Part shown: positions 1 through 64,000 of the stretch, piece after piece
Layout: each line of letters begins with the position of its first letter
How positions within the stretch are numbered: position 1 is the stretch's first letter
Source of the DNA: an uncultured Alphaproteobacteria bacterium
GTDB lineage: Bacteria > Pseudomonadota > Alphaproteobacteria > GCA-2731375
NCBI GenBank assembly: GCA_951812805.1
Contig: CATOSZ010000003.1
Location: 1 to 64,000, forward strand
Length of the DNA: 64,000 bases
Direction: 5' to 3'
Notes under the pieces: generated by a model
The model's database searches: none
Told to the model about the DNA's origin: nothing
Seen by the model: only the letters and a program-made list of their open reading frames with translations
Program-made: the position numbers and the translations under genes

Positions 1-1
1 A

Positions 2-193
2 AAATTCTCCGGCGGCACACGCTCCGAGGACGGCAAGCAGGCCCGAGACACATTCCTCGGCCTCTACAAGACCTGCCAGAAACTTGGCCTCTCCTTCTGG
101 GATTATCTCGGCGACCGCCTCAAGGTCCCCGGCGCCCCACCCGTGCCCCCACTGCCGATCCTCGTCAGACAACGCTGCATCGAAATGGCTTGA
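2..193 (+). CDS. IS66-type transposase, C-terminal fragment (5' part outside window)
   Basis: An open frame enters from the left edge and ends with TGA at 191-193, giving 63 residues. The run FSGGTRSEDG, then ARDTFLGLYKTCQKLGLS and WDYLGDRL, is the characteristic tail of the single-ORF (ISBst12-like) IS66 transposases common in alphaproteobacteria. Only the extreme C-terminus is visible, so catalytic residues cannot be checked. The stop is followed almost at once by the element's terminal inverted repeat, as expected for an intact right end. Confidence 0.75.
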   Translation, partial: KFSGGTRSEDGKQARDTFLGLYKTCQKLGLSFWDYLGDRLKVPGAPPVPPLPILVRQRCIEMA

Positions 194-218
194 CCGCCCG
201 GGGTTTTGCCCCTGTTAC
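194..218 (+). repeat. Terminal inverted repeat of the inner IS66 element
   Basis: This segment ends in TTTTGCCCCTGTTAC and closely matches the end at 1371-1394 (TTTTGCCCCGGTTAC) in the same orientation on the plus strand. In one element it is the downstream end and in the other the upstream end, which is what two elements in opposite orientation predict. Bases 219-226 (GACGCAGG) would be the 8-bp target duplication typical of IS66; its partner should lie left of the window. Confidence 0.65.
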
Positions 219-1247
219 GACGCAGGCGCCCGCGGCCGTGCCCCTGAGCAGGCCGTGCGCGGCGATGGCGCCCCACAGCGCCCCCTCGGTGGCGGTCCGC
301 GCGGCCCCGCGCCCGTCCCCGTGCCCGGTGATGGCGAGCCGCCCCAGGTGGGCCAGCCAGGCATCTTCGTTGGTGAAGCGCCGCGGGCAGCCCTCGGCCA
401 GACGGGCGATCACCGATGCGGCCAGGTCGCGCTCGGCCATGTAGGCGAAGGCGGCGGCATTGAGCACATAGTCCGCGTGGCCGGCCCGCAGCCGTTCCAG
501 GAAGTTCAAGCGGCTCTTGGAAAACGTCGTGGCGAACCAAGCGAAGGCGTCGTTGCCGATCCCGCTCGTCACCCCGTTGCGGTTGGCGTGGCGGGCGCCG
601 GTATCGTCGACGCTGATCCAGGGCGCCGTCTCCAGGCCGGCGCGCAGCACCGCCTCGCCCTCGGCGACGAAGCCGTCATGGCCCTCGTTCAACAACCGCA
701 CCACCTGGCGCTTGGAGATCTTGATGCCGAGGTCGTCCAAGAGCCGCGCCAAGCGCTCCGCGCTGGTCTGGCCGCCATGATAGAGCGCCAGCACGAAACG
801 CCTGAGCGCCGGGCCGAAGTGGCCGCGCGTCCCCGCCGGCAGCGGCGCCACGATCGTGGCCCCCTCGGGCGTCAGCCAGCGCTCGCGGCGTAACAGGACA
901 GTGTTCGGCCGGCAGAGCAGGTCCTGAACCAGATAGTCTTCATAGCCCTTGAAGCGCGAGCCCGCCGGCACGGCGGCCCGGACGATCCGCCTCTCGTCGA
1001 TGGGAACCCGGCCCTTCTTGGCCCGCCGTCCCGCCTTCCGCCCCGTCCGGCCCCGGGATACGGCCTGCTTGTCCATGCCGCTCGGCTTGATATCCGGTGG
1101 CCCGGAAAGGCCTTTGAGACGGCGGATCTCTTCGCGCAATGTCGCGTTCTCGGCACGCAGGGCCGCCTGCTCCTCAAGCAGCGTCAGAACCAGCGCCTTC
1201 AGGGCGGCGACATCAAGATCGTCGAGATCCGGAAGCGATTCGGCCAT
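219..1247 (-). pseudogene. IS66-type transposase, truncated at its C-terminus by insertion
   Basis: The frame starts at ATG 1247 with an N-terminal leucine-rich coiled segment (residues about 10-45, LLEEQAALRAENATLREEI) and the IS66 signature GPPDIKPSGMDK. It continues through a basic stretch and the central domain (WISVDDTGARH, where an Asp of the catalytic region lies). It then runs to ATEGALWGAIAAHGLLR and stops being IS66-like at base 219, about residue 343. The remaining codons down to a stop at 165 are read from the end of the inserted element. Full-length relatives continue for well over 100 residues, so the copy is inactive unless supplied in trans. Confidence 0.8.
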
Positions 1248-1370
1248 GACGGGATCGAATCACAGACCTCCCGCCGCGAACATCGATATCTGGTCACTTG
1301 ACGCGGAAGCCTCACAAGATGTGGCCGTTGAGACTCACCCCTATACCCAGGCCAGATCCCCCCGTCCCCA

Positions 1371-1394
1371 GGCCCGGCCTTTTGCCCCGGTTAC
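1371..1394 (-). repeat. Terminal inverted repeat (upstream end) of the outer IS66 element
   Basis: Read on the minus strand it starts GTAACCGGGGCAAAAGG. The boundary is defined by the abrupt loss of AIPR-like coding sequence in the frame running from 1713 to the left. It matches the terminus at 194-218 in sequence and in plus-strand orientation. Confidence 0.65.
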
Positions 1395-1713
1395 CTACAA
1401 ACGCCTTAATGCCAACATCACCGATACTCCTGCCTTTTCTTTGTGAAATTCTCGATTGAAAAAAATGAATCTCTTCTGTATTGTGATCTACATAAATTCC
1501 ATCTATTCCTTTGTCATTTTTCTCATCGCAAATTGCGTCGTCTGCGGTAGTCGGATCAAGTCTATATATATTTTCAAGAAACCAGTTCAAGAAAGCAGCC
1601 GACTCCCCTCGTCCTTTGTCCGAGAACCGAGAGAGCACGGACCTTAAGTTTTCATAATCTAAATCTTCGACCTTCACATCAATCCCCTCCAGAATACATG
1701 CCAACTTGAGCAC
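1395..1713 (-). pseudogene. Remnant of an AIPR-type abortive-infection gene, N-terminal part only
   Basis: About 106 residues before the IS66 end are native. They contain AAFLNWFLENIYRLDPTT, then DDAICDEKNDKGIDGIYVD and IHFFQSRIS followed by GDVGIKAFVG. This matches the N-terminal region of AIPR proteins (abortive phage resistance), which have a DxxNDxGIDGxxVD run followed by a hydrophobic strand and an FQS element. After the FVG motif the frame enters the IS66 end and stops at 1312. The GTG start at 1713 is weak; the frame stays open to about 1750 without an ATG, so the 5' end may be damaged too. The region is clearly richer in A and T than its surroundings, pointing to horizontal acquisition. 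Family resemblance is by eye. Confidence 0.6.
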
Positions 1714-1882
1714 CCCAAATTTATAGACTATTTTATAGGCAAAATCAACTTAGAAGATTTGGCGCCCTCATATCCAGACTTATCATCATAGGAATACTTT
1801 TGATGACAGCTCTTCGGAAAACCTAGCTCTTTCTATGGATTCGGAGTTGCTACATACTACTGCAATTCCGAAGGAGGCGCCC
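1714..1882. other. AT-rich intergenic segment between the AIPR remnant and the dioxygenase gene
   Basis: No convincing gene is visible. The base composition changes from AT-rich to GC-rich at about 1870, directly before the ribosome binding site of the next gene. It probably contains the start signals of the disrupted AIPR gene and the edge of the acquired segment. Confidence 0.4.
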
Positions 1883-2767
1883 ATGGCTGTTTCGTTTCGC
1901 ACTCTGCACCCCCACTTCGTCGCCGAGGCCAGTGGCATCAACATCGCCGCCGGCGTGAGCGACGGCGACATCGAAGCGCTGCGGGACGGCTTCGAAACGC
2001 ATTCGGTTCTGGTCTTCCGCGACCAGGTCCTGGACGACGAGACGCAGCTCGCCTTCTCCGCCCGCTTCGGGCCGTTGGAGACGACGCTTTCGGGCGCGCT
2101 CGGCAAGGGGGCCAACAAGCTGTCGGCCAGCGTCTCCGACCTCTCCAACATCGACGGCGACGGTGAGATCATACCGGCGGCGGACGAACGCATGGTCTTC
2201 ATGACCGGCAACCGCCTCTGGCATACGGACAGCTCCTTCAAGCCGGTGCCGGCGCTGGCCTCCCTTCTTTCGGGCCGCGAGGTGCCGAGCGCGGGCGGCG
2301 AAACCGAATTCTGCTGCCTGCGCGCCGCCTACGACGGCCTCGACGCGGGAATGAAAGCGCGCATCGCCGACCTGATCGCGGAGCATTCGATCGTCTATTC
2401 GCGCCGCCGCCTCGGCCGCGGCTTCTTCAGCGCCGAGGAGGCCGCCCGCATCCCGCCGGTCCATCACCCCGTCGTGCGCACCAACCCGGTGAACGGGCGC
2501 CCGGCCCTCTATCTCGGCGCGCACGCCAGCCACATCGTCGGCCTGGCGGAGGACGAGGGCCGCGCCCTGATCGACGAGCTCATGGCGCACGCGACCCGGC
2601 CCGAACACGTCTATTCCCATCAGTGGCGCCGGCACGACCTGGTGATGTGGGACAACCGCGCGGTGCTGCACCGCGGCCGGCCCTGGGACGAGCGCGAGCC
2701 CCGCGTCATGCACCGCACTACCGTCGCTGGCACCGGCCCGACCGTCGGACCCGACGCGTCGCCCTGA
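1883..2767 (+). CDS. TauD/TfdA-family 2-oxoglutarate-dependent dioxygenase
   Basis: The 294-residue protein has the Fe(II) triad of this family: H114 and D116 in WHTDSSF, and H263 in the AVLHRGRPWD run. The 2-oxoglutarate-binding Arg is probably R278 in MHRTTV. These enzymes hydroxylate and often cleave small carboxylates, sulfonates or phenoxyacetates; the substrate cannot be read from sequence, but the WHTDSSFKPVPA run is nearer TfdA-type than TauD. The start at 1883 is chosen because AAGGAGG lies 6 bases upstream (1871-1877) and the homologous sequence begins there; an in-frame ATG at 1835 lies in AT-rich DNA and is rejected. It heads a three-gene plus-strand run with close spacing. Confidence 0.85.
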   Translation: MAVSFRTLHPHFVAEASGINIAAGVSDGDIEALRDGFETHSVLVFRDQVLDDETQLAFSARFGPLETTLSGALGKGANKLSASVSDLSNIDGDGEIIPAADERMVFMTGNRLWHTDSSFKPVPALASLLSGREVPSAGGETEFCCLRAAYDGLDAGMKARIADLIAEHSIVYSRRRLGRGFFSAEEAARIPPVHHPVVRTNPVNGRPALYLGAHASHIVGLAEDEGRALIDELMAHATRPEHVYSHQWRRHDLVMWDNRAVLHRGRPWDEREPRVMHRTTVAGTGPTVGPDASP

Positions 2768-2778
2768 GGTGGAGAACA

Positions 2779-3447
2779 ATGATCCCCTTCCAGCCCATCC
2801 ACGACGATGCCGTCGCCCGGCTCGGTGGCGAGGCGGCACTAAAGGCGCGGTTGCCAACGCTGGCGAGCGCCGCTGCGCTCCGCAAGCGGACGGACGATCG
2901 CTATCTCAGCCAGATGTGCCTCAGGATCTTTCGCGCCGGGCTGAAGCATTCCCTCGTCGACAATAAATGGCCCGCCTTCGAGGAGGTCTTTCTCGGCTTC
3001 GAGCCGCGCCGGGTGCGCGCCCTCAACGACGAGGAGATGGAGGCGCTGATGGGCGACGCGCGGCTCATCCGCCATTGGGGCAAAATCAAGAGCGTCAGGG
3101 CCAACGCCGCCGCCATGGTCGAGGTCGCCGCCGAGTTCGGCGCGATGGGCACCTATCTGGCCGCCTGGCCACATAACGATCCGGTCGGCCTGTGGGAGGA
3201 TCTGGCGCGGCGGTTCAGCCAGCTCGGCGGCAATTCCGGGCCCTACTTCCTGCGCATGGTGGGACGCGATACCTTCATGCTGTCGCCCTGGGTCATGAAG
3301 GGGCTGGTGGCGCGCGGCGTGCTGGAGGCGGAACCGAAGGGCAAGAAGGGCCGGCGGGCGGCGCAGGCGGTCTTCAACGCCTGGGCCGAGGAGACCGGCC
3401 GGCCGCTCGCCCACCTCTCCATGACGCTCGCCGCCGCGACCGATTGA
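2779..3447 (+). CDS. DNA-3-methyladenine glycosylase I-like (Tag/HhH-GPD type) protein
   Basis: The 222-residue protein resembles the Tag family: DDRYLSQMCLRIFRAGL, then KWPAFEEVFLGFEP and DARLIRHWGKIKSVRANA match the helical core that flips alkylated bases. Tag excises 3-methyladenine. By hand alignment with the E. coli enzyme, the catalytic Glu (in ICLEGQQAGLSW) is replaced here by Arg (CLRIFRAGLK), and the zinc-binding Cys/His residues at both termini are absent, as in a divergent subfamily found in alphaproteobacteria. Activity is therefore less certain than the fold. It starts 11 bases after the dioxygenase stop, with GAGGTGGAG upstream, and is likely co-transcribed. Confidence 0.75.
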   Translation: MIPFQPIHDDAVARLGGEAALKARLPTLASAAALRKRTDDRYLSQMCLRIFRAGLKHSLVDNKWPAFEEVFLGFEPRRVRALNDEEMEALMGDARLIRHWGKIKSVRANAAAMVEVAAEFGAMGTYLAAWPHNDPVGLWEDLARRFSQLGGNSGPYFLRMVGRDTFMLSPWVMKGLVARGVLEAEPKGKKGRRAAQAVFNAWAEETGRPLAHLSMTLAAATD

Positions 3448-3468
3448 TCGCAACCGAGGAGGTACGCC

Positions 3469-4227
3469 GTGAGTGACGTCGTCGACATCGAACTGCGGGA
3501 CGGCATCGCCGTGCTGCGCCTGAACCGCCCCGACGCGCTGAACGCGCTGACCCGCGAGCTCGCCCGGGCCTTGGCCGACGGGCTGATCCGGTTGGACGCC
3601 GACGCGGGCGTCAAGGGCATCGTGCTGAGCGGTGCGGGCGAGCGTTCCTTCTGCGCCGGCGTCGATCTGCGCGAGGCCCGCGCCATCCAGGTGCACGAGG
3701 TCGAGGACTGGTTCGGCGACGTTTGCAACATCTACAAACAGATCCTGCTGACCGAAAAGCCGGTGATTGCCGCCCTCAACGGGGTCGCGGCGGGCGGCGG
3801 CTTCCAGATGGCACTGGTTTCGGACCAGCGCGTCGCCCATCCCGGCACGCGTATGGGCCAGCCGGAGATCAACGCCGCCATTCCCTCGATCATGGGCTCC
3901 TACTGGATGGGCCTGCACCTGCCCTGGTCGAAGAACCAGGAACTGTCGATGACCGGCCGGCTGATCGATGCGGAGGAGGCCCGGGCGCTCGGCCTGATCA
4001 ACCATCTCGTGCCGGCCGGCGAGGTCGTGGACAAGGCGGCCGAGGTCGCCGCCGACTTCGCCGCCAAGCCCGCCGTCGCCTGGCAGCGGACCAAGGCCCG
4101 CTTCCGCGAGCTGGCCCTGAAGGGCTTCGACGACGCCTTCCGCGCCGGCGTGCTGGGGCAGCAGGAGTCCTTCGCCAAGGGCGAGCCCCAGGCGATCATC
4201 GACGCCTTCCTGGCGAGCCGGGGCTGA
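3469..4227 (+). CDS. Enoyl-CoA hydratase/isomerase (crotonase) family protein
   Basis: The 252-residue length is standard for a crotonase. The oxyanion-hole segments are FCAGVDLRE (about residue 63) and NGVAAGGGFQMAL (about 103), and GQPEINAAIPS holds a Glu (about 128) in the catalytic position of hydratases. The second canonical Glu region is less clear, so hydratase versus isomerase or another CoA chemistry is open. The GTG start at 3469 is supported by GAGGAGG 7 bases upstream. It ends the plus-strand operon and overlaps the convergent transporter gene by 32 bases. Confidence 0.87.
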   Translation: MSDVVDIELRDGIAVLRLNRPDALNALTRELARALADGLIRLDADAGVKGIVLSGAGERSFCAGVDLREARAIQVHEVEDWFGDVCNIYKQILLTEKPVIAALNGVAAGGGFQMALVSDQRVAHPGTRMGQPEINAAIPSIMGSYWMGLHLPWSKNQELSMTGRLIDAEEARALGLINHLVPAGEVVDKAAEVAADFAAKPAVAWQRTKARFRELALKGFDDAFRAGVLGQQESFAKGEPQAIIDAFLASRG

Positions 4228-5134
4228 ACCGCGCCGTCAATCGGCCGTCGATCACCACGAGACCGGCGGCGATCAGCACCATGCCGAGGCCGTGTGACGG
4301 CGCCAATCGCTCGTCCAGCACCAGCACGCCGAGCAGCACGCCGGTCACCGGAACCAGCAGGGTCACCAGCAGCAGGTTGGTCGCCCCGGCCGTCGCCAGG
4401 ATGCGGAAATAGAGCACATAGGCCGCGGCGGTCGAGAAGGCGGCGACGCCCAGAACCGCGCCCCAGACCGCCGGACCCGGCATGGCCAGCTCCCAGGGCC
4501 GCTCGACCAGCAGCGCGAGCGGGATCAACAGGATGGTGGAGGCGGTGACCTGGCCGGCGGCCGTCGCCATCGGCGGCACCTCCATCGCCCGGAAGCGCCG
4601 GCCGTACACCCCGGCGAAGGCATAGGAGACGGTGGCGGCGATCACCGCCAGCTGGGCCAGCGCGCCGGCCCCGAAGCCGTCCCAGGCGGCCGGTCCGATC
4701 ATCACCGCGACGCCGGCGAAGCCGAGGCCGACGCCGGCGAGGCGGGCCGGCGTCATGCGCTCGTCCCGGGTCAGCCAATGGGCGACGACGACCGTGGCGA
4801 TCGGCGTCGCCGCGTTCAGGATCGAGGCGAGGCCGCTGGCGATCTCCGTCTGTCCCCATACGATGAGGGTGAACGGCACCACGTTGTTCAACAGGCCCAT
4901 GGCGAAAAAGGCCGGCCAATGGCGCGCCACCAACAGTCCCTTGGCCCCGCCCGGCGCGAGGACCAGCCAGAGGATCACCGCCGCGATACCGACCCGCAGC
5001 GTCACGATGGTGAGCGGCGGCAACGCCTCGACCGCGACGCCGACGAAGAAGAAGGAACCACCCCAGAGGATCGACAGGGCGACGACGAGCCCCCATTCGA
5101 AGAGGGTCATGCGGACATTGATGGCGGGGGTCAT
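4196..5134 (-). CDS. EamA/DMT-family permease
   Basis: The 312-residue protein has about ten hydrophobic segments in two homologous halves, beginning WGLVVALSILWGGSFFFVGVA and with the typical LRVGIAAVILWL segment, as in drug/metabolite transporters. These export amino acids, metabolites or drugs across the inner membrane; the substrate is unknown. The second half contains the matching AQLAVIAATVSYAFAGVYGR and VTLLVPVTGVLLGVLVLDE segments, the latter a hallmark of EamA domains. The gene is convergent with the crotonase gene and its last 32 bases overlap that gene's end. Confidence 0.85.
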   Translation of the reverse strand: MTPAINVRMTLFEWGLVVALSILWGGSFFFVGVAVEALPPLTIVTLRVGIAAVILWLVLAPGGAKGLLVARHWPAFFAMGLLNNVVPFTLIVWGQTEIASGLASILNAATPIATVVVAHWLTRDERMTPARLAGVGLGFAGVAVMIGPAAWDGFGAGALAQLAVIAATVSYAFAGVYGRRFRAMEVPPMATAAGQVTASTILLIPLALLVERPWELAMPGPAVWGAVLGVAAFSTAAAYVLYFRILATAGATNLLLVTLLVPVTGVLLGVLVLDERLAPSHGLGMVLIAAGLVVIDGRLTARFSPGSPGRRR

Positions 5135-5239
5135 GGCGCTCTCGCTCGGGTGGCTGGTGGCCGATCTTCCCGCCTCGGGCGCCGAGCGGATATCCGAAGC
5201 TTGTCATGGCAGTCCGGGCCGCAGAACGCCGGCGCTGAT

Positions 5240-6496
5240 TTATTTCATCAAGCCCTTCGCCTTGGCGCGGGCGAGTTTGCGTTTCGCCTCCGCCAATTCT
5301 TCCGGCGACATCGAGCTCGCCGTGTTCGCAATATCCGTCTTGGTCGGCTGGCCCGCGGCGCCTGCCCGGGCGAACCAGTAGTAGGCGTCGACCCGGTCGG
5401 TCACGCCGGCGCTGCCGCCGCGCAGCAGATAGGCGAGCCAACGCATCGCCTCGCCATGCCCCTTCCGTGCGGCCCGCCAGTACCATTCCAACGCCGCGGC
5501 CTTGTGCGCCTGGGTGCCGCCCGTCGCATTGTCGTAGAGTTTGCCGAGGCGGAACGCCGAATTCGCGTTGCCCGCCTGCGCCGAGGCCCGCAGCCAATCC
5601 GCGGCCCGGTCCAGGTCCTTCGCCACATGCGTGCCGTCGGTGAACCATGTCGCCAATTGGAGGACCGCCGGGTCATAGCCCAATTCCGCCGCCCGTTCGT
5701 ACCAGGCCAAGCCGATCGGTACGGATTTCGCGAGCGCGCTGCCGCCCGCGATAAAGGCATCCCCGAGCGCCATCATCGCCAACTTGTCACCGGCCTGCGC
5801 GCCCTCGATCAGTACCGCGAGGCCCGCCGCCGCATCGCCGCCCGGCACGTCGCCCGACGCAAGCAAGCGCGCCGTCGCCAGCTTGGCGCGCGGGTCGCCG
5901 GCCGCCGACGCCTTGGTGTACCAGCGTGCGGCCTCGCCGGGATCGACGTCCGTGCCGCGGCCTTGCTCATACGCTTGGGCGACGAGGAAGTAGGCGTCCT
6001 CTATGCCCTTCTCCGCCGCCTCTTCCAGAATGGCGAAACGGGGCCCGGGAGTGTCCGAATCGGCGAAGTTCAGCACGTTCAGCTGAAAATGCGCCCGCCG
6101 GTGTCCCGCCTTCGCGGCCTTGGTCAACCACTCCCGCGCCCGGGCCGGATCGCGCTTGAAGCCCCGTCCGCTCAAAAGGACGCGACCCAGCATGTATTGC
6201 GCGTCAACATGCCCCTTGGCCGCGGCAAAACGGAACCAGGAGGCCGCCGTGGGATCGTTCAAGCGACCGACCTTGCCCTCCCAGAGGATGAGGGCACGGT
6301 AGTAGACCGAGGCCGGGTGGCGCTTTTGCGCCGACTTGGCCAGCAGCCGGTAGGCGGCGTTGTAGTCGCCCTTCTCGTAGGCCTGCAGACCGGCCTCGAA
6401 CTCCGGCGGGGCCGACGCCTGGGCGCACAGCAACAGGACCGCCGTCAGGGCGACGGCCAGCCGGCCGGTAAAACGTTCGAAGGGTCTCCCGCGCAT
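5240..6496 (-). CDS. Exported Sel1-repeat (SLR) protein, second of a tandem pair
   Basis: A signal peptide is visible in residues 1-29 (hydrophobic ALTAVLLLCAQASA). The rest of the 418 residues consists of about eight or nine Sel1-like repeats, recognisable from recurring A-x-x-W-x-x-x-A-A-x-x-G-x-x-x-A blocks such as ASWFRFAAAKGHVDAQYMLG and AARWYTKASAAGDPRAKLA. Sel1 repeats form alpha-solenoids used as scaffolds or adaptors, here in the periplasm. It lies 7 bases after its upstream paralogue and shares its architecture, so the pair probably arose by duplication. The partner is unknown. Confidence 0.82.
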   Translation of the reverse strand: MRGRPFERFTGRLAVALTAVLLLCAQASAPPEFEAGLQAYEKGDYNAAYRLLAKSAQKRHPASVYYRALILWEGKVGRLNDPTAASWFRFAAAKGHVDAQYMLGRVLLSGRGFKRDPARAREWLTKAAKAGHRRAHFQLNVLNFADSDTPGPRFAILEEAAEKGIEDAYFLVAQAYEQGRGTDVDPGEAARWYTKASAAGDPRAKLATARLLASGDVPGGDAAAGLAVLIEGAQAGDKLAMMALGDAFIAGGSALAKSVPIGLAWYERAAELGYDPAVLQLATWFTDGTHVAKDLDRAADWLRASAQAGNANSAFRLGKLYDNATGGTQAHKAAALEWYWRAARKGHGEAMRWLAYLLRGGSAGVTDRVDAYYWFARAGAAGQPTKTDIANTASSMSPEELAEAKRKLARAKAKGLMK

Positions 6497-6503
6497 CGCC
6501 GTC

Positions 6504-7769
6504 TCAGCCTCCCGTCTTCGAGGTGTAGCGCTTCAAGTTCCGGCGCTCCGCCGCCAGGCGCGGCATGGCCAGTTGGCGGTCGCGGTCCGACATCGCCGCG
6601 TAGACGCGATCGGCGGCCGCGGCGGTATCGAGGCCCGTCTCGCCGGCAAGCTTATACCAGGCCCAGGCGTCGACCCGCTTGCTCTCGCGCGTGACCTCCC
6701 AGGTCGACAGCAGCTTGCCGAGCGCCATCATCGCCCGGGCATGACCGCGCCTGGCCGCCTGCCAGAACCATTCAATCGCCTGGCCCTTGTCGACGGCGGT
6801 ACCACGCCCGGCCTCGTGACGCAGGCCGGCCTGATAGGCGGCCTTTCGGCTGCCGGCGTTCGCCGCGGCCTCGTAAGCGGCCAGCGCCCGCTTTGCGTCC
6901 CGGGGCACGACCTCGCCCTTGTCGTACATCTCCGCCAGCTTCAGCCCGGCGCTCATATAACCGAGATCGAGCGCGCGGCTGTACCAGACGACGCCGATCT
7001 CCGGCGACTTCGGCAGGCCGGCGCGGCCGTGGATGAAGGCATCGCCCAGCCCCAGCATCGCCAGCCTGCTGCCGCCCTTGATCGCCTTGCGATAGAGCGC
7101 CAGCGCCGTGTCGGGATCGGCCGCGACGCCGGTCCCCGACATCAAGGCCGTCGCCAGCCGCTCCTGTCCGAAGGCATAATCCGCATCCGCCGCCTTGCGG
7201 TACCATTCGACCGCCGTCTCAGGCGACTTGGCGACGCCCCGGCCCGCCGCATAGGCCCGGCCGAGCTCGTAATAGGCGGTGGTCACCCGCTGCCCCGCCG
7301 CGCGTTCGAACCAGACGACAGCCTCCGCCGGTTTCTTCTCGCCGCCCCGGCCCTTCATCAACAGCCGGCCGATCCGGTACTGGGAAAACTTGTGGCCCTG
7401 CTTGGCCGCCTTCAGGTAGTTGCGCCTGGCCATCTGGTCGTTCTTCGAGACGCCGTGTCCGCCCTCGAAGGACCGGCCCAGCATGTAGATCGAGGCGAGA
7501 TGCCCGGTCGACGCGGCGCGCTCGAACCAGAAGAAGGCCTGCTTGGTGTTCGTTTTCGTGCCCTGGCCCCGCCAGTACATGATGGCGATGTTGTATTGCG
7601 AGCGGACATGGCCGGCCGCCGCCGATTTCTTCCATTCCGCCAGCGCCGTGGGGTAGTCCTTGCGGCCGAAGGCGATCTTGCCGGAGTCGTAGCCCTGCGG
7701 CGCCGACTGCGCCCAGACGGCCGAACTCAGCAAAAGGAGAAAGGTGAAGGCAATCAGACGTCGGATCAT
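6504..7769 (-). CDS. Exported Sel1-repeat (SLR) protein, first of a tandem pair
   Basis: Residues 1-22 form a signal peptide (IAFTFLLLLSSAVWAQS, with cleavage expected after the A-W-A). About nine Sel1 repeats follow across 421 residues, for example AFFWFERAASTGHLASIYML and AVEWYRKAADADYAFGQ. The protein is probably a periplasmic alpha-solenoid scaffold. It is the first gene of a minus-strand pair and is divergent from the SUF operon regulator, sharing a 178-base intergenic region with it. No enzymatic motif is visible. Confidence 0.82.
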   Translation of the reverse strand: MIRRLIAFTFLLLLSSAVWAQSAPQGYDSGKIAFGRKDYPTALAEWKKSAAAGHVRSQYNIAIMYWRGQGTKTNTKQAFFWFERAASTGHLASIYMLGRSFEGGHGVSKNDQMARRNYLKAAKQGHKFSQYRIGRLLMKGRGGEKKPAEAVVWFERAAGQRVTTAYYELGRAYAAGRGVAKSPETAVEWYRKAADADYAFGQERLATALMSGTGVAADPDTALALYRKAIKGGSRLAMLGLGDAFIHGRAGLPKSPEIGVVWYSRALDLGYMSAGLKLAEMYDKGEVVPRDAKRALAAYEAAANAGSRKAAYQAGLRHEAGRGTAVDKGQAIEWFWQAARRGHARAMMALGKLLSTWEVTRESKRVDAWAWYKLAGETGLDTAAAADRVYAAMSDRDRQLAMPRLAAERRNLKRYTSKTGG

Positions 7770-7871
7770 CTCGTCCCCCGTTCACGGCGACCGAGCCTAG
7801 CATGAAGGGCCGGTTGCGCCAGCCCCGAGGGGGTGCCGCCCGCGCGCTTTGTCGCAGGCCAAAATCCGTTC

Positions 7872-7900
7872 TTGACAGGATGGCCGGCTTGGCACATTTA
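7872..7900 (+). promoter_or_regulatory. Probable sigma-70 promoter of the SUF operon
   Basis: TTGACA at 7872-7877 is a perfect -35 hexamer. At 17 bases spacing the sequence CATTTA (7895-7900) is a fair -10. It lies 48 bases before the Rrf2 gene start and just upstream of a palindrome that could be the operator. Confidence 0.5.
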
Positions 7901-7906
7901 ATCCGT

Positions 7907-7917
7907 ACCAATTTGGT
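7907..7917 (+). promoter_or_regulatory. Palindromic operator candidate for the Rrf2 regulator
   Basis: ACCAATTTGGT is an inverted repeat with perfect 5-base arms and one central base. It lies between the likely -10 element and the start of the regulator gene. That position would allow autorepression of the whole SUF operon, as is usual for IscR-like Rrf2 regulators. Binding is inferred from position only. Confidence 0.45.
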
Positions 7918-7947
7918 CCGATATGGAAAACGGGGCGGGACGAACCG

Positions 7948-8403
7948 ATGGTTCGACTGAACAAGCTGACCGACTACGGTGTGGTGCTGCTGGTGCAGCT
8001 GGCCCGCCAACGCGACGAGCGAATGAACGCGAGCGAGATCGCCCGCCTCTCCGGCGTGCCGGCGCCCACCGTCGCCAAGCTGCTGAAACAACTGACGGGA
8101 AGCGGTCTGGTCGTCTCCAGCCGGGGGGCGGTCGGCGGCTATGCCCTCGCGCGCCCGGCGGCCGAGATCACGGTCGCCAGCATCATCGACGCGCTGGAAG
8201 GGCCGATCACGCTGGCGGCCTGCGTCGACGGCTCGGTCGAGAGCTGCGAGGTCGAGAGCCTTTGCCCCATGCGCGGCAACTGGAACCCGGTCAACCAGGT
8301 GATCCGCCGCGCCCTCGAGGACGTGAGCCTCGAGGAAATGGCGGCACCCGTCATCCCGGTGCTGCCGACGACGGCGGGCGCCGATCGCCGGCCGGCGCAT
8401 TGA
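7948..8403 (+). CDS. Rrf2-family (IscR-like) iron-sulfur regulator of the SUF operon
   Basis: The 151-residue protein begins with the Rrf2 winged helix ([13 protein letters not shown], then [23 protein letters not shown] and the wing GGYALARP). Three cysteines, C92, C100 and C106, lie where IscR holds its [2Fe-2S] cluster, with spacing C-x7-C-x5-C. This matches the SUF-system regulator type (TIGR02944-like). It probably senses cluster sufficiency and represses the genes downstream. It starts the operon, 40 bases before sufB, and a palindrome lies in its own promoter region. Confidence 0.87.
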
Positions 8404-8443
8404 GCCCCGATTACCAAACCGTTCCTGGGGGAGTGGAAGAGAC

Positions 8444-9901
<1,458 letters not shown>

Positions 9902-9936
9902 GGCCGGCGCGTCCCGCTACAAGAAGGTTCGACGAT

Positions 9937-10689
9937 ATGTTGGTCATCGAAAACTTGCACGTCTCCGTCGGCGACAAGCCGGTCCTGCGGGGCATCGATC
10001 TTGAAATCGCCGCCGGCGAGGTGCACGCCATCATGGGGCCGAACGGCTCCGGCAAGAGCACGCTCTCCTATGTGCTGGCCGGGCGGGAGGGCTACGAGGT
10101 GACGGCGGGCCGCGCCCTCTTCGAGGGCCGCGACCTGCTGGCGCAGGCGCCGGAAGAACGCGCGGCCGACGGCCTGTTCCTCGCCTTCCAGTATCCCGTC
10201 GAGCTGCCGGGCGTCACCAACATGAACTTCCTGAAAGAATCGGTGAACGCGGTCCGCGCCAAGCGGGACGAGGGCCCGCTCGACGCCATGCAGTTTCTCA
10301 AGCACGTCCGCGCCAAGACCAGCCAGCTCGCCATCACCGACGAGATGCTGCGCCGCGCCGTCAACGTCGGCTTTTCCGGCGGCGAGAAGAAGCGCAACGA
10401 GGTCCTGCAAATGGCGGTGCTGGAGCCGAAGCTCGCCGTCCTGGACGAGACCGACAGCGGCCTCGACATCGATGCGCTGAAGATCGTGTCCGAGGGCGTC
10501 AACGCGCTGCGCTCGCCGGAACGCTCGATGCTGGTGATCACCCATTACCAGCGGCTGCTGAACCACATCGTCCCCGACCGGGTGCATGTGTTGGCGCACG
10601 GCCGCATCGTCGACAGCGGCGGACGGGAGTTGGCGGAGAAGCTGGAGGCGTCCGGTTACGCCGACTACGAAGCGACCGAGGCGGCGTGA
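9937..10689 (+). CDS. sufC: Fe-S cluster assembly ATPase SufC
   Basis: The 250-residue ABC-type ATPase has Walker A GPNGSGKST (from residue 34), the SufC signature FSGGEKKRNE, Walker B LAVLDETDSGLDID and the switch His in VITHYQRLL. SufC dimerises with SufB and SufD and powers cluster assembly. The start ATG at 9937 follows AAGAAGG. The last base of its stop codon is the first base of the sufD start (TGATG at 10687-10691), indicating translational coupling. Confidence 0.95.
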   Translation: MLVIENLHVSVGDKPVLRGIDLEIAAGEVHAIMGPNGSGKSTLSYVLAGREGYEVTAGRALFEGRDLLAQAPEERAADGLFLAFQYPVELPGVTNMNFLKESVNAVRAKRDEGPLDAMQFLKHVRAKTSQLAITDEMLRRAVNVGFSGGEKKRNEVLQMAVLEPKLAVLDETDSGLDIDALKIVSEGVNALRSPERSMLVITHYQRLLNHIVPDRVHVLAHGRIVDSGGRELAEKLEASGYADYEATEAA

Positions 10690-12014
10690 TGGCAACCTCT
10701 ACCCGCAATTTCCGCAGCCCCGAGCCGCTGGCGCCGGCCACCGCCTGGCTCGGCGACGGCGAGGCGGCCTGGGCCGCCGGCCTGCGAACCGCGGCGCGTG
10801 CCCGCCTGGCCGCCCACGGCCTGCCGACCGCCAAGGCGGAGACCTGGCGCCATACCAACCTCAACCGGCTGCTCGCCCTGGCGCCGGCACCCGAGGCACC
10901 GGGCGGCACGCCGGCGCTGGATCACGCGCCGGGCCTGCTGGCGGGCGAAGCGGTGGCGGCGCGGCTGGTCTTCGTCGACGGCCGGCTCAACCCCGCGCTC
11001 TCGCAGCTCGACGAGCTGCCGGCGGGGCTGGAGATCCGCCCGCTCGCCGCCGTGCTCGGCGACGGCCAGGCGCCCGAGGCGCTGGCGCAGGAGGACGCGA
11101 CCCGGCCGTTCCACGACCTCGCCACCGCGTTGATGAGCGACGGCATGGTCCTCGAACTCAGCCCCGGCACCGTGCTCGAGCGGCCGATCGAATGCGTGCA
11201 CATCGCGCTCGCCGACGAGGGCGCCAAGGCGCACCACCTGCGTCACCTGATCCGTCTCGGCGCGGAGAGCGCGGCCGACATCGTCGAGTCCCGGCTGACG
11301 CTCGGCACCGGCGCCACCCTGGTGAACGAGAGCACGAGCATCGACCTGGCGGCGGGCGCACATTTGTCGCTCACCCGGCTCTATGAAGGCGGCGCCGAAG
11401 ACCATGGCATCCGCCAGAGCTTTGCCCGCCTCGACAAGGGCGCACGGCTGGAGGCCTTCGTGGCCCTGCTCGGCGGTGCCCTGAACCGCGAGGAGATCGT
11501 CGCCGAAGTCGTCGGGGAGACCGCGAGCTGCGACCTCGCCGGCGTCTACCTGCTGGCCGGGCGGCAGCATGGCGACGTCATCACCGAAGTCACCCACGCG
11601 GTGCCCGACACGACGAGCAACCAGGTCTTCAAGGGCGTGCTCGACGACCGGGCGCAGGCGGTCTTCCAGGGCCGGGTCACCGTCGCCCCCGGCGCCCAGG
11701 GCACCGACGGCCGGCAGCTGAACAAGACATTGCTGCTGTCCGACGAGGCCGAGATCGACACCAAGCCAGAGCTGGAGATCTACGCCGACGACGTGAAGTG
11801 CGCCCACGGCGCCACCACGGGCGCGCTCGACGAAGACGCGCTGTTCTATCTCCGCGCCCGCGGCATCCCGCTCGCGCGCGCACGCCATTTGCTGGTCGAG
11901 GCGTTCTTGACCGATGCGCTGGAGGGCGTGACGTCGGCGCCGCTTCGCGAGGCCCTGGCGGCGCGGATCCAGGCGTGGTCCGCCCCAGAGGACGCCAAGG
12001 GGGAGGAGGCGTGA
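10689..12014 (+). CDS. sufD: Fe-S cluster assembly protein SufD
   Basis: The 441-residue protein is the SufB paralogue SufD. Recognisable parts are KAETWRHTNL near the N-terminus, the beta-helix core, and the C-terminal CAHGATTGALDEDALFYLRARGI typical of SufD, which includes the conserved His of the SufB-SufD interface. It forms SufBC2D and is needed for iron acquisition. It overlaps sufC by one base and sufS by one base, both as TGATG. Confidence 0.93.
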   Translation: MATSTRNFRSPEPLAPATAWLGDGEAAWAAGLRTAARARLAAHGLPTAKAETWRHTNLNRLLALAPAPEAPGGTPALDHAPGLLAGEAVAARLVFVDGRLNPALSQLDELPAGLEIRPLAAVLGDGQAPEALAQEDATRPFHDLATALMSDGMVLELSPGTVLERPIECVHIALADEGAKAHHLRHLIRLGAESAADIVESRLTLGTGATLVNESTSIDLAAGAHLSLTRLYEGGAEDHGIRQSFARLDKGARLEAFVALLGGALNREEIVAEVVGETASCDLAGVYLLAGRQHGDVITEVTHAVPDTTSNQVFKGVLDDRAQAVFQGRVTVAPGAQGTDGRQLNKTLLLSDEAEIDTKPELEIYADDVKCAHGATTGALDEDALFYLRARGIPLARARHLLVEAFLTDALEGVTSAPLREALAARIQAWSAPEDAKGEEA

Positions 12015-13285
12015 TGAACGACACCGCCCAGACCCGGGTCGCGGCCAGCGGCCACAACTCCGAGGCCGGGCTCGACATCGCCGCGGTCCGACGCGACTTT
12101 CCGATCCTCGCCAAGGAAGTCTACGGCCGGCCACTGGTCTATTTCGATTCCGGCGCCAGCGCCCAAAAGCCCCAGGTCGTCATCGACACCATCACCCAGG
12201 TGATGGCGGAGGAATATTCCAACATCCACCGCGGCGTTCACTACCTGAGCCAGCTCTCCACGACCCGCTACGACGCGGTGCGCGGCACGGTGCAACGCTT
12301 CATGAACGCCGGGCGGGAAGAGGAAATCGTCTTCACCCACGGCGCCACCGAGGGCATCAACCTGGTCGCCCAAAGCTGGGGGCGAAACGTCCTGCGCGAA
12401 GGTGACGAGGTCATCGTCTCGGTGATGGAGCATCACGCCAACATCGTGCCTTGGCAGTTGCTGCGCGACCAGATCGGCATCGTCATCAAAGTCGCGCCGA
12501 TGGACGACGACGGCAACTTCCTCATCGACGAGTTCGAAAAGCTGCTGGGCCCGCGCACGCGCCTGGTCGCGGTCGCGCACGTCTCCAACGTGCTCGGCAC
12601 CGTGCTGCCGGTGAAGGAGATCGCCCGCCTCGCCCACGCCCACGACGCGCTGGTGCTGCTGGACGGCTGCCAGGGCATCACCCACCTGCCGATCGACGTG
12701 CAGGACATCGACTGCGATTTCTACGTCTGGGCGCCGCACAAGCTCTATGGGCCGGGCGGCGTCGGCGTGCTCTATGGCAAGCACGACCTGCTGTCGTCGA
12801 TGCCGCCCTACCAGGGCGGCGGCAGCATGATCCAGCGGGTGACCTTCGAGGAGACGACCTATCTGCCGCCGCCCGGCCGCTTCGAGGCCGGCACGGTGGC
12901 GATCCCCGAAACCATCGCGCTCGGCGCCGCGGTCGACTATGTCGATGGCCTGGGCATGGCCAACATCGAGGCGCACGAACTCGACGTGCTGGCCTATGCG
13001 CACGAGCGGCTGGCCGAGGTGCCGGGCTTCACCATGTACGGCCGGGCCGAGGAGAAATCGGCCATCGTCTCGTTCACCCTGGAGGGTGTGCACGCGCACG
13101 ACATCGGCACCATCGTCGACCGGGCGGGTGTCGCGGTGCGCGTCGGCCACCACTGCGCGCAGCCGCTGATGGACCGCCTCGGCGTGGCGGCGACGGTGCG
13201 CGCCTCCTTCGGCCTCTACAACACGAAGGACGAGGTCGACGCCCTGGCCGAGGCGCTCACCGGTGTGAAGGAGATCTTTGGCTGA
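12014..13285 (+). CDS. sufS: Cysteine desulfurase SufS (class II NifS-like)
   Basis: The 423-residue PLP enzyme removes sulfur from cysteine for cluster assembly. The PLP-binding lysine is K243 in PHKLYGPGGVGVLYGK, the catalytic cysteine is C381 in VGHHCAQPLM, and THGATEGINLVA and EHHANIVPWQ mark the PLP pocket. Two positions are unusual: AP replaces the common SG or TG before HK, and the Asp-containing strand reads LLDGCQG where most homologues have DGAQ or DGSQ. It is coupled to sufD and to the scaffold gene by TGATG overlaps. Confidence 0.93.
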   Translation: MNDTAQTRVAASGHNSEAGLDIAAVRRDFPILAKEVYGRPLVYFDSGASAQKPQVVIDTITQVMAEEYSNIHRGVHYLSQLSTTRYDAVRGTVQRFMNAGREEEIVFTHGATEGINLVAQSWGRNVLREGDEVIVSVMEHHANIVPWQLLRDQIGIVIKVAPMDDDGNFLIDEFEKLLGPRTRLVAVAHVSNVLGTVLPVKEIARLAHAHDALVLLDGCQGITHLPIDVQDIDCDFYVWAPHKLYGPGGVGVLYGKHDLLSSMPPYQGGGSMIQRVTFEETTYLPPPGRFEAGTVAIPETIALGAAVDYVDGLGMANIEAHELDVLAYAHERLAEVPGFTMYGRAEEKSAIVSFTLEGVHAHDIGTIVDRAGVAVRVGHHCAQPLMDRLGVAATVRASFGLYNTKDEVDALAEALTGVKEIFG

Positions 13286-13755
13286 TGTTCGACGAGTTGC
13301 GTGAGCTCTACCAGGAAGTGATCCTGGACCATGGCCGCAACCCCCGGAACCACCGGGAGCCGGAGGACGCCAGCCATTCCGCGCGCGGCGACAACCCGGT
13401 CTGCGGCGATCGCATCACCGTCTACCTGAAGCTCGATTCCGACGAACGCATCGCCGACGCCGCCTTCATCGGCCGGGGCTGCGCGATCAGCCAGGCCTCG
13501 GCCTCGATGATGACGGAGATCGTACAGGGCAAGACGGTCGCGGAGGCGCGCCGACTGTTCGACAGCTTCCACGAGATGTGCACCCGGGACGACTATGACG
13601 CGGGCACCCAGGACGCGGCCGACCAGGAGGCGCTGGAGCGCCTGCAGGTGATGGCGGGCGTGCGCGAATTTCCGATGCGGGTGAAGTGCGCGACGCTCGC
13701 CTGGCACACGATGAATGCCGCCGTCGAGGGCGGCGAAGCGGCGACGACGGAATAG
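13285..13755 (+). CDS. SufU-type iron-sulfur scaffold or sulfur-transfer protein
   Basis: The 156-residue IscU-fold protein has the three conserved cysteines C40 (NPVCGDR), C66 (GRGCAISQASASMM) and C135 (RVKCATLAW). The extra stretch between the second and third cysteine is longer than in IscU, as in SufU. In Bacillus SufU accepts persulfide sulfur from SufS through a zinc-bound site; the Asp after C40 (D42) is the fourth ligand there. Having it directly after sufS with an overlapping start fits such a pairing, rather than a SufE partner. Confidence 0.88.
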   Translation: MFDELRELYQEVILDHGRNPRNHREPEDASHSARGDNPVCGDRITVYLKLDSDERIADAAFIGRGCAISQASASMMTEIVQGKTVAEARRLFDSFHEMCTRDDYDAGTQDAADQEALERLQVMAGVREFPMRVKCATLAWHTMNAAVEGGEAATTE

Positions 13756-13783
13756 TGGCGGGATCGAGGGGAACCGAAAAGCG

Positions 13784-14191
13784 ATGATGTACCACGACAG
13801 CTTAATGTTCGAAGGCTTCGAGGGTGTTCCGGAACTGGACGGCGACGGCTGCGCTCGCGCGGTGGGCCCCTTGGAGGCCGGCGGCCAGGTCGCCAGCCTG
13901 GAAACGGTGATCGACGCGGCCAAGACCGTCTACGACCCGGAAATTCCGGTGAACATTTATGAACTCGGCTTGATCTACGATCTGGACATCGAGCCGTCGG
14001 GCCGGGTCTGCACGACCATGACCTTGACCGCGCCCGGCTGTCCGGTGGCGGGCGTCCTGCCCGGCAAGCTGGCGCAGACCATCGCCGAAGTCGACGGTGT
14101 CGGCGAGGTCGAGGTCCGCCTGACCTGGGATCCGCCTTGGGAGATGTCGATGATGTCCGAAGCGGCCAGGGTCGAACTGAACATGTTTTGA
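13784..14191 (+). CDS. SufT-like MIP18/DUF59 protein
   Basis: The 135-residue protein has the DUF59 core: VYDPEIPVNIYELGLIYDL, then TMTLTAPGCPVAGVLP with the conserved Cys, and VRLTWDPPWEMSMMSEAAR. DUF59 proteins act in maturation of Fe-S proteins, for example SufT. The N-terminal 45 residues are a variable acidic extension. ATG is doubled at 13784 and 13787 after GAGGGGAA; either is possible. It lies within the SUF operon between the scaffold and the A-type carrier genes. Confidence 0.87.
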   Translation: MMYHDSLMFEGFEGVPELDGDGCARAVGPLEAGGQVASLETVIDAAKTVYDPEIPVNIYELGLIYDLDIEPSGRVCTTMTLTAPGCPVAGVLPGKLAQTIAEVDGVGEVEVRLTWDPPWEMSMMSEAARVELNMF

Positions 14192-14214
14192 GGCTCCACA
14201 GACGAGGAGTGGTG

Positions 14215-14565
14215 ATGATGAATCTCGGACCGGTGTTGAATGTGACCGACGCGGCGGCGACCCGCGTGAAGGAACTGGTGGAGCGCGGCGAGGACAATGT
14301 CGTCGGCCTGCGTGTCGGCGTGAGGACGGGCGGCTGCTCCGGCCTGATGTACCAGGTGGAGTATGCCCAGGAGGTCAAGCCCTTCGAGGAGACGATCGAG
14401 ACTGGCGGGGTCAAGGTCTTCGTCGACCCGACGGCGCTGATGTATCTGATCGGCGCCGAAATGGACTTCCGCGAGAGCAAGTTCGAAAGCGGCTTCGTCT
14501 TCAACAATCCGAACGAGACGGATCGCTGCGGCTGCGGCGAGAGTTTCACGATCCAGCACGATTGA
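14215..14565 (+). CDS. sufA: A-type Fe-S carrier (HesB/IscA/SufA family)
   Basis: The 116-residue protein has the three cysteines of A-type carriers: C41 in RTGGCSGLMY, and C105 and C107 in DRCGCGESF at the C-terminus. It delivers clusters from SufBCD to target proteins. ATG codons at 14215 and 14218 both follow GAGGAG at 14204-14209, and the better spacing favours 14218. It is the last assembly gene of the operon; an SDR gene starts 7 bases after it. Confidence 0.9.
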   Translation: MMNLGPVLNVTDAAATRVKELVERGEDNVVGLRVGVRTGGCSGLMYQVEYAQEVKPFEETIETGGVKVFVDPTALMYLIGAEMDFRESKFESGFVFNNPNETDRCGCGESFTIQHD

Positions 14566-14572
14566 GGACGTC

Positions 14573-15367
14573 ATGACGGCCGACGCCTTCGACGTCACCG
14601 GGCGCAAGGTCCTGGTCACCGGGGCCGGGCGCGGCATCGGCAAGGGCATCGCCCGGGTCCTGGCCGAGGCGGGCGCGGACGTCGCCATCAACGCGCTGAC
14701 GGAAACCCACGTCGTCCCCCTCGCGGCCGAGATTGCCGAGGCGAGCGGGCGCACCGTCGTCCCCGTCGTCGGCGACATCACGGCGACAGCGGGAGCGGAG
14801 CGGGTCGTCGCGGCCGGAATCGAGGCGCTCGGCGCCATCGACGTGCTGGTCAACGGGCTCGGCGATTCCCTGCGAAAATCTCTCGTCGGCCTGCCGGGCA
14901 GCGAGAACGCGGGCGCGCCGATCTCGGATGCCGACCTCGACTTCGTCCTCGACATCAACCTGCGCGAGGCGTTGCTCTGCACCCGGGCGGTCGGGCCGCA
15001 CATGCTGGCGCGCGGCAGCGGCAAGATCATCAACGTCTCCTCCTGGACGGGCAAGCAGGGCGGTGGGGAGATGGTGCTCTACACGGCGGCGAAGGCCGCG
15101 CTCGACGGCTTCACCCGCGCGCAGGCCCTGGAATGGGCGCCGCACGGCATCCAGGTAAACGGCATCGCCCCCGGCCTCTTCCCCGACGCCGCCACCGTCG
15201 GCGAGGACGGCGTGCAACGGACGGAAGAGCGCGCCCTCCGCCTCGTCCCCCTCGCCCGCCCGGGCCGGCTGGAGGAATGCGGCTACCTCACCCTCTACCT
15301 CGCCTTCGCCGCCTCGGACTACATGACCGGGCAGACGCTGACGCTCGATGGCGGGATGAGTCTTTAG
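14573..15367 (+). CDS. SDR-family oxidoreductase
   Basis: The 264-residue protein has the classical SDR layout: the NAD(P)-binding TGAGRGIGKG (residues about 17-26), a modified NAG motif reading NGLGD, the catalytic Ser in NVSSW, and the pair Y-x-x-x-K in LYTAAKAAL. The C-terminal DGGMSL is typical. The substrate is unknown. It starts only 7 bases after the sufA-like gene, so it may be expressed with the SUF operon, although it has no obvious role in cluster assembly. Confidence 0.85.
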   Translation: MTADAFDVTGRKVLVTGAGRGIGKGIARVLAEAGADVAINALTETHVVPLAAEIAEASGRTVVPVVGDITATAGAERVVAAGIEALGAIDVLVNGLGDSLRKSLVGLPGSENAGAPISDADLDFVLDINLREALLCTRAVGPHMLARGSGKIINVSSWTGKQGGGEMVLYTAAKAALDGFTRAQALEWAPHGIQVNGIAPGLFPDAATVGEDGVQRTEERALRLVPLARPGRLEECGYLTLYLAFAASDYMTGQTLTLDGGMSL

Positions 15368-15405
15368 GCGGCGCATAACCCGTCGGGTCGTTCGGCCCCG
15401 GCCCG

Positions 15406-18255
15406 TTACATGAAGGCCCGCTTGCCGGGCTTCTCCAAAACGGCGGTGAGCTTCTCCATGAGCTCGTCATGGCTCAAGGGAAGTTCGTCCTCGGGAATTT
15501 CCAGACGGCGCGCGGTTTCGATAGCGCCGACAAAGGGGCGGAGCCGTCCGCGTGCACCGGCCCAGACGAGGCCCCAAAGAAGATCACGAACCTGATGACG
15601 CAGGCGCTGACGGAGCAAGTCATGCGGCCGATGCGCAATATCCAGGCACATGGCGATCTCCACCGGCGAAAGACCACAGTCGGGCCAGGCGCAGTTCTGG
15701 ATCTCATCCAGCAGCCGGTCCGACATGCCGTCGACGTCTTCTCCAGCCTCGGATAGCAACATCAATCCCAGGAAGATTTCCCGATGGCGAAGCCTGCATC
15801 CCAGTCGATATCGGGGCGGTTGCTCATCTGCGCGCGCCATGGTCAACGACTTGACGGCACGTACGAGTTCCAAACGCCGTTCTCGCGTGAGGAGCCCGAG
15901 GTCCAGGGCAAGGCGGGCGGCCTCGACCGTATAGGTCAGGCTGACACGTCCTCCTCGCCAAAGATGGACGGTGTGATCGGCTGAAAGGCGAGCGTTCAGA
16001 CAATTCTCGATATCGGGAAGCCGGCGCGCGACCTCGATAGGTTGATCCGTAGCTTCGAGCCCCCTGACGGCGAGGTGCAGAAGCTCGAAGCGCGGCGGGT
16101 AAATCGGGTTGAGAAAAGTGTATCGCCAGGTGAAATTCCCGGCCAACTTCTTCCCGAGGGCACGTGACGATCGCGCCATGGACGCGTGGACTTGAGGTCG
16201 CCTGTCCGTATTCATGATGCGTCGAACTTCAAGAAACAGCCGCAGTTCCTCTTGGCCCACGTCAGGTCCGGCGACAAGCACAACCACAAGCATGGCGGGC
16301 ATCATTCCCATGAAAATTGAGGCCGACACTGCAGCGTAGATATCAGAATTGTTGAAAAGAGATCCAACGGTATAGCTGGTGAAGATGCCGAATTGCGCCG
16401 CATGCATGAAAAGAAGCACAAGCGCGGCGGTCGAAAGATAGACGACACGAAGAGATCGTTCCGTAAGGTCGGTTCGGCAATGCCACCACAACAGACGCAG
16501 GGTACGAGTTTGAAAATCGCCTCCAAGCGGCCCGAAAGGAACGAAACGACCAAATTTCGGCGGAAGATAGGCGATTAACAACATTCCTAAAATCAAAGGT
16601 ACGAATGAGAAATACAATACCGCCATAGTGACATAAATCATTCTGAGGAAGAAGTTCATCTCGTGTGGAGTTAAGGCGGCAAGAGGCGCGGCGATGATGA
16701 TCATCGCCAGGGGAAACGCGAGTGCGTGACGGGGTCGCAGTACGACCGGCCTCTCGCCCGCCAGTCCAATCCCTTCGGTTCGAGGGCCCGGCGCACCTGC
16801 CGACCAAACCCCCAAGGTCACCAGCACAGAGACAATCGCGGCCACGATCCCAATGCATGCCAGTGCCAACGGGAAATCGACCGTCTCGATGACAGCGTAA
16901 GAGTGGGCCAGCAGAGTAACGGCCGGAGCTACAGCCATCGTCAACGCCGCAACGCTCCCCGCGCCGATCGCGAGCAGCAATAGCGTCGCGTATTCACTGA
17001 TTGCACCAGTAGCTTCCCGTGGACGATGGAACTTCATGGTCTTACCGAAGACGTGTGCCGAAAAACAGATGAATGCAGTAAGCGCCAGCAGAACCGCGTA
17101 AACGACGCCATCTGGTAAACCATCGGATCCGATGAATAGAAGCACGGTAGACGCCAGCACAATTCCGATTTGCACTCCGAATAGGATCGAGATGCCAAAC
17201 CGATGCCCCAGCGAAAGCGGCGCTTCCGGGGTGATCGGCCCCATTACCGCCGCACCAGCCGACGTCGCCGGTCGTATCCGTAGATGGTGAAGGAGGCGCG
17301 CGGCCACGGTCGGATTTCCGGCCGGGGTTTGCAAGTCGTCGACATTGCAGACCGAGTCGACCAATGATCTGTCATCGGAAAGCACTCGCCGGTCCACGGC
17401 AGTCATGGCGAAGATGGCGCGAATGGCGGCGCGTCGCTCTCCTTCGGCCAGGAAAGAATTCAACAGAGGGCGTTGTAAGAGGAAGATGCCGACCGCGACC
17501 AAGGCCACCGGGAGGACAAGTGGGACGCCCCCCGGCGTCAGCATCGCCGTCAACAAGGACAGTCCAGCCATCGCCACCGTTGCCGGGAGAAGGAAGACGA
17601 AACCCTCGGTGAGAGCCTTGGACAGTCGGGCCCGCCGGGTATGGCCATCGACGAATTTCCCCACCTCCCGACGGACGAGAAACCCCAGAGCCGCGCGTCT
17701 CGCCGCATCGCTGGTGCTCTTGGCGTGCCAGCGGTCCACGAAACCATTCGGCACCGCCAGGAACAACCGATGCTTTCCCTGTCGATGCAGGGTGATATCC
17801 GGCCGCATGCCGTCGGTTCGCCGTGCCGTCACACGGTAGGCATCATGCCTTGGCAAACTTCGCAACAACGCCTCGGCTTCGCCGGCAGCATCTTCGAAAT
17901 CACTCGGTAGCGCTCGACGGATCGTGGATGGCGGTCGCCGTCCCCTCGCGTAGGTCCAGACAATCCGTCCAACCGCGGATGCTGCGACGACTGCCCAGCA
18001 AACGGCGAGCCAGACCGAAGATCCTTCACGGCCTTCGGCCAGTTCCTCCAGTAGAGTCCAGGACGCAACAACGACGAACTGGCCGATGGCAAAGATGAGG
18101 ACAAGATTGCCGATGCCCGCCAGGAACCGCCATGGACGAGGACCGAGGTAGGCCGGCGGTCGTGCACGGCCGATAAGCTGCAATCCTCCAAACAGCATGA
18201 AAAGCGCTGCGAGAAGGATAAATGTCGCTTGTACAATTTCTATAACTTCCCACAT
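15406..18255 (-). CDS. Large polytopic membrane protein with degenerate M48-like segment, unknown function
   Basis: The 949-residue protein has about 14-16 hydrophobic segments in three groups (residues about 10-100, 215-262 and 320-650) and a soluble C-terminal region of about 270 residues. Residues 160-205 resemble the run-up to an M48 metallopeptidase active site, but where HExxH is expected the sequence reads R196-E-V-G-K200, so both zinc histidines are lost. The C-terminal region is helical, with repeated WRGG and LDLGLLT-type segments, possibly an alpha/alpha repeat. I do not recognise the family. Base composition is less GC-rich than its neighbours. It is a single-gene minus-strand unit, with its start in AT-richer DNA. 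Confidence 0.6.
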   Translation of the reverse strand: MWEVIEIVQATFILLAALFMLFGGLQLIGRARPPAYLGPRPWRFLAGIGNLVLIFAIGQFVVVASWTLLEELAEGREGSSVWLAVCWAVVAASAVGRIVWTYARGRRPPSTIRRALPSDFEDAAGEAEALLRSLPRHDAYRVTARRTDGMRPDITLHRQGKHRLFLAVPNGFVDRWHAKSTSDAARRAALGFLVRREVGKFVDGHTRRARLSKALTEGFVFLLPATVAMAGLSLLTAMLTPGGVPLVLPVALVAVGIFLLQRPLLNSFLAEGERRAAIRAIFAMTAVDRRVLSDDRSLVDSVCNVDDLQTPAGNPTVAARLLHHLRIRPATSAGAAVMGPITPEAPLSLGHRFGISILFGVQIGIVLASTVLLFIGSDGLPDGVVYAVLLALTAFICFSAHVFGKTMKFHRPREATGAISEYATLLLLAIGAGSVAALTMAVAPAVTLLAHSYAVIETVDFPLALACIGIVAAIVSVLVTLGVWSAGAPGPRTEGIGLAGERPVVLRPRHALAFPLAMIIIAAPLAALTPHEMNFFLRMIYVTMAVLYFSFVPLILGMLLIAYLPPKFGRFVPFGPLGGDFQTRTLRLLWWHCRTDLTERSLRVVYLSTAALVLLFMHAAQFGIFTSYTVGSLFNNSDIYAAVSASIFMGMMPAMLVVVLVAGPDVGQEELRLFLEVRRIMNTDRRPQVHASMARSSRALGKKLAGNFTWRYTFLNPIYPPRFELLHLAVRGLEATDQPIEVARRLPDIENCLNARLSADHTVHLWRGGRVSLTYTVEAARLALDLGLLTRERRLELVRAVKSLTMARADEQPPRYRLGCRLRHREIFLGLMLLSEAGEDVDGMSDRLLDEIQNCAWPDCGLSPVEIAMCLDIAHRPHDLLRQRLRHQVRDLLWGLVWAGARGRLRPFVGAIETARRLEIPEDELPLSHDELMEKLTAVLEKPGKRAFM

Positions 18256-18512
18256 TCACCGATTGCCCCCGACTTCAACGTTCAAGCCTTTCTTTGTGAA
18301 TGACCTTTCATTGTTCCACGACTTATGACCTTGGCTTAGCCGAAGGCTTCGACAAGAGCAGCGCGTGCGGAATATTACCGAAATAATACGGAAAGAAGAT
18401 CTGGAATGACGCCGCCACCAGCCGGTGCGGCGTCTTCGGCGTTGCCATGCCGTCACAAACGCGAGATTGTCGTGCCCTCTGCATGATGATGGACTCCATG
18501 GGGGAGAAAACC
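18256..18512. other. Divergent intergenic region between the large membrane protein and the hydrolase
   Basis: This 257-base segment is AT-richer than the flanks and holds no convincing gene. It includes an inverted repeat TATTA-6 bases-TAATA at 18373-18388, which could belong to the promoter of the membrane-protein gene starting at 18255. The hydrolase ribosome site GGGGGAG lies at its right end. Confidence 0.35.
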
Positions 18513-19316
18513 ATGACAGTAGACCTCTTCCACCAAACGGACGGCCCCGCGGACGGGCCGCCCGTGCTCATGGTGCATGCCTTTCCGACCTCGCATGCGC
18601 TCTGGGCGCCGCAGGTGCCGGCGCTGGCGGATCGTTATCGGTTGATTCGGCCGGATTTGCGCGGTTTCGGCGACAGTCCCGTGCCGCCGCCGCCCTATAC
18701 GATTCAAGGCATGGCGGAGGATCTGCTGGCCCTGCTGGACCGCCTCGGGATCGATGCCGTGCATTACGTCGGCATCTCGATGGGCGGCATGATCGGCCAG
18801 GTCTTCACGCTTGCCTGGCCGGAGCGGGTCGCCAGCCTCTCGCTGTTGATGACCACCAGCGTGGTGCCCGAGATCGCGCCCGAGGGCGACGATCCGGCCT
18901 ATTCGATCTCGCACGCGTTGATGGGGCGGGCCCGCGCGCGGGCGCTGGCGGACGGCATGGCGCCGATCGTCGACATGTGCCTCGACCGCTGGTTCACCCC
19001 CGGCTTCGTCGACGACCCGGCGGCCCGGCGCGTCGGCGAGATCGTCGCCGGCAACTCACCGACCGGCTATGCCGGCGGGGTCGATGCCCTGATGGGCTTC
19101 GACGTGACGGCGCGCCTGGCTGAGATCCGGGCGCCGACCCTCGTGCTGGCGGGCGAGCTGGACGCGGGCACGCCGTTGCATTGTTCGCGCACCCTTGCCG
19201 CCGGCATTCCCGACGCGCGGCTGGAGATCATTCCCGGCACCCGCCACATCGCCAATGTCGAGCGGCCGGACCTGGTGAACGACCACTTGCGCGCCCACCT
19301 CGACCGTCACGCTTGA
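18513..19316 (+). CDS. Alpha/beta-fold hydrolase
   Basis: The 267-residue protein has the nucleophile elbow GISMGGM (Ser about residue 92), the oxyanion segment VHAFPTSH, an acid in LAGELDAGTP, and the catalytic His in PGTRHIANVE near the C-terminus. It resembles 3-oxoadipate enol-lactonase-like and related carboxylic ester hydrolases, but the substrate cannot be fixed. The ATG at 18513 follows GGGGGAG by 7 bases; an upstream in-frame start at 18447 would add an unconvincing leader. It stands ahead of a plus-strand catabolic gene run. Confidence 0.82.
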   Translation: MTVDLFHQTDGPADGPPVLMVHAFPTSHALWAPQVPALADRYRLIRPDLRGFGDSPVPPPPYTIQGMAEDLLALLDRLGIDAVHYVGISMGGMIGQVFTLAWPERVASLSLLMTTSVVPEIAPEGDDPAYSISHALMGRARARALADGMAPIVDMCLDRWFTPGFVDDPAARRVGEIVAGNSPTGYAGGVDALMGFDVTARLAEIRAPTLVLAGELDAGTPLHCSRTLAAGIPDARLEIIPGTRHIANVERPDLVNDHLRAHLDRHA

Positions 19317-19447
19317 TCGACGACTTGGGGGGCAGACAACCGCTTGCGCCGGCCCCCCTCGCTCCGTAAGTTGCGGGCCCGTGCGGCGTGCCCGATCGAG
19401 GGCGCGCCGGCCGCCTTTTGAATTCCGTTCCGAGGGGACATCCGACC

Positions 19448-21532
19448 ATGACGCAGCCCGCAGGCGGCGCCCGCCTCGCCGTCGACATCGGCGGCACCTT
19501 CACCGACCTCGCGCTCGAGGTCGGTGACCAGATCCACGCTTCCAAGGTCCTGACCACGACGACCGCGCCCGAGGAAGGCGTGATGCGGGGGATCCGCGAG
19601 CTGCTGCCGAGCGCCGGCGTGGCGCCCGGCGACGTCTCGCTGATCATCCACGGCACGACGCTGGCGACCAACGCCATCATCGAGCGCAAGGGCGCCAAGA
19701 CCGCGCTGATCGTCACCAAGGGCTTCCGCGACGCGGTCGAGATGGCCTACGAGAATCGCTTCGAGCAATACGACATCAACGTCGAGAAGCCGATCCCCCT
19801 GGCCCCGCGATATCTGCGCCTGCCGGTGACGGAACGGCTGGATGCCAACGGCGAGGTCCTGCTCGACCTGGACGAGGCCTCGGTCGAGGCCCTGGTGCCG
19901 GAGATCGAGCGCCACGGCGTCGAGAGCCTGGCGATCGGCCTGATCCATTCCTACGCCAACCCGGCGCACGAGGCCCGCGTCGCCGAGATCCTGCGCGCGA
20001 AGCTGCCCGATCTCTGGATTTCGAGTTCTTCCGAGGTCTGCCCGGAGATCCGTGAGTACGAGCGCCATTCGACGGTCTCCGCCAACGCCTATGTGCAGCC
20101 GCTGATGGCGCGCTACCTGCGCAAGCTGGAGAGCGGCCTGCAGGCGGAAGGCTTCGGCGGCCCGCTCTTCCTGATGATGTCGGGCGGCGGGCTTTGTACC
20201 GTGGACACCGCGGTCGACGCACCGATCCGCCTGGTCGAGAGCGGCCCTGCCGGCGGCGCCATCCTGGCGAGCCACGTCGCCCGTGAGTGCGGCCTCGACG
20301 CGGTGCTGTCCTACGACATGGGCGGCACGACGGCGAAGATCTGCCTGATCGACGACGGCCAGCCCCAGGCGAGCCGGACCTTCGAGGTCGACCGGATCTA
20401 CCGCTTCACCAAGGGCAGTGGCCTGCCGCTGCGTATCCCGGTGATCGAGATGGTGGAAATCGGCGCCGGCGGCGGCTCGATCGCCCATGTCGACGCGATG
20501 CGGCGGATCACGGTCGGGCCGGAAAGTGCCGGGGCCGAGCCGGGCCCTGCCTGCTACGACCGGGGCGGTGAGCGGCCGACGGTGACCGATGCCGACGTCG
20601 TGCTCGGCCGGATCGATCCGGTCGGCTTCGCCGGCGGCTCCGTCAGCCTGGCGCCGGAAAAATCGCAGGCGGCGCTCGGCGCCGTGGTCGGCGAGGCGTT
20701 GAACATCGATCCCTCGCTTGCGGCCTTCGGCGTCTCCGAGGTGGTGGACGAGAACATGGCCAACGCCGCCCGGGTGCATGCGGTCGAGCGCGGCAAGGAC
20801 CTGACCAGTCGGGCCATGGTCGCCTTCGGCGGTGCGGCACCGCTGCACGCCACGCGCCTCGCCGAGAAGCTCGGCATCGACACCGTGGTGGTACCGACCG
20901 GCGCCGGTGTCGGCTCCGCCATCGGCTTTTTGCGCGCACCCGTCGCCTACGAGGTGGTGCGCAGCCGCTATACCCGCTTCGGCGATTTCGACCGCGAGGG
21001 TATCAACGTCCTGCTGGAAGAAATGCAGCGCGAGGCGCGCGACATCGTCCACCTCGGCGCGCCGGAGGCCGAGCTGACGGAAACCCGCATCGCCTACATG
21101 CGCTATATCGGCCAGGGCCACGAGATCGACGTCATCGTGCCGAACCGCGCACTTTCCGATTCGGACGTCGCGGCCCTGAAAGCCGGCTTCGACGAACGTT
21201 ACGAGGCGCTCTATGGCCGCATCATTCCCAACCTCGACGTCGAGGTGCTGACCTGGGCGGTGACCGTCGCCTCGCCCGCCGCCGCCTCGCCGGTGGCCGA
21301 CAACGTCGCCGCGGTCGAGGCGCCGGCTCCCGACGGCATGCGCCGCGTCTTCGATCCGGCCCGCACGGACTTCATCGAGGTACCCGTGCACGCCCGCGCC
21401 GGCCTCGCGCCGGGCATGATCATCCCCGGCCCCTGCGTCATCGCCGAGGACCAGACGACGACGATCGTCGGGGCCGGCTACGACGCCCGCCTCGATGGCA
21501 TGGGCTATATCCGTATGGAACGGAAGCGCTGA
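19448..21532 (+). CDS. Hydantoinase/oxoprolinase family protein, HyuA-like subunit
   Basis: The 694-residue protein starts with the acetate-kinase-like phosphate-binding motif VDIGGTFTDLAL and contains HGTTLATNAIIERKG, YDMGGTTAKICLI and MVEIGAGGGSIA, all hallmarks of the ATP-dependent HyuA/AcxA family. These subunits phosphorylate or hydrolyse amide or enol substrates such as N-methylhydantoin, usually with a HyuB partner. No hyuB lies next to it here, which is unusual. The ATG at 19448 follows GAGGGGAC. A hydrolase precedes it and SDR and GMC genes follow, suggesting a degradation pathway. Confidence 0.88.
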   Translation: MTQPAGGARLAVDIGGTFTDLALEVGDQIHASKVLTTTTAPEEGVMRGIRELLPSAGVAPGDVSLIIHGTTLATNAIIERKGAKTALIVTKGFRDAVEMAYENRFEQYDINVEKPIPLAPRYLRLPVTERLDANGEVLLDLDEASVEALVPEIERHGVESLAIGLIHSYANPAHEARVAEILRAKLPDLWISSSSEVCPEIREYERHSTVSANAYVQPLMARYLRKLESGLQAEGFGGPLFLMMSGGGLCTVDTAVDAPIRLVESGPAGGAILASHVARECGLDAVLSYDMGGTTAKICLIDDGQPQASRTFEVDRIYRFTKGSGLPLRIPVIEMVEIGAGGGSIAHVDAMRRITVGPESAGAEPGPACYDRGGERPTVTDADVVLGRIDPVGFAGGSVSLAPEKSQAALGAVVGEALNIDPSLAAFGVSEVVDENMANAARVHAVERGKDLTSRAMVAFGGAAPLHATRLAEKLGIDTVVVPTGAGVGSAIGFLRAPVAYEVVRSRYTRFGDFDREGINVLLEEMQREARDIVHLGAPEAELTETRIAYMRYIGQGHEIDVIVPNRALSDSDVAALKAGFDERYEALYGRIIPNLDVEVLTWAVTVASPAAASPVADNVAAVEAPAPDGMRRVFDPARTDFIEVPVHARAGLAPGMIIPGPCVIAEDQTTTIVGAGYDARLDGMGYIRMERKR

Positions 21533-21551
21533 AACGAGGGGGAACCACGCC

Positions 21552-22283
21552 ATGACCGCCAGCTTCGACTATTCGGGATACCGGGTGCTGGTCACCGGTG
21601 GCTCCAACGGGATCGGCCTCGCCATTGCGCGGGCTTTTCGCGAGGCCGGCGCGAAGGTGGCGATCACCGGCACGCGGGCCGACGCCCGGGACTACGGCGA
21701 GGACCTCGCCGGCTTTGCCTACCGCCGCGTCCAGATGGAAGAGGCGGGCGAGGTCGACGGGCTGATCGCGGCCACGGGTGCGCTGGACGTGCTGGTGAAC
21801 AACGCCGGCACGGCGATCCGCGCGCCGGACGCCTTCACGCCCGAGGGCTTCGCGCGCAACATCGAGATCAACCTGAATTCGGTCTACCGGCTCTGCCTCG
21901 GCCTGCGCGAGCGGCTGACGGCACGTCCCGGCAGCATCGTCAACATCGCCTCGATGACGAGCTACGTCTCCTCCCCCCGGGTGCCGGGATACGGCGCCTC
22001 CAAGGCGGCGATATTACAACTGACCAAGACGCTCGGCGCCCTCTATGCGCCCGACCGCATCCGGGTGAACGCGATCGCGCCCGGCTGGGTCGAGACCAAC
22101 CTCACCACCGGCGTCCAGGCCGCGCCGGAGCTGAGCGACCCGATCGTCGCCCGCACGCCCATGGACCGCTGGGGCAAGCCCGAGGAGATGGCGGGCACCG
22201 CCCTCTACCTCGCCTCCGACCAGCTCGCGGGCTTCGTCACCGGCGTCACCATCCCGGTCGACGGTGGGTTCTCCTCGAACTGA
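21552..22283 (+). CDS. SDR-family oxidoreductase
   Basis: The 243-residue classical SDR has TGGSNGIGLAIA for cofactor binding, NNAG at about residue 82, Ser in NIASM, and Y-x-x-x-K in GYGASKAAI. The C-terminal VDGGFSSN is typical. It lies 19 bases after the HyuA-like gene and 10 bases before the GMC oxidoreductase gene, so the three are probably one operon. The substrate is unknown. Confidence 0.88.
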   Translation: MTASFDYSGYRVLVTGGSNGIGLAIARAFREAGAKVAITGTRADARDYGEDLAGFAYRRVQMEEAGEVDGLIAATGALDVLVNNAGTAIRAPDAFTPEGFARNIEINLNSVYRLCLGLRERLTARPGSIVNIASMTSYVSSPRVPGYGASKAAILQLTKTLGALYAPDRIRVNAIAPGWVETNLTTGVQAAPELSDPIVARTPMDRWGKPEEMAGTALYLASDQLAGFVTGVTIPVDGGFSSN

Positions 22284-22293
22284 GGCCGGAACG

Positions 22294-23901
22294 GTGAGCG
22301 AGACTTACGACTATATCGTCGTCGGCGCCGGCTCGGCCGGGTGTCCCATCGCGGCACGGCTGTCGGAGAACCCGCGCAGCAAAGTGCTGCTGCTGGAGGC
22401 CGGGCCGGAGGATCGCAATCTCTGGATCCATATCCCGATCGGCTATTACAAGAACATGACCTCGCCGATCTCCTGGGGCTATCAGACGGCGGCGGAGGAG
22501 GGCATCGGCGGGCGCAGCCTGCTCTGGCCCAGAGGCAAAGTGCTCGGTGGCTCCAGCTCGATCAACGGCCTCGTCTATATCCGGGGCCAGGCGGCGGACT
22601 ACGACCACTGGCGCCAGCTCGGCAACACGGGCTGGAGCCATGCGGACGTGCTGCCCTTCTTCAAGAAGGCGGAGAACCAGGAACGCGGCGCCGACGCGCA
22701 CCATGGCGGGGACGGCCCGCTTCGCGTTTCCGACATCCGCGACGAGCGGGAAATCTGCAACGCCTTCATCGACGCCGCAGTGCAGGCCGGCATCCCGCGC
22801 AACGACGATTTCAACGGTGCCGCCCAGGAGGGCGTCGGCAACTTCCAGACGACGTCCGCCAACGGCCGGCGCTGTTCCGCCGCCGTCGCCTACCTGAAGC
22901 CGGCCCGCGATCGCGCCAACCTCCGCATCGAGACCGAGGCCATGGCCCTCGCCCTCACGTTCGAGGGCACGCGGGCGAGCGGCCTGCGCTACCGCCAGCG
23001 GGGCGCGGAAAAACTCGCCCACGCCTCTGGCGAAATCATCCTCGCCGGCGGCGCCATCAACTCGCCGCAGCTGCTGCAGCTCTCCGGCGTCGGCCCGGGT
23101 GAGCATCTGCAAGCCCACGGCATCGACGTCGTCCTCGACCACCCGGGCGTCGGCCGCGATCTGCAGGATCACTACCAGGCCCGCACGGTCTATGAACTGA
23201 ACCGGCGCATTTCCGTCAACGACGACGTCAACAATCTGGCCAGACGGGCCTGGATCGGACTGCAATACGCCCTTTTCCGCCGGGGCCCGATGACCTTCAG
23301 CGCCGGCCATGTCGGCGTCTTCACCACGGTGTTGCCCGATTCAGCGACGCCCGACGTGCAGATGCACTTCATCCCCTTCAGCGCCACCCGGCTCGGCGGG
23401 GAGTTGCATCCCTATTCCGGCATCACCGCCTCGGTCTGCCAGCTGCGCCCGGAAAGCCGGGGCGAGGTAATGATCACCAGCCCCGATCCCTTCACCCATC
23501 CGCGGATTTCGCCCAATTATCTGTCGACCGACTACGACCGCCGCCTGATGATCGAAGGCCTGAAGTGCGTGCGCCGGGTCACGGGCCAACCGGCCTTCGC
23601 CGCCCACGTCACGGCCGAGCGCGAGCCCGGTGCGGCCGTGCAGAGCGACGAGGACCTGCTGCGCTTCGCCCGCGAGAACGGCAACACGATCTTCCACCCG
23701 ACCTCGACCTGCCGCATGGGCCAGGACGCGCGCGCGGTGGTCGACGAACGCTTGCGCGTGCGCGGCCTTCAGGGCCTGCGCGTCGCCGACTGCTCGATCA
23801 TGCCGGGCGTCGTCTCCGGCAACACAAACGCCGCGGCGATCATGATCGGCGAGAAATGCGCGCACATGATCGCCGAGGACAATCAGGGGAGAACGACATG
23901 A
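22294..23901 (+). CDS. GMC-family FAD oxidoreductase (choline dehydrogenase-like)
   Basis: The 535-residue protein has an N-terminal FAD-binding VVGAGSAGCPIAARL and the GMC signatures GGSSSINGLVYIRG and GAINSPQLLQLSGVG. It closes with HPTSTCRMG and SIMPGVVSGNTNAAAIMIGEK, where the active-site His and Asn of alcohol oxidising members lie. It should oxidise a primary or secondary alcohol. GTG at 22294 is the start. The stop overlaps the following SDR start as ATGA at 23898-23901. Confidence 0.9.
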   Translation: MSETYDYIVVGAGSAGCPIAARLSENPRSKVLLLEAGPEDRNLWIHIPIGYYKNMTSPISWGYQTAAEEGIGGRSLLWPRGKVLGGSSSINGLVYIRGQAADYDHWRQLGNTGWSHADVLPFFKKAENQERGADAHHGGDGPLRVSDIRDEREICNAFIDAAVQAGIPRNDDFNGAAQEGVGNFQTTSANGRRCSAAVAYLKPARDRANLRIETEAMALALTFEGTRASGLRYRQRGAEKLAHASGEIILAGGAINSPQLLQLSGVGPGEHLQAHGIDVVLDHPGVGRDLQDHYQARTVYELNRRISVNDDVNNLARRAWIGLQYALFRRGPMTFSAGHVGVFTTVLPDSATPDVQMHFIPFSATRLGGELHPYSGITASVCQLRPESRGEVMITSPDPFTHPRISPNYLSTDYDRRLMIEGLKCVRRVTGQPAFAAHVTAEREPGAAVQSDEDLLRFARENGNTIFHPTSTCRMGQDARAVVDERLRVRGLQGLRVADCSIMPGVVSGNTNAAAIMIGEKCAHMIAEDNQGRTT

Positions 23902-24608
23902 CCAAACCAGTCTGCCTCGTCACCGGCGTCGGGCCCGAGCACGGCACCGGCGCCGACATCGCCAGGCGGTTCAGCGCGGGCGGCTACCGCGTCGCCATGC
24001 TGGCCCGCAACGCCGAAAACATCCAGGCGCTCGCCGCCAAGTTCGAGGACGCGTACGCCTACCCCTGCGATGCCGGCGACCTCGACGCGCTGGTCGAGAC
24101 GGTTGGCCGCGTCAAGGCCGAACTCGGCGCACCCCGGGTCGTGGTGCACAACGCGTTCCGCTCGACCCGGGGCAGCCTCCTGGAGATGGACCCGGCGGAC
24201 CTGGAGCGAAACTTCACCGTCAATGCCACGGCCTTGCTGCATCTCGCGCGCGAGACCGTCCCGGACATGCTGGCGGCGGGCGAAGGCGCGATCCTGGTCA
24301 CCGGCAATACGGCGGCGACACGGGGCAAGGCCAACTGGGGCTTCTACGCCTCGACCAAGGCCGCGCAGCGGATCCTGGCGGAATCGATGGCCCGCGAGTT
24401 CGGACCCCAGGGCATCCATGTCGCCTATTTCATCATCGACGCCTTGATCGATACGCCGCGCAGCCGGCCGTTGCTGGCGCCCGACAAGCCCGACGAGTTC
24501 TTCGCCAAGCCCGCGGCGATCGCGGAAGAGATGTACCGGGTCGCCCACCAGGATCGTTCCGCCTGGTCGTTCCTGGTCGAGCTGCGCCCCTTCGGCGAGG
24601 TTTGGTAA
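23898..24608 (+). CDS. SDR-family protein, atypical active site
   Basis: The 236-residue protein has an SDR fold with the glycine-rich segment VTGVGPEHGTGADIA, longer than the classical motif. The catalytic Tyr and Lys are present (FYASTKAAQ), while the usual Ser region reads TGNTAA, with Thr in place of Ser. The NNAG motif reads HNAF. Such divergent SDRs are common near acyl-CoA catabolic genes. It is coupled to the GMC gene by an ATGA overlap and ends the plus-strand operon. Confidence 0.8.
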   Translation: MTKPVCLVTGVGPEHGTGADIARRFSAGGYRVAMLARNAENIQALAAKFEDAYAYPCDAGDLDALVETVGRVKAELGAPRVVVHNAFRSTRGSLLEMDPADLERNFTVNATALLHLARETVPDMLAAGEGAILVTGNTAATRGKANWGFYASTKAAQRILAESMAREFGPQGIHVAYFIIDALIDTPRSRPLLAPDKPDEFFAKPAAIAEEMYRVAHQDRSAWSFLVELRPFGEVW

Positions 24609-24645
24609 GGCTTCTTACCGTCAGTCCGCAAGGCGCCGCATTGGG

Positions 24646-25710
24646 TCACGCGCCGCGGGCACCGGTCATGAAGGGCCAGAGCCTATCGGCGCCGAGGCGG
24701 GCCATCTCCCGCCCCAGCTCTTGCGACCATTGCGCCTCGCCGCCGAATTCGGCGCGCCAGGACCACAACCGCTTGGTGGCGAAGTGCAGGGCGTGTTCCT
24801 GGGTGAAGCCGATGGCGCCGTGCACCTGGTGGGCGATTGCCGCGGCCTTGCCGGCCGCCTCGCCGCAGCGGATCTTCGCGCAGGCGACCTCGAAACCCGC
24901 CCGGCCGCGATCCAGCGCGCGGGCCGCCGCCAGGACCGAGGCGCCCGCCGCCGCAACTTCGCCCGCCAGCGCCGCCAGCTGCTGCTGCACCGCCTGGAAC
25001 TTGCCGAGCGGCCGGCCGAATTGGCTGCGATCGTTGGCGTAACGCACGGATTCCGCCAGAACGAATTCCAGCGCGCCCGCCATCTGCGCCGCGCGGGCGA
25101 AGGCCCCCCAATGCCGCAGGTCGCCCGCGGAGAGATTGGTCGGCGCGGCCTGAACCACCGCCTCCGTCCAGGTGAGATCGTCGCGCGGCTCCCGCGCTAC
25201 ATTGGCGTTGGCGACGGGCTCGCCCGGTTCCGCCAGCACGATCGCGGTACCGCCCTCGCCTTCCAGCAACAGCACGACATGGCCGGCCCGCCCGCCCCAG
25301 GGCACGCGCGAGGCCCGACCGCTCAGGCGCTCGCCATCCAGCGTCAAGGCGTCGCCCGGCGGAATCGGGGCGAGCGTCATCGGCCCGTCCGGGATCGGCA
25401 GGCCGGCGCCTTCGAGCATCCGGGCGGCCAACATGGTCTCGACCAGGGGCAGCGGCGCCTGGTGACGGCCGGCCGCCCGCATGACGACCTCCGCCTCCGC
25501 CCAGCCGGCGCCGACGCCGCCCGCGTCCTCCGAAACCAGGGCGAGCGGCAGGCCCGCCTCCTCGACTCCGGCCCAGAGCGCTGCCGGCCAGTCACCGAGT
25601 TCCGCGGCGCGCTTGACCTCCCGCGTCGCGGTATCGGCCAGCAGGCGGTTTACCTGGTCGGCCAGGATCCCGGCCAGTTCGTTCTCGTCTTCCATCTCCG
25701 CCCCACTCAT
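24646..25710 (-). CDS. Acyl-CoA dehydrogenase family protein, shorter partner of a pair
   Basis: The 354-residue protein has the ACAD C-terminal fold: SQFGRPLGKFQAVQQQLA for FAD binding, then QVHGAIGFTQEHALHF. The N-terminal and middle domains are diverged and the mid-domain FAD segment is weak. It starts at ATG 25710, overlapping the stop of the preceding ACAD gene as ATGA. Such coupled, unequal ACAD pairs in other bacteria (e.g. the FadE28-FadE29 type) form alpha2beta2 enzymes, and that is the likely arrangement here. The substrate is unknown. Confidence 0.85.
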   Translation of the reverse strand: MSGAEMEDENELAGILADQVNRLLADTATREVKRAAELGDWPAALWAGVEEAGLPLALVSEDAGGVGAGWAEAEVVMRAAGRHQAPLPLVETMLAARMLEGAGLPIPDGPMTLAPIPPGDALTLDGERLSGRASRVPWGGRAGHVVLLLEGEGGTAIVLAEPGEPVANANVAREPRDDLTWTEAVVQAAPTNLSAGDLRHWGAFARAAQMAGALEFVLAESVRYANDRSQFGRPLGKFQAVQQQLAALAGEVAAAGASVLAAARALDRGRAGFEVACAKIRCGEAAGKAAAIAHQVHGAIGFTQEHALHFATKRLWSWRAEFGGEAQWSQELGREMARLGADRLWPFMTGARGA

Positions 25711-26855
25711 CTCAGGCCGAGCCCCCGGGCGATGATGCCGCGCAAGATCTCCCGCGCGCCGCCCCGCAGCGAGAAGGACGGTGCCGCCTGCACCAGGTAC
25801 GCCGTGACCTGGGCGAGGTCGGACGCCGCCTCCAGGGTCGGCTCCTCCTCGTAGAGTTCGTGCGCCACTTCGGGAATCTGCTGCTCCAGCAACGCGCCCA
25901 AGTCCTTGACCACGGTCGCCTCCAGGCTCGGATCCTCGCCCCGTTGCAGCTGCCCGGCGACGGAGAGCGACATCTCCCGCAGCACGGCCGCGTGCGCGAC
26001 CAGACGGCCGAGCGCGATCGCGCGGCGCTCCGAGGGCTCCGGCCCGGCGGCGCGCAGCATCTCCTCGACCAGGATCCAACTCGACAGGTAACGCTCCGGC
26101 CCGCTTCGCTCGAAGGCCAGCTCCGAGGTCACCTGGGCCCAGCCGTCCCCCTCGCGCCCGACCAACAGGTCGTCCGGCACGAAGACGTCCTGGAACACGA
26201 CCTCGTTGAAATGATCCTCGTCGGCGAGGTTGCGGATCGGCCGGGCGGTGACTCCGGGCGCCTTGAGATCGAGGATGAACTGGGAGAGGCCATCGTGCTT
26301 GCGTTCGACCTCGGTATCGGTGCGGAGCAACGCGATCATGTGGTCGCATTCGTGCGCGTTGGAGGTCCAGATCTTGGTGCCGTTGACGATATAGCCCCCG
26401 TCGGTCCTGTCGGCCCGGGTCCGCACCGAGGCGAGGTCGGAGCCGGTATCCGGCTCGCTCATGCCGATGCAGAAGAAGATCTCGCCCGAAGCGATGCCCG
26501 GCAGGAAGCGCCGGCGCTGTTCCTCCGTCCCCCGGTTCAACAGCAGCGGCCCGCTCTGCCGATCGCCGGTCCAATGCGCCGAACAGGGCGCGCCGGCGGC
26601 GAGCAGCTCCTCGAGCACGACATAGCGCTCCAGCGCGCTGCGCTCGTGGCCGCCGTAGGCGCGCGGCCAGGTCATGCCGATCCAGCCCTTGTCGCCGAGC
26701 TTGCGGGAGAATGCGCCATCGAAGCGCGACCAGGTGCGCGAGCGCAGCACCGGCGGCTCGTGGCCGATCGTCTCGTCGAGAAAGGCCCGCACCTCGCCCC
26801 GGAGCGCTTCGGTCTCCGGCGGCAGGTCGAGGGGGGTGAAGCGGAAGTCTTGCAT
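25707..26855 (-). CDS. Acyl-CoA dehydrogenase
   Basis: The 382-residue protein has the N-terminal helical domain, then IGMTWPRAYGGHERS and CIGMSEPDTGSDLASVRTRA, the conserved FAD and substrate segment, followed by VNGTKIWTSNAHECDHM. The C-terminal domain has LRGGAREILRGIIARGLGL. It begins at ATG 26855 (MQDFRFTPL); the longer open frame upstream to 27098 is not needed. It is the first gene of a two-gene minus-strand operon and is divergent from the NDUFA12 gene, with about 170 bases between them. Confidence 0.9.
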   Translation of the reverse strand: MQDFRFTPLDLPPETEALRGEVRAFLDETIGHEPPVLRSRTWSRFDGAFSRKLGDKGWIGMTWPRAYGGHERSALERYVVLEELLAAGAPCSAHWTGDRQSGPLLLNRGTEEQRRRFLPGIASGEIFFCIGMSEPDTGSDLASVRTRADRTDGGYIVNGTKIWTSNAHECDHMIALLRTDTEVERKHDGLSQFILDLKAPGVTARPIRNLADEDHFNEVVFQDVFVPDDLLVGREGDGWAQVTSELAFERSGPERYLSSWILVEEMLRAAGPEPSERRAIALGRLVAHAAVLREMSLSVAGQLQRGEDPSLEATVVKDLGALLEQQIPEVAHELYEEEPTLEAASDLAQVTAYLVQAAPSFSLRGGAREILRGIIARGLGLR

Positions 26856-27024
26856 GGGCGTGGGATCCGGCTTGGAGTTGCGAAATCGGGCGCAACCTAT
26901 CACCCCGCCCGCGATGCCTGCAAAGTGGCGGAGGCTCGATCGATCCCCTGGACGCTGGCGGGTCCCGGTGTCATATTCCGCGCCAGCAGTGCGGGCTGAA
27001 TCGCGCAAGGGACGGACTATCGCC

Positions 27025-27375
27025 ATGGGCGCCACGATCGGCACGAGACTATATTCCTGGTGGAAGGGCGAGCAGGTCGGCAAGGACGACTTCGGCAACG
27101 CCTATTACCGGGAGAAGGACGGCGGCACCCGGCGCTGGGTGATCTTCGCCGGCCAGCCGGAGGCCTCCAAGGTGCCGCCGGAATGGCACGCCTGGCTGCA
27201 TCGCACCGTCGACGCGCCGCCCAGCGAAAGCGCGCCCCGACGCCACGCCTGGGAGAAGGAGCATCTGCCCAACCTGACGGGCACGGACAACGCCTGGCAT
27301 CCCCCCGGCAGCCTAATGGGCGGCGGCCAACGCAAGGCGGCGACCGGCGACTACGAGCCCTGGACGCCCGACTGA
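27025..27375 (+). CDS. NDUFA12-family complex I accessory subunit
   Basis: The 116-residue protein matches the bacterial homologue of mitochondrial NDUFA12 (B17.2): GTRLYSWWKGEQVGKDDFGN, then YYRE and RRWVIF, and VPPEWHAWLHRTVD. In alphaproteobacteria this protein associates with NADH:ubiquinone oxidoreductase. The start at 27025 (MGATIG) is the family start. The methyltransferase follows after 8 bases, then the DUF2155 gene, an arrangement seen in many alphaproteobacteria apart from the methyltransferase. Confidence 0.88.
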   Translation: MGATIGTRLYSWWKGEQVGKDDFGNAYYREKDGGTRRWVIFAGQPEASKVPPEWHAWLHRTVDAPPSESAPRRHAWEKEHLPNLTGTDNAWHPPGSLMGGGQRKAATGDYEPWTPD

Positions 27376-27383
27376 GGCCCGCG

Positions 27384-28148
27384 ATGTCGCAAGCGCCGGG
27401 CGGCGGACAAGCCTGGAACCCCGAAGGCTATGCTCGCCACGCCAGGTTCGTCTCTGACCTGGGCGGACCGGTGGTCGAGCTGCTGGCGCCCACCGCGGGA
27501 GAACGTATCCTTGATCTCGGCTGCGGCGACGGTGCCCTGACGGAACAGCTGGCGGCCACGGGGGCCGACGTCATCGGTGTCGACGCCAGCGCCCCATTCG
27601 TCGAGGCGGCACAGGCACGCGGCCTCGATGCCCGATTGATGGACGGCGGGGCCCTCACGTTCGAGGCCGAATTCGACGCCGTCTTCTCCAACGCCGCGCT
27701 GCACTGGATGAAATACAGCGAGGCCATGCTGGCGGGCGTCGCACGGGCCCTGAAGCCGGGCGGCCGTTTCGTCGCCGAGGCGGGCGGCCAGGGCAACATC
27801 GCCGCCCCGCGCGTCGCCTTCCTCGCCGCCTTGGCACGCCGCGGGATCGACCCCCGGGCGATCGAACCTTGGATCTTCCCCTCGCCCGCGGGCTTTTCCA
27901 GGCGGCTGGAGGCGCATGGTTTTACCGCCGAGGCCATCGACCTCATCCCACGCCCGACGACGCTGCCCGGCCATGTCGCTAGCTGGCTGCGCACCTTCGG
28001 TGGTCCCTACTTCGAGCTGGTCGGGCCGGACGAGCAGGACGCATTCGTGGCGGAGCTGGTGGATCTTCTGGAACCGGTCCTGTGCGACGACGCGGGCGAA
28101 TGGACGTTGGACTATGTCCGCCTACGCTTCCGCGCCCGGCTGGGCTGA
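27384..28148 (+). CDS. Class I SAM-dependent methyltransferase
   Basis: The 254-residue protein has motif I ILDLGCGDG (residues about 45-53), the acidic ribose ligand in VIGVDAS, the post-II FDAVFSNAALHW and ALKPGGRFVAE, the usual order for class I methyltransferases. The SNAALHW segment resembles trans-aconitate methyltransferase and malonyl-ACP methyltransferase relatives. The substrate is not determinable. It sits between the NDUFA12 and DUF2155 genes with gaps of 8 and 4 bases and is probably co-transcribed. Confidence 0.83.
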   Translation: MSQAPGGGQAWNPEGYARHARFVSDLGGPVVELLAPTAGERILDLGCGDGALTEQLAATGADVIGVDASAPFVEAAQARGLDARLMDGGALTFEAEFDAVFSNAALHWMKYSEAMLAGVARALKPGGRFVAEAGGQGNIAAPRVAFLAALARRGIDPRAIEPWIFPSPAGFSRRLEAHGFTAEAIDLIPRPTTLPGHVASWLRTFGGPYFELVGPDEQDAFVAELVDLLEPVLCDDAGEWTLDYVRLRFRARLG

Positions 28149-28152
28149 CGCC

Positions 28153-28581
28153 ATGCTTGTGCGCACCGTCGTCACGATCCTGCTGGCCGTGTCGCTTTGC
28201 GCCCAGGCGGCCGCGCAAGGCCAGGAGTCGACGTCGATCCCCGGCGACACCGTCGTCCTGCGCGGCCTCGACCGGATCACCGCACGGACGACGGACATGG
28301 AAATCCTGCTCGGCGAAGCCTGGCGTTTCGGCCGCCTCGAGATCCTGCCCCGGGTCTGCTACACCCGCCCGCCGGAGGAGCCGCCCGAGACCTCCGCCTT
28401 CCTGGAAATCACCGAGCTGAAGCCGGGCGCGGACGCGCCCTCCCCCCTCTTCACCGGCTGGATGTTCGCCTCCAGCCCGGCGCTCTCCGCGATGGAGCAT
28501 CCGGTCTACGACGTCTGGGTGATCGCCTGTAAAACCTCCGCGCCGGAAGCGCCGGCGGGCAAGGCGAAGAAGTCGCCCTGA
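28153..28581 (+). CDS. DUF2155-family exported protein
   Basis: The 142-residue protein has a signal peptide (residues 1-22, [16 protein letters not shown]), followed by the DUF2155 core: [42 protein letters not shown] and the end [22 protein letters not shown], with the two conserved cysteines probably forming a disulfide. The function is unknown. It is commonly found beside NDUFA12 and aat genes in alphaproteobacteria, as here. Its last 76 bases overlap the convergent aat gene. Confidence 0.85.
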
Positions 28582-29156
28582 CGTTCGAGGGCGACGCCCA
28601 GCAAGTGATGATAGCGCGCGCGGGCGATCTCGACGGCGCCGAACTGGCTGAGATGGTCGGTGATGAACTGGGTATCGAGCAACAGATAGCCGCCGCACAG
28701 CAATCGCGCCACCAGATGGACCAGGGCGATCTTGCTCGCGTCCCGCTCGCGGCTGAACATGCTCTCGCCGAAGAAGGCGCCGCCGAGGGAGACGCCGTAT
28801 AGCCCGCCGACCAGCCGTCCCTCGCGGAATACCTCGACGCTATGGACATGGCCCTGGCGGTGCAGCGCGCCGTAGAGTGCGACGATACGCCGGTTGATCC
28901 AGCTGTTCTCGGCACTCGGCCGCGCGTCGGCGCAGGCGGCGATGACCGCCTCGAAGGCTTCGTTCACGCCGACCTGGAAGCGATCCGAGCGTACGGTGCG
29001 GGCCAAGCGGCGGGGGACGTGAAAGGCGGTCAGCGGCAGGATGCCGCGCTGTTCGGGATCGACCCAGAACAGCTCGTCGTCCTCCCGCGTTTCCGCCATC
29101 GGAAAGACGCCGGCCGCATAGGCGCGCAACACCAGATCCGGCGTGATCTCGACCAT
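28506..29156 (-). CDS. aat: Leucyl/phenylalanyl-tRNA--protein transferase
   Basis: The 216-residue length and motifs are those of Aat, which adds Leu or Phe to N-terminal Arg or Lys for the N-end-rule pathway: [28 protein letters not shown], then [41 protein letters not shown] and [17 protein letters not shown]. The start at 29156 (MVEITPDL) is the family start; a longer frame to 29219 is rejected. It is convergent with the DUF2155 gene, with a 76-base overlap at the 3' ends. Confidence 0.93.
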
Positions 29157-29260
29157 GGGCGGGGGCGTCTCCTCGGAAAGCCGGCACCGATCATGGCCCG
29201 GCGGCCGGCGGCAGCGCAACGCGCCGCACTCTCGCCATCATCACGGCGCACAAGCGCGCG

Positions 29261-30106
29261 ATGAAACGCGCCCTTCTCGTCACGTTCGCGGCTCTCCTGC
29301 TGGGCGGCCTGGTCCTCGCCTGTTACACCGTGTTCATCGAGCCCGACCGGCTGGTGGTCCGCCATCTCTCCTTCGCCTCGCCCCGCTGGCCGGCCGAGCG
29401 GCCGCCACTCAAAGTCGTCGTCCTCGCCGATATCCATGCCGGCGCGCCGCATATCGACGGCGCCAAGCTCGACGAGATCGTCCGGCGCGCCAATGCCGAG
29501 GCGCCGGATCTGACATTGCTGCTGGGCGACTATGTCATCCAAGGCGTGCTCGGCGGGACATTCATCGCGCCGGAGGTCGTCGCACGTCACCTGGCGGTAC
29601 TCCACGCCCGCCTCGGCGTCGTCGCGGTACTCGGCAACCACGACTGGTGGCTGGATGGTGAGCGGGTGCGCCAGGCTTTCGAGGCGGCGGGCATCACCGT
29701 GCTGGAAAACGAGACGATCCGCCTCGGCGAGGAGGCAGCGCCCCTCCAGCTCGCCGGCCTCGCGGACGACACCACGCGCACGCCGGACGGCAAGCGGACC
29801 TTCGCCGGGGTCGCGGCGGACGTCCCCCTCCTCGTCGCCATGCACGACCCGGCGGCGCTGGACCAGGTCGGGCGGGAGGCGCTGCTCTCCTTCGCGGGCC
29901 ACACCCACGGCGGCCAGATCCATCTCCCTTGGCTGTTCGATCCGGTGACGCCGGGACGGGCGGGACCGGACCTCGCCTATGGGCTGCGCCGCTCGAACGG
30001 CAAATGGATCCTGGTCTCCGGCGGCATCGGAACCTCGATCCTGCCGGTGCGGCTGAACATGCCACCGGAAATCCTCGTCCTCACCCTCGCCCACGATGCC
30101 CGCTGA
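29261..30106 (+). CDS. Membrane-anchored metallophosphoesterase
   Basis: The 281-residue protein has one N-terminal transmembrane segment (residues 4-22, a possible lipobox-like LVLAC ending) and the calcineurin-like metal motifs DIHAG, GDYVIQG, GNHDWW, MHDP and GHTHGGQ in the canonical order. This is the YkuE/LpxH-like type of phosphoesterase acting at the membrane. Gap to the next gene is 75 bases. The phosphoester substrate is unknown. Confidence 0.88.
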   Translation: MKRALLVTFAALLLGGLVLACYTVFIEPDRLVVRHLSFASPRWPAERPPLKVVVLADIHAGAPHIDGAKLDEIVRRANAEAPDLTLLLGDYVIQGVLGGTFIAPEVVARHLAVLHARLGVVAVLGNHDWWLDGERVRQAFEAAGITVLENETIRLGEEAAPLQLAGLADDTTRTPDGKRTFAGVAADVPLLVAMHDPAALDQVGREALLSFAGHTHGGQIHLPWLFDPVTPGRAGPDLAYGLRRSNGKWILVSGGIGTSILPVRLNMPPEILVLTLAHDAR

Positions 30107-30181
30107 TTGTTCGCGGGCGGGTGATCGTATAGAGAAGCGGGCAGGATCAACGCGTTACATTCGAGACGGGGTAGAACGGCG

Positions 30182-31660
30182 GTGGACAAGCAATACGACG
30201 TGGTCGTGGTGGGCGGTGGCAACGCCGCGTTTTCGGCGGCGCTCGCCGCGCAGGAGCGGGGCGCCAGCGTCGCGGTGCTGGAACGCGCGCCGGAAGAGGA
30301 AAGCGGCGGCAACAGCCGCTTCACCGCGGGTGCCATCCGCTTCGCCTACGAGGGCGTGGAAGATATCAAGCAGCTGACCGAGTTGAGCGAGGACGAGATC
30401 GCGACGACCGATTTCGGCACCTACAACCAGGATCAGTTCTTCGACGACATGTTCCGGGTGACCAAGTACCGCACCGATCCGGACCTCTGCGAGATCCTGG
30501 TCACGCGCAGCTTCGAGACGATGAAATGGATGCACGGCAACGGCATCCGCTTCGTGCCGATCTACGGCCGGCAGGCCTTCAAGGTCGACGGCAAGTTCAA
30601 GTTCTGGGGCGGCCTGACGCTCGAAGCACGCGGCGGCGGCCCCGGCCTGGTCGAGAGCGAAACGGCGATCGCCACCTCGCGCGGGATCGACGTCCTCTAT
30701 CGCTGCCGGGCATTGAAGTTGCTGCACGACGGCGACCGGGTGCACGGTGTCAGCGTCCGCCACGACGGCAAGCGCTACGACATCGAGGCGCGCTCGGTCG
30801 TGCTGGCCGCGGGCGGCTTCCAGGCGGACCCGGAAATGCGCACCCGCTACCTCGGCCCGGGCTGGGAGCTGGCCAAAGTCCGCGGCACCCGCTTCAACAC
30901 GGGCGACGGCATCAAGATGGCGATGGAGGTCGGCGCGGCGGCGCGCGGCAACTGGTCCGGCTGTCACGCGGTTGGCTGGGACTTCAACGCGCCGGAGTTC
31001 GGCGACCTCGCGGTCGGCGACAACTTTCAGAAGCACTCCTACCCCTTCGGCATCATGGTGAACGCGACGGGCCGGCGCTTCGTCGACGAGGGCGCGGACT
31101 TCCGCAACTACACCTACGCCAAATACGGCCGCGTCATTCTGGAACAGCCCGACAACTTCGCCTGGCAGATCTTCGACCAGAAGGTCGTCCATCTGCTGCG
31201 CGACGAATACCGCATCCGCCAGGTGACCAAGGTCACCGCGGACAGCATCGAGGAATTGGCCGGCAAGCTCGAAGGCGTCGACCCGCGCGGCTTCATGGAC
31301 GAGATCGCGCGCTATAACGCCGCGGTGCGCCAGGACATCGCCTTCAATCCCAACGTCAAGGACGGGCGGACGACCGAAGGCCTCGCCTTCGACAAGACCA
31401 ACTGGGCCAACACCATCGAGGACGGACCGTTCGAGGCCTACCAGGTCGGCTGCGGCATCACCTTCACCTTCGGCGGCCTGCGCATCGATACCAACGGCCA
31501 GGTCCTGGACACGGACCTGGAGCCGATCCCGGGCCTGTATGCCGCGGGCGAGCTGGTGGGCGGGATCTTCTACTTCAATTATCCGGGCGGCAGCGGCCTC
31601 ATTTCGGGCGCGGTGTTCGGACGCCTCGCCGGCACCTCGGCGGCGGGCGGCAACGAATAG
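30182..31660 (+). CDS. FAD-dependent tricarballylate dehydrogenase-like flavoprotein (TcuA type)
   Basis: The 492-residue flavoprotein has the ADP-binding VVVGGGNAAFSAALAA, the segment SGGNSRFTAGAIRF, and the C-terminal LYAAGELVGG-IFYFNYPGGSGL found in the fumarate reductase/succinate dehydrogenase flavoprotein superfamily. The sequence is close to FAD-dependent tricarballylate dehydrogenase TcuA. TcuB is absent here. It begins with GTG 30182. The SapC-like gene follows 10 bases later. Substrate assignment is tentative. Confidence 0.8.
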   Translation: MDKQYDVVVVGGGNAAFSAALAAQERGASVAVLERAPEEESGGNSRFTAGAIRFAYEGVEDIKQLTELSEDEIATTDFGTYNQDQFFDDMFRVTKYRTDPDLCEILVTRSFETMKWMHGNGIRFVPIYGRQAFKVDGKFKFWGGLTLEARGGGPGLVESETAIATSRGIDVLYRCRALKLLHDGDRVHGVSVRHDGKRYDIEARSVVLAAGGFQADPEMRTRYLGPGWELAKVRGTRFNTGDGIKMAMEVGAAARGNWSGCHAVGWDFNAPEFGDLAVGDNFQKHSYPFGIMVNATGRRFVDEGADFRNYTYAKYGRVILEQPDNFAWQIFDQKVVHLLRDEYRIRQVTKVTADSIEELAGKLEGVDPRGFMDEIARYNAAVRQDIAFNPNVKDGRTTEGLAFDKTNWANTIEDGPFEAYQVGCGITFTFGGLRIDTNGQVLDTDLEPIPGLYAAGELVGGIFYFNYPGGSGLISGAVFGRLAGTSAAGGNE

Positions 31661-31670
31661 GGGCAGCGCT

Positions 31671-32452
31671 ATGACGGCACAGCTGTTGATCTACGAGCAG
31701 GCGGTTCCCGTCTCGGTTGAGCGGCACGGCGACCTGTCGGTCAAGTCGGGGACGGATTTCGGCTTTGCCCGCATGTCAATTCGGTGCCGCTGACGGCGGC
31801 CGAAATTCCGCCTGCCGCGGCGGAGTTCCCCGTGGTCTTCACCGGCAACGAGGACGCGGTGGTGCCGGCCGCCATCCTCGGCGCGCGGGACCGCCAGAAT
31901 CTCTTCCTCGACGAGGCGGGCGCCTGGCAGGCGAACTATGTCCCGGCCTTCCTGCGCCGCTATCCCTTCGTCTTCGCCAGCGGCGACGAGGGAGCCAACT
32001 TCACGCTCTGCATCGACGAGGAGTTCGCCGGCTGCAACCGCGACGGCATCGGTGAGCGGCTGTTCGACGCGGCGGGGGCGCGGACCAGCTACCTCGGCGG
32101 CGTGCTCAACTTCCTGCAGGAATTCCAGACCCAGTTCCAACGCACCCGTGCCTTCGCCGAACAGATCCGCCAGCTCGGCGTGCTGGAGCCGATGATGGCG
32201 CAGTTCCGCCTCGCCGGCGGGGAGGAGCTGGCGCTTTCCGGCTTCTATGCGGTCAACCGGGACAAGTTGAAGGCGCTGCCGGGCGACACGCTCGCCGAAC
32301 TCGCGCGCGGCGACGCGCTGGAGCTGCTCTATGTGCATCTCCATTCCATGCGCAACTTCCGCCCGATGATCGAACGGGCCGGCGCGCAGACGGCCCCAGC
32401 GGATAGCGACACCGCGAGCGATGACGACGAGCTGATCGGCGATAGCATCTAG
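31671..32452 (+). pseudogene. SapC-family protein gene with a frameshift near its 5' end
   Basis: The start MTAQLLIYEQAVPVSVERH at 31671 is the usual SapC beginning, but the frame hits a stop after FGFARMSIRCR. The continuing homologous sequence, VNSVPLTAAEIPPAAAEF and the rest of the 222-residue body, is in another frame and runs to 32452. Adding one C before the A at 31773 would restore FGFARHVNSVPLTA. Without it only a GTG at 31784 could start the body. SapC proteins are linked to S-layer or peptide transport; the exact role is unknown. It may be a true mutation or a sequencing error. Confidence 0.75.
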
Positions 32453-32472
32453 ACAGGCGAGCGAGGCACCCC

Positions 32473-33579
32473 ATGGACTTCGGCATTTTCAACCTGCTGC
32501 AACACCGCGATTCCGCCAAGCCGCCGCAACAGGTGATCGACGAGGCGCTGGAACACACGGCGCTCGCCGAAGAGCTGGGTTTCGCCCGGGTCTGGTTCGC
32601 CGAACATCACTTCTCAAACTACAGCCTCTGTCCCTCACCGCTGATCTTCTGCACCCAGGCCGCGGCGATGACCAAGCGGATCCGGGTGGGGAGTGCGGTC
32701 CTCATCCTGCCCCTGCACGCGCCGGCCCGCGTCATCGCGGAGATCGCGCTGGTCGACGCGCTGTCGGGCGGCCGCCTCGACGTCGGCGTCGGCAGCGGCT
32801 ATCAGACTTATGAGTTCGAGCGGCTCGGCGCGCAGATGGCAGAAAACAAGCTAGTCTTCAACGCAATGCTCGACATGATCGACGCCGGCCTGCGCCAGCC
32901 GAAGTTCACCTATGCGGGCGAACACTTCCAGCTGCCGCCGACGGCGATCAACACCCGGCCCGTACAACAACCGCGCCCGCCGATCTGGATCGCCGGCGCC
33001 GATCCGAACAGCCATCGGCGCTGCGCGCGGGACGGCTATGTCCCCTTCATTTCCGGCGGCATCGAAAGCCCGGCGCGCATCCGCGCCATGCGCGACCAGA
33101 TCGAGCAGTGCTACGCCGAGGAAGGCCGGCCGACCGACAACATCCCGATGGGCGTGCTGCGCTTCGTCTGCGTCAGTGAGGATCCCGCGGTCGTTCAGCG
33201 CTATGTCGACGGTGCCCGCTTCCAGAAGCGCATCGCCATGTCGTTGCGCCATCGCCGCGAAAGCATGGTCGACGACTACATGGTCGAAGAGGTCCCCTTC
33301 CCGAACGAGCCGAGCCTGGACGAGGTCGCGGGCAACATCATCGCCGGCGGCGCCGAAGCGGTGGCGGAACGTCTCGCCTCGGAGATCGAACTCTACGGGC
33401 CGAGCCACATGAGCATCTATTTCGCCGTCGGCGACATGGAGAGCCGGGCGGTCATGGCCTCGATGGAGCTGTTCCAGACCAAGGTCGTACCGTTGCTGGA
33501 GGCCCATTTCGGCAAGCCGCTCAGCCAGATCTGCGACGCGCCGATGCCGGAGCCGGGCTTCCTCGCCGCCGCCGAATAA
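32473..33579 (+). CDS. LLM-class (luciferase-like) flavin-dependent monooxygenase
   Basis: The 368-residue TIM-barrel protein has the bacterial luciferase-like pattern: FGIFNLLQH, HTALAEELGFARVWFAEHHFSNY, RIRVGSAVLILPLHAP and FVSGG-type IWIAGADPNSHR. It uses FMNH2, or F420 in some relatives, to oxidise a small molecule. A second luciferase-like gene lies at 50186. It stands between SapC and a VOC protein, in a plus-strand run with a fumarylacetoacetase-like hydrolase, which suggests an aromatic or heterocycle degradation pathway. Confidence 0.87.
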   Translation: MDFGIFNLLQHRDSAKPPQQVIDEALEHTALAEELGFARVWFAEHHFSNYSLCPSPLIFCTQAAAMTKRIRVGSAVLILPLHAPARVIAEIALVDALSGGRLDVGVGSGYQTYEFERLGAQMAENKLVFNAMLDMIDAGLRQPKFTYAGEHFQLPPTAINTRPVQQPRPPIWIAGADPNSHRRCARDGYVPFISGGIESPARIRAMRDQIEQCYAEEGRPTDNIPMGVLRFVCVSEDPAVVQRYVDGARFQKRIAMSLRHRRESMVDDYMVEEVPFPNEPSLDEVAGNIIAGGAEAVAERLASEIELYGPSHMSIYFAVGDMESRAVMASMELFQTKVVPLLEAHFGKPLSQICDAPMPEPGFLAAAE

Positions 33580-33597
33580 GGCCTGAGGAGAAGACTC

Positions 33598-34140
33598 ATG
33601 AAACTGTCGGGCATTCACCACGTCGCCTACCGCTGCCGCGACGCCAAGGAAACGGTGGAATGGTACGCCAAGTACCTGAACATGGACTTCGTGCTGGCGA
33701 TCGCCGAGAACGAGGTGCCCTCGACCCGGGAACCCGACCCCTACATGCATATCTTCCTGGACGCCGGTAACGACAACATCCTGGCCTTCTTCGAGCTACC
33801 GACCCGGCCTGACATGGGCAAGGATCCCAACACGCCGGAATGGGTGCAGCACATCGCCTTCCAGGTGGACGACGTCGAGACCCTGCTGGCGGCCAAGGCC
33901 CGCCTCGAAGCGGACGCCATCGAAGTGATCGGCCCCATCGACCACACGATCTTCAAGTCGATCTATTTCTTCGACCCAAGCGGCCACCGCCTTGAACTTG
34001 CGACCAATACCGGCACGCCGGAACAGCACGACCGCCTGGACGCGGTGAAGTGGGACATGCTGAACGAATGGGCGGAGACCCGGCGCGCGCCGCAGCACGC
34101 CCGCTGGATGCACGAACGGGGTGAGGACTCCGGGGCGTGA
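33598..34140 (+). CDS. VOC-family (glyoxalase/ring-cleavage dioxygenase fold) protein
   Basis: The 180-residue protein has two beta-alpha-beta-beta-beta modules. Possible metal ligands are the His in GIHHVAYRC (H7 or H8), the His in VQHIAFQVDD (about 83) and the Glu in GHRLELA (about 132), as in glyoxalase and extradiol dioxygenase folds. The enzyme type cannot be fixed from this. Its stop overlaps the hydrolase start as GTGA at 34137-34140, so it is coupled to that gene and probably acts in the same pathway. Confidence 0.85.
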   Translation: MKLSGIHHVAYRCRDAKETVEWYAKYLNMDFVLAIAENEVPSTREPDPYMHIFLDAGNDNILAFFELPTRPDMGKDPNTPEWVQHIAFQVDDVETLLAAKARLEADAIEVIGPIDHTIFKSIYFFDPSGHRLELATNTGTPEQHDRLDAVKWDMLNEWAETRRAPQHARWMHERGEDSGA

Positions 34141-35408
34141 GCGCCGTCGACGAAACCCATGATCCCGACCTGGGCAGCCGGGTCGACAGCGCCAACGCGC
34201 CCGAATGCGACTTCCCGATCCAGAACCTGCCCTTCGGTGTCTTTTCAACCGCCGCGACGCCGACACCGCGCGTCGGCGTCGCGATCGGCGACCAGGTCCT
34301 GGACCTCGCGCGGGTCGCGGAAGCGGGGTTGCTGGAGACCCCGGCGGCGGTCTTCGCCGAGCCCGCCTTGAACGCCTTCATGTCGCTCGGCCCCGAGGTC
34401 TGGACGGCGACTAGGCGGCGGCTGTCGGCGCTGCTCGGCCCGGGCGAGACCGGATTGCGTGACGACGCGCTTGTCCCGCTCCCCGACGTCCGCCTTCATT
34501 TGCCGATCGCCATCGGCGACTACACGGACTTCTACGCCAGCCGCGAACACGCGACCAACGTCGGCACCATGTTCCGCGATCCCGAGAACGCGCTGATGGC
34601 GAACTGGCTGCACATCCCGATCGGCTACAACGGGCGCGCCAGCACCGTCGTCGTCGACGGCACGGCGGTCCACCGCCCGCTCGGCCAGATCAAACCGCCC
34701 GGCAGCGATGCGCCGATTTTCTCGCCTTGCCGCAAGCTCGACATCGAGCTGGAGATGGGTGCCGTGGTCGGCACGCCCAATGCCATGGGCCGGCCCATTT
34801 CCCTGGCCGAGGCGGACGCCATGATCTTCGGCTTCGTGCTGCTGAACGATTGGAGCGCACGCGACATCCAGGTCTGGGAGTATCAGCCGCTCGGCCCGTT
34901 CCAGGCCAAGGCCTTCGCGACGACGATCTCGCCCTGGGTGGTTACGCGGGATGCGCTGGCGCCCTACCGGGTCGCCGGGCCGCCTCAGGACCCAACGCCC
35001 CTGCCCTACCTCCGACAGGACGCGGCGATGAATTTCGACGTCGACCTCGCCGTCGACTACCTGCCTGCGGGCGGAGCGATGGCGACGACGATCGCACGCA
35101 CCAACTTCAGGCATATGTACTGGTCGAGCGCCCAGCAGCTGACGCATCACGCGATCAGCGGCTGCGCCATGCGGACGGGCGACCTGCTCGGCTCCGGCAC
35201 GATCAGCGGGACCACCGCGGACAGCTACGGCAGCCTGCTCGAGCTCACCTGGAACGGGCGCGATTCCTTGCCGCTCGACGGCGGGGCGGAACGGACCTTC
35301 ATCGAAGACGGCGACACGGTGACGTTGCGGGGCTGGTGCCAGGGTCAGGGCCACCGCATCGGCTTCGGCCAGGCCGCCGGAAAAATCCTGCCGGCGGTGG
35401 ATTTCTGA
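34137..35408 (+). CDS. Fumarylacetoacetase-like hydrolase
   Basis: The 423-residue protein has the full-length FAH layout: an N-terminal SH3-like domain and the catalytic C-terminal domain with DYTDFYASREHATNVGTMFR, then PSLELE-type metal-binding RKLDIELEMGAVVG and LLNDWSARDIQVWEYQPLGPF. It carries the GSGTISG segment and the final GQGHRIGFGQAAGKILPA. These fit the tyrosine-degradation enzyme that splits fumarylacetoacetate. Other genes of that pathway (hmgA, hppD) are not next to it; a VOC protein is. GTG 34137 is the start, and it ends the plus-strand run. Confidence 0.88.
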   Translation: MSAVDETHDPDLGSRVDSANAPECDFPIQNLPFGVFSTAATPTPRVGVAIGDQVLDLARVAEAGLLETPAAVFAEPALNAFMSLGPEVWTATRRRLSALLGPGETGLRDDALVPLPDVRLHLPIAIGDYTDFYASREHATNVGTMFRDPENALMANWLHIPIGYNGRASTVVVDGTAVHRPLGQIKPPGSDAPIFSPCRKLDIELEMGAVVGTPNAMGRPISLAEADAMIFGFVLLNDWSARDIQVWEYQPLGPFQAKAFATTISPWVVTRDALAPYRVAGPPQDPTPLPYLRQDAAMNFDVDLAVDYLPAGGAMATTIARTNFRHMYWSSAQQLTHHAISGCAMRTGDLLGSGTISGTTADSYGSLLELTWNGRDSLPLDGGAERTFIEDGDTVTLRGWCQGQGHRIGFGQAAGKILPAVDF

Positions 35409-35421
35409 AGTCTTTCCGGCT

Positions 35422-35943
35422 TCAGATCCTCTTCTCCCGTGGATTGAAGATCTGTGGCGGTGGCGGCGGTGTGCCTTTCAGGGGCGGTGTGGGCGGCGGG
35501 CGGATCTCGACGTTGAGGTCGCCGAGTTCCTCCAGGTTCTTCTTGAAGAACGGCTTGGTGATGACGATGCCGGCGCGGCGGCGGACCGCCTCGTCGACCG
35601 CGTCCTCCAGCTTCTCCGCCAGCTTCAGGTTCCAGGGCACGACATAGGCGCGCGGCTCGAGGGAGCCGTCGAGGCGCAGCCAGAGATAGATCGCCTTGCC
35701 CTCGTCCAGGCTGACGCCCAGCAGCGCCGCGCGTTCGACGCTATTCTCGTACCACTCGAAGCTGGCCGGCTTCGGCTTGCCCAGCATCTCGACGATCTGC
35801 ACGTAGACCAGCGGCAGGAACAGCGTGGTGATCGCGACGGCGCCGATCCGCACCCGGGCCCGGCGCGGCGCCCAGATGGCGATCGCCGCCAGGATCGCAG
35901 CCACCGCCGTTGTCCCGGCGAAGACGTAGAACAGGACGCTCAT
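35422..35943 (-). CDS. Two-TM protein of an ExbB/ExbD-like gene set, unknown function
   Basis: The 173-residue protein has two N-terminal membrane segments (residues about 3-24 and 31-52), then a soluble domain ending in a proline-rich tail (PPPTPPLKG, PPPPP). I do not recognise the domain, which includes LGKPKPASFEWYENSVE and ALLGVSLDEGKAIYLWLRLDG. It is the last gene of a three-gene minus-strand operon. Its start overlaps the ExbD-like stop as ATGA at 35940-35943, so it is translationally coupled and likely part of the same membrane complex. Confidence 0.65.
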   Translation of the reverse strand: MSVLFYVFAGTTAVAAILAAIAIWAPRRARVRIGAVAITTLFLPLVYVQIVEMLGKPKPASFEWYENSVERAALLGVSLDEGKAIYLWLRLDGSLEPRAYVVPWNLKLAEKLEDAVDEAVRRRAGIVITKPFFKKNLEELGDLNVEIRPPPTPPLKGTPPPPPQIFNPREKRI

Positions 35944-36542
35944 CGCGGTCCCCCCGTGATCAATGGCCGCCGGAGCGTGCTGACGCTGTCCTCGACCAGG
36001 TCGCCCTCACTGGTCAGGCGGAAGCGATAGGCCGTCTCCTCCTGGCCGTGGCGCTCCAGGTTCACCGTGGTGGCGAGCAGCTGGCGTGTGTCTTCCAGCG
36101 GCTTCTTGACGCTGACCACGATGCTGACCGGGACCTTCTCGCCGCGCGAAAGCGGGCCGTACATGTGCACGTTGACGACATATTCACCGGGCGGAATGCC
36201 CCGGCTGTAGCTCACTTCGTAATTCCGGTTGGTCGCGTCGCCCTCGATGCCGAGGTCGTCGCGCAGCAGGTTGAAGGTATTGCCGCCCTGGTTCCAATAG
36301 CCGACGGGCACTTCGCGCGGCGCCTTGACCCAGAGGTCGACGTCGACAGGCAGATCATTCGGCCATTGCATCTCGACGATGATGTTGCCGGGGGATCGAT
36401 GCTCGTCCGTCTCGGTTTTCACCGGGCGGACGTGCGGCAACAGCATGATCACCATGGCGACGAAGCCGATCAGAGCCAGCAGGATCACGTCGCGAAAGAC
36501 GGTGCCCCAGCTTTCCTCGTCGAGCGGATCAAGCCCCCGCAC
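35940..36542 (-). CDS. ExbD-like membrane subunit with a large periplasmic domain
   Basis: The 200-residue protein has one membrane segment (residues 17-36) preceded by D18 in the run FRDVILLALIGF. This resembles the IDVMLVLLIIF segment of ExbD and TolR, where the Asp carries protons. The periplasmic part is not the usual ExbD domain but an unrecognised beta-rich domain with DLPVDVDLWVKAP and GGNTFNLLRDDLG, then PGEYVVNVHMYGP. It overlaps the proton-channel gene by 14 bases. The proton-subunit role is inference. Confidence 0.65.
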   Translation of the reverse strand: MRGLDPLDEESWGTVFRDVILLALIGFVAMVIMLLPHVRPVKTETDEHRSPGNIIVEMQWPNDLPVDVDLWVKAPREVPVGYWNQGGNTFNLLRDDLGIEGDATNRNYEVSYSRGIPPGEYVVNVHMYGPLSRGEKVPVSIVVSVKKPLEDTRQLLATTVNLERHGQEETAYRFRLTSEGDLVEDSVSTLRRPLITGGPR

Positions 36543-37155
36543 GACGCTCCCCCAACTCGACGGTGGCGGCGATCAGGTCGACCGTACCGGATACCAGGAT
36601 CCGGTAGTTGAGTGTCAGCCAGACATAGAGGATGGCGCCGACCAGGGTGGTGTGCAGCGCGATCGACATGCCGCTGATCAAGGTCGCGACCATGGAGGAA
36701 ACCTTCTCCACCTCGCCGGCCTGCTCGGGGTCAACGCCCGAGAGGGCGACGATGAAACCGATCACCGTGCCGACCAGGCCAAGGAAGATGAGCGCATTGG
36801 CGATGTCGCGAATGCCGGCGATCCGGTCGGTCAGGCGCAGCCGCAGGGCGCCGGCCAGGTTGGCGCGCCCCTCGGAATCCGCCGCCGTCAGTTGCGCCAT
36901 GTAACGCCCCGCCCAGCTGTCCGCGCCGGGCGCGCTCGCCTTCACGGCGTCGAGGTCGGCACCGTGGCGCCAGATCCTGATGCCGCAAAGGCCGAGCCCA
37001 AAGAGGAACACCAGCACGATCAGGCCCGACAGCTCGCGCAGATGGCCATGGATCATGCCGTCGAGCCAGCCCTGGAGATAGGCAGCCCCGGCCAATGCGC
37101 CGAGCACGACATTGGTCAACAGAAACCGAGTGAACAATAGATGGCGATGCTGCAA
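36529..37155 (-). CDS. MotA/TolQ/ExbB-family proton channel protein
   Basis: The protein has four hydrophobic segments and the ExbB-type core IANALIFLGLVGTVIGFIVALSG followed by SMVATLISGMSIALHTTLVGAILYVWLTLNY. I start it at TTG 37155, 6 bases after GGAGGAGG, which gives 208 residues; a longer frame to 37278 starts in a poor context. It lacks the usual cytoplasmic MotA segments, so it is not a flagellar MotA. It is first in an operon with the ExbD-like subunit and a third membrane protein. The neighbours are not tonB or tolA, so the energised partner is unknown. Confidence 0.75.
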   Translation of the reverse strand: MQHRHLLFTRFLLTNVVLGALAGAAYLQGWLDGMIHGHLRELSGLIVLVFLFGLGLCGIRIWRHGADLDAVKASAPGADSWAGRYMAQLTAADSEGRANLAGALRLRLTDRIAGIRDIANALIFLGLVGTVIGFIVALSGVDPEQAGEVEKVSSMVATLISGMSIALHTTLVGAILYVWLTLNYRILVSGTVDLIAATVELGERRAGA

Positions 37156-37332
37156 CGCCGGCCTCCTCCGGGTGGGGAGCCTCGCTCCCGGTTCATTTGG
37201 CGGCGCGACTGTATCACTTCCCGCACCGCCCCGGCACACCGGACGCGCAGTCGTGATCATGGCGCATGACGTGGCCATCGCCGGTGAAGCCAGATAGAAG
37301 CAGGGGATCAGCCGCGCTGACGGAGAGCGAAG
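37156..37332. other. Divergent intergenic region between the proton-channel operon and a membrane protein
   Basis: This 177-base segment contains the GGAGGAGG ribosome binding site of the minus-strand TTG start, but no other supported gene. Promoters for both directions must lie here; none is clear enough to place. Confidence 0.4.
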
Positions 37333-38223
37333 ATGACAGATATGTCCGCGCCGAAACCGACGCTTTCCGTCCTACTGGCAGCGCCGGGGCGCGCCGCCCG
37401 TGGCCGTCATCGCCGCCATGTCCGGGTCGCCATCGGGCCCTTGGCGATGCTGCTGGTGGCCGCGCTCTGGGTCGCCGTCGCCTATGCGGAAGGAATGGTC
37501 CTGCTCTGGCAGGAGGTCTTCGGCGATGACGCAGAGGCGGCGCTGGCCGCCGAGGGCGCGCGCGGCGCCTGGGCGGCGAGCCGGCATCTGGCGGTGTTGG
37601 CGATGCTCGCCGCGATCGTTCTGGCCACGACGCTGCATGCGATCGCCTGGCACCGGGTCCTGCGCGCGCCGGCGACGGGGGACGACGGCGTTCGCGTCTT
37701 CACCTGGAGTGGCGGACACAGCCGGTATTTCCTCTATCTCGCCGTCTTGTTCTCCATCGTCTGGGTCTTGCCGGTGGCGCTCGTCGTCATCGGCGAGGAT
37801 TGGGAACTCGGGGAAAGTGAACAGCTGATCGTCGGCCTGCTCGCTCTCGCCGCCTGGTGCATCGCCGGCTGTCTCGGCGGCCGGATCAGCCCCGCGCTGC
37901 CCGCGGCGGCACTCTCGCGCCCCCTCGGCCTCGCCCGCGCCTGGCGGGTCGGCGCCGGCCATGGTGCGCGCATCGCGCTCGCCCTGGTGGTTCGGATCCT
38001 GCTATTCCAGCTCGCCACCGCCATCGCCGCCGCCGTCGTGCTGCCGCCGCTGGGCCTCGTCCTGCTGGCCGTCGCCGCAAAAGAAGGCTTCGATTCCAGC
38101 CTGATCGTCGTGCTGGCCATGGCCTGGGCCCTCATCCAGGCGATCGGCTGGCTCTGGCTGTCGAAAAGCGCGGTGGCTATCCTCGACGCGGCCCACCGCG
38201 GCCTCGTGCCCGAAACGGAGTAA
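37333..38223 (+). CDS. Polytopic membrane protein, unknown function
   Basis: The 296-residue protein has about six membrane segments: residues about 31-55, 85-105, 134-156, 164-182, 210-240 and 255-278. A basic N-terminal tail ([11 protein letters not shown]) precedes the first. No family motif is recognised. It is divergent from the ExbB-like operon and 7 bases ahead of ynfA. The membrane prediction comes from reading hydrophobicity, not a program. Confidence 0.6.
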
Positions 38224-38230
38224 CGACACC

Positions 38231-38575
38231 ATGCCGAGCGCACTTGCCTATCTCGGCGCGGCGATCGCGGAAATCGCCGGCTGCTTCGCCTTCTGGTCGG
38301 TCCTGCGCAGCGACGCCTCACCCTGGTGGCTGCTGCCGGGGCTTGCCTGCCTGCTGGCCTTCGCCGCGCTGCTGACCCTGGTCGACAGCCTGGCCGCCGG
38401 GCGCGCTTTCGCCGCCTACGGCGGCGTCTATATCGCCGCCTCGCTGGCCTGGATGCTGATCGTCGAGGGGGTGCGGCCGGACCGTTACGACCTGTTCGGC
38501 GCGGCCCTCTGCCTCGTCGGCGCCGCGATCATCCTGCTGGCGCCGCGCGGCACTCCCCCCGGCGTGGTCGGCTAG
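38231..38575 (+). CDS. ynfA: YnfA/UPF0060-family small membrane protein
   Basis: The 114-residue protein has four membrane helices and the family landmarks [42 protein letters not shown] and [21 protein letters not shown]. YnfA is related to small multidrug resistance-type transporters; its physiological role is not established. It ends in CTAG at 38572-38575, which provides the TAG stop for this gene and, read on the other strand, for the S9 peptidase gene. Confidence 0.9.
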
Positions 38576-40467
38576 CGCATGTCGACCGGCGCGATATCGT
38601 CCGCCGGGGTGAAGGCGAAGACCCGGCCGTAGAACCAGAGCTCGGCCTCCAGCGCGCGGCGAATGTTCTCGGACTTGCGGAAGCCGTGCTGCTCGCCCTC
38701 GAAGGGAACGTAAGCGACGGGGATGCCGGCCGCGGCGAGCGCGGCGACCATGGCCTCCGACTGTTCGGGCGGCACAACCTTGTCCTCCAGCCCTTGCAGG
38801 AAGATCGCCGGACACGACAGCCGGTCCGTGTGATGGATGGGGGAACGGGCCCGGTAGAGATCCGCGCGCGCCGGCCAGGGCCCGATCAGGGAATCGAGAT
38901 AACGCGCCTCGAACTTGTGGGTATGCTGCGCTAACGCCTCGAGGTCGCCGATGCCATAGTGGCTGGCGCCGGCCTTGAAAACGTCGCGGAAGGTGAGCGC
39001 CGAGAGCGTCGTATAGCCGCCGGCCGAACCGCCGCTGATCGCCAGGCGCTCACCATCGACCAGGCCTTTCGCCACGCAATGCAAGGCGCCCGCCGTGCAG
39101 TCGGCGACGTCGACCACGCCCCATTGGCCTTCCAGCCGTTCCCGATACGCGCGGCCATAGCCGGTGCTACCGCCGTAATTCACGTCCAGCACGGCGAAGC
39201 CGCGACTGGTCCAGAACTGGATGGCGAGGGAGAAGCCGTCGCTCGTCGCCGCCGTGGGGCCGCCATGGCTCTTGACGATGAGGGGCGGCGCCTCGCCGGC
39301 CGGACCTTCGAACGCGGCATTCGCCGGGGGATAGAAGAAGGCGTGCGCTTGGCCGCCGTCCTCCGCGGCGAAGGAAATCGCCTGGGCCCGGCTCAACCCC
39401 GCTGGATCCAGCGCGTCGTCGGATGCGGTACGGATGCTTTCGGTATCGCCGTTGCGAATATCGATACTCGCGACCTCGCCCGGCCGGTCGTGGCGGGAAA
39501 GCAGTGCCGCGGCCCGTCCGCCCTGGACCCGCAACGCGGAGACGTCGCTGTAGGCCCCGCCCAACGGCGTTAGCGCGCCGTCCGCCACGCGGCCGAGGCG
39601 CCAACGCCCCTCCGCCTGCCAGGCGCACAGGATCGTGCCGTCCTCCAGAAACCCGTAGGTCGACATGCCGAAGACCCATTGCGGCCGCCCGAACTCCGCC
39701 GCCATCGGCTGCAGGGGCCCCGCCGTCTCGCCGTACAGGTTCCACCAGCCGGAGCGGTCGGAGACGTAATGCAACGTCCCATCCGGCGCAAAGGCGGGCT
39801 GGAAGATCGACTCGCCCTCGCCCCCGGCGACGACCAGTGCCGGCCCAGCGCCCTCGCTGAGCCATAGCCGGGTGCCGTCCCAAGGCATGTTCGGATGCGA
39901 CCAGGACAACCAGGCGAGCCGCTGGCCGTCCGGCGATAGACAGGGGGAGGCATAGAAGTCGTCGCCCTCGGCGATCACCTCCTCCGCCCCGCTGCCGTCG
40001 AGGGGAATAGCGACCAGGCGGTTTGCCGGCTCCCCCTCCCCGGCGTGATCCTCCGTCACCGCGATGAGGCGGTTCGCGTGCGGGTCCACCAGCATGTCGG
40101 CGTAGCGCTGCGCGTCCCGCGTCGTGATCCGCGCCGGCGTGCCGCCCCCGGCGTCGACGCGCCAGATCTGCTGGTCGGAGAAATTGGTGAAATAGACGGC
40201 GCCGTCGTGGACGGCGAAGGCGCCGCCGCCATACTCGTGCACCCGGCTGCGCGCGCTGAAGTCGGCCGGCGTTACCTCGCGCGAGACGCCGTCGGCGTCC
40301 CGGGCCATGACCACGGCGCGGGCGGCCTCCGTCGGGCGGACCTCGATCCAAAACAGCGTGTCGCCGTCGAGGGCGACATCCATCAAGCGCACGCCCCCGG
40401 TGCCGCCGGCGACGATCTCCGCCGAAATCGGCGAGGCCCAGGTGCCGTAAGGTGCGGCCCGCTTCAT
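38572..40467 (-). CDS. S9-family (prolyl oligopeptidase) serine peptidase
   Basis: The 631-residue protein has an N-terminal beta-propeller region and a C-terminal alpha/beta-hydrolase domain. The nucleophile lies in [17 protein letters not shown] (GGSAGG), the acid in [11 protein letters not shown] and the His in [14 protein letters not shown]9 enzymes cleave short peptides, often after proline or acyl-amino acids. The start at 40467 overlaps the amidase stop as ATGA, so the two genes are coupled; a longer N-terminus is possible but unlikely. Confidence 0.88.
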
Positions 40468-41738
40468 GGGGCCATCGCCGCTTCCTGCCACAGCGCCACG
40501 GCGAGCAGCTCGTCGTCGCGCCCGAAGGGGGCGACCAGCTGGGCGCCGACCGGCAGGCCCGTCGGCCCGACGTGACCCGGCAAGCTGATCGCCGGCACGC
40601 CGATCGTCGTCCAGGCCCGGTTGAAGAGGGCGTTGCCCGTACTCTCCAGCCCCGCCGGCGCTTCCCCCACCGCGGCCGGCACCAGCAGCGCGTCGAGATC
40701 GGCCATCAACTCCCCCAACAACGCCTGGCAGAAAGCGGCCTGACGGCGCGCGGCGACATAGGCGTCATAGGTGAAGTCGGGATCGAAAATCCGGCGCTTG
40801 AGCTCGGCGCTCAACAGGTCGCCGTGCAGCTTGTGGAGATCGCCGAGGGCGCGGCACCCCTCGTGCCCCATGATCTGATTGTTGGCCTCGGGCAGGCTGT
40901 CGAAGTCGTGCGGCACGTCGACCTCGACGAGCGAGGCGCCGGCCGCCCGGGCGGCCTCGGCCGCCGCCAGGACGGCGGCTTGCGAGCACTCGTCCGCCTG
41001 GTCCCACCAGGGTGTACGGCAAAGACCAATACGCGGCGCGCGCTCGGGCGCCGTCGGCTCTGCGGGTGCCCCCAGCATGGCGGCGCGCATCAGGCCCGCG
41101 TCGGCGACGGAGCGCGTGTGCACCCCCAACGTGTCGAGCGAGAGCGACATGGCGTTGACACCGACGAAGCTGAACTGCCCGAGCGTCGGCTTGTAACCGA
41201 CGACCCCGCAGAACGAGGACGGCCGCAGCACCGAGCCACCGGTCTGCGTGCCGAAGGCGAGCGGCACCATATTGTCCGCCACCGCCGCGGCGGACCCGCT
41301 GGAGGAGCCGCCGGGGGTATGTGCCGGATTGTGCGGGTTGCGCGTCTTGCCGGGGTGGGAGACGGCGAATTCCGTCGTCACCGTCTTGCCGAGCACGATG
41401 CCGCCCGCCGCCTCGACCAGCCCGACGCAGGCCGCGTCCCGGTCCGGGCGATGGCCGGCGAAGATGGGCGAGCCGTGGGTGGTCGGCATCGAGGCGGTCT
41501 CGATGATGTCCTTGAAGCCGACCGGCAGGCCGTGCAGCACGCCGCGTGGCGCTTCACCGTCCCGCGCGCGGGCGGCGGCCAGCGCCCCCTCGGCATCGAG
41601 ATGCTGCCAGGCCAGGACCGCGTCCTCTCGCGCCTCGATCCGGGCCAAACAGGCCTCGACCAGGGCCGTCGCCGTCAGCTCGCCCGCGCGGATGCGCCTC
41701 GCTGCCTCGACGGCGCTCAACTCGTTCGCCATGCCCAT
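40464..41738 (-). CDS. Amidase-signature-family amidase
   Basis: The 424-residue protein has the amidase signature with the catalytic Lys in GLPVGFKDIIET, the Ser-Ser run in TPGGSSSGSAAAVA and the acylated Ser in GTQTGGSVLRPSSFCG. Substrate could be an amide, an N-acyl compound or an aryl amide. The start ATG at 41738 is only 4 bases after the cupin gene's stop, so the S9 peptidase, amidase and cupin form one minus-strand operon. Whether it is a Gln-tRNA amidotransferase is unlikely, as gatB and gatC are absent. Confidence 0.87.
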   Translation of the reverse strand: MGMANELSAVEAARRIRAGELTATALVEACLARIEAREDAVLAWQHLDAEGALAAARARDGEAPRGVLHGLPVGFKDIIETASMPTTHGSPIFAGHRPDRDAACVGLVEAAGGIVLGKTVTTEFAVSHPGKTRNPHNPAHTPGGSSSGSAAAVADNMVPLAFGTQTGGSVLRPSSFCGVVGYKPTLGQFSFVGVNAMSLSLDTLGVHTRSVADAGLMRAAMLGAPAEPTAPERAPRIGLCRTPWWDQADECSQAAVLAAAEAARAAGASLVEVDVPHDFDSLPEANNQIMGHEGCRALGDLHKLHGDLLSAELKRRIFDPDFTYDAYVAARRQAAFCQALLGELMADLDALLVPAAVGEAPAGLESTGNALFNRAWTTIGVPAISLPGHVGPTGLPVGAQLVAPFGRDDELLAVALWQEAAMAP

Positions 41739-41742
41739 CGGA

Positions 41743-42120
41743 CTACTCGAACTTGGCCGTGCTGTCGGCGAGCGTCACGGTGATGTGCCCCATGGTGGTA
41801 TCGGCCCGCGCGCCATGCCAGTGCCGCTCCCCCGCCTTGATATGGACGACGTCGCCGACGGCGATTGGCAGCTCCTCCGTCTCGTTGGCGACCATACCCG
41901 CGCCCGAGGTGACGATCAGGATCTGGTCGCAGTCGTGCACATGCCAACCGGTGGTCGACCCTTCGGTGAAGTTCACCACCGAGCATTTGTAGTTCGGCGA
42001 GTCTCCGTCCGGGATGATCGTCTGCCGGGTGCGGCGCACCGAGCCGCCGCCCCAACCGGCGATCGGCACCGCCTCGCCCAGATCCTCGTGCGGAATATCG
42101 TCGAGTGTCGTCACACGCAT
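41743..42120 (-). CDS. Cupin-domain protein
   Basis: The 125-residue protein has a single cupin barrel with motif 1 GWHVHDCDQILIVTSG and motif 2 GDVVHIKAGERHWHGA, both with His ligands for a metal. It may be a regulator or an enzyme for a small carboxylate, but no specific function can be stated. It is the first gene of the three-gene run with the amidase and S9 peptidase and is divergent from the A2M gene, with 116 bases between them. Confidence 0.83.
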   Translation of the reverse strand: MRVTTLDDIPHEDLGEAVPIAGWGGGSVRRTRQTIIPDGDSPNYKCSVVNFTEGSTTGWHVHDCDQILIVTSGAGMVANETEELPIAVGDVVHIKAGERHWHGARADTTMGHITVTLADSTAKFE

Positions 42121-42236
42121 GGCTTGGTTCCTCCCCTTGATAAGGGCCCATCATAGCGCCCCGATGGCGCCTTGTTTTAACCGCATTTCCGCGCGATGCT
42201 ATATGCGTTTCTCCTGATGCGTTACGAGGTCCGGTC

Positions 42237-45200
42237 ATGCGCGCCCTTTTCCTGTTTGTCCTGTTGATGCTGCCGCTGCCGGCCACCGCGAGTGGCGAGG
42301 CGGCGGACCGGCTGATCGACCCGGACTTCACGGTTCCCGATCACTCCGGCGCCGCGGACCGGCTGCGCGAACGCGTCGCGGCGCTGGCGGACCGGCTGCG
42401 CGCGATGGACGCCGGCCAGGCGGCAGCGGACGTCGACGACCGTCTGAGTGAACTATTCCTGCCCGAGCGGCCGGACAGATTTCGCAGCCGTTTCGCCCGC
42501 GAACTCGCCGTCCACAAACAGCCGGCGAACCACGACGCCTGGCTTCGCCTGGCGCGGGCCTATTTGAAGGCGGGACGCCTGGACGATGCGACCGCGGCGG
42601 CGTGGCGTGTCTGGCGGGAAGCCTCCAACAGCACGAAGCGCGCCCAGGGCCTGGATATCGTGGCCGAGGCGGCACTGGCCCGCGACGACGCCCGCCTGGC
42701 CTTGCATCTGTATGTCCGGGCCCTGGAGCTGCACCGGAACGGGCAGCGCCAACGCCGCCTTCGGGTATTGCGCGAGCGGTTGGAACTGCGCATCACCAAC
42801 ATCGCCCTCGACGTCGAAGGCCGGCGCCCGACCGCCTGCGTGGTCTTCAACCAACCCCTCGCCCCGGCGATGCGGCGTCGGCCGGAAGACTATGCCCGGC
42901 TGGAGCCGGCACAGGATGTCGACGTCTCCGCCCGCGAGGCACAGATCTGCTTCGCCGGGCTGAAACACGGCGCCGATCTCGAGGTGGTCGTCAAGGCCGG
43001 GATCCAGGGCAGCAAGGGCGGCCGGCTCTACGCGGATTCGCGCCGCCGGATCATCGTGCCGGATCGGGCGCGGCGGGTGACGCTGTCGCGGCAAAGCTAT
43101 GTGCTGCCGCTTTCCCGCGGCGACCGGCTGCCGGTGACGACGGTCAACCTCACCACCGTCCGCCTCGACCTCTACCGCATCACCGACCGCAACCTCGCCA
43201 ACGCCGCCGCGATGGGCCTGCTGCGCGACGACCTCTACGCCAGCAGCGAGAACCAGGTGGCCGAGTCCATCGGCGCCCGGATCTGGAACGGCCGCCTGGA
43301 GGTCGACTCGATTCGGAACCGGGAGGTCACCACCAACCTGCCGCTCGGCGAGGTTCTGGCCGAACGGGTCCCCGGTGTCTATGCCCTGGTCGCGCGCGAT
43401 CCGGACGAGGACCGCAACCGCGCCTGGCAACGCCATGCGACCCAATGGCTGGTGGTGAGCAACATCGGCCTCACCACCTTCGAGGGCGGCGACGGGCTTT
43501 TGGTGGTCGCCCGGGGGCTCGACGATACCACGGCGATTTCCGGCACGCGGATGCGCCTGATCGCCCGCAACAACCGGGTCCTTGGCGAGGCGACGACCGA
43601 CGACGAGGGCCTCGCCCGCTTCGCGCCGGGCCTGTTGCGCGGCAAGGGCGGCGACCGGCCGCTGCTGCTGACGGCGGCGACGGCGGCGGGCGACTACAAC
43701 TTCCTGCGTCTCGATCGCGGCCAGCTCGACCTCGCCGACCGCGGCGTCGGCGGCCGGGCGGCCCCCACCGGCGCCGACGCCTTCCTCTATCCCGAGCGTG
43801 GCGTCTACCGCCCGGGCGAGACGGTGCGCCTCTCGGCCCTGCTGCGCGACGCCCGGGCCGAGGCGCTGGCCGGCCTGCCGCTCACCATCCGGGTAACCCG
43901 GCCGGGCGGCACGGTGATGTTCGAGAAGACGCTCGCCGGGGACTCCTTCGGCGGCTACGGCGTGGACGTCCCGCTCTCCCCCGGCGCCCGGGCCGGCGGC
44001 TGGGTCGCCGCCGCCTATCTCGATGCCGAGGCGGCGCCGATCGGCTCCGTCGGCTTCCTGGTCGAGGATTTCGTGCCGCGCCGCCTGGAGGCGAACGTGG
44101 CGAGCGATGCCGAAATGCTGCGTGTCGGAGACGAGATCGAAGCCCGGCTGGAGGCCCGCTTCTTCTACGGCGCACCCGCCGCGGACCTCGAGCTCGGCGC
44201 CGAGCTGACCTTGATCCGGGCGGAGACTCCCTTCCCGGCCTACAAGGGCTATCGCTTCGGCCTGGCGCAGGAGGCCTTCCGGCCGACCCGCAGGCCCCTG
44301 AAGGCGCCGCGCACCGACAAGCAGGGCAAGGCCACCTTGCGGTTCCGTCTCGACGAGCTGCCCGACACCTCGCATCCGCTGGTCGCCGACCTGCGCCTCG
44401 ACGTTATCGATGTGGGCGGCCGGGCCGTGCCCGCGCGTCTCCGCCTCCCCGTGCGGGCCCGCGCCGTCGAGGTCGGCCTGCGCCCGGCCGGCGCCGGCAG
44501 CCTCGGCCCCAGGGACGTCGCGGAATTCGACATCGTCGCCCTCGACGATGGTGGCCAGCCGGTGCCGGGACGACCACTGACGGTGCATTGGGTTCGCGAG
44601 CACCACGACTACGACTGGTATCGCCAGGGCGATATCTGGCGGACCCGGGTGACCGTCACCGACGAGGTCGTGTTCGCCGACGAGATCCGGCTCGACGAGG
44701 CCGGCCAGGCCCGGCTCTCACGCCAGCTGCCACGCGGGCGCTGGCGCTTCGAGGTCGCCGATGCCCAAGGCGGCTCGGCCGCGAGCCATCGCTTCCCCGT
44801 CGGCTGGTGGGCGTCCTCCCGCCTGCCGAACGTGCCGGATTCCCTCGAACTCTCCCTGCATGCCCGCGACCTGCGCGACGGTGAGGTCCTGCGCGCCTTC
44901 GTCAAGGCGCCCTTCGCCGGCACGGCAATCGCCGTGGTGATGAGCGATGCCTTGCACCATCTCGCCAGCGTACCGCTGCCGGCCGGCGGCGGCGAGATCG
45001 AGATCCCGGTCTCGCGCGAGTGGGGCCCGGGCGCCTATCTGATGGTGACGGCGCTTCGACCCGATAACGCCGACGCGGCGCATCTGCCGCGCCGCGCCAT
45101 GGGCCTCGCCTGGTTCTCGATCGATGCCGCGCGACGTCGCGTCGCCGTCGAGCTCGAGGTGCCGGAAAACGTCCGCCCACGCCGGCAGCTGACCCTGCCG

Positions 45201-47438
45201 GTCCGCCTGGCCAGTGCCGGTAACGCCGGTGAGCGGGTCAAGCTGACCATCGCCGCGGTCGACGAGGGGATCCTCGCGCTCACCGGGTTCGAGACGCCGG
45301 ACCCCCGGCGCCACTACCTCGGCCAGCGCCGTCTGGCGATGACCATCCGCGATCTCTACGGCCATCTCGTGCCCGACGCGGCCGGCGCCTTCGGCCGGGT
45401 ACGCAGCGGGGGCGATGCCGCGCTCGGCAACCTGCAAGGCACCACGACGCGCACGGTCGAGAGCGTCGCGCTCTATCACCGCGACGTCGAAATCGACGAG
45501 GACGGACGAGGCACCGTCACCCTCGACCTGCCGGACTTCAACGGCCGGCTGCGGCTGATGGCCGTTGCCTATGGGAAAAGCCTCGTCGGCGGCGGCGAGG
45601 CCGACCTGGTGGTCCGCGACGACATCGTCGCCGAGGTGGTGCTGCCCCGCTTCCTGGCACCCGGCGACGAGGCCGTCGCCAGCCTCTCGTTGCACAACCT
45701 CTCCGGCGCGCCGCGCACGGTGGAGGTGGCATTGGACGTGGATGGCGGCATCGACGTCGCCGGACCGGCAACGCTGTCCCTGAACCTCGCCAAGGACGAG
45801 CGCGTCGACCGCAAGCTGGTCCTGCGGGCCGGAACGGTCGGCGTCGCCGAGGTCCGCCTGCGCGTGACCCCGCAAGGCGGCGCCGCAATCGAGCGGGACT
45901 GGAACATCGAGATCCGCCCGGCCTGGCCGAAGGTGAGCGCGCGCCACGTCACCCTTCTCGACGGCGGGCAGAGCCTGGCCGGCGCCGGGCTGGAGAGCGA
46001 TGCCTACCTGCCGGGCACGCTGAAAACCATCGTCACCGTCGCCTCGCGCCCCGATTTCAACGCCGCCGCCCTGTATGACGAACTGTACGACTATCCCTAT
46101 GCCTGTACGGAACAGACGATTTCCCGCGCGCTGCCGACCCTGGTCGCGGCGGGCCTGGAAAAGAGCTTCGGCCTGACACCGGATCCGATCCGCCGGCAGT
46201 TCCAGATCGACCGGGCGATCGCACGGGTGCTCGATCGCCAGCGCGCGGACGGTGCCTTTGCGGTCTGGCGCTCCTTCGGGGCGCGGCACGCCTGGGTTAC
46301 CGCCTATGCCTTCGACTTCCTCACCCGCGCGCGGGACGCGGGCCATGCGGTACCCAGCGCCGCCTACGCCCATGCCCAAAGCTGGCTTGCCCGCTTCGTC
46401 GCGCGCCGTGCCCAGAAGCAGCCACACGCCAAGGCCTATGCCCTCTATGTGCTGGCCCGCATCGGTGCCGTGAAGGCGAGCGATGTGCGTTATTTCGCCG
46501 ACACCGCCGGCCCGCTGCTGAAGACCCGCGCCGCGCTCGGCCATCTCGCCGCGGCGATGACCGTGTTGGGCGAGCCGGCCGGCGGCGAAATCTTGTTCGC
46601 CCGCGCGCTGCGCCAGCGCCGGCCGGATGGCCTCGATGCCCGGGATTATGGTTCGGATCTGCGCGACGGCGCGCTGCTGGCGACCCTGCTGGCCGAACTC
46701 TCGGGCGTGCCGGCCAGACGCGTCCGTGTCGGCGAACTGATCGAGGAACAGTTCGAGCGCCGACGCTGGTTCTCCACCCAGGAACAGGCTTGGCTGCTGC
46801 TGGCGACGAACGCCCTGACCGGCGGTGGTGCTACCATGACCCTGGCGATCGACGGCCAGGCGCACAGCTCGACCGGAGCGCCGATCCGCACCACCCTCGC
46901 CGCCGGGAATCCGGACGGCCTGACCATCGCCAACCGCGGCACGACGCCGGTCCGCGTTATCGAAAGCCGCCGGGGCGTGCCGGCCGTGGCACCGGACCCC
47001 GTCCAGCAGGGCTTCGAGATCCAGCGGCGCTATTTCACCCTCGAGGGCGGCGCCGTCGATCCGGCCGCCGTTCGCCGGGACGACCGCCTGGTCGTCCTGG
47101 TCGAGGGCAAGGCAGCGGGCACGGGAAACCGCGAGGCGCTCGTCGTCGACCTGCTGCCGGCCGGGCTGGAGATCGAGAACGCCGCCCTCGGTGGAACCGA
47201 CAAACGTCGCTTTGCCTTCCTGCCCCCGCTGAGCCGCCCCCTGTTCGAGGCGGCCCGCGACGACCGCTATGTCGCCGCCCTCGATATACGGGGCAGCCGG
47301 CGCGGCTTCGCCGTCGCCTATGTCGTCCGTGCGGTGACGCCGGGTCGTTTCGTCAATCCGGGAAGCTTCGTCGAGGACATGTACAAACCCCGCTACCGCG
47401 CGCTCGCGAAGACCGGCTGGCTGGACATCGCCGAATGA
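42237..47438 (+). CDS. Bacterial alpha-2-macroglobulin, thioester type
   Basis: The 1733-residue protein has a signal peptide (residues 1-19, FLFVLLMLPLPATASG) and the bacterial A2M fold: MG domains and, at C1290, the thioester motif CTEQ in YACTEQTISRALP. The macroglobulin-like alpha-helical toroid follows. It acts in the periplasm as a protease trap, and the bait region lies before the thioester. Its stop overlaps the pbpC start as ATGA at 47435-47438. This A2M/PBP1C linkage is well known, with A2M likely guarding murein made by PBP1C. The N-terminus includes an extra helical repeat-like region (residues about 60-190). Confidence 0.92.
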   Translation: MRALFLFVLLMLPLPATASGEAADRLIDPDFTVPDHSGAADRLRERVAALADRLRAMDAGQAAADVDDRLSELFLPERPDRFRSRFARELAVHKQPANHDAWLRLARAYLKAGRLDDATAAAWRVWREASNSTKRAQGLDIVAEAALARDDARLALHLYVRALELHRNGQRQRRLRVLRERLELRITNIALDVEGRRPTACVVFNQPLAPAMRRRPEDYARLEPAQDVDVSAREAQICFAGLKHGADLEVVVKAGIQGSKGGRLYADSRRRIIVPDRARRVTLSRQSYVLPLSRGDRLPVTTVNLTTVRLDLYRITDRNLANAAAMGLLRDDLYASSENQVAESIGARIWNGRLEVDSIRNREVTTNLPLGEVLAERVPGVYALVARDPDEDRNRAWQRHATQWLVVSNIGLTTFEGGDGLLVVARGLDDTTAISGTRMRLIARNNRVLGEATTDDEGLARFAPGLLRGKGGDRPLLLTAATAAGDYNFLRLDRGQLDLADRGVGGRAAPTGADAFLYPERGVYRPGETVRLSALLRDARAEALAGLPLTIRVTRPGGTVMFEKTLAGDSFGGYGVDVPLSPGARAGGWVAAAYLDAEAAPIGSVGFLVEDFVPRRLEANVASDAEMLRVGDEIEARLEARFFYGAPAADLELGAELTLIRAETPFPAYKGYRFGLAQEAFRPTRRPLKAPRTDKQGKATLRFRLDELPDTSHPLVADLRLDVIDVGGRAVPARLRLPVRARAVEVGLRPAGAGSLGPRDVAEFDIVALDDGGQPVPGRPLTVHWVREHHDYDWYRQGDIWRTRVTVTDEVVFADEIRLDEAGQARLSRQLPRGRWRFEVADAQGGSAASHRFPVGWWASSRLPNVPDSLELSLHARDLRDGEVLRAFVKAPFAGTAIAVVMSDALHHLASVPLPAGGGEIEIPVSREWGPGAYLMVTALRPDNADAAHLPRRAMGLAWFSIDAARRRVAVELEVPENVRPRRQLTLPVRLASAGNAGERVKLTIAAVDEGILALTGFETPDPRRHYLGQRRLAMTIRDLYGHLVPDAAGAFGRVRSGGDAALGNLQGTTTRTVESVALYHRDVEIDEDGRGTVTLDLPDFNGRLRLMAVAYGKSLVGGGEADLVVRDDIVAEVVLPRFLAPGDEAVASLSLHNLSGAPRTVEVALDVDGGIDVAGPATLSLNLAKDERVDRKLVLRAGTVGVAEVRLRVTPQGGAAIERDWNIEIRPAWPKVSARHVTLLDGGQSLAGAGLESDAYLPGTLKTIVTVASRPDFNAAALYDELYDYPYACTEQTISRALPTLVAAGLEKSFGLTPDPIRRQFQIDRAIARVLDRQRADGAFAVWRSFGARHAWVTAYAFDFLTRARDAGHAVPSAAYAHAQSWLARFVARRAQKQPHAKAYALYVLARIGAVKASDVRYFADTAGPLLKTRAALGHLAAAMTVLGEPAGGEILFARALRQRRPDGLDARDYGSDLRDGALLATLLAELSGVPARRVRVGELIEEQFERRRWFSTQEQAWLLLATNALTGGGATMTLAIDGQAHSSTGAPIRTTLAAGNPDGLTIANRGTTPVRVIESRRGVPAVAPDPVQQGFEIQRRYFTLEGGAVDPAAVRRDDRLVVLVEGKAAGTGNREALVVDLLPAGLEIENAALGGTDKRRFAFLPPLSRPLFEAARDDRYVAALDIRGSRRGFAVAYVVRAVTPGRFVNPGSFVEDMYKPRYRALAKTGWLDIAE

Positions 47439-49537
47439 GAACGCCGCTGCGTCACTGGCGTCGGCTCGCGCTCGGGGCCGGCGGGCTGCTGGCGCTCGCC
47501 GGCCTCGCCATCGGCGGGCTGACGCTCGCCGACCGGATGTTTCCGCCCGACCTCTCCCGTCTGGCGGACCTCTCACAGCGGGTGGTGGACCGGGAGGGCC
47601 GGCCGCTCCGCACCTATCTGACGGCCGACGGCATGACGCGCCTCGCGACCACCGTCGACGACGTCGATCCCCGCTACCTGGCGATGCTGCAGGCCTTCGA
47701 GGACAAGCGGTTCCCCGATCACGCCGGGGTCGATCCGCTGGCTCTCGCCCGCGCGATCGGACAGGCCATCGCTGCGGGACGCATCGTCTCCGGCGCCTCG
47801 ACCCTGACCATGCAGACGGCCCGGCTGCTGGAGCCACGGCCCCGCGGCCTGGCCACCAAGGCCACCGAGATGCTTCGCGCCCTGCAGCTGGAACGACGCT
47901 ATTCCAAGGACCAGATCCTCGCCATGTACCTGACGCTTGCCCCGTTCGGTGGCAACCTGGAAGGCGTGCGGGCCGCCGCCTGGGCCTATTTCGGGCACGA
48001 GCCCTCGGCCCTCACCGCCGGCGAGGCCGCGCTGCTGGTCGCCCTGCCCCGCGCGCCGAGCCGGCTGCGCCCGGAACGCTTCGCCGAGGCCGCCCGCAAA
48101 GCCCGCGATACGGTCCTCCAACGCGTCGGCCGCCGTGCTGGATACCAAGCGGGCGAACTGGCGCTGGCCCAGGCCGAGCCGCCGCCGACGCACCGACGCC
48201 GGGCCGATTTTCTCGCCCCGCACCTGGCCGACCGCCTGCGGGCAGGCGCGCCCGCCGGCGCCGTCGTCGAAAGTACCATCGAGGCGATGCTGCAACGTCG
48301 GGTCCGGGCGCTGGTGCGGGATTGGATCGGCCGGGTCGACGACGTCGCCAACGTCGCCGTTATCGTCGTCGAGAATCGGACCCGCGCGGTTCGCGCCCAT
48401 CTCGGGTCCGCGGAATTTCGCGATTCCGGGCGCGACGGCCAGGTCGACTTCACCCGCGCCGTCCGCTCGCCCGGTTCGACCCTCAAACCGGCGATCTACG
48501 GCCTCGCTTTCGATCGCGGCCTGGCCCATCCCCAGACGATCGTCGACGACGCGCCGACCCGCTTCGGCGACTATGCGCCGGCCAACTTCATGGACCGGCA
48601 TCACGGCGAGATCGGTCTGGCCGAGGCGCTGCGCCTGTCCCTCAACGTTCCCGCCGTCGCCCTGCTCGACCGGCTGGGGCCCGTCACCTTCGTCGAACGG
48701 CTGGGTCGCGCCGGCATTCGCCTGCGGCTGGGCCAGGCCGACGCACGCCCCGGGCTGGCGGTCGCACTCGGCGGGGTCGGCGTGACGCTGGAGGACCTGG
48801 CGCGGCTCTTTGCCGGCTTCGGCGGCGACGGACGGGCCGACCGTTTACGCTTTCGTGCAGACAGCCCCCGCGCGGCGGGCGACGGCGAACCGCTGTTCCG
48901 CCCGCTCGCCCGCTGGCGGGTGGCGCGCATCCTGGAGGGTGTGGTGACGCCCGGCGCCGCACGCGGCGGTCGCCGGGTGATCGGCCACAAGACGGGAACC
49001 AGCTACGGCTTTCGCGATGCCTGGGCGGTCGGCTTCGATGCCCACCATACGGTGGCCGTGTGGATCGGCCGGCCCGACGGCGCACCGATGCCGGGACGCT
49101 TCGGCGCCAACACGGCGGCACCGCTGATGCACCGGGTGTTCGATCTTCTGCCGGCCGGTCCCGCGCCTTCGGGCAAGGCACCGGCGGGTGCTGGCCGGCT
49201 CGCGGCGGGTGAGCTGCCCCCCGCGCTTCGCCGTCTCGGCCCGCGGCGCGTCGTCGCGCTTGGGGCCGGGCCACCACCGCGCATCGTCCATCCGCCTGAG
49301 GGGGCGGTGCTGCGGGCAGGATCGCAAGGACGGCCGGTGGCCCTGGAGGCGGAAGGCGGCCGTCGTCCGCTCGTCTGGCTGGTCGACGGGCACCCCCTCC
49401 AGACCACGCGTTGGACGCGTCGCGCCGCCTGGCGCCCGGACGGTCCGGGCTATTCGGAGCTGGTTCTCGTCGACGCCCTCGGACGGCGCGCCCAGGCCCG
49501 CATTCGGGTCCTGGACGGCGCCGCTCGAGATGACTAG
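47435..49537 (+). CDS. pbpC: Penicillin-binding protein 1C
   Basis: The 700-residue protein has an N-terminal membrane anchor (residues 10-30), a glycosyltransferase domain with catalytic E89 in AFEDKRFPDHAGVD, and a transpeptidase domain with S348-x-x-K351 (SPGSTLKP), S-x-N in SLNVPA and KTG in GHKTGTSYG. A C-terminal BiPBP_C-type domain follows. PBP1C makes murein in the periplasm, associated here with A2M. It ends in CTAG at 49534-49537, whose palindrome gives TAG stops to this gene and to the convergent DUF992 gene. Confidence 0.93.
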   Translation: MRTPLRHWRRLALGAGGLLALAGLAIGGLTLADRMFPPDLSRLADLSQRVVDREGRPLRTYLTADGMTRLATTVDDVDPRYLAMLQAFEDKRFPDHAGVDPLALARAIGQAIAAGRIVSGASTLTMQTARLLEPRPRGLATKATEMLRALQLERRYSKDQILAMYLTLAPFGGNLEGVRAAAWAYFGHEPSALTAGEAALLVALPRAPSRLRPERFAEAARKARDTVLQRVGRRAGYQAGELALAQAEPPPTHRRRADFLAPHLADRLRAGAPAGAVVESTIEAMLQRRVRALVRDWIGRVDDVANVAVIVVENRTRAVRAHLGSAEFRDSGRDGQVDFTRAVRSPGSTLKPAIYGLAFDRGLAHPQTIVDDAPTRFGDYAPANFMDRHHGEIGLAEALRLSLNVPAVALLDRLGPVTFVERLGRAGIRLRLGQADARPGLAVALGGVGVTLEDLARLFAGFGGDGRADRLRFRADSPRAAGDGEPLFRPLARWRVARILEGVVTPGAARGGRRVIGHKTGTSYGFRDAWAVGFDAHHTVAVWIGRPDGAPMPGRFGANTAAPLMHRVFDLLPAGPAPSGKAPAGAGRLAAGELPPALRRLGPRRVVALGAGPPPRIVHPPEGAVLRAGSQGRPVALEAEGGRRPLVWLVDGHPLQTTRWTRRAAWRPDGPGYSELVLVDALGRRAQARIRVLDGAARDD

Positions 49538-50019
49538 TTCGCGGCCTTGAGGCTGACCGCGGCGATGCCGCCCGCGATGTTCACGCCCTTCTGGCCGGAG
49601 ATCGAGACCGGTTGCAGCGTGATCGAGCTGTCGCCGCCGCCGAGCAACACATTGGCGCCGACGCCGGCGCCCGCCGTCGCCTGCGCCGTGGCGCCCGCAT
49701 AGGTGCCGCTGAGTGCGCCCGGCGCCACATTGCTCGACGGTGCCACGACACCCCAGAGGATGACGCCGGCTTCCGTGTAGCCGATGTCCACGCCGTATTT
49801 ATCGATCGAGCCGGTATAGCGCTCCGACGCCTTGTCGCCCTCCGGCGTGAAGACGCACTTCAGGTCCTTGGAGGAACCGAAGACAAAGCCCCAGCCACCG
49901 CTGACGTTGCACTTCAACAGGCCGACCTTGACGCCGTCTTCGGCTTGCGCCGCCGGTGCCAGGGCCAGGGTGGCCGCCAGGGCCAGGGTTGCGAAAATCG
50001 TCTTCCTCATCATCGTCAC
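49534..50019 (-). CDS. DUF992-family exported protein
   Basis: The 161-residue protein has a signal peptide (residues 1-26, ending APAAQAE) and the DUF992 core VGLLKCNVSGGWGFVFGSSKDLKCVFTP and SIDKYGVDIGYTEAGVILWGVVAPS, followed by a glycine- and alanine-rich part with GVGANVLLGGGDSSITLQPVS. DUF992 occurs in alphaproteobacteria, with unknown function. It is a single minus-strand gene convergent with pbpC and divergent from the luciferase-like gene. Confidence 0.88.
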   Translation of the reverse strand: MTMMRKTIFATLALAATLALAPAAQAEDGVKVGLLKCNVSGGWGFVFGSSKDLKCVFTPEGDKASERYTGSIDKYGVDIGYTEAGVILWGVVAPSSNVAPGALSGTYAGATAQATAGAGVGANVLLGGGDSSITLQPVSISGQKGVNIAGGIAAVSLKAAN

Positions 50020-50118
50020 GCTCCTTGTCGAAAGCTCGGGCGCACGATGCGCCCCCCTTGGAATCGTGGCGAATGATGTGCCCTTTCACGGCTTGCGGTA
50101 AAGCCATTTGTCGTCGCC

Positions 50119-50147
50119 TTGACAGGGTCGGCCCATCGGCTAGGAAT
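50119..50147 (+). promoter_or_regulatory. Probable sigma-70 promoter of the second luciferase-like gene
   Basis: TTGACA at 50119-50124 is a perfect -35 hexamer. TAGGAA or AGGAAT at 16-17 bases spacing could be a weak -10. It lies about 40 bases before the start at 50186 and is on the plus strand. The DUF992 gene runs the other way from 50019. Confidence 0.4.
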
Positions 50148-50185
50148 GATCGACGGTGGAAATGACGGAGACCGGGGGCCGATCC

Positions 50186-51193
50186 ATGAAGTTCGGAGTG
50201 TTGCAGTTCTTTTCCTGGCCGGGCCGTCGTTTCGCGTTGGAAGAGGTGTATGAGCGGGCCTTGCAGCGGATCGATCTGATGGATCGGACAGGCTACGACT
50301 GCGTCTGGCTGGCCGAGCATCACTTCACCGATTATTCCGTCTGCCCCTCGGTCCACATGATGGGGGTGCATGTCGCCAACCGGACCCGCAATCTGCGCAT
50401 CGGCACGGCCGTCTCCCTCGCCGCCTTCTATCATCCGTTGCGCCTGGCGGAAGAAGTCGCGCTGCTGGATCAGTTGACCCATGGCCGGGTGAACTGGGGC
50501 GCCGGTCGCGGCTTCGATCCGACGGAGTTCGCCACCTTCGACGTGCCGGCCGGTGAATCCCGGGCCCGCTTCCAGGAGACGGTCGACATCGTCATGGCCG
50601 CCTGGGCCAACGAGCGACTGACCTGGGAGAGCGAGAACTGGTCGTTCGACGACGTCGAGGTCCTGCCCAAGCCCTACCAGAAGCCGCACCCGCCGATGTG
50701 GGTCGCGGCCGGCTCCCCGCCGGCGCTGGAATGGGCCGGGCAGCGTGGCTATACCGCCATGCTCGGCCCGCACGCGCCCTTCGAGCAACTGCACGAATAC
50801 CGCAATTGCTTCCTGGATACGGCGAAGGCGAACGGCCACGACGTGGCGGGGCGGGAGATCCCGATGACCCGCTTCATCGCCATGGCCGACACCGACGCGG
50901 AGGCGGAAGAGGTCGCGCGCCGCGGCGCCGCCTGGATCGTCGACAGCTACAAGAACGAGAGCAAGGGCATGGCCAACCCGACCATGACGGTCGAGGTTGA
51001 CGGCGAGATGCGCGATCTGGATCCGGTCGAGCGCTATTTGCATTCCGTCACCATCTGGGGCTCGCCCGAACGGGTCGTCGACCAGCTGCAGCGTCTGCAG
51101 GAAGAAATCAATCTCGACTACCTGCTCTGCGCGCCGTTGAGCCACGCCTCTTTCGTCACCTTCACCGAAAAGGTGATGCCGAAGCTGCTTTAG
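50186..51193 (+). CDS. LLM-class flavin-dependent oxidoreductase, second copy
   Basis: The 335-residue luciferase-like protein has FGVLQFFSWPGRR, YDCVWLAEHHFTDYSVCPS, RIGTAVSLAAFYHPLRLAEEVA and the substrate-barrel segment PPMWVAAGSPPALEWAGQ. The start at 50186 (MKFGVL) is chosen because the family begins there; the longer frame from 50156 adds ten residues. It is a paralogue of the gene at 32473. A promoter-like element lies just upstream. Substrate unknown. Confidence 0.87.
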   Translation: MKFGVLQFFSWPGRRFALEEVYERALQRIDLMDRTGYDCVWLAEHHFTDYSVCPSVHMMGVHVANRTRNLRIGTAVSLAAFYHPLRLAEEVALLDQLTHGRVNWGAGRGFDPTEFATFDVPAGESRARFQETVDIVMAAWANERLTWESENWSFDDVEVLPKPYQKPHPPMWVAAGSPPALEWAGQRGYTAMLGPHAPFEQLHEYRNCFLDTAKANGHDVAGREIPMTRFIAMADTDAEAEEVARRGAAWIVDSYKNESKGMANPTMTVEVDGEMRDLDPVERYLHSVTIWGSPERVVDQLQRLQEEINLDYLLCAPLSHASFVTFTEKVMPKLL

Positions 51194-51219
51194 GCTGCCG
51201 GCTTCTCTAAGGTGGGGCC

Positions 51220-52796
51220 ATGACAAAGGCAACGCAGCGCAGGCTCGCCGCCATCGTCGCGGCGGACGTGGTGGGCTACTCGCGGCTGATGGGCGCCGAC
51301 GAGGAAGGCACGCTGGCGACCCTGCAGACGTTGCGCCGGGACCTGCTGGATCCCGCGATTTCCCGTCACAACGGCCGGATCGTCAAGACCACCGGCGACG
51401 GCCTGCTGCTGGAGTTCGCCAGCGTTCTCGATGCGGTGCGCTGTTCGATCGCGATGCAGGCGGCGATGGCCGACGCGATGGCCGAACGGCCGGACGACGA
51501 ACGCATGCTGTTCCGCATCGGCGTCAATCTCGGCGACATCATCATCGACGGCGACGACATCCACGGCGACGGCGTCAACGTGGCCGCGCGGCTCGAAGCC
51601 CTCGCCGAGCCGGGCGGCCTGGCGATTTCGGGCACCGTCCACGAGCAGGTACAAGACAAGCTCGACACGGCCTTCATCGATGCCGGCCCGGTCGAGATGA
51701 AGAACATCGCCCGGCCGGTTCAGGTCTGGCACTGGACATCACGGACGATACCGGAGACCGGCCCGGCGGGGACCACACAGCCGCTTCCCGCCAAGCCTTC
51801 GATCGCGGTCCTGCCCTTCGCCAACATGTCCGGCGACCCGGAGCAGGAGTATTTCTCCGACGGCATCACCGAGGACATCATCACGGCCCTTTCGAAGTTC
51901 CGCTGGTTCTTCGTCATCGCCCGCAACTCCGCCTTCGTCTACAAGGGCCGCGCCGTCGACGTCAGCCAGGTCGGGGCGGAGCTGGGTGTGCGCTATGTCC
52001 TCGAAGGCAGCGTGCGCAAGGCCGGCGACCGGATCCGGGTGACCGCCCAGCTGATCGAGGCGGAGAACGCCAGCCACGTCTGGGCCGAACGCTACGACCG
52101 CAAGCTGGAGGACATCTTCGAGCTGCAGGACGAGATCACCGCGACCATCGCCGCCGCGGTCGAACCGGAACTGGCGGGCTCGGAACGCCGCCGGGCGCTG
52201 CGCAAACCGACGGAGGACCTCGACGCCTGGGATCTCTTCCAACGCGGCGTCGCGCGGATGTGGCTGCACGACCGCGCCGGGGTGGAGACGGGACGGGCGC
52301 TGTTCGCCGAGGCCGTCGCCCGCGATTCCGAGTTCGGACAGGCGCGTGGATATCTCGCCTTCGCGGCCTTTATGCTGCTGGTCTACGAGTGGGCCGAGGA
52401 TCGCGACACCCTGTTGCGCGAGGGCCTGGACCAGGCCAATCGCGCCCTCTCCCTCGATGAAAAGGATTATTTCGCGCTGCATGCCCTGGGGCGTCTGCAT
52501 ACGCTCGCCGGCAATCACGCCGCGGCCGTGCGGGCGTTGGAAGCCTCCATTGCCGGCAATCCGAATTTCGTGCTCGGGTATGCCGCCTTGGCCGAAGCCC
52601 ATGTTTACGGCGGCGATCCGCGATCGGCGCTCGAATATGCCGAAACGGCCATGCGCTTGAGCCCGGCCGACCCGATGATGCAGGTCATGCTGCATTATGT
52701 CGGCTCGGCGCACATCCGGCTCGATGACTACGACGCCGCGATCACGGCCCTCGAACGGGCCTGCGACATGCGCTCGGCGCAGTATGTTCCCTACAC
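51220..52796 (+). pseudogene. Class III adenylate/guanylate cyclase-TPR protein, 3' end lost at an IS21 element
   Basis: The first 525 residues are native. The N-terminal class III cyclase domain has metal-binding D16 (AADVVGYSRLM) and D60 (KTTGDGLLLEF), and RIGVNLGDIIIDGDDIHGDGVNVAARLE. A second domain with PSIAVLPFANMSGDPEQEYFSDGITEDI follows (a TolB-N-like segment), then TPR-like repeats up to ALERACDMRSAQYVPYT. At 52797 the IS21 element begins and the frame ends at 52839 in element sequence. Family members run on for another few TPRs. The cyclase domain looks intact. Confidence 0.8.
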
Positions 52797-52824
52797 TGTG
52801 AATCGGCATGCAAAACTGACCCAC
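52797..52824 (+). repeat. Left terminal inverted repeat of the IS21 element
   Basis: Starts with TGTGAATCGGCAT and continues AAAACTGACCCAC. The GACCCAC unit recurs at about 52850-52856 within AATTGACCCACC, as multiple internal binding sites would. It matches the inward sequence from 55771 on the other strand at most positions. Confidence 0.7.
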
Positions 52825-52912
52825 TTTGGTGGGTTATGAGCGGTAAGAATTGACCCACCTGGAACGCTAGCATCCGCACGGAACAGTGCGGAGGAAAGAG
52901 CAGGTGGTATTG

Positions 52913-54412
52913 ATGGAAAGCGTATTGAAGATCCGACGTTGGATATTACGGGAGGGTCGGAGTATCCGATCTGTATCTCGTCAGACTGGTTTGTCGCGGA
53001 ACACGATTAAGAAGTATCTGAAGGACGGCGATCCACCGAGCTATCAGCGGCGCGTTTCACCCGTCCGGCGTAAGCTTAGCGATGGCTTCGCCAGCCGGCT
53101 TCGGGCGCTCTTTGAGCAGGACCTGGGGCGCCCGCGCCGTGAGCGCCGGACGGCCAAGAAGCTTTATGAGCAGCTTGTGTCGGAAGGCTATAGCGGATCC
53201 TACTCGACGGTTCAGAGGTTTGTCCGCGACCTGAAGCGTTCTGGCGCCGGATCGGGGGATGCGTTCATTCCGTTGCACTTTACGGCAGGTGACGCGCTCC
53301 AGTTTGACTGGAGCACGGAATACGCTGTCCTGGGCGGTGTCGAGCAGAAGGTAAAGGTTGCCCACTTCCGCCTATGTCATAGCCGCAAGCCCTTTGTTGT
53401 TGCCTATCCCAGCGAATCTCAGGAGATGGTGCTGGACGCCTTTGCACGGGCGATGTCTTTCTATGGCGGCGTACCGCGCCGGGTGATCATCGACAACCCC
53501 AAGACGATGGTAACCTATGTTTCGCGCTCTAAGGACCGTGTGTTCCATCCGCGCTTTCTGGCGTTGATGAACCACTATGTGATGGAACCGGTTGCTTGCA
53601 CACCCGCGGCGGGGTGGGAGAAGGGTCAGATTGAGAACCAGGTTGGGTTCCTGCGGGGACAGCTGTTTGCGCCCAAGCCCGCCTTTGACGATCTGGATGC
53701 GCTGAACGGCTGGTTGCGTCTGCGCTGCGAGGAATTGGCGAATCGCGCCCACCCCGAACAATCGGATCGCAAGATCTCGGACGTGTTCGCAGACGAGTGC
53801 GCCGAACTGCGTCCCCTGGGCCGGGCTTTTGACGGCTATGTTGAGAAGGCCGCTCGTGTCCGCTCTACCTGTCTGGTCCAATATGCCACCAATCGCTATA
53901 GCGTCCCCTCCCGGTTCGCCGGGGAGCTTGTCTCTCTGCGCGCCTATGCGGACCGGATCGTGGTTGTGTCAGGGCAGAATGTGATTGCCGAGCACAAGCG
54001 CCGCTTTACCCGCAACGCCAGCTATTTCGAGCCCTGGCATTACCTGCCCCTACTCGACCGCAAGCCCGGCGCGCTGAGAGATGGCGCGCCCTTTGTGGGT
54101 TGGCAATTGCCTGAGGCGATGCACCGGGTCAGGGCGCATTACATGGCCGGCAAAGGCGGGGACCGGGAGTTTGTCGATCTGCTCCTGCTGGCCCAGGATC
54201 ACGGGATCGAGGTGGTCGAGATAGCCTGTGAACTGGCCGTGGAGCAGAACACGCTGCGCCTTCCGGCCATCATCAATCTGATCAACCAACTGGTGGAGCC
54301 GGTCATCGCGCCATGGGGCGAGAGCCACGCCTATCCGCAACTGACCTTGCGGCCCGAAGCGGACTGCAAGCGCTATGAGACGCTGTGCGTTGCCGGGGAG
54401 GCCGTCGCATGA
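52913..54412 (+). CDS. istA: IS21-family transposase IstA
   Basis: The 499-residue protein has an N-terminal helix-turn-helix ([22 protein letters not shown]) and the DDE core with the first Asp in [12 protein letters not shown], the second in [10 protein letters not shown] and the Glu in [17 protein letters not shown] 52913 gives the usual N-terminus; GTG codons at 52886 and 52904 are possible alternatives with a GAGG upstream. The stop overlaps istB as ATGA at 54409-54412. The protein looks intact. Confidence 0.9.
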
Positions 54413-55140
54413 AAGCTTTGATAGACCAACTGATCGCCCTGAGGCTGTATGGAATGGCGGCTTGCGCCGAAGCTTTGCTGGCCGCGCGCAAGCCGCCAAG
54501 TCTGACCACTGCGATAAAGCAACTGATCGACGCCGAGACTGTAGAGCGCCGGGTGCGCTCTATCCAGCACCAAATGCGGGCCTCGAAGTTCCCCCACCAT
54601 AAGGACTTCGCCACTTTCGATTACGGCCTAGCCGCCGTCACCCAAGCGCAAATCGACCCCTTCTGCTCAGGGCAGTTCACCCAGGAGGCCCACAACCTCA
54701 TTCTGGTGGGCGGAACCGGTACGGGCAAAACCCACATCGCCATTGCTCTGGGGACGCTGTTGATCAATCAGGGAAAGAAGGTCCGTTTCTTCAACGCCGT
54801 CGATCTGATCAATGCGCTGATCAAGGAACAGGCCGAAGGCAACGCCGGCAAGATCATCCGGCAACTGACGGCCATGGATTGCGTCATCATCGACGAACTG
54901 GGCTATATCCCATTCCCCAAATCCGGCGGTGCGCTCTTGTTCCACCTGATCAGCAAACTCTATGAGAAGACCAGCGTCATCATCACCACCAATCTGGAGT
55001 TCGGGGAATGGGTCTCCGTCTTCGGAGATGCAAAAATGACAACCGCGTTGCTGGATCGTGTAACGCATCACTGCGCAATCATCGAAACAGGCAACATGTC
55101 TTACCGCTTCGCACAAAGCAAACAGCGACGACAAAAGTAG
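54409..55140 (+). CDS. istB: IS21-family ATP-binding helper protein IstB
   Basis: The 243-residue protein has Walker [10 protein letters not shown], Walker [12 protein letters not shown] and [17 protein letters not shown] with the sensor region, as in IstB/DnaC-like AAA ATPases. The N-terminal helical part ([24 protein letters not shown]) is typical. It loads and orients IstA at the target. It is coupled to istA by ATGA and followed by a strong hairpin at 55154-55203. Confidence 0.92.
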
Positions 55141-55153
55141 CCGCCCTGTAAGC

Positions 55154-55203
55154 AAAGCCCCAGGCTGATCCGCTATATGGAGCCAATCAGCCTGGGGGCT
55201 TTC
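55154..55203 (+). terminator. Intrinsic terminator-like hairpin after istB
   Basis: AAAGCCCCAGGCTGAT at 55154-55169 pairs with ATCAGCCTGGGGGCTTT at 55186-55202, with one extra G as a bulge and a 16-base loop. The stem ends in TTT. It lies 14 bases after the istB stop. Confidence 0.6.
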
Positions 55204-55299
55204 ATCGCAAAGGCGGGCAAATCAAAACGGGTCCTGTACAGATTGTTCTGCAAAAGGGGTTTCGTAGCTGGGGCACAAGTCCGGGCCGATGGGGTGGAT

Positions 55300-55426
55300 G
55301 AGCTGCCTCCGGCTGGTCCGGGCTCTCGCGATCGAAATCCATGAGGACTGGCTGGATGCCAACCGCTAGCTCAACATGATCCATCTCAAGGAGAGCAAAA
55401 GCGAACGCATCCAGAAAGCCGCCTGA
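55300..55426 (+). pseudogene. C-terminal remnant of a transposase, probably IS256/Mutator-like
   Basis: Read in the frame ending at TGA 55424-55426 it gives ALAIEIHEDWLDANR, a TAG stop, then LNMIHLKESKSERIQKAA. This resembles the tail of a transposase of the Mutator (IS256) type, with the TAG replacing a Tyr codon. No start and no catalytic core are visible. The family call is a recollection of similar tails, not a search. Confidence 0.4.
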
Positions 55427-55595
55427 CGGCGGCTCGGCATGCCTGGCGCTCCGAGCAATCGAAATCTCCGCGCCAGGCATGCCGGTGGCCCTCATCGGCA
55501 GCCATGACAAACTTGCAGAACAGTCTGGACACTACTTCAAAAGCTCATTGCCACTTCAAGAACCCCACCTGATCCCCACGTTCCGCCGCCGGCCC

Positions 55596-55702
55596 GGTTG
55601 TCCCGGTGGGCCCACAGGCCCCTCCCACGCGGCTTCGCTCCGCGTAACGCAAAGCGCTACACGAAGCCGCGCGGGGCCCTCCCGTGGACTACCGGGACAA
55701 CC
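55596..55702. repeat. Large imperfect palindrome within the IS21 extra segment
   Basis: GGTTGTCCCGGT (55596-55607) pairs perfectly with ACCGGGACAACC (55691-55702), and CGCGGCTTCG (55628-55637) with CGAAGCCGCG (55662-55671). The rest of the two halves is partly complementary. The whole can fold into one long hairpin and may be a miniature repeat or an end of another element. Confidence 0.6.
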
Positions 55703-55717
55703 TCCGTCGAAGCAAGG

Positions 55718-55771
55718 GGGGGGGTCAATTTTGCACGCCGATAGGGGGTCAGAATTAAATGCTGATTGACA
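55718..55771 (-). repeat. Right end region of the IS21 element
   Basis: The end reads, on the minus strand, TGTCAATCAGCAT and then TTCTGACCCCC, and further inward another TTGACCCCCC. These repeats match the pattern at the left end. The native DNA begins at 55772. Confidence 0.65.
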
Positions 55772-58501
55772 AGCCTGGATTCCTACGAGACCAACAGGGA
55801 CCCCGCCGGCGCCATGCTGACCTGGCTGGAGGCCGACCTCGTCGCCAACACCCAGGAATGGGTGATCGCGATCTGGCATCACCCGCCCTACACCAAGGGC
55901 AGCCACAACTCCGACACCGAAGGCCGGCTGATCGACATGCGGCAGAACGTGCTGCCCATTCTGGAAGCGCATGGCGTCGACCTGGTCCTGACCGGCCACA
56001 GCCATTCCTATGAACGCTCCTACCTGCTGGACGGCCACCACGGCCCGTCCACGAGTTTCGATGCCTCACACCAGATCGATGCCGGCGACGGCGACCCCGG
56101 CGGGGACGGTGAATACGTCAAGGAGAGCGGCCAGCTCGAGGCGAACGGGGGCGCGGTCTATGCGGTCGCCGGCAGCTCCGGCAAGATTTCGGGCGGCGCG
56201 CTCGACCATCCGGCGATGGTCCGCTCGCTGAACCAGCTCGGCTCGATGATCCTCGACGTCAACGGCAACGAACTCGACGCCGTGTTCCTGAACTCGGCCG
56301 GGGCCGAAACCGACCGCTTCCGCATCGTCCACGGCGCCGACGTCAGCCCGCCGACGCTGGCCAGCGTGACGGCACCCGGGCCCACACAGGTCGACGTGCT
56401 GTTCTCCGACAAGGTCCAGGCGGCGGGTGCCGGGAACGCCGCCAACTACGATATCGACGGCGGCGTCACCGTGCAGTCGGCGACGCTACAGGCGGACGAG
56501 CGAACGGTCGTGTTGCAGACCACGTCGCTATCGACTGGCGTTCCCTACCTGTTGACCGTGAACAACATTTTGGACGATGCGGGCAACGGAATCGCAACCG
56601 ACACGACGGCGGGCTTCGAGTACAAGGCGCTGCAGACGGTGGACTTCCAGGACGGGCATCTGCCGACCGCCGCCTATGCCGGCACTCGAGATACGGAACT
56701 GAATTCCGAACCGGCGGATGTCGCCATCAACTACGGCGGCGCCGGCGTCCTGAACGTCGATGGCAGCGAGCCGTCGGGCTCGGTCTACGACGCTTCCGTG
56801 CTGATCGCCTGGGACGTCGCCGACATCCCGAGCGAGGCCATCGTCGAAGCGGCGAATTTGACCCTGCGCGTGACCAACCCCAGTGGCTCGACCTATGAGA
56901 TCTTCCAGGTCCTGCGACCGTGGGAAGAGTTCGAGGCCACCTGGAACGGCCCGGAGAGTGGCGTCGCTTGGGCGACGCCCGGCGCACACGCCCTGTCGGT
57001 GGACCGCGGCGCCCAGGTGCTCGGCACCATCAGTGCCGGCGGCACCGGAAATTACGTCGTAACCCTCAACGCCGACGGGCTCGCGGTCGTGCAGGGCTGG
57101 ATCGACGGCACGCTTGCCAATCACGGGTTCATTCTCGACAACCCGAGCGCCAGCGACGGCCTCGACTTCAAATCCAGCGACAACGCGACCGCGACGGAAC
57201 GGCCGAAGCTCACCGTCACCTACACCATTCCCGACCCGGGCGACGTCACCCCGCCGAGCACACCGGACGGCCTGACCGTCACGGCCACGACGGAGAATTC
57301 CGTGTCCCTCGAATGGGATCCGGCGAGCGACGATATCGGCGTCGAGACCTACGAGATCTATCGCGACGGCGCCATGGTGGCGATGACCGCCGCGACGAGC
57401 TATGTCGACGGCGGCCTCACGCCCGGCACGACCTACCTCTACGAGGTCGGCGCCATGGATGCGGCGGGCAATCAATCGCCGCTGAGCGACCCGGTGCAGC
57501 CGACGACGGACTCGCCCCCGCCGGCGAGTGCCACGGTGGCCGACATCGCCATGGACATCCACGACGTCGGGCGGAAGTTCCGCGCGGCCGATGCCACAGT
57601 GACCGTGCTGACCGGCGATCCCACGCCGCTGCCGGTCGCCGGCGCCGAAGTCTTCGCCAGCTGGAGCGGCCTCGCCAGCGCCAACGTGCTGGGCACGACG
57701 CTCGGCGACGGCACGGTCGTCCTCGATTCCCCCAAGGTGAACGACAATTCGAGCGGTGAGTTCCGCCTCACCATCGTCGACGTCGCCGCCGCCGAGCATG
57801 ATTACGTCGTGGGCGAGGTCGAGGGCTGTATCGTCGCCGTGCCGAAGAACGGCACCGACGACTGCGGCGCGCCGCCGACCCCGCCCCAACCCCCGGTCGG
57901 CCTGACGGCCAGTTCCGCCTCGGGCAGCGGCACCGTCGAGCTCACCTGGAACCCCTCGCCCGACAGCCCCGACGAATATGCGGTCTATCGCGCCCCGGCC
58001 TCCGAGGGCGACTATGCCCTGATCGGTACCGCGAGCGGCCTTTTCCATGCAGACAGCGGCCTCGCCAACGGCACCTACTTCTATGTCGTGCGCGCGGTGG
58101 CGAACGGGATCGAGTCGGACGACAGCGACGTGGTGAGCGCCAACGTCGTCGGCGTCACCGCCCCCTCGCCCGCACTTGACGGCGTGGCGGTCACCCTGTC
58201 GCGCAAGGGCAAGAACTGGCGGGGTGAAGCCGTGGTCGTGGTCGTCGACCAGGAGAATGACCAGCCGCTCGCCGGCGCCGTGGTCACCGGCCGCTGGACC
58301 TACACACCCGCAGGACAAGCCCCCGTCGTCGCCGCGCCGGTCAGCCTGACGACCGACGGTGCCGGCGAGGTGCGCAGCCTGTCGGCCAACGAAAAGGCCG
58401 GCACCGACGACACCTTCACGTTCACGGTGATGGAAATCTCCGCCGGCGGCGTCACCGTCACCCCGGGCACACCCAACGCCGATACCCAGACGGTGCCATA
58501 G
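55772..58501 (+). pseudogene. Metallophosphatase with FN3 and DNRLRE modules, 5' end lost at the IS21 element
   Basis: The open frame begins at 55766 within the element and becomes native at 55772 with SLDSYETNRDPAGAMLTWLE. The C-terminal half of a calcineurin-like phosphatase follows: WHHPPYTKGSH and GHSHSYERSYLL hold metal-binding His residues. The N-terminal catalytic half (signal peptide, D-x-H and GDxx motifs) is missing. Behind it come an Ig-like SbsA-type domain, a DNRLRE-type domain (residues about 290-490), an FN3 domain (about 495-580), and more Ig-like repeats to the stop. The protein would have been secreted, but no leader remains. Confidence 0.8.
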
Positions 58502-58530
58502 TCGCCGTCGACGCGCGGGCGGCGGGATTT

Positions 58531-59319
58531 CTAATCCCAGGTTCGCGCGCCGGGTGCCGGGGGGTCGTTGGGCGGGCCGGCGAAGCATTGCGCGATGTCC
58601 ATCCAGCGCCGCGCGGAGTCGCCGACCACCTTCAGGTCGACGTCGGCGATATTGCGGCCTTGCGTGACGACGTGGGCGAAGTCGACGGCGCTGCCCTCGA
58701 CCAGGTCGCTCTCACTTTCGTCGTGGAAGGTCCAGACGGCGCCCGAGGGGGCGGTGACGCGCACGTGTGGCACCGGGCTCGGCGGCGTCTCGCCCCGGTT
58801 GGCGAAGGTCCAGCCGAAGGTGCGGCAGCCGATGACGACGATGTTGCGGATCCGGTCGGTATGGGTCCGGGGCCGGCGCAGCAGGTCGTAGACGTCCTGG
58901 CCGTGCGCCCAGGTCTCCATCTGCCGGGCCGTGGTGAACATGCGCACGCCCATGCCCGGGCCGAACCAGGGCACGCGGGCGTCCGGTTCCGCCGTGCCGA
59001 GCTGCTGGCACATCTCCTGGAAGAGCTGCCACCACTGCGCGCGCAGCGCGTCGCCCTCGCCCATTTCGGGCCCGACCGGCTCCGCCTCGCCGCGGGCCCG
59101 TGCCGCCAGGCGCAAGGCCTTGATCTCCACGAAGCCCTTCGGATCGGAATGCGCCTGCAGGGCAAGCCAGTCGCCGAGGTGCAGGTGGCGGACCACGGCG
59201 TCGACCGTCCAGCTCTTGAATGGTGTCGGCCGCGTCCAATCGGCCGCCGCCAGTTCGCCGAGCACGCCGTTGAGCTCGGTCCCTTCGTCCAGCAAATCCT
59301 GTGCCTGCGGTAACATCAT
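58531..59319 (-). CDS. TIGR03084-family protein (DinB-like maleylpyruvate isomerase fold)
   Basis: The 262-residue protein starts MMLPQAQDLLDEG and has the helical metal-binding pattern of DinB/mycothiol-dependent MPI folds: WTVDAVVRHLHLGDWLA with a His, and RQMETWAHGQDVYD with a His. The HVR and FHDESESDLVEG segments follow. The function of TIGR03084 proteins is not established. ATG 59319 or 59316 follows GGGAGATTGC. It is divergent from the unknown gene at 59435 across a 14-bp palindrome. Confidence 0.8.
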   Translation of the reverse strand: MMLPQAQDLLDEGTELNGVLGELAAADWTRPTPFKSWTVDAVVRHLHLGDWLALQAHSDPKGFVEIKALRLAARARGEAEPVGPEMGEGDALRAQWWQLFQEMCQQLGTAEPDARVPWFGPGMGVRMFTTARQMETWAHGQDVYDLLRRPRTHTDRIRNIVVIGCRTFGWTFANRGETPPSPVPHVRVTAPSGAVWTFHDESESDLVEGSAVDFAHVVTQGRNIADVDLKVVGDSARRWMDIAQCFAGPPNDPPAPGARTWD

Positions 59320-59393
59320 GCAATCTCCCTGTCGGTGCTCGGCGGCGTAACTTGGCCCAGGGCGGGCACGGAGGTCCAGCCCACACGCCAAGG

Positions 59394-59407
59394 TTTCGGT
59401 ACCGAAA
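59394..59407. promoter_or_regulatory. Perfect 14-bp palindrome in a divergent promoter region
   Basis: TTTCGGTACCGAAA is fully self-complementary and sits between the divergent starts at 59319 (minus) and 59435 (plus), 28 bases before the latter. It has the size and symmetry of an operator for a dimeric repressor of, for example, the TetR type. No regulator gene is adjacent in the window. Confidence 0.5.
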
Positions 59408-59434
59408 TCCACTAGTTTGCGATAGACTGTCGCC

Positions 59435-60211
59435 ATGTCTGGAGCTTCCAATAGGGACCTGGCCGGACGTATCCGCGCCGCCTTCGGCGCCGTCTCGACC
59501 GGGATGCAGGACCACGGCACGGCCGTCTCGCGCCGCGTCGACCGCGACCTGCCGCTGAGCGACGTCGAAATCTCGCTATTGCTGGAAGGCACGACGCTCG
59601 GTCATGGCGCGCATCGGCTGCGCGAGGACGGCATGTGCGCGATGGAGCTGGTGGCCTATGTCGCCGGCGAAAATCACGGCTATGCGCCGCAGTGCGCGTC
59701 GCAGGTGCTGACCGGGTTCACGATCCGCCTGAACGACGCGATGCGCGACGACGAACGCCAGGCGCTCAAACCCTTCCTGCCCCGCCTGATCGGTACCCGC
59801 GCCGGTGACGAGGCGCGACGGTTCGAGACGATGGCCGCCCTCGCCGTCACCCGCCTGCTGCTGCCGGCCCTGGAACGGCGCGGGCAGACCCGCCTCGTGG
59901 CGGAATGGCCGGCTCATGCTCTGGACAAATGGCTGCACGATGCGGGCTCCACGAGCGGCCTGCCCCGCGGCCTGCGCCGGTCGCTGCGCAATGCGGCGGC
60001 AGCCGCCGGCCCGGCGGGCGAAGGCCTGGTCAACCGCTGGCAGCGCGGCGGCGGCGAGCTCGGCCTGGCGGTGACCGACGCGCGGCGCCTCGCCGGCGAG
60101 CGCGATTGGTCGAGTGCCTTCGAAATCCTGGAGGCGGGCATCGACGCCGGCGCTGCACCTGAAGGCACGCCCGTCGTCACCCCGGCACGGGCCAGCGCCG
60201 CCGCACCCTGA
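59435..60211 (+). CDS. Unknown protein, 258 residues
   Basis: I do not recognise a characterised family. The core CAMELVAYVAGENHGYAPQC followed by SQVLTGFTIRLNDAM and LKPFLPRLIGTRAG recalls a group of hypothetical proteins seen in several bacterial phyla, with a Cys-rich helical segment. No membrane or signal segment is visible. Codon usage resembles neighbours. It is divergent from the TIGR03084 gene and separated from the EamA gene by 69 bases. Coding status is likely from its composition and length. Confidence 0.6.
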   Translation: MSGASNRDLAGRIRAAFGAVSTGMQDHGTAVSRRVDRDLPLSDVEISLLLEGTTLGHGAHRLREDGMCAMELVAYVAGENHGYAPQCASQVLTGFTIRLNDAMRDDERQALKPFLPRLIGTRAGDEARRFETMAALAVTRLLLPALERRGQTRLVAEWPAHALDKWLHDAGSTSGLPRGLRRSLRNAAAAAGPAGEGLVNRWQRGGGELGLAVTDARRLAGERDWSSAFEILEAGIDAGAAPEGTPVVTPARASAAAP

Positions 60212-60280
60212 CGTCAAGATCCGGATGGCCACTCGGCTGTCGACGCCCCACGATGGCGACGTCCCGCGGGGGTATCGTCC

Positions 60281-61237
60281 ATGGTCCACCATCATCTCGG
60301 CACGGTTCTGGTCCTGGTCTTCGTCGTCTGCCAGGCGGCGCGCGACGTCTATTTCGCCGGCGTCTTTCAGGCCCTCGACGTCTTCGAGGTGACCCTGGTC
60401 GCCTTTTGCGCCTGCACCCTGATCTTCGCCGGTGTGGCGAGTGCGCGCGACCCCGGCGGCTGGCGCCGGCTGGCGGGGCATCGCCGGGCGCTACTCCGCA
60501 TCAACCTGCTGACGGCGGGCGCCTGGCTGGCCTTCTTTCTGGCCCTGAAGAGCCTGGAGCCGGCGATCGTCGCCACGCTCTATGGCGGGGCCGGGCCGAT
60601 CGCCATTCTGTGCTGGGCGCGCCGGGGCGGCGGGCAGGGCAGCACGCCCCTCGGCCTTTGGATTTACGGCGCCCTGGCCGCGACCTTGGCCGGCTTGTGG
60701 CTGGTCGTACTCTCGGGCCGTTCCGGCCTGGGCGCGGGAGACGTCGCCACCGGCCTCGCCGCCTGTGCGCTCGCCACCGGTGGTGGCGTGCTGATCGCGC
60801 TTGGCCACCTCGGCACCCGCCGGCTGAACGATGCCGGCATCGGCGCCGATACCGTGATGGCGACCCGGTTCCTGGGCCTGGTCCTGGCGGCCGGCCTCGT
60901 CGAAATGCTCGACGGCTCGGCCATCGCCATCGCCGGCAACGTCATCGAAATCGCCGGCGCCGCCGTGCTGTTGATCGTCCTGCCGAGCTTCGCCCTGCAA
61001 CTGGGCATCGCCCGGGCCCGGCCGATGCAGGTGAACGCCTTGCGCGCGACCGCGCCGGTTTTCGTCTTCGCCGTCCAGTTCGCCGACGACCGGCTGCATT
61101 TCGCGCCGGCCACGCTCGCCTGCGTGCTGATCTACGCCGCGCTGGCGCTCACCGGTGCCCTGGTCGAGGGACGCACGAAAGACGAAGGCCCCGCCGGCAC
61201 CGCCGGCGAGGCCTCCGCCAGATCGCCTGCCGCCTGA
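60281..61237 (+). CDS. EamA-family transporter
   Basis: The 318-residue protein has about nine or ten membrane segments in two halves, starting HLGTVLVLVFVVCQAARDVYF and including NLLTAGAWLAFFLALKSLEPAI-type and GGVLIALGHLGTRR segments, as in EamA/DMT permeases. The tail (residues about 297-318) is charged and variable. Convergent with the peroxiredoxin gene, 1 base apart. Substrate unknown. Confidence 0.75.
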   Translation: MVHHHLGTVLVLVFVVCQAARDVYFAGVFQALDVFEVTLVAFCACTLIFAGVASARDPGGWRRLAGHRRALLRINLLTAGAWLAFFLALKSLEPAIVATLYGGAGPIAILCWARRGGGQGSTPLGLWIYGALAATLAGLWLVVLSGRSGLGAGDVATGLAACALATGGGVLIALGHLGTRRLNDAGIGADTVMATRFLGLVLAAGLVEMLDGSAIAIAGNVIEIAGAAVLLIVLPSFALQLGIARARPMQVNALRATAPVFVFAVQFADDRLHFAPATLACVLIYAALALTGALVEGRTKDEGPAGTAGEASARSPAA

Positions 61238-61238
61238 A

Positions 61239-61898
61239 TTACTTCGGCTGCGGCACGATGCGAATGTAGGGCTTCGGCGACTTCCAGCCGTCGGGATACT
61301 GCGCCTTCGCCTCTTCGTCAGAGACGGCGGGAACGATGATCACGTCCTCGCCCTGCTGCCAGTTCACCGGCGTCGCCACCTTGTGCTTCGCGGTCAGCTG
61401 GCAGGAATCGACGACACGCAGAACCTCGTCGAAGTTCCGGCCCGTGCTCATCGGATAGGTCAGCGAAAGCTTGACCTTCTTGTCGGGCCCGACCAGGAAG
61501 ACCGAGCGAACGGTGGCGTTGTCCGCCGCCGTGCGGCCCTCGGAGCTGTCGCCCGCCTCGGCCGGGAGCATGTCGTAGAGCTTCGCGACCTTAAGTTCCG
61601 GGTCGCCGATCAGCGGGTAGTTGATGGCGTGGCCCTGGGTCTCCTCGATGTCCTTGGACCAGGCGTGATGGTTGTCCACCGGGTCGACCGAGATGCCGAT
61701 GATCTTGCAGTTGCGCTTGTCGAATTCCGGCTTCAGGCCGGCCATATAGCCGAGCTCGGTCGTGCAGACCGGGGTGAAGTCCTTCGGATGGGAACAGAGG
61801 ACCGCCCAACCGTCGCCGACCCAGTCGTGGAAGTTGATTTCGCCTTCCGTCGTCTCGGCGGTGAAGTTCGGTGCTTCGTCGTTGATTCTAAGTGGCAT
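61239..61898 (-). CDS. 1-Cys peroxiredoxin (Prx6/AhpC-TSA family)
   Basis: The 219-residue protein has the peroxidatic C45 in the motif DFTPVCTTELGYMAGL. Prx6-like landmarks are FHDWVGDGWAVLCSHPKDF, SVDPVDNHHAWSKDI and YPLIGDPELKVAKLYDML. The C-terminal dimer domain (RVVDSCQLTAKHKVATPVNW) is typical for 1-Cys types; a Cys there (about residue 165) is not a standard resolving Cys. It reduces peroxides in the cytoplasm. It is a single minus-strand gene with a double CTCGCGAG repeat about 130 bases upstream. Confidence 0.92.
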   Translation of the reverse strand: MPLRINDEAPNFTAETTEGEINFHDWVGDGWAVLCSHPKDFTPVCTTELGYMAGLKPEFDKRNCKIIGISVDPVDNHHAWSKDIEETQGHAINYPLIGDPELKVAKLYDMLPAEAGDSSEGRTAADNATVRSVFLVGPDKKVKLSLTYPMSTGRNFDEVLRVVDSCQLTAKHKVATPVNWQQGEDVIIVPAVSDEEAKAQYPDGWKSPKPYIRIVPQPK

Positions 61899-62142
61899 TT
61901 TGCCTTGTCTCCTCGAGTGTAGCGGCAGAAAGCGCGAAAACCCCCGTCGCGCGGCTTGGCTAGGTCCTGCATGTAGGTACGCAGGGCCATAATATTAAGT
62001 GTCGGCACGACCTTCCCTTCACATTCTCGCGAGGTCCGGCATCTCGCGAGGTCCGGGCCGGTCGCCGGGAGGTCGCCCCCGGCGCGCCTAGATGCTATCC
62101 CTCCCCGAACGCGTCGCAAACAGCAAAAGGGATGCCCGTGCC
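61899..62142. other. Divergent intergenic region between peroxiredoxin and carboxyltransferase
   Basis: No gene is supported here. It contains a 15-base direct repeat TCTCGCGAGGTCCGG at 62025-62039 and 62042-62056, each copy holding the palindrome CTCGCGAG. Confidence 0.5.
62025..62056. promoter_or_regulatory. Tandem 15-base repeat with CTCGCGAG palindromes, operator candidate
   Basis: Two copies of TCTCGCGAGGTCCGG are spaced 17 bases apart, start to start. This could be a pair of operator sites on nearly the same helix face. It lies 127 bases from the peroxiredoxin start and 87 bases from the carboxyltransferase start. Confidence 0.4.
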
Positions 62143-63684
62143 ATGAGCTGGGAAGCCGAAGTCGAGGAAATCCACCGCCGCCGCGAGCGGGCGTTGGGCA
62201 TGGGCGGGCCCCGGGGCCTGGAGCGTCAGCAGGCCAAGGGGCTGCTGAATATTCGCCAGCGGATCGACGGCCTCGCCGACACCGACAGCTTCCGCGAGCT
62301 CGGCCCTTCGGCCGGCGCCTCGGAGCCCGACGGCGGCTTCACGCCGGCCAACTATCTGGTCGGCTTCGCGCGCATGAACGGCCGGCCCTGCGTCATCGGT
62401 GGGGAGGATTTCACGGTGCGCGGCGGCTCGCCCAACCCCGCGGGGCTGCGCAAGAGCACCTATATCGAGGAGCTGGCCTGCCATTACCGCGTGCCCCTCG
62501 TCCGCCTGCACGAGGGCGGCGGCGGCAGCGTCACGGGCGCCGGTGGCAAGGGCTCGGGCGGCCCCGTCGGCTCCTCCGTCGCGGATCGGCCCCGCTTTCA
62601 ATCGGTTGCCCGCACGCTCGCCATGGTGCCGGTGGCGACCGCCGGCCTCGGCGCCGTCGCCGGCCTGCCCGCCGCCCGCCTCGTCGCCTCCCACTTCGCG
62701 GTGATGAGCGAGAACTCCCAGGTCCTGGTCGCCGGCCCCGCCGTGGTCGACCGGGCGCTCGGCGAGGGCAAGAGCAAGGAGGAACTGGGCGGACCGGAAA
62801 TCCATGCGCGCAACGGCGTGGTCGACGTGGTCGCGGCGGACGAGGCGGGCGCCTTCGAGCTCATCCGCCAGTTCCTCTCCTACATGCCGCAGAACGTCTG
62901 GAGCCTGGCGGAAACCGACGACCTCGGCGACGACGCCGACCGGCGCGAGGAGAAGTTGATCTCCATCGTGCCGCGCGACCGCCGGCGCGCCTTCAACATG
63001 CGCAAAATCATCGAGGCGGTGGTCGACGGCGGCGTCTTCTTCGAGATGATGCGGAGTTACGGCCCGGGACAGATCGTCGGCCTCGCCCGTCTCGGCGGCC
63101 AGCCGGTCGGCATCCTGTCGAACGACGGGCGCTATTACGCCGGCGCCATGACGGCGGACGGCGCCCGCAAGGTGCGCCGCCTGATCGAGATCTGCGACAC
63201 CTTCCACCTGCCGGTGGTCAGCTTCGTCGACGAGCCGGGCTTCATGATCGGCGAGGCGGCGGAACGCCTCGGCACCATCCGCCCCGGCACCTCGGCGGTG
63301 CTGGCGGCGGCCGAATGCACCTCGCCCTGGGCCTCCGTCATCGTGCGCAAGTCCTACGGAGTCGCGGGCGCGGCGCACTACGGACCGGACGCCTATGTGC
63401 TGGCCTGGCCCTCGGCCGAGATGGGGCCGCTGCCGCTCGAGGGCGGCGTCGCCGTCGCCTTCCGCCGCGAGATCGAGGCGGCCGAGGATCCCGAAGCGAA
63501 GCGGGCCGAGCTGGAGGCGGAGATGGCGGCCCGCCTCTCGCCCTTCCCGCGCGAGGAATCCTTCGCCATGCACGCGGTCATCGACCCGCGCGAGACCCGC
63601 CCGGCGCTCTGCGAATGGATCGAACGGGTCCGCCCGCTCCTGCCCTCGCTGCTCGGCCCGCGCACTTTCGGCTTCCGCCCCTGA
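62143..63684 (+). CDS. Carboxyltransferase-domain protein (acyl-CoA carboxylase beta-like)
   Basis: The 513-residue protein has the crotonase-like carboxyltransferase repeat: MGGPRGLERQQAKGLLNIRQRID at the start, RLHEGGGGSVTGAG in the first half, and VVSFVDEPGFMIG and SVIVRKSYGVAGAAHYG in the second. These give two domains for acyl-CoA and biotin in propionyl-, methylcrotonyl- or geranyl-CoA carboxylases. No biotin carboxylase alpha subunit lies in the window. The start at ATG 62143 (MSWEAEVEE) is chosen; a longer frame from 62092 is weaker. Confidence 0.87.
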   Translation: MSWEAEVEEIHRRRERALGMGGPRGLERQQAKGLLNIRQRIDGLADTDSFRELGPSAGASEPDGGFTPANYLVGFARMNGRPCVIGGEDFTVRGGSPNPAGLRKSTYIEELACHYRVPLVRLHEGGGGSVTGAGGKGSGGPVGSSVADRPRFQSVARTLAMVPVATAGLGAVAGLPAARLVASHFAVMSENSQVLVAGPAVVDRALGEGKSKEELGGPEIHARNGVVDVVAADEAGAFELIRQFLSYMPQNVWSLAETDDLGDDADRREEKLISIVPRDRRRAFNMRKIIEAVVDGGVFFEMMRSYGPGQIVGLARLGGQPVGILSNDGRYYAGAMTADGARKVRRLIEICDTFHLPVVSFVDEPGFMIGEAAERLGTIRPGTSAVLAAAECTSPWASVIVRKSYGVAGAAHYGPDAYVLAWPSAEMGPLPLEGGVAVAFRREIEAAEDPEAKRAELEAEMAARLSPFPREESFAMHAVIDPRETRPALCEWIERVRPLLPSLLGPRTFGFRP

Positions 63685-63776
63685 CTTCCCTCGTGGCCCA
63701 GGCGCCGCGCCTTTGACAGCGCGCGCCCGGCGCCCGACCATGGGGAGAGAACACCAGCCCGCGGGGAGGAACGAGC

Positions 63777-64000
63777 ATGAGCACCGCCAAACGCGCCCAT
63801 CTGATCGCCGGGGGCTTTCCGCCCGGCTCGTCGGCCGGCCACGACATGGACTATGCGCGCCTGCAGCTGCTCCAGCGGCTCGGCGGCCGGCAGGGCCTGG
63901 CGGTCACCGTGGCCAACGACTTCCACGACATCGAACGCTGGCTGCCCGGCACGGATTTTCTCGTAACCTACGTCGCCGGCCCCTATCCCGAGGGCGAGGG
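63777..64000 (+). CDS. ThuA-like domain protein, 5' part (continues beyond the window)
   Basis: Begins at ATG 63777 after GGGAGGA. The visible 74 residues read AHLIAGGFPPGSSAGHDMDY, ARLQLLQRLGGRQG, VTVANDFHDIERWLPGTDFLVTYVAGPYP, resembling the ThuA-like amidotransferase-type fold that often begins with a short glycine-rich strand and an HDxxYxR motif. The family call is tentative because most of the gene lies outside. It follows the carboxyltransferase by 92 bases. Confidence 0.55.
   Translation, partial: MSTAKRAHLIAGGFPPGSSAGHDMDYARLQLLQRLGGRQGLAVTVANDFHDIERWLPGTDFLVTYVAGPYPEGE

Follow-up and report, generated by a model that had tools for sequence, protein, structure and literature searches.

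A three-gene locus of alphaproteobacteria and their phages with a MotA/ExbB-family channel subunit and a DUF2135-like periplasmic domain

Motors of the MotA/ExbB type drive flagella and gliding, energise uptake and envelope upkeep, and serve in Zorya defence; among their channel subunits, MotA has four transmembrane (TM) helices and ExbB has three. We compared these systems with three genes, called A, B and C, in an alphaproteobacterial contig of which a 64,000-nucleotide stretch (the window) was analysed. Like ExbB-ExbD-TonB and TolQ-TolR-TolA, the trio combines an ExbB/TolQ-family subunit, a single-TM partner with an Asp near the start of its helix and a third inner-membrane protein with a tail, but its A is four-TM, the domain of B is DUF2135-like, and C, which is two-TM, has no Pfam match to TonB or TolA. 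Genes for a receptor, Pal or TolB are not seen adjoining the trio. Like MotAB and PomAB, it pairs a four-TM channel subunit with a single-TM Asp partner, but B lacks an OmpA-like peptidoglycan domain, no flagellar genes are seen nearby, and MotA is longer than A (about 208 residues). Zorya ZorAB shares with the trio a channel region, as A scores well against ZorA models, and a presence on both chromosomes and mobile elements. It differs in the long ZorA tail (A falls far short of the 383 positions of the ZorA_2 profile) and in the OmpA domain of ZorB, while neither ZorC nor ZorD was found and the NCBIfam scores lie below their cut-offs.

Going by the open-licence literature, bioRxiv preprints excluded, the trio is an unreported variant of the MotA/ExbB motor: no description of it was found there, including the available parts of PMC12505986, PMC9389320, PMC12204202, PMC6163359 and PMC9127263. 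With slightly more than even confidence, we infer that the trio is a new, self-contained family of PMF-driven inner-membrane motors of the MotA/ExbB kind, whose motor action would be directed at a general target in the envelope.

Architecture of the trio and its channel subunit

Gene A (36529..37155), gene B (35940..36542) and gene C (35422..35943) lie on the minus strand, where A and B overlap by 14 bases (36529..36542) and B and C by 4 bases, ATGA (35940..35943), so that the coordinates and overlaps given in an earlier note on this DNA are correct. Gene A starts with a TTG at 37155 after a GGAGGAGG run, with an alternative ATG at 37278 that begins the longest frame, and gene B starts with a GTG. 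On reading the list of open reading frames, the flanks of the trio in the window appear to be ordinary metabolic genes, and no TonB, TolA, MotB or OmpA-like partner is seen beside it, in agreement with the same note. The Tol-Pal operon partners TolA, TolB and Pal are likewise absent from the adjoining frames, by the same reading, and none recurs near the other loci. Scans for Rfam families, tRNAs and promoters gave nothing useful.

Protein A, described beforehand as an ExbB/TolQ-like channel, indeed scores 30.2 bits for PF01618, where the curated Pfam cut-off is 22.9 (E 4.2e-7), and contains four hydrophobic segments. Its GxxGT and TT motifs align with those of the window genome's own TolQ-like protein; such Thr/Gly motifs in the last two TM helices line the channel in this family. 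The T/T pair is present in 170 of 185 A proteins that are paired with a B, and 6 of the 185 are gapped there. Judged by its sequence, A is a channel subunit of the MotA/TolQ/ExbB family. Elsewhere, the window genome has a single ExbD-family gene, adjoining its strongest PF01618 match (contig C1). Because the genome thus keeps a separate ExbB/ExbD-type pair, the trio is an addition to it. Another ExbB-like protein of this genome (L253, contig C2:418439-418651) has a long C-terminal part, and it is nearer to A than the TolQ-like protein is (E 4.9e-13 compared to 7.3e-10).

Among the named relatives with the best scores against A are ZorA channel regions (NCBIfam ZorA_2, E 2.1e-5; PADLOC ZorA1, 2.3e-5), which would fit a Zorya-like device for phage exclusion or defence, in which the motor senses or answers an incoming phage and serves phages against their competitors and bacteria as a defence. 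The match is to the channel part alone, however, and the NCBIfam scores are far below their cut-offs (23.8 bits compared to 100 for ZorA_2). Protein B lacks an OmpA domain and, when examined for kinship to ZorB, had no match in Pfam or PADLOC; no neighbour that could serve as ZorC or ZorD recurs across lineages. We regard this main rival of the motor reading as unlikely, and the distribution of the trio, presented below, bears on it further.

The axle candidate and the third subunit

Protein B is the candidate for an ExbD-like axle. It has one hydrophobic segment (residues 20-38), and its AlphaFold2 model (mean pLDDT 89.8) places a helix at residues 9-37 and beta strands from residue 53 onwards. 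The Asp at residue 18 (codon 36489..36491, minus strand) is a candidate proton carrier. The claim that this single TM segment carries its Asp as in ExbD agrees with a profile alignment to the ExbD/TolR helix that puts Asp on Asp (hhalign probability 18%, E 0.0013), obtained with an ExbD set (20 of 25 loci) chosen by a motif requiring Asp, which favours that register. Window B had no match to the ExbD/TolR family (PF02472) in Pfam at E up to 10, and PF02472 is not among the 25 of 28 families listed for 55 B relatives at E up to 1. The missing profile match, the weakness of the TM match and the loss of Asp18 in some relatives all count against the motor reading.

Asp18 is kept in 157 of the 190 distinct B sequences with a letter at that position and is replaced by V or A in the other 33 (L094, L095, L097, L182-L188, L191, L192, L210-L229 and L237 carry such proteins). 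All 33 have a Lys within TM residues 19-36, compared to 1 of 159 others. The Lys lies four residues on in the large-genome genus g267 and its nearest kin and seven residues on in L097, and by ideal helix geometry both placements put it on about the same helix face as Asp18. On the best tree of 33 chosen rows the loss of the Asp requires two changes, only one of which is forced by well-supported branches. We considered position A156, in protein A, as a compensating acidic residue, but the D or E found there in 32 of the 33 Lys variants also occurs in 27 others and is not specific to them. The Asp-to-Lys branch is not explained by a simple proton-motor reading, and proton conduction may differ from the usual mode in some members of the family. 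The GldL/GldM motor, which has an essential Glu in a GldL TM helix (PMC9127263), offers a precedent for a different charge layout.

The periplasmic domain of B (residues 50-200; 35943..36395, minus strand) had been called unusual, and it proves to be DUF2135-like rather than ExbD-like. Profile-profile alignment with DUF2135 gave an hhalign probability of 98.1% (E 8.4e-14), while TerD, A and C as controls gave 0.3% or less; the DUF2135 and TerD sets held 3 and 4 proteins, respectively. In other genomes the B profile also matches four proteins of larger size (E 2e-8 to 8e-5), three of which are above the Pfam cut-off for DUF2135. The Pfam model itself (PF09906) had no match to window B and a weak match to 9 of 55 B relatives (best E 0.017). 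By these profile comparisons the domain is homologous to DUF2135, over about 124 columns that include the DxD, RD and E positions. The family includes E. coli YfaP; unlike B, two of the three DUF2135 proteins found are large TPR proteins.

The folds closest to the B model are TerD structures (3ibz, 2qng and 2qz7; Z 9.2 to 10.0), the best of which superposes with Z 10.0 over 142 aligned residues at an rmsd of 5.2. The likeness is that of a shared beta-sandwich fold; TerD is soluble. A sequence kinship between B and TerD (PF02342) was dropped, as hhalign gave 0.3% despite the matching fold. The ExbD periplasmic fold is unlisted among the fold matches of B, which by itself proves no difference. 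Foldseek against the PDB found no match for B or C at E 0.001 or better, both are unnamed by Pfam, PHROGs and NCBIfam, and a PDB sequence search did not name B.

Ten residues of B (W60, D67, D69, L92, R94, D95, G98, E109, G119 and E168) are invariant among 192 distinct sequences, wherever these have a letter; a smaller B set comprised 69 non-redundant of 101 B proteins plus the window's own. Five acidic residues form a cluster in the domain. Of the distinct sequences that are ungapped at these positions, 191 of 191 have D67, D69, D95 and E109, and 190 of 191 have D96. Such an acidic cluster suggests a cation site, perhaps for Ca2+.

Protein C was correctly described as two-TM with a proline-rich tail: its hydrophobic segments are 3-21 and 33-51, its end is Pro-rich, and its model (pLDDT 87.7) has two helices, 2-24 and 29-55, followed by a small domain that spans about 71-148. 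The loop between the two TM helices is positive, and the tail would thus be periplasmic. The protein is poorly conserved, with a mean column identity of 21%; its family was gathered by iteration, growing from 26 to 59 frames, and aligned from 75 of 78 non-redundant C proteins plus the window's (L161, L102 and L103 were dropped). In the tail, P154 and K156 are found in 90% or more of these 76 rows and belong to P154-L155-K156 (35476..35484, minus strand), the core of a conserved motif. Among 192 distinct C frames, 122 have the P-x-K motif within their final 60 residues, compared to a mean of 8 for shuffled tails. A short, conserved tail motif of this kind suggests docking on a partner. A resemblance of C to the eIF5A C-terminal domain (VIA-align Z 6.7, 71 residues, rmsd 3.4) was below the noise guide and was set aside. 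Two tandem C genes follow B in L045, L046 and L257.

Since a small predicted domain follows its TM helices and its proline-rich tail is conserved, C could be a TonB-like transducer, and the trio would then energise uptake across the outer membrane in the manner of ExbB-ExbD-TonB. A gene after C adds to this case: in several lineages, that of the window's type excepted, a lipoprotein or secreted protein resembling DUF3108 is encoded there on the same strand (L240-L249, L047-L051, L081-L083, L087, L179, L181, L189 and L208), and it may be an outer partner of the trio in those lineages. Yet C is two-TM and has no Pfam family match at E up to 10, hence no TonB recognisable by Pfam, and no receptor gene recurs beside the trio. 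Beyond the trio, and save the lipoprotein in some lineages, no neighbour is conserved across lineages (sets of 40, 27, 80 and 20 loci). We therefore hold the uptake energiser to be a weaker rival of the envelope motor, and an improbable one.

Linkage in bacteria and carriage by phages

A scan of genome contigs found 282 B relatives, of which the best 80 were retained. These best 80 of 282 come mostly from Rhodospirillales, Azospirillum, Hyphomicrobiales and other Alpha- or Proteobacteria, together with some metagenome-assembled genomes labelled Gamma- or Betaproteobacteria and one Nitrospira. In 78 of the 80, B is preceded by A and followed by C on one strand, and the other two are cut by contig ends; in L161, one of the 78, the nearest C is 4.3 kb off. 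We counted linkage at loci with about 700 bases before and 600 bases after B, in groups that share some genomes. The three genes stand together in 36 of 39 loci of the class and, for two other lineages, in 10 of 10 and 9 of 10. A sample of the phylum gave 15 of 16. Among viral loci, they are together in 17 of 19 from IMG/VR and in 6 of 6 from Rhizobium and Sinorhizobium phage records. Linkage in relatives had been named beforehand as a refutation test, and the genes proved to be tightly linked, at 73 of 74 untruncated chromosomal loci from GTDB. The distance matrices of A, B and C correlate with r of 0.83-0.88 over 70 loci, while the maximum of 1000 permutations was 0.105. The recurring gene order and this correlation show that the trio is not a chance arrangement. 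The three genes are inherited and transferred as one unit.

Some loci speak against our reading. Two (L093 and L194) have no recognisable C and one (L238) no recognised A, while in L003 and L004 the sole A-like gene is very divergent (E 0.0012 in L004). L064 fails the linkage count because its order is A, C, B. At L086:8355-9047 a B gene occurs without A or C, and its genome (G365) has four B matches, two of them adjoining.

Within the class, 59 of 385 genomes have gene B, which is a single copy in the window genome. It is near-core in a family with genomes of about 1.3 Mb (29 of 32, with fixed neighbours in 10 of 10 loci) and in the large-genome genus g267 (50 of 60), but the family of the window has it in only 3 of 15 genomes. 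The trio is present twice in each of seven Azospirillum plasmid records. The patchiness in the window's family, along with carriage by temperate and other phages, would suit a defence device. Near-core, syntenic presence is unusual for defence systems, and its occurrence in the small genomes counts against a defensive role in hosts, but not in phages.

The phage copies are real. B was found in 21 IMG/VR contigs and in 27 of 50,697 phage records, all of Rhizobium or Sinorhizobium phages; two other phage queries found 21 and 27 records, from the same hosts only. Neighbouring genes on the viral contigs encode terminase, primase-helicase, head maturation protease and endolysin, and the isolated phages with the trio include the temperate 16-3 group, RHph_N3_19, RHph_I1_18 and Pootjesviridae. 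On a tree of 78 chosen B rows, phage and cell labels require at least six changes, three of them forced by well-supported branches, compared to a mean of 21.5 when labels are shuffled. Consequently, there was more than one transfer of the trio between phages and cells. In the family of genome G554, B occurs in only 2 of 121 genomes and is absent from 119, and by their neighbours both copies lie in 16-3-like prophages, so the trio seems to need no dedicated host gene. Being near-core in some lineages and phage-borne elsewhere, it would be a housekeeping machine in some bacteria that is also carried into hosts lacking a copy.

Several other genes lie near the trio in viral contexts. In the 16-3-like phages and prophages L052, L053, L054, L254 and L286, a trypsin-like protease (phrog_9683 in L052-L054) is encoded directly before A or one gene away. 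A viral contig encodes a SbmA/BacA-like peptide transporter after the trio (L013:6039-7001; PF05992, E 3e-124), and at L007:6172-8177 the trio is followed by genes for a phage nucleotide-sugar epimerase and an ornithine cyclodeaminase family protein.

Phage A proteins are minimal, at 143-182 residues, as might be expected of a gated ion channel or lysis-timing device, with which phages would alter membrane energy and which hosts would use as a stress valve. An endolysin-type gene lies about 1.5 to 3.3 kb downstream of the trio in L003, L004 and L021, the one in L021 being the only one of the three that was scanned; in 16-3-like phages such a gene is about 4 to 5 kb upstream. The Asp-to-Lys change would alter conduction. 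In Pootjesviridae and RHph_N3_19, however, the trio stands among replication and sigma-factor genes, outside any lysis cassette, and the invariant periplasmic domain of B suggests a periplasmic task. We consider this weaker rival very improbable.

A candidate envelope motor and its significance

In the envelope motor that we favour, A would form a channel ring whose axle would be the Asp18-bearing TM helix of B, in a 5:2 assembly. Proton flow would turn or shift B, and the beta-sandwich of B, perhaps in a Ca2+-dependent manner, would relay the motion outward together with C, whose tail would dock on a partner. The role in a host would be envelope upkeep, and the role in a phage would be to adjust the envelope of the infected cell. 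The trio persists in phages whose host family seems to lack it. By this argument from absence, it probably acts on something general in the envelope, such as peptidoglycan, LPS or a common outer-membrane protein, or on one of its own parts, rather than on the product of a dedicated receptor gene. The earlier suggestion of a proton-driven machine with a non-standard target is supported, fitting the family of A, the TM register and domain of B and the linkage. Some relatives have lost the Asp, so that "proton-driven" should not be assumed across the whole family; this loss and the carriage by phages had been overlooked in the earlier note.

A bolder reading, which we put forward tentatively and think rather doubtful, is that the trio represents a class of ion-driven envelope motors that has not been described before and that viruses encode in full. 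Alphaproteobacterial phages would bring it to hosts without a copy for mechanical work on the envelope, some bacteria would have fixed it as a core machine, and one branch would have exchanged Asp for Lys with a different, perhaps charge-inverted, coupling.

A further MotA/ExbB member whose periplasmic domain is unfamiliar, which has a constant third subunit and is at home on chromosomes as well as in phages, would widen the known roles of these motors. The phage copies of the trio are small systems in which its motor role can be tested, and the naturally occurring exchange of Asp for Lys is of direct relevance to whether such a motor can do without the Asp.
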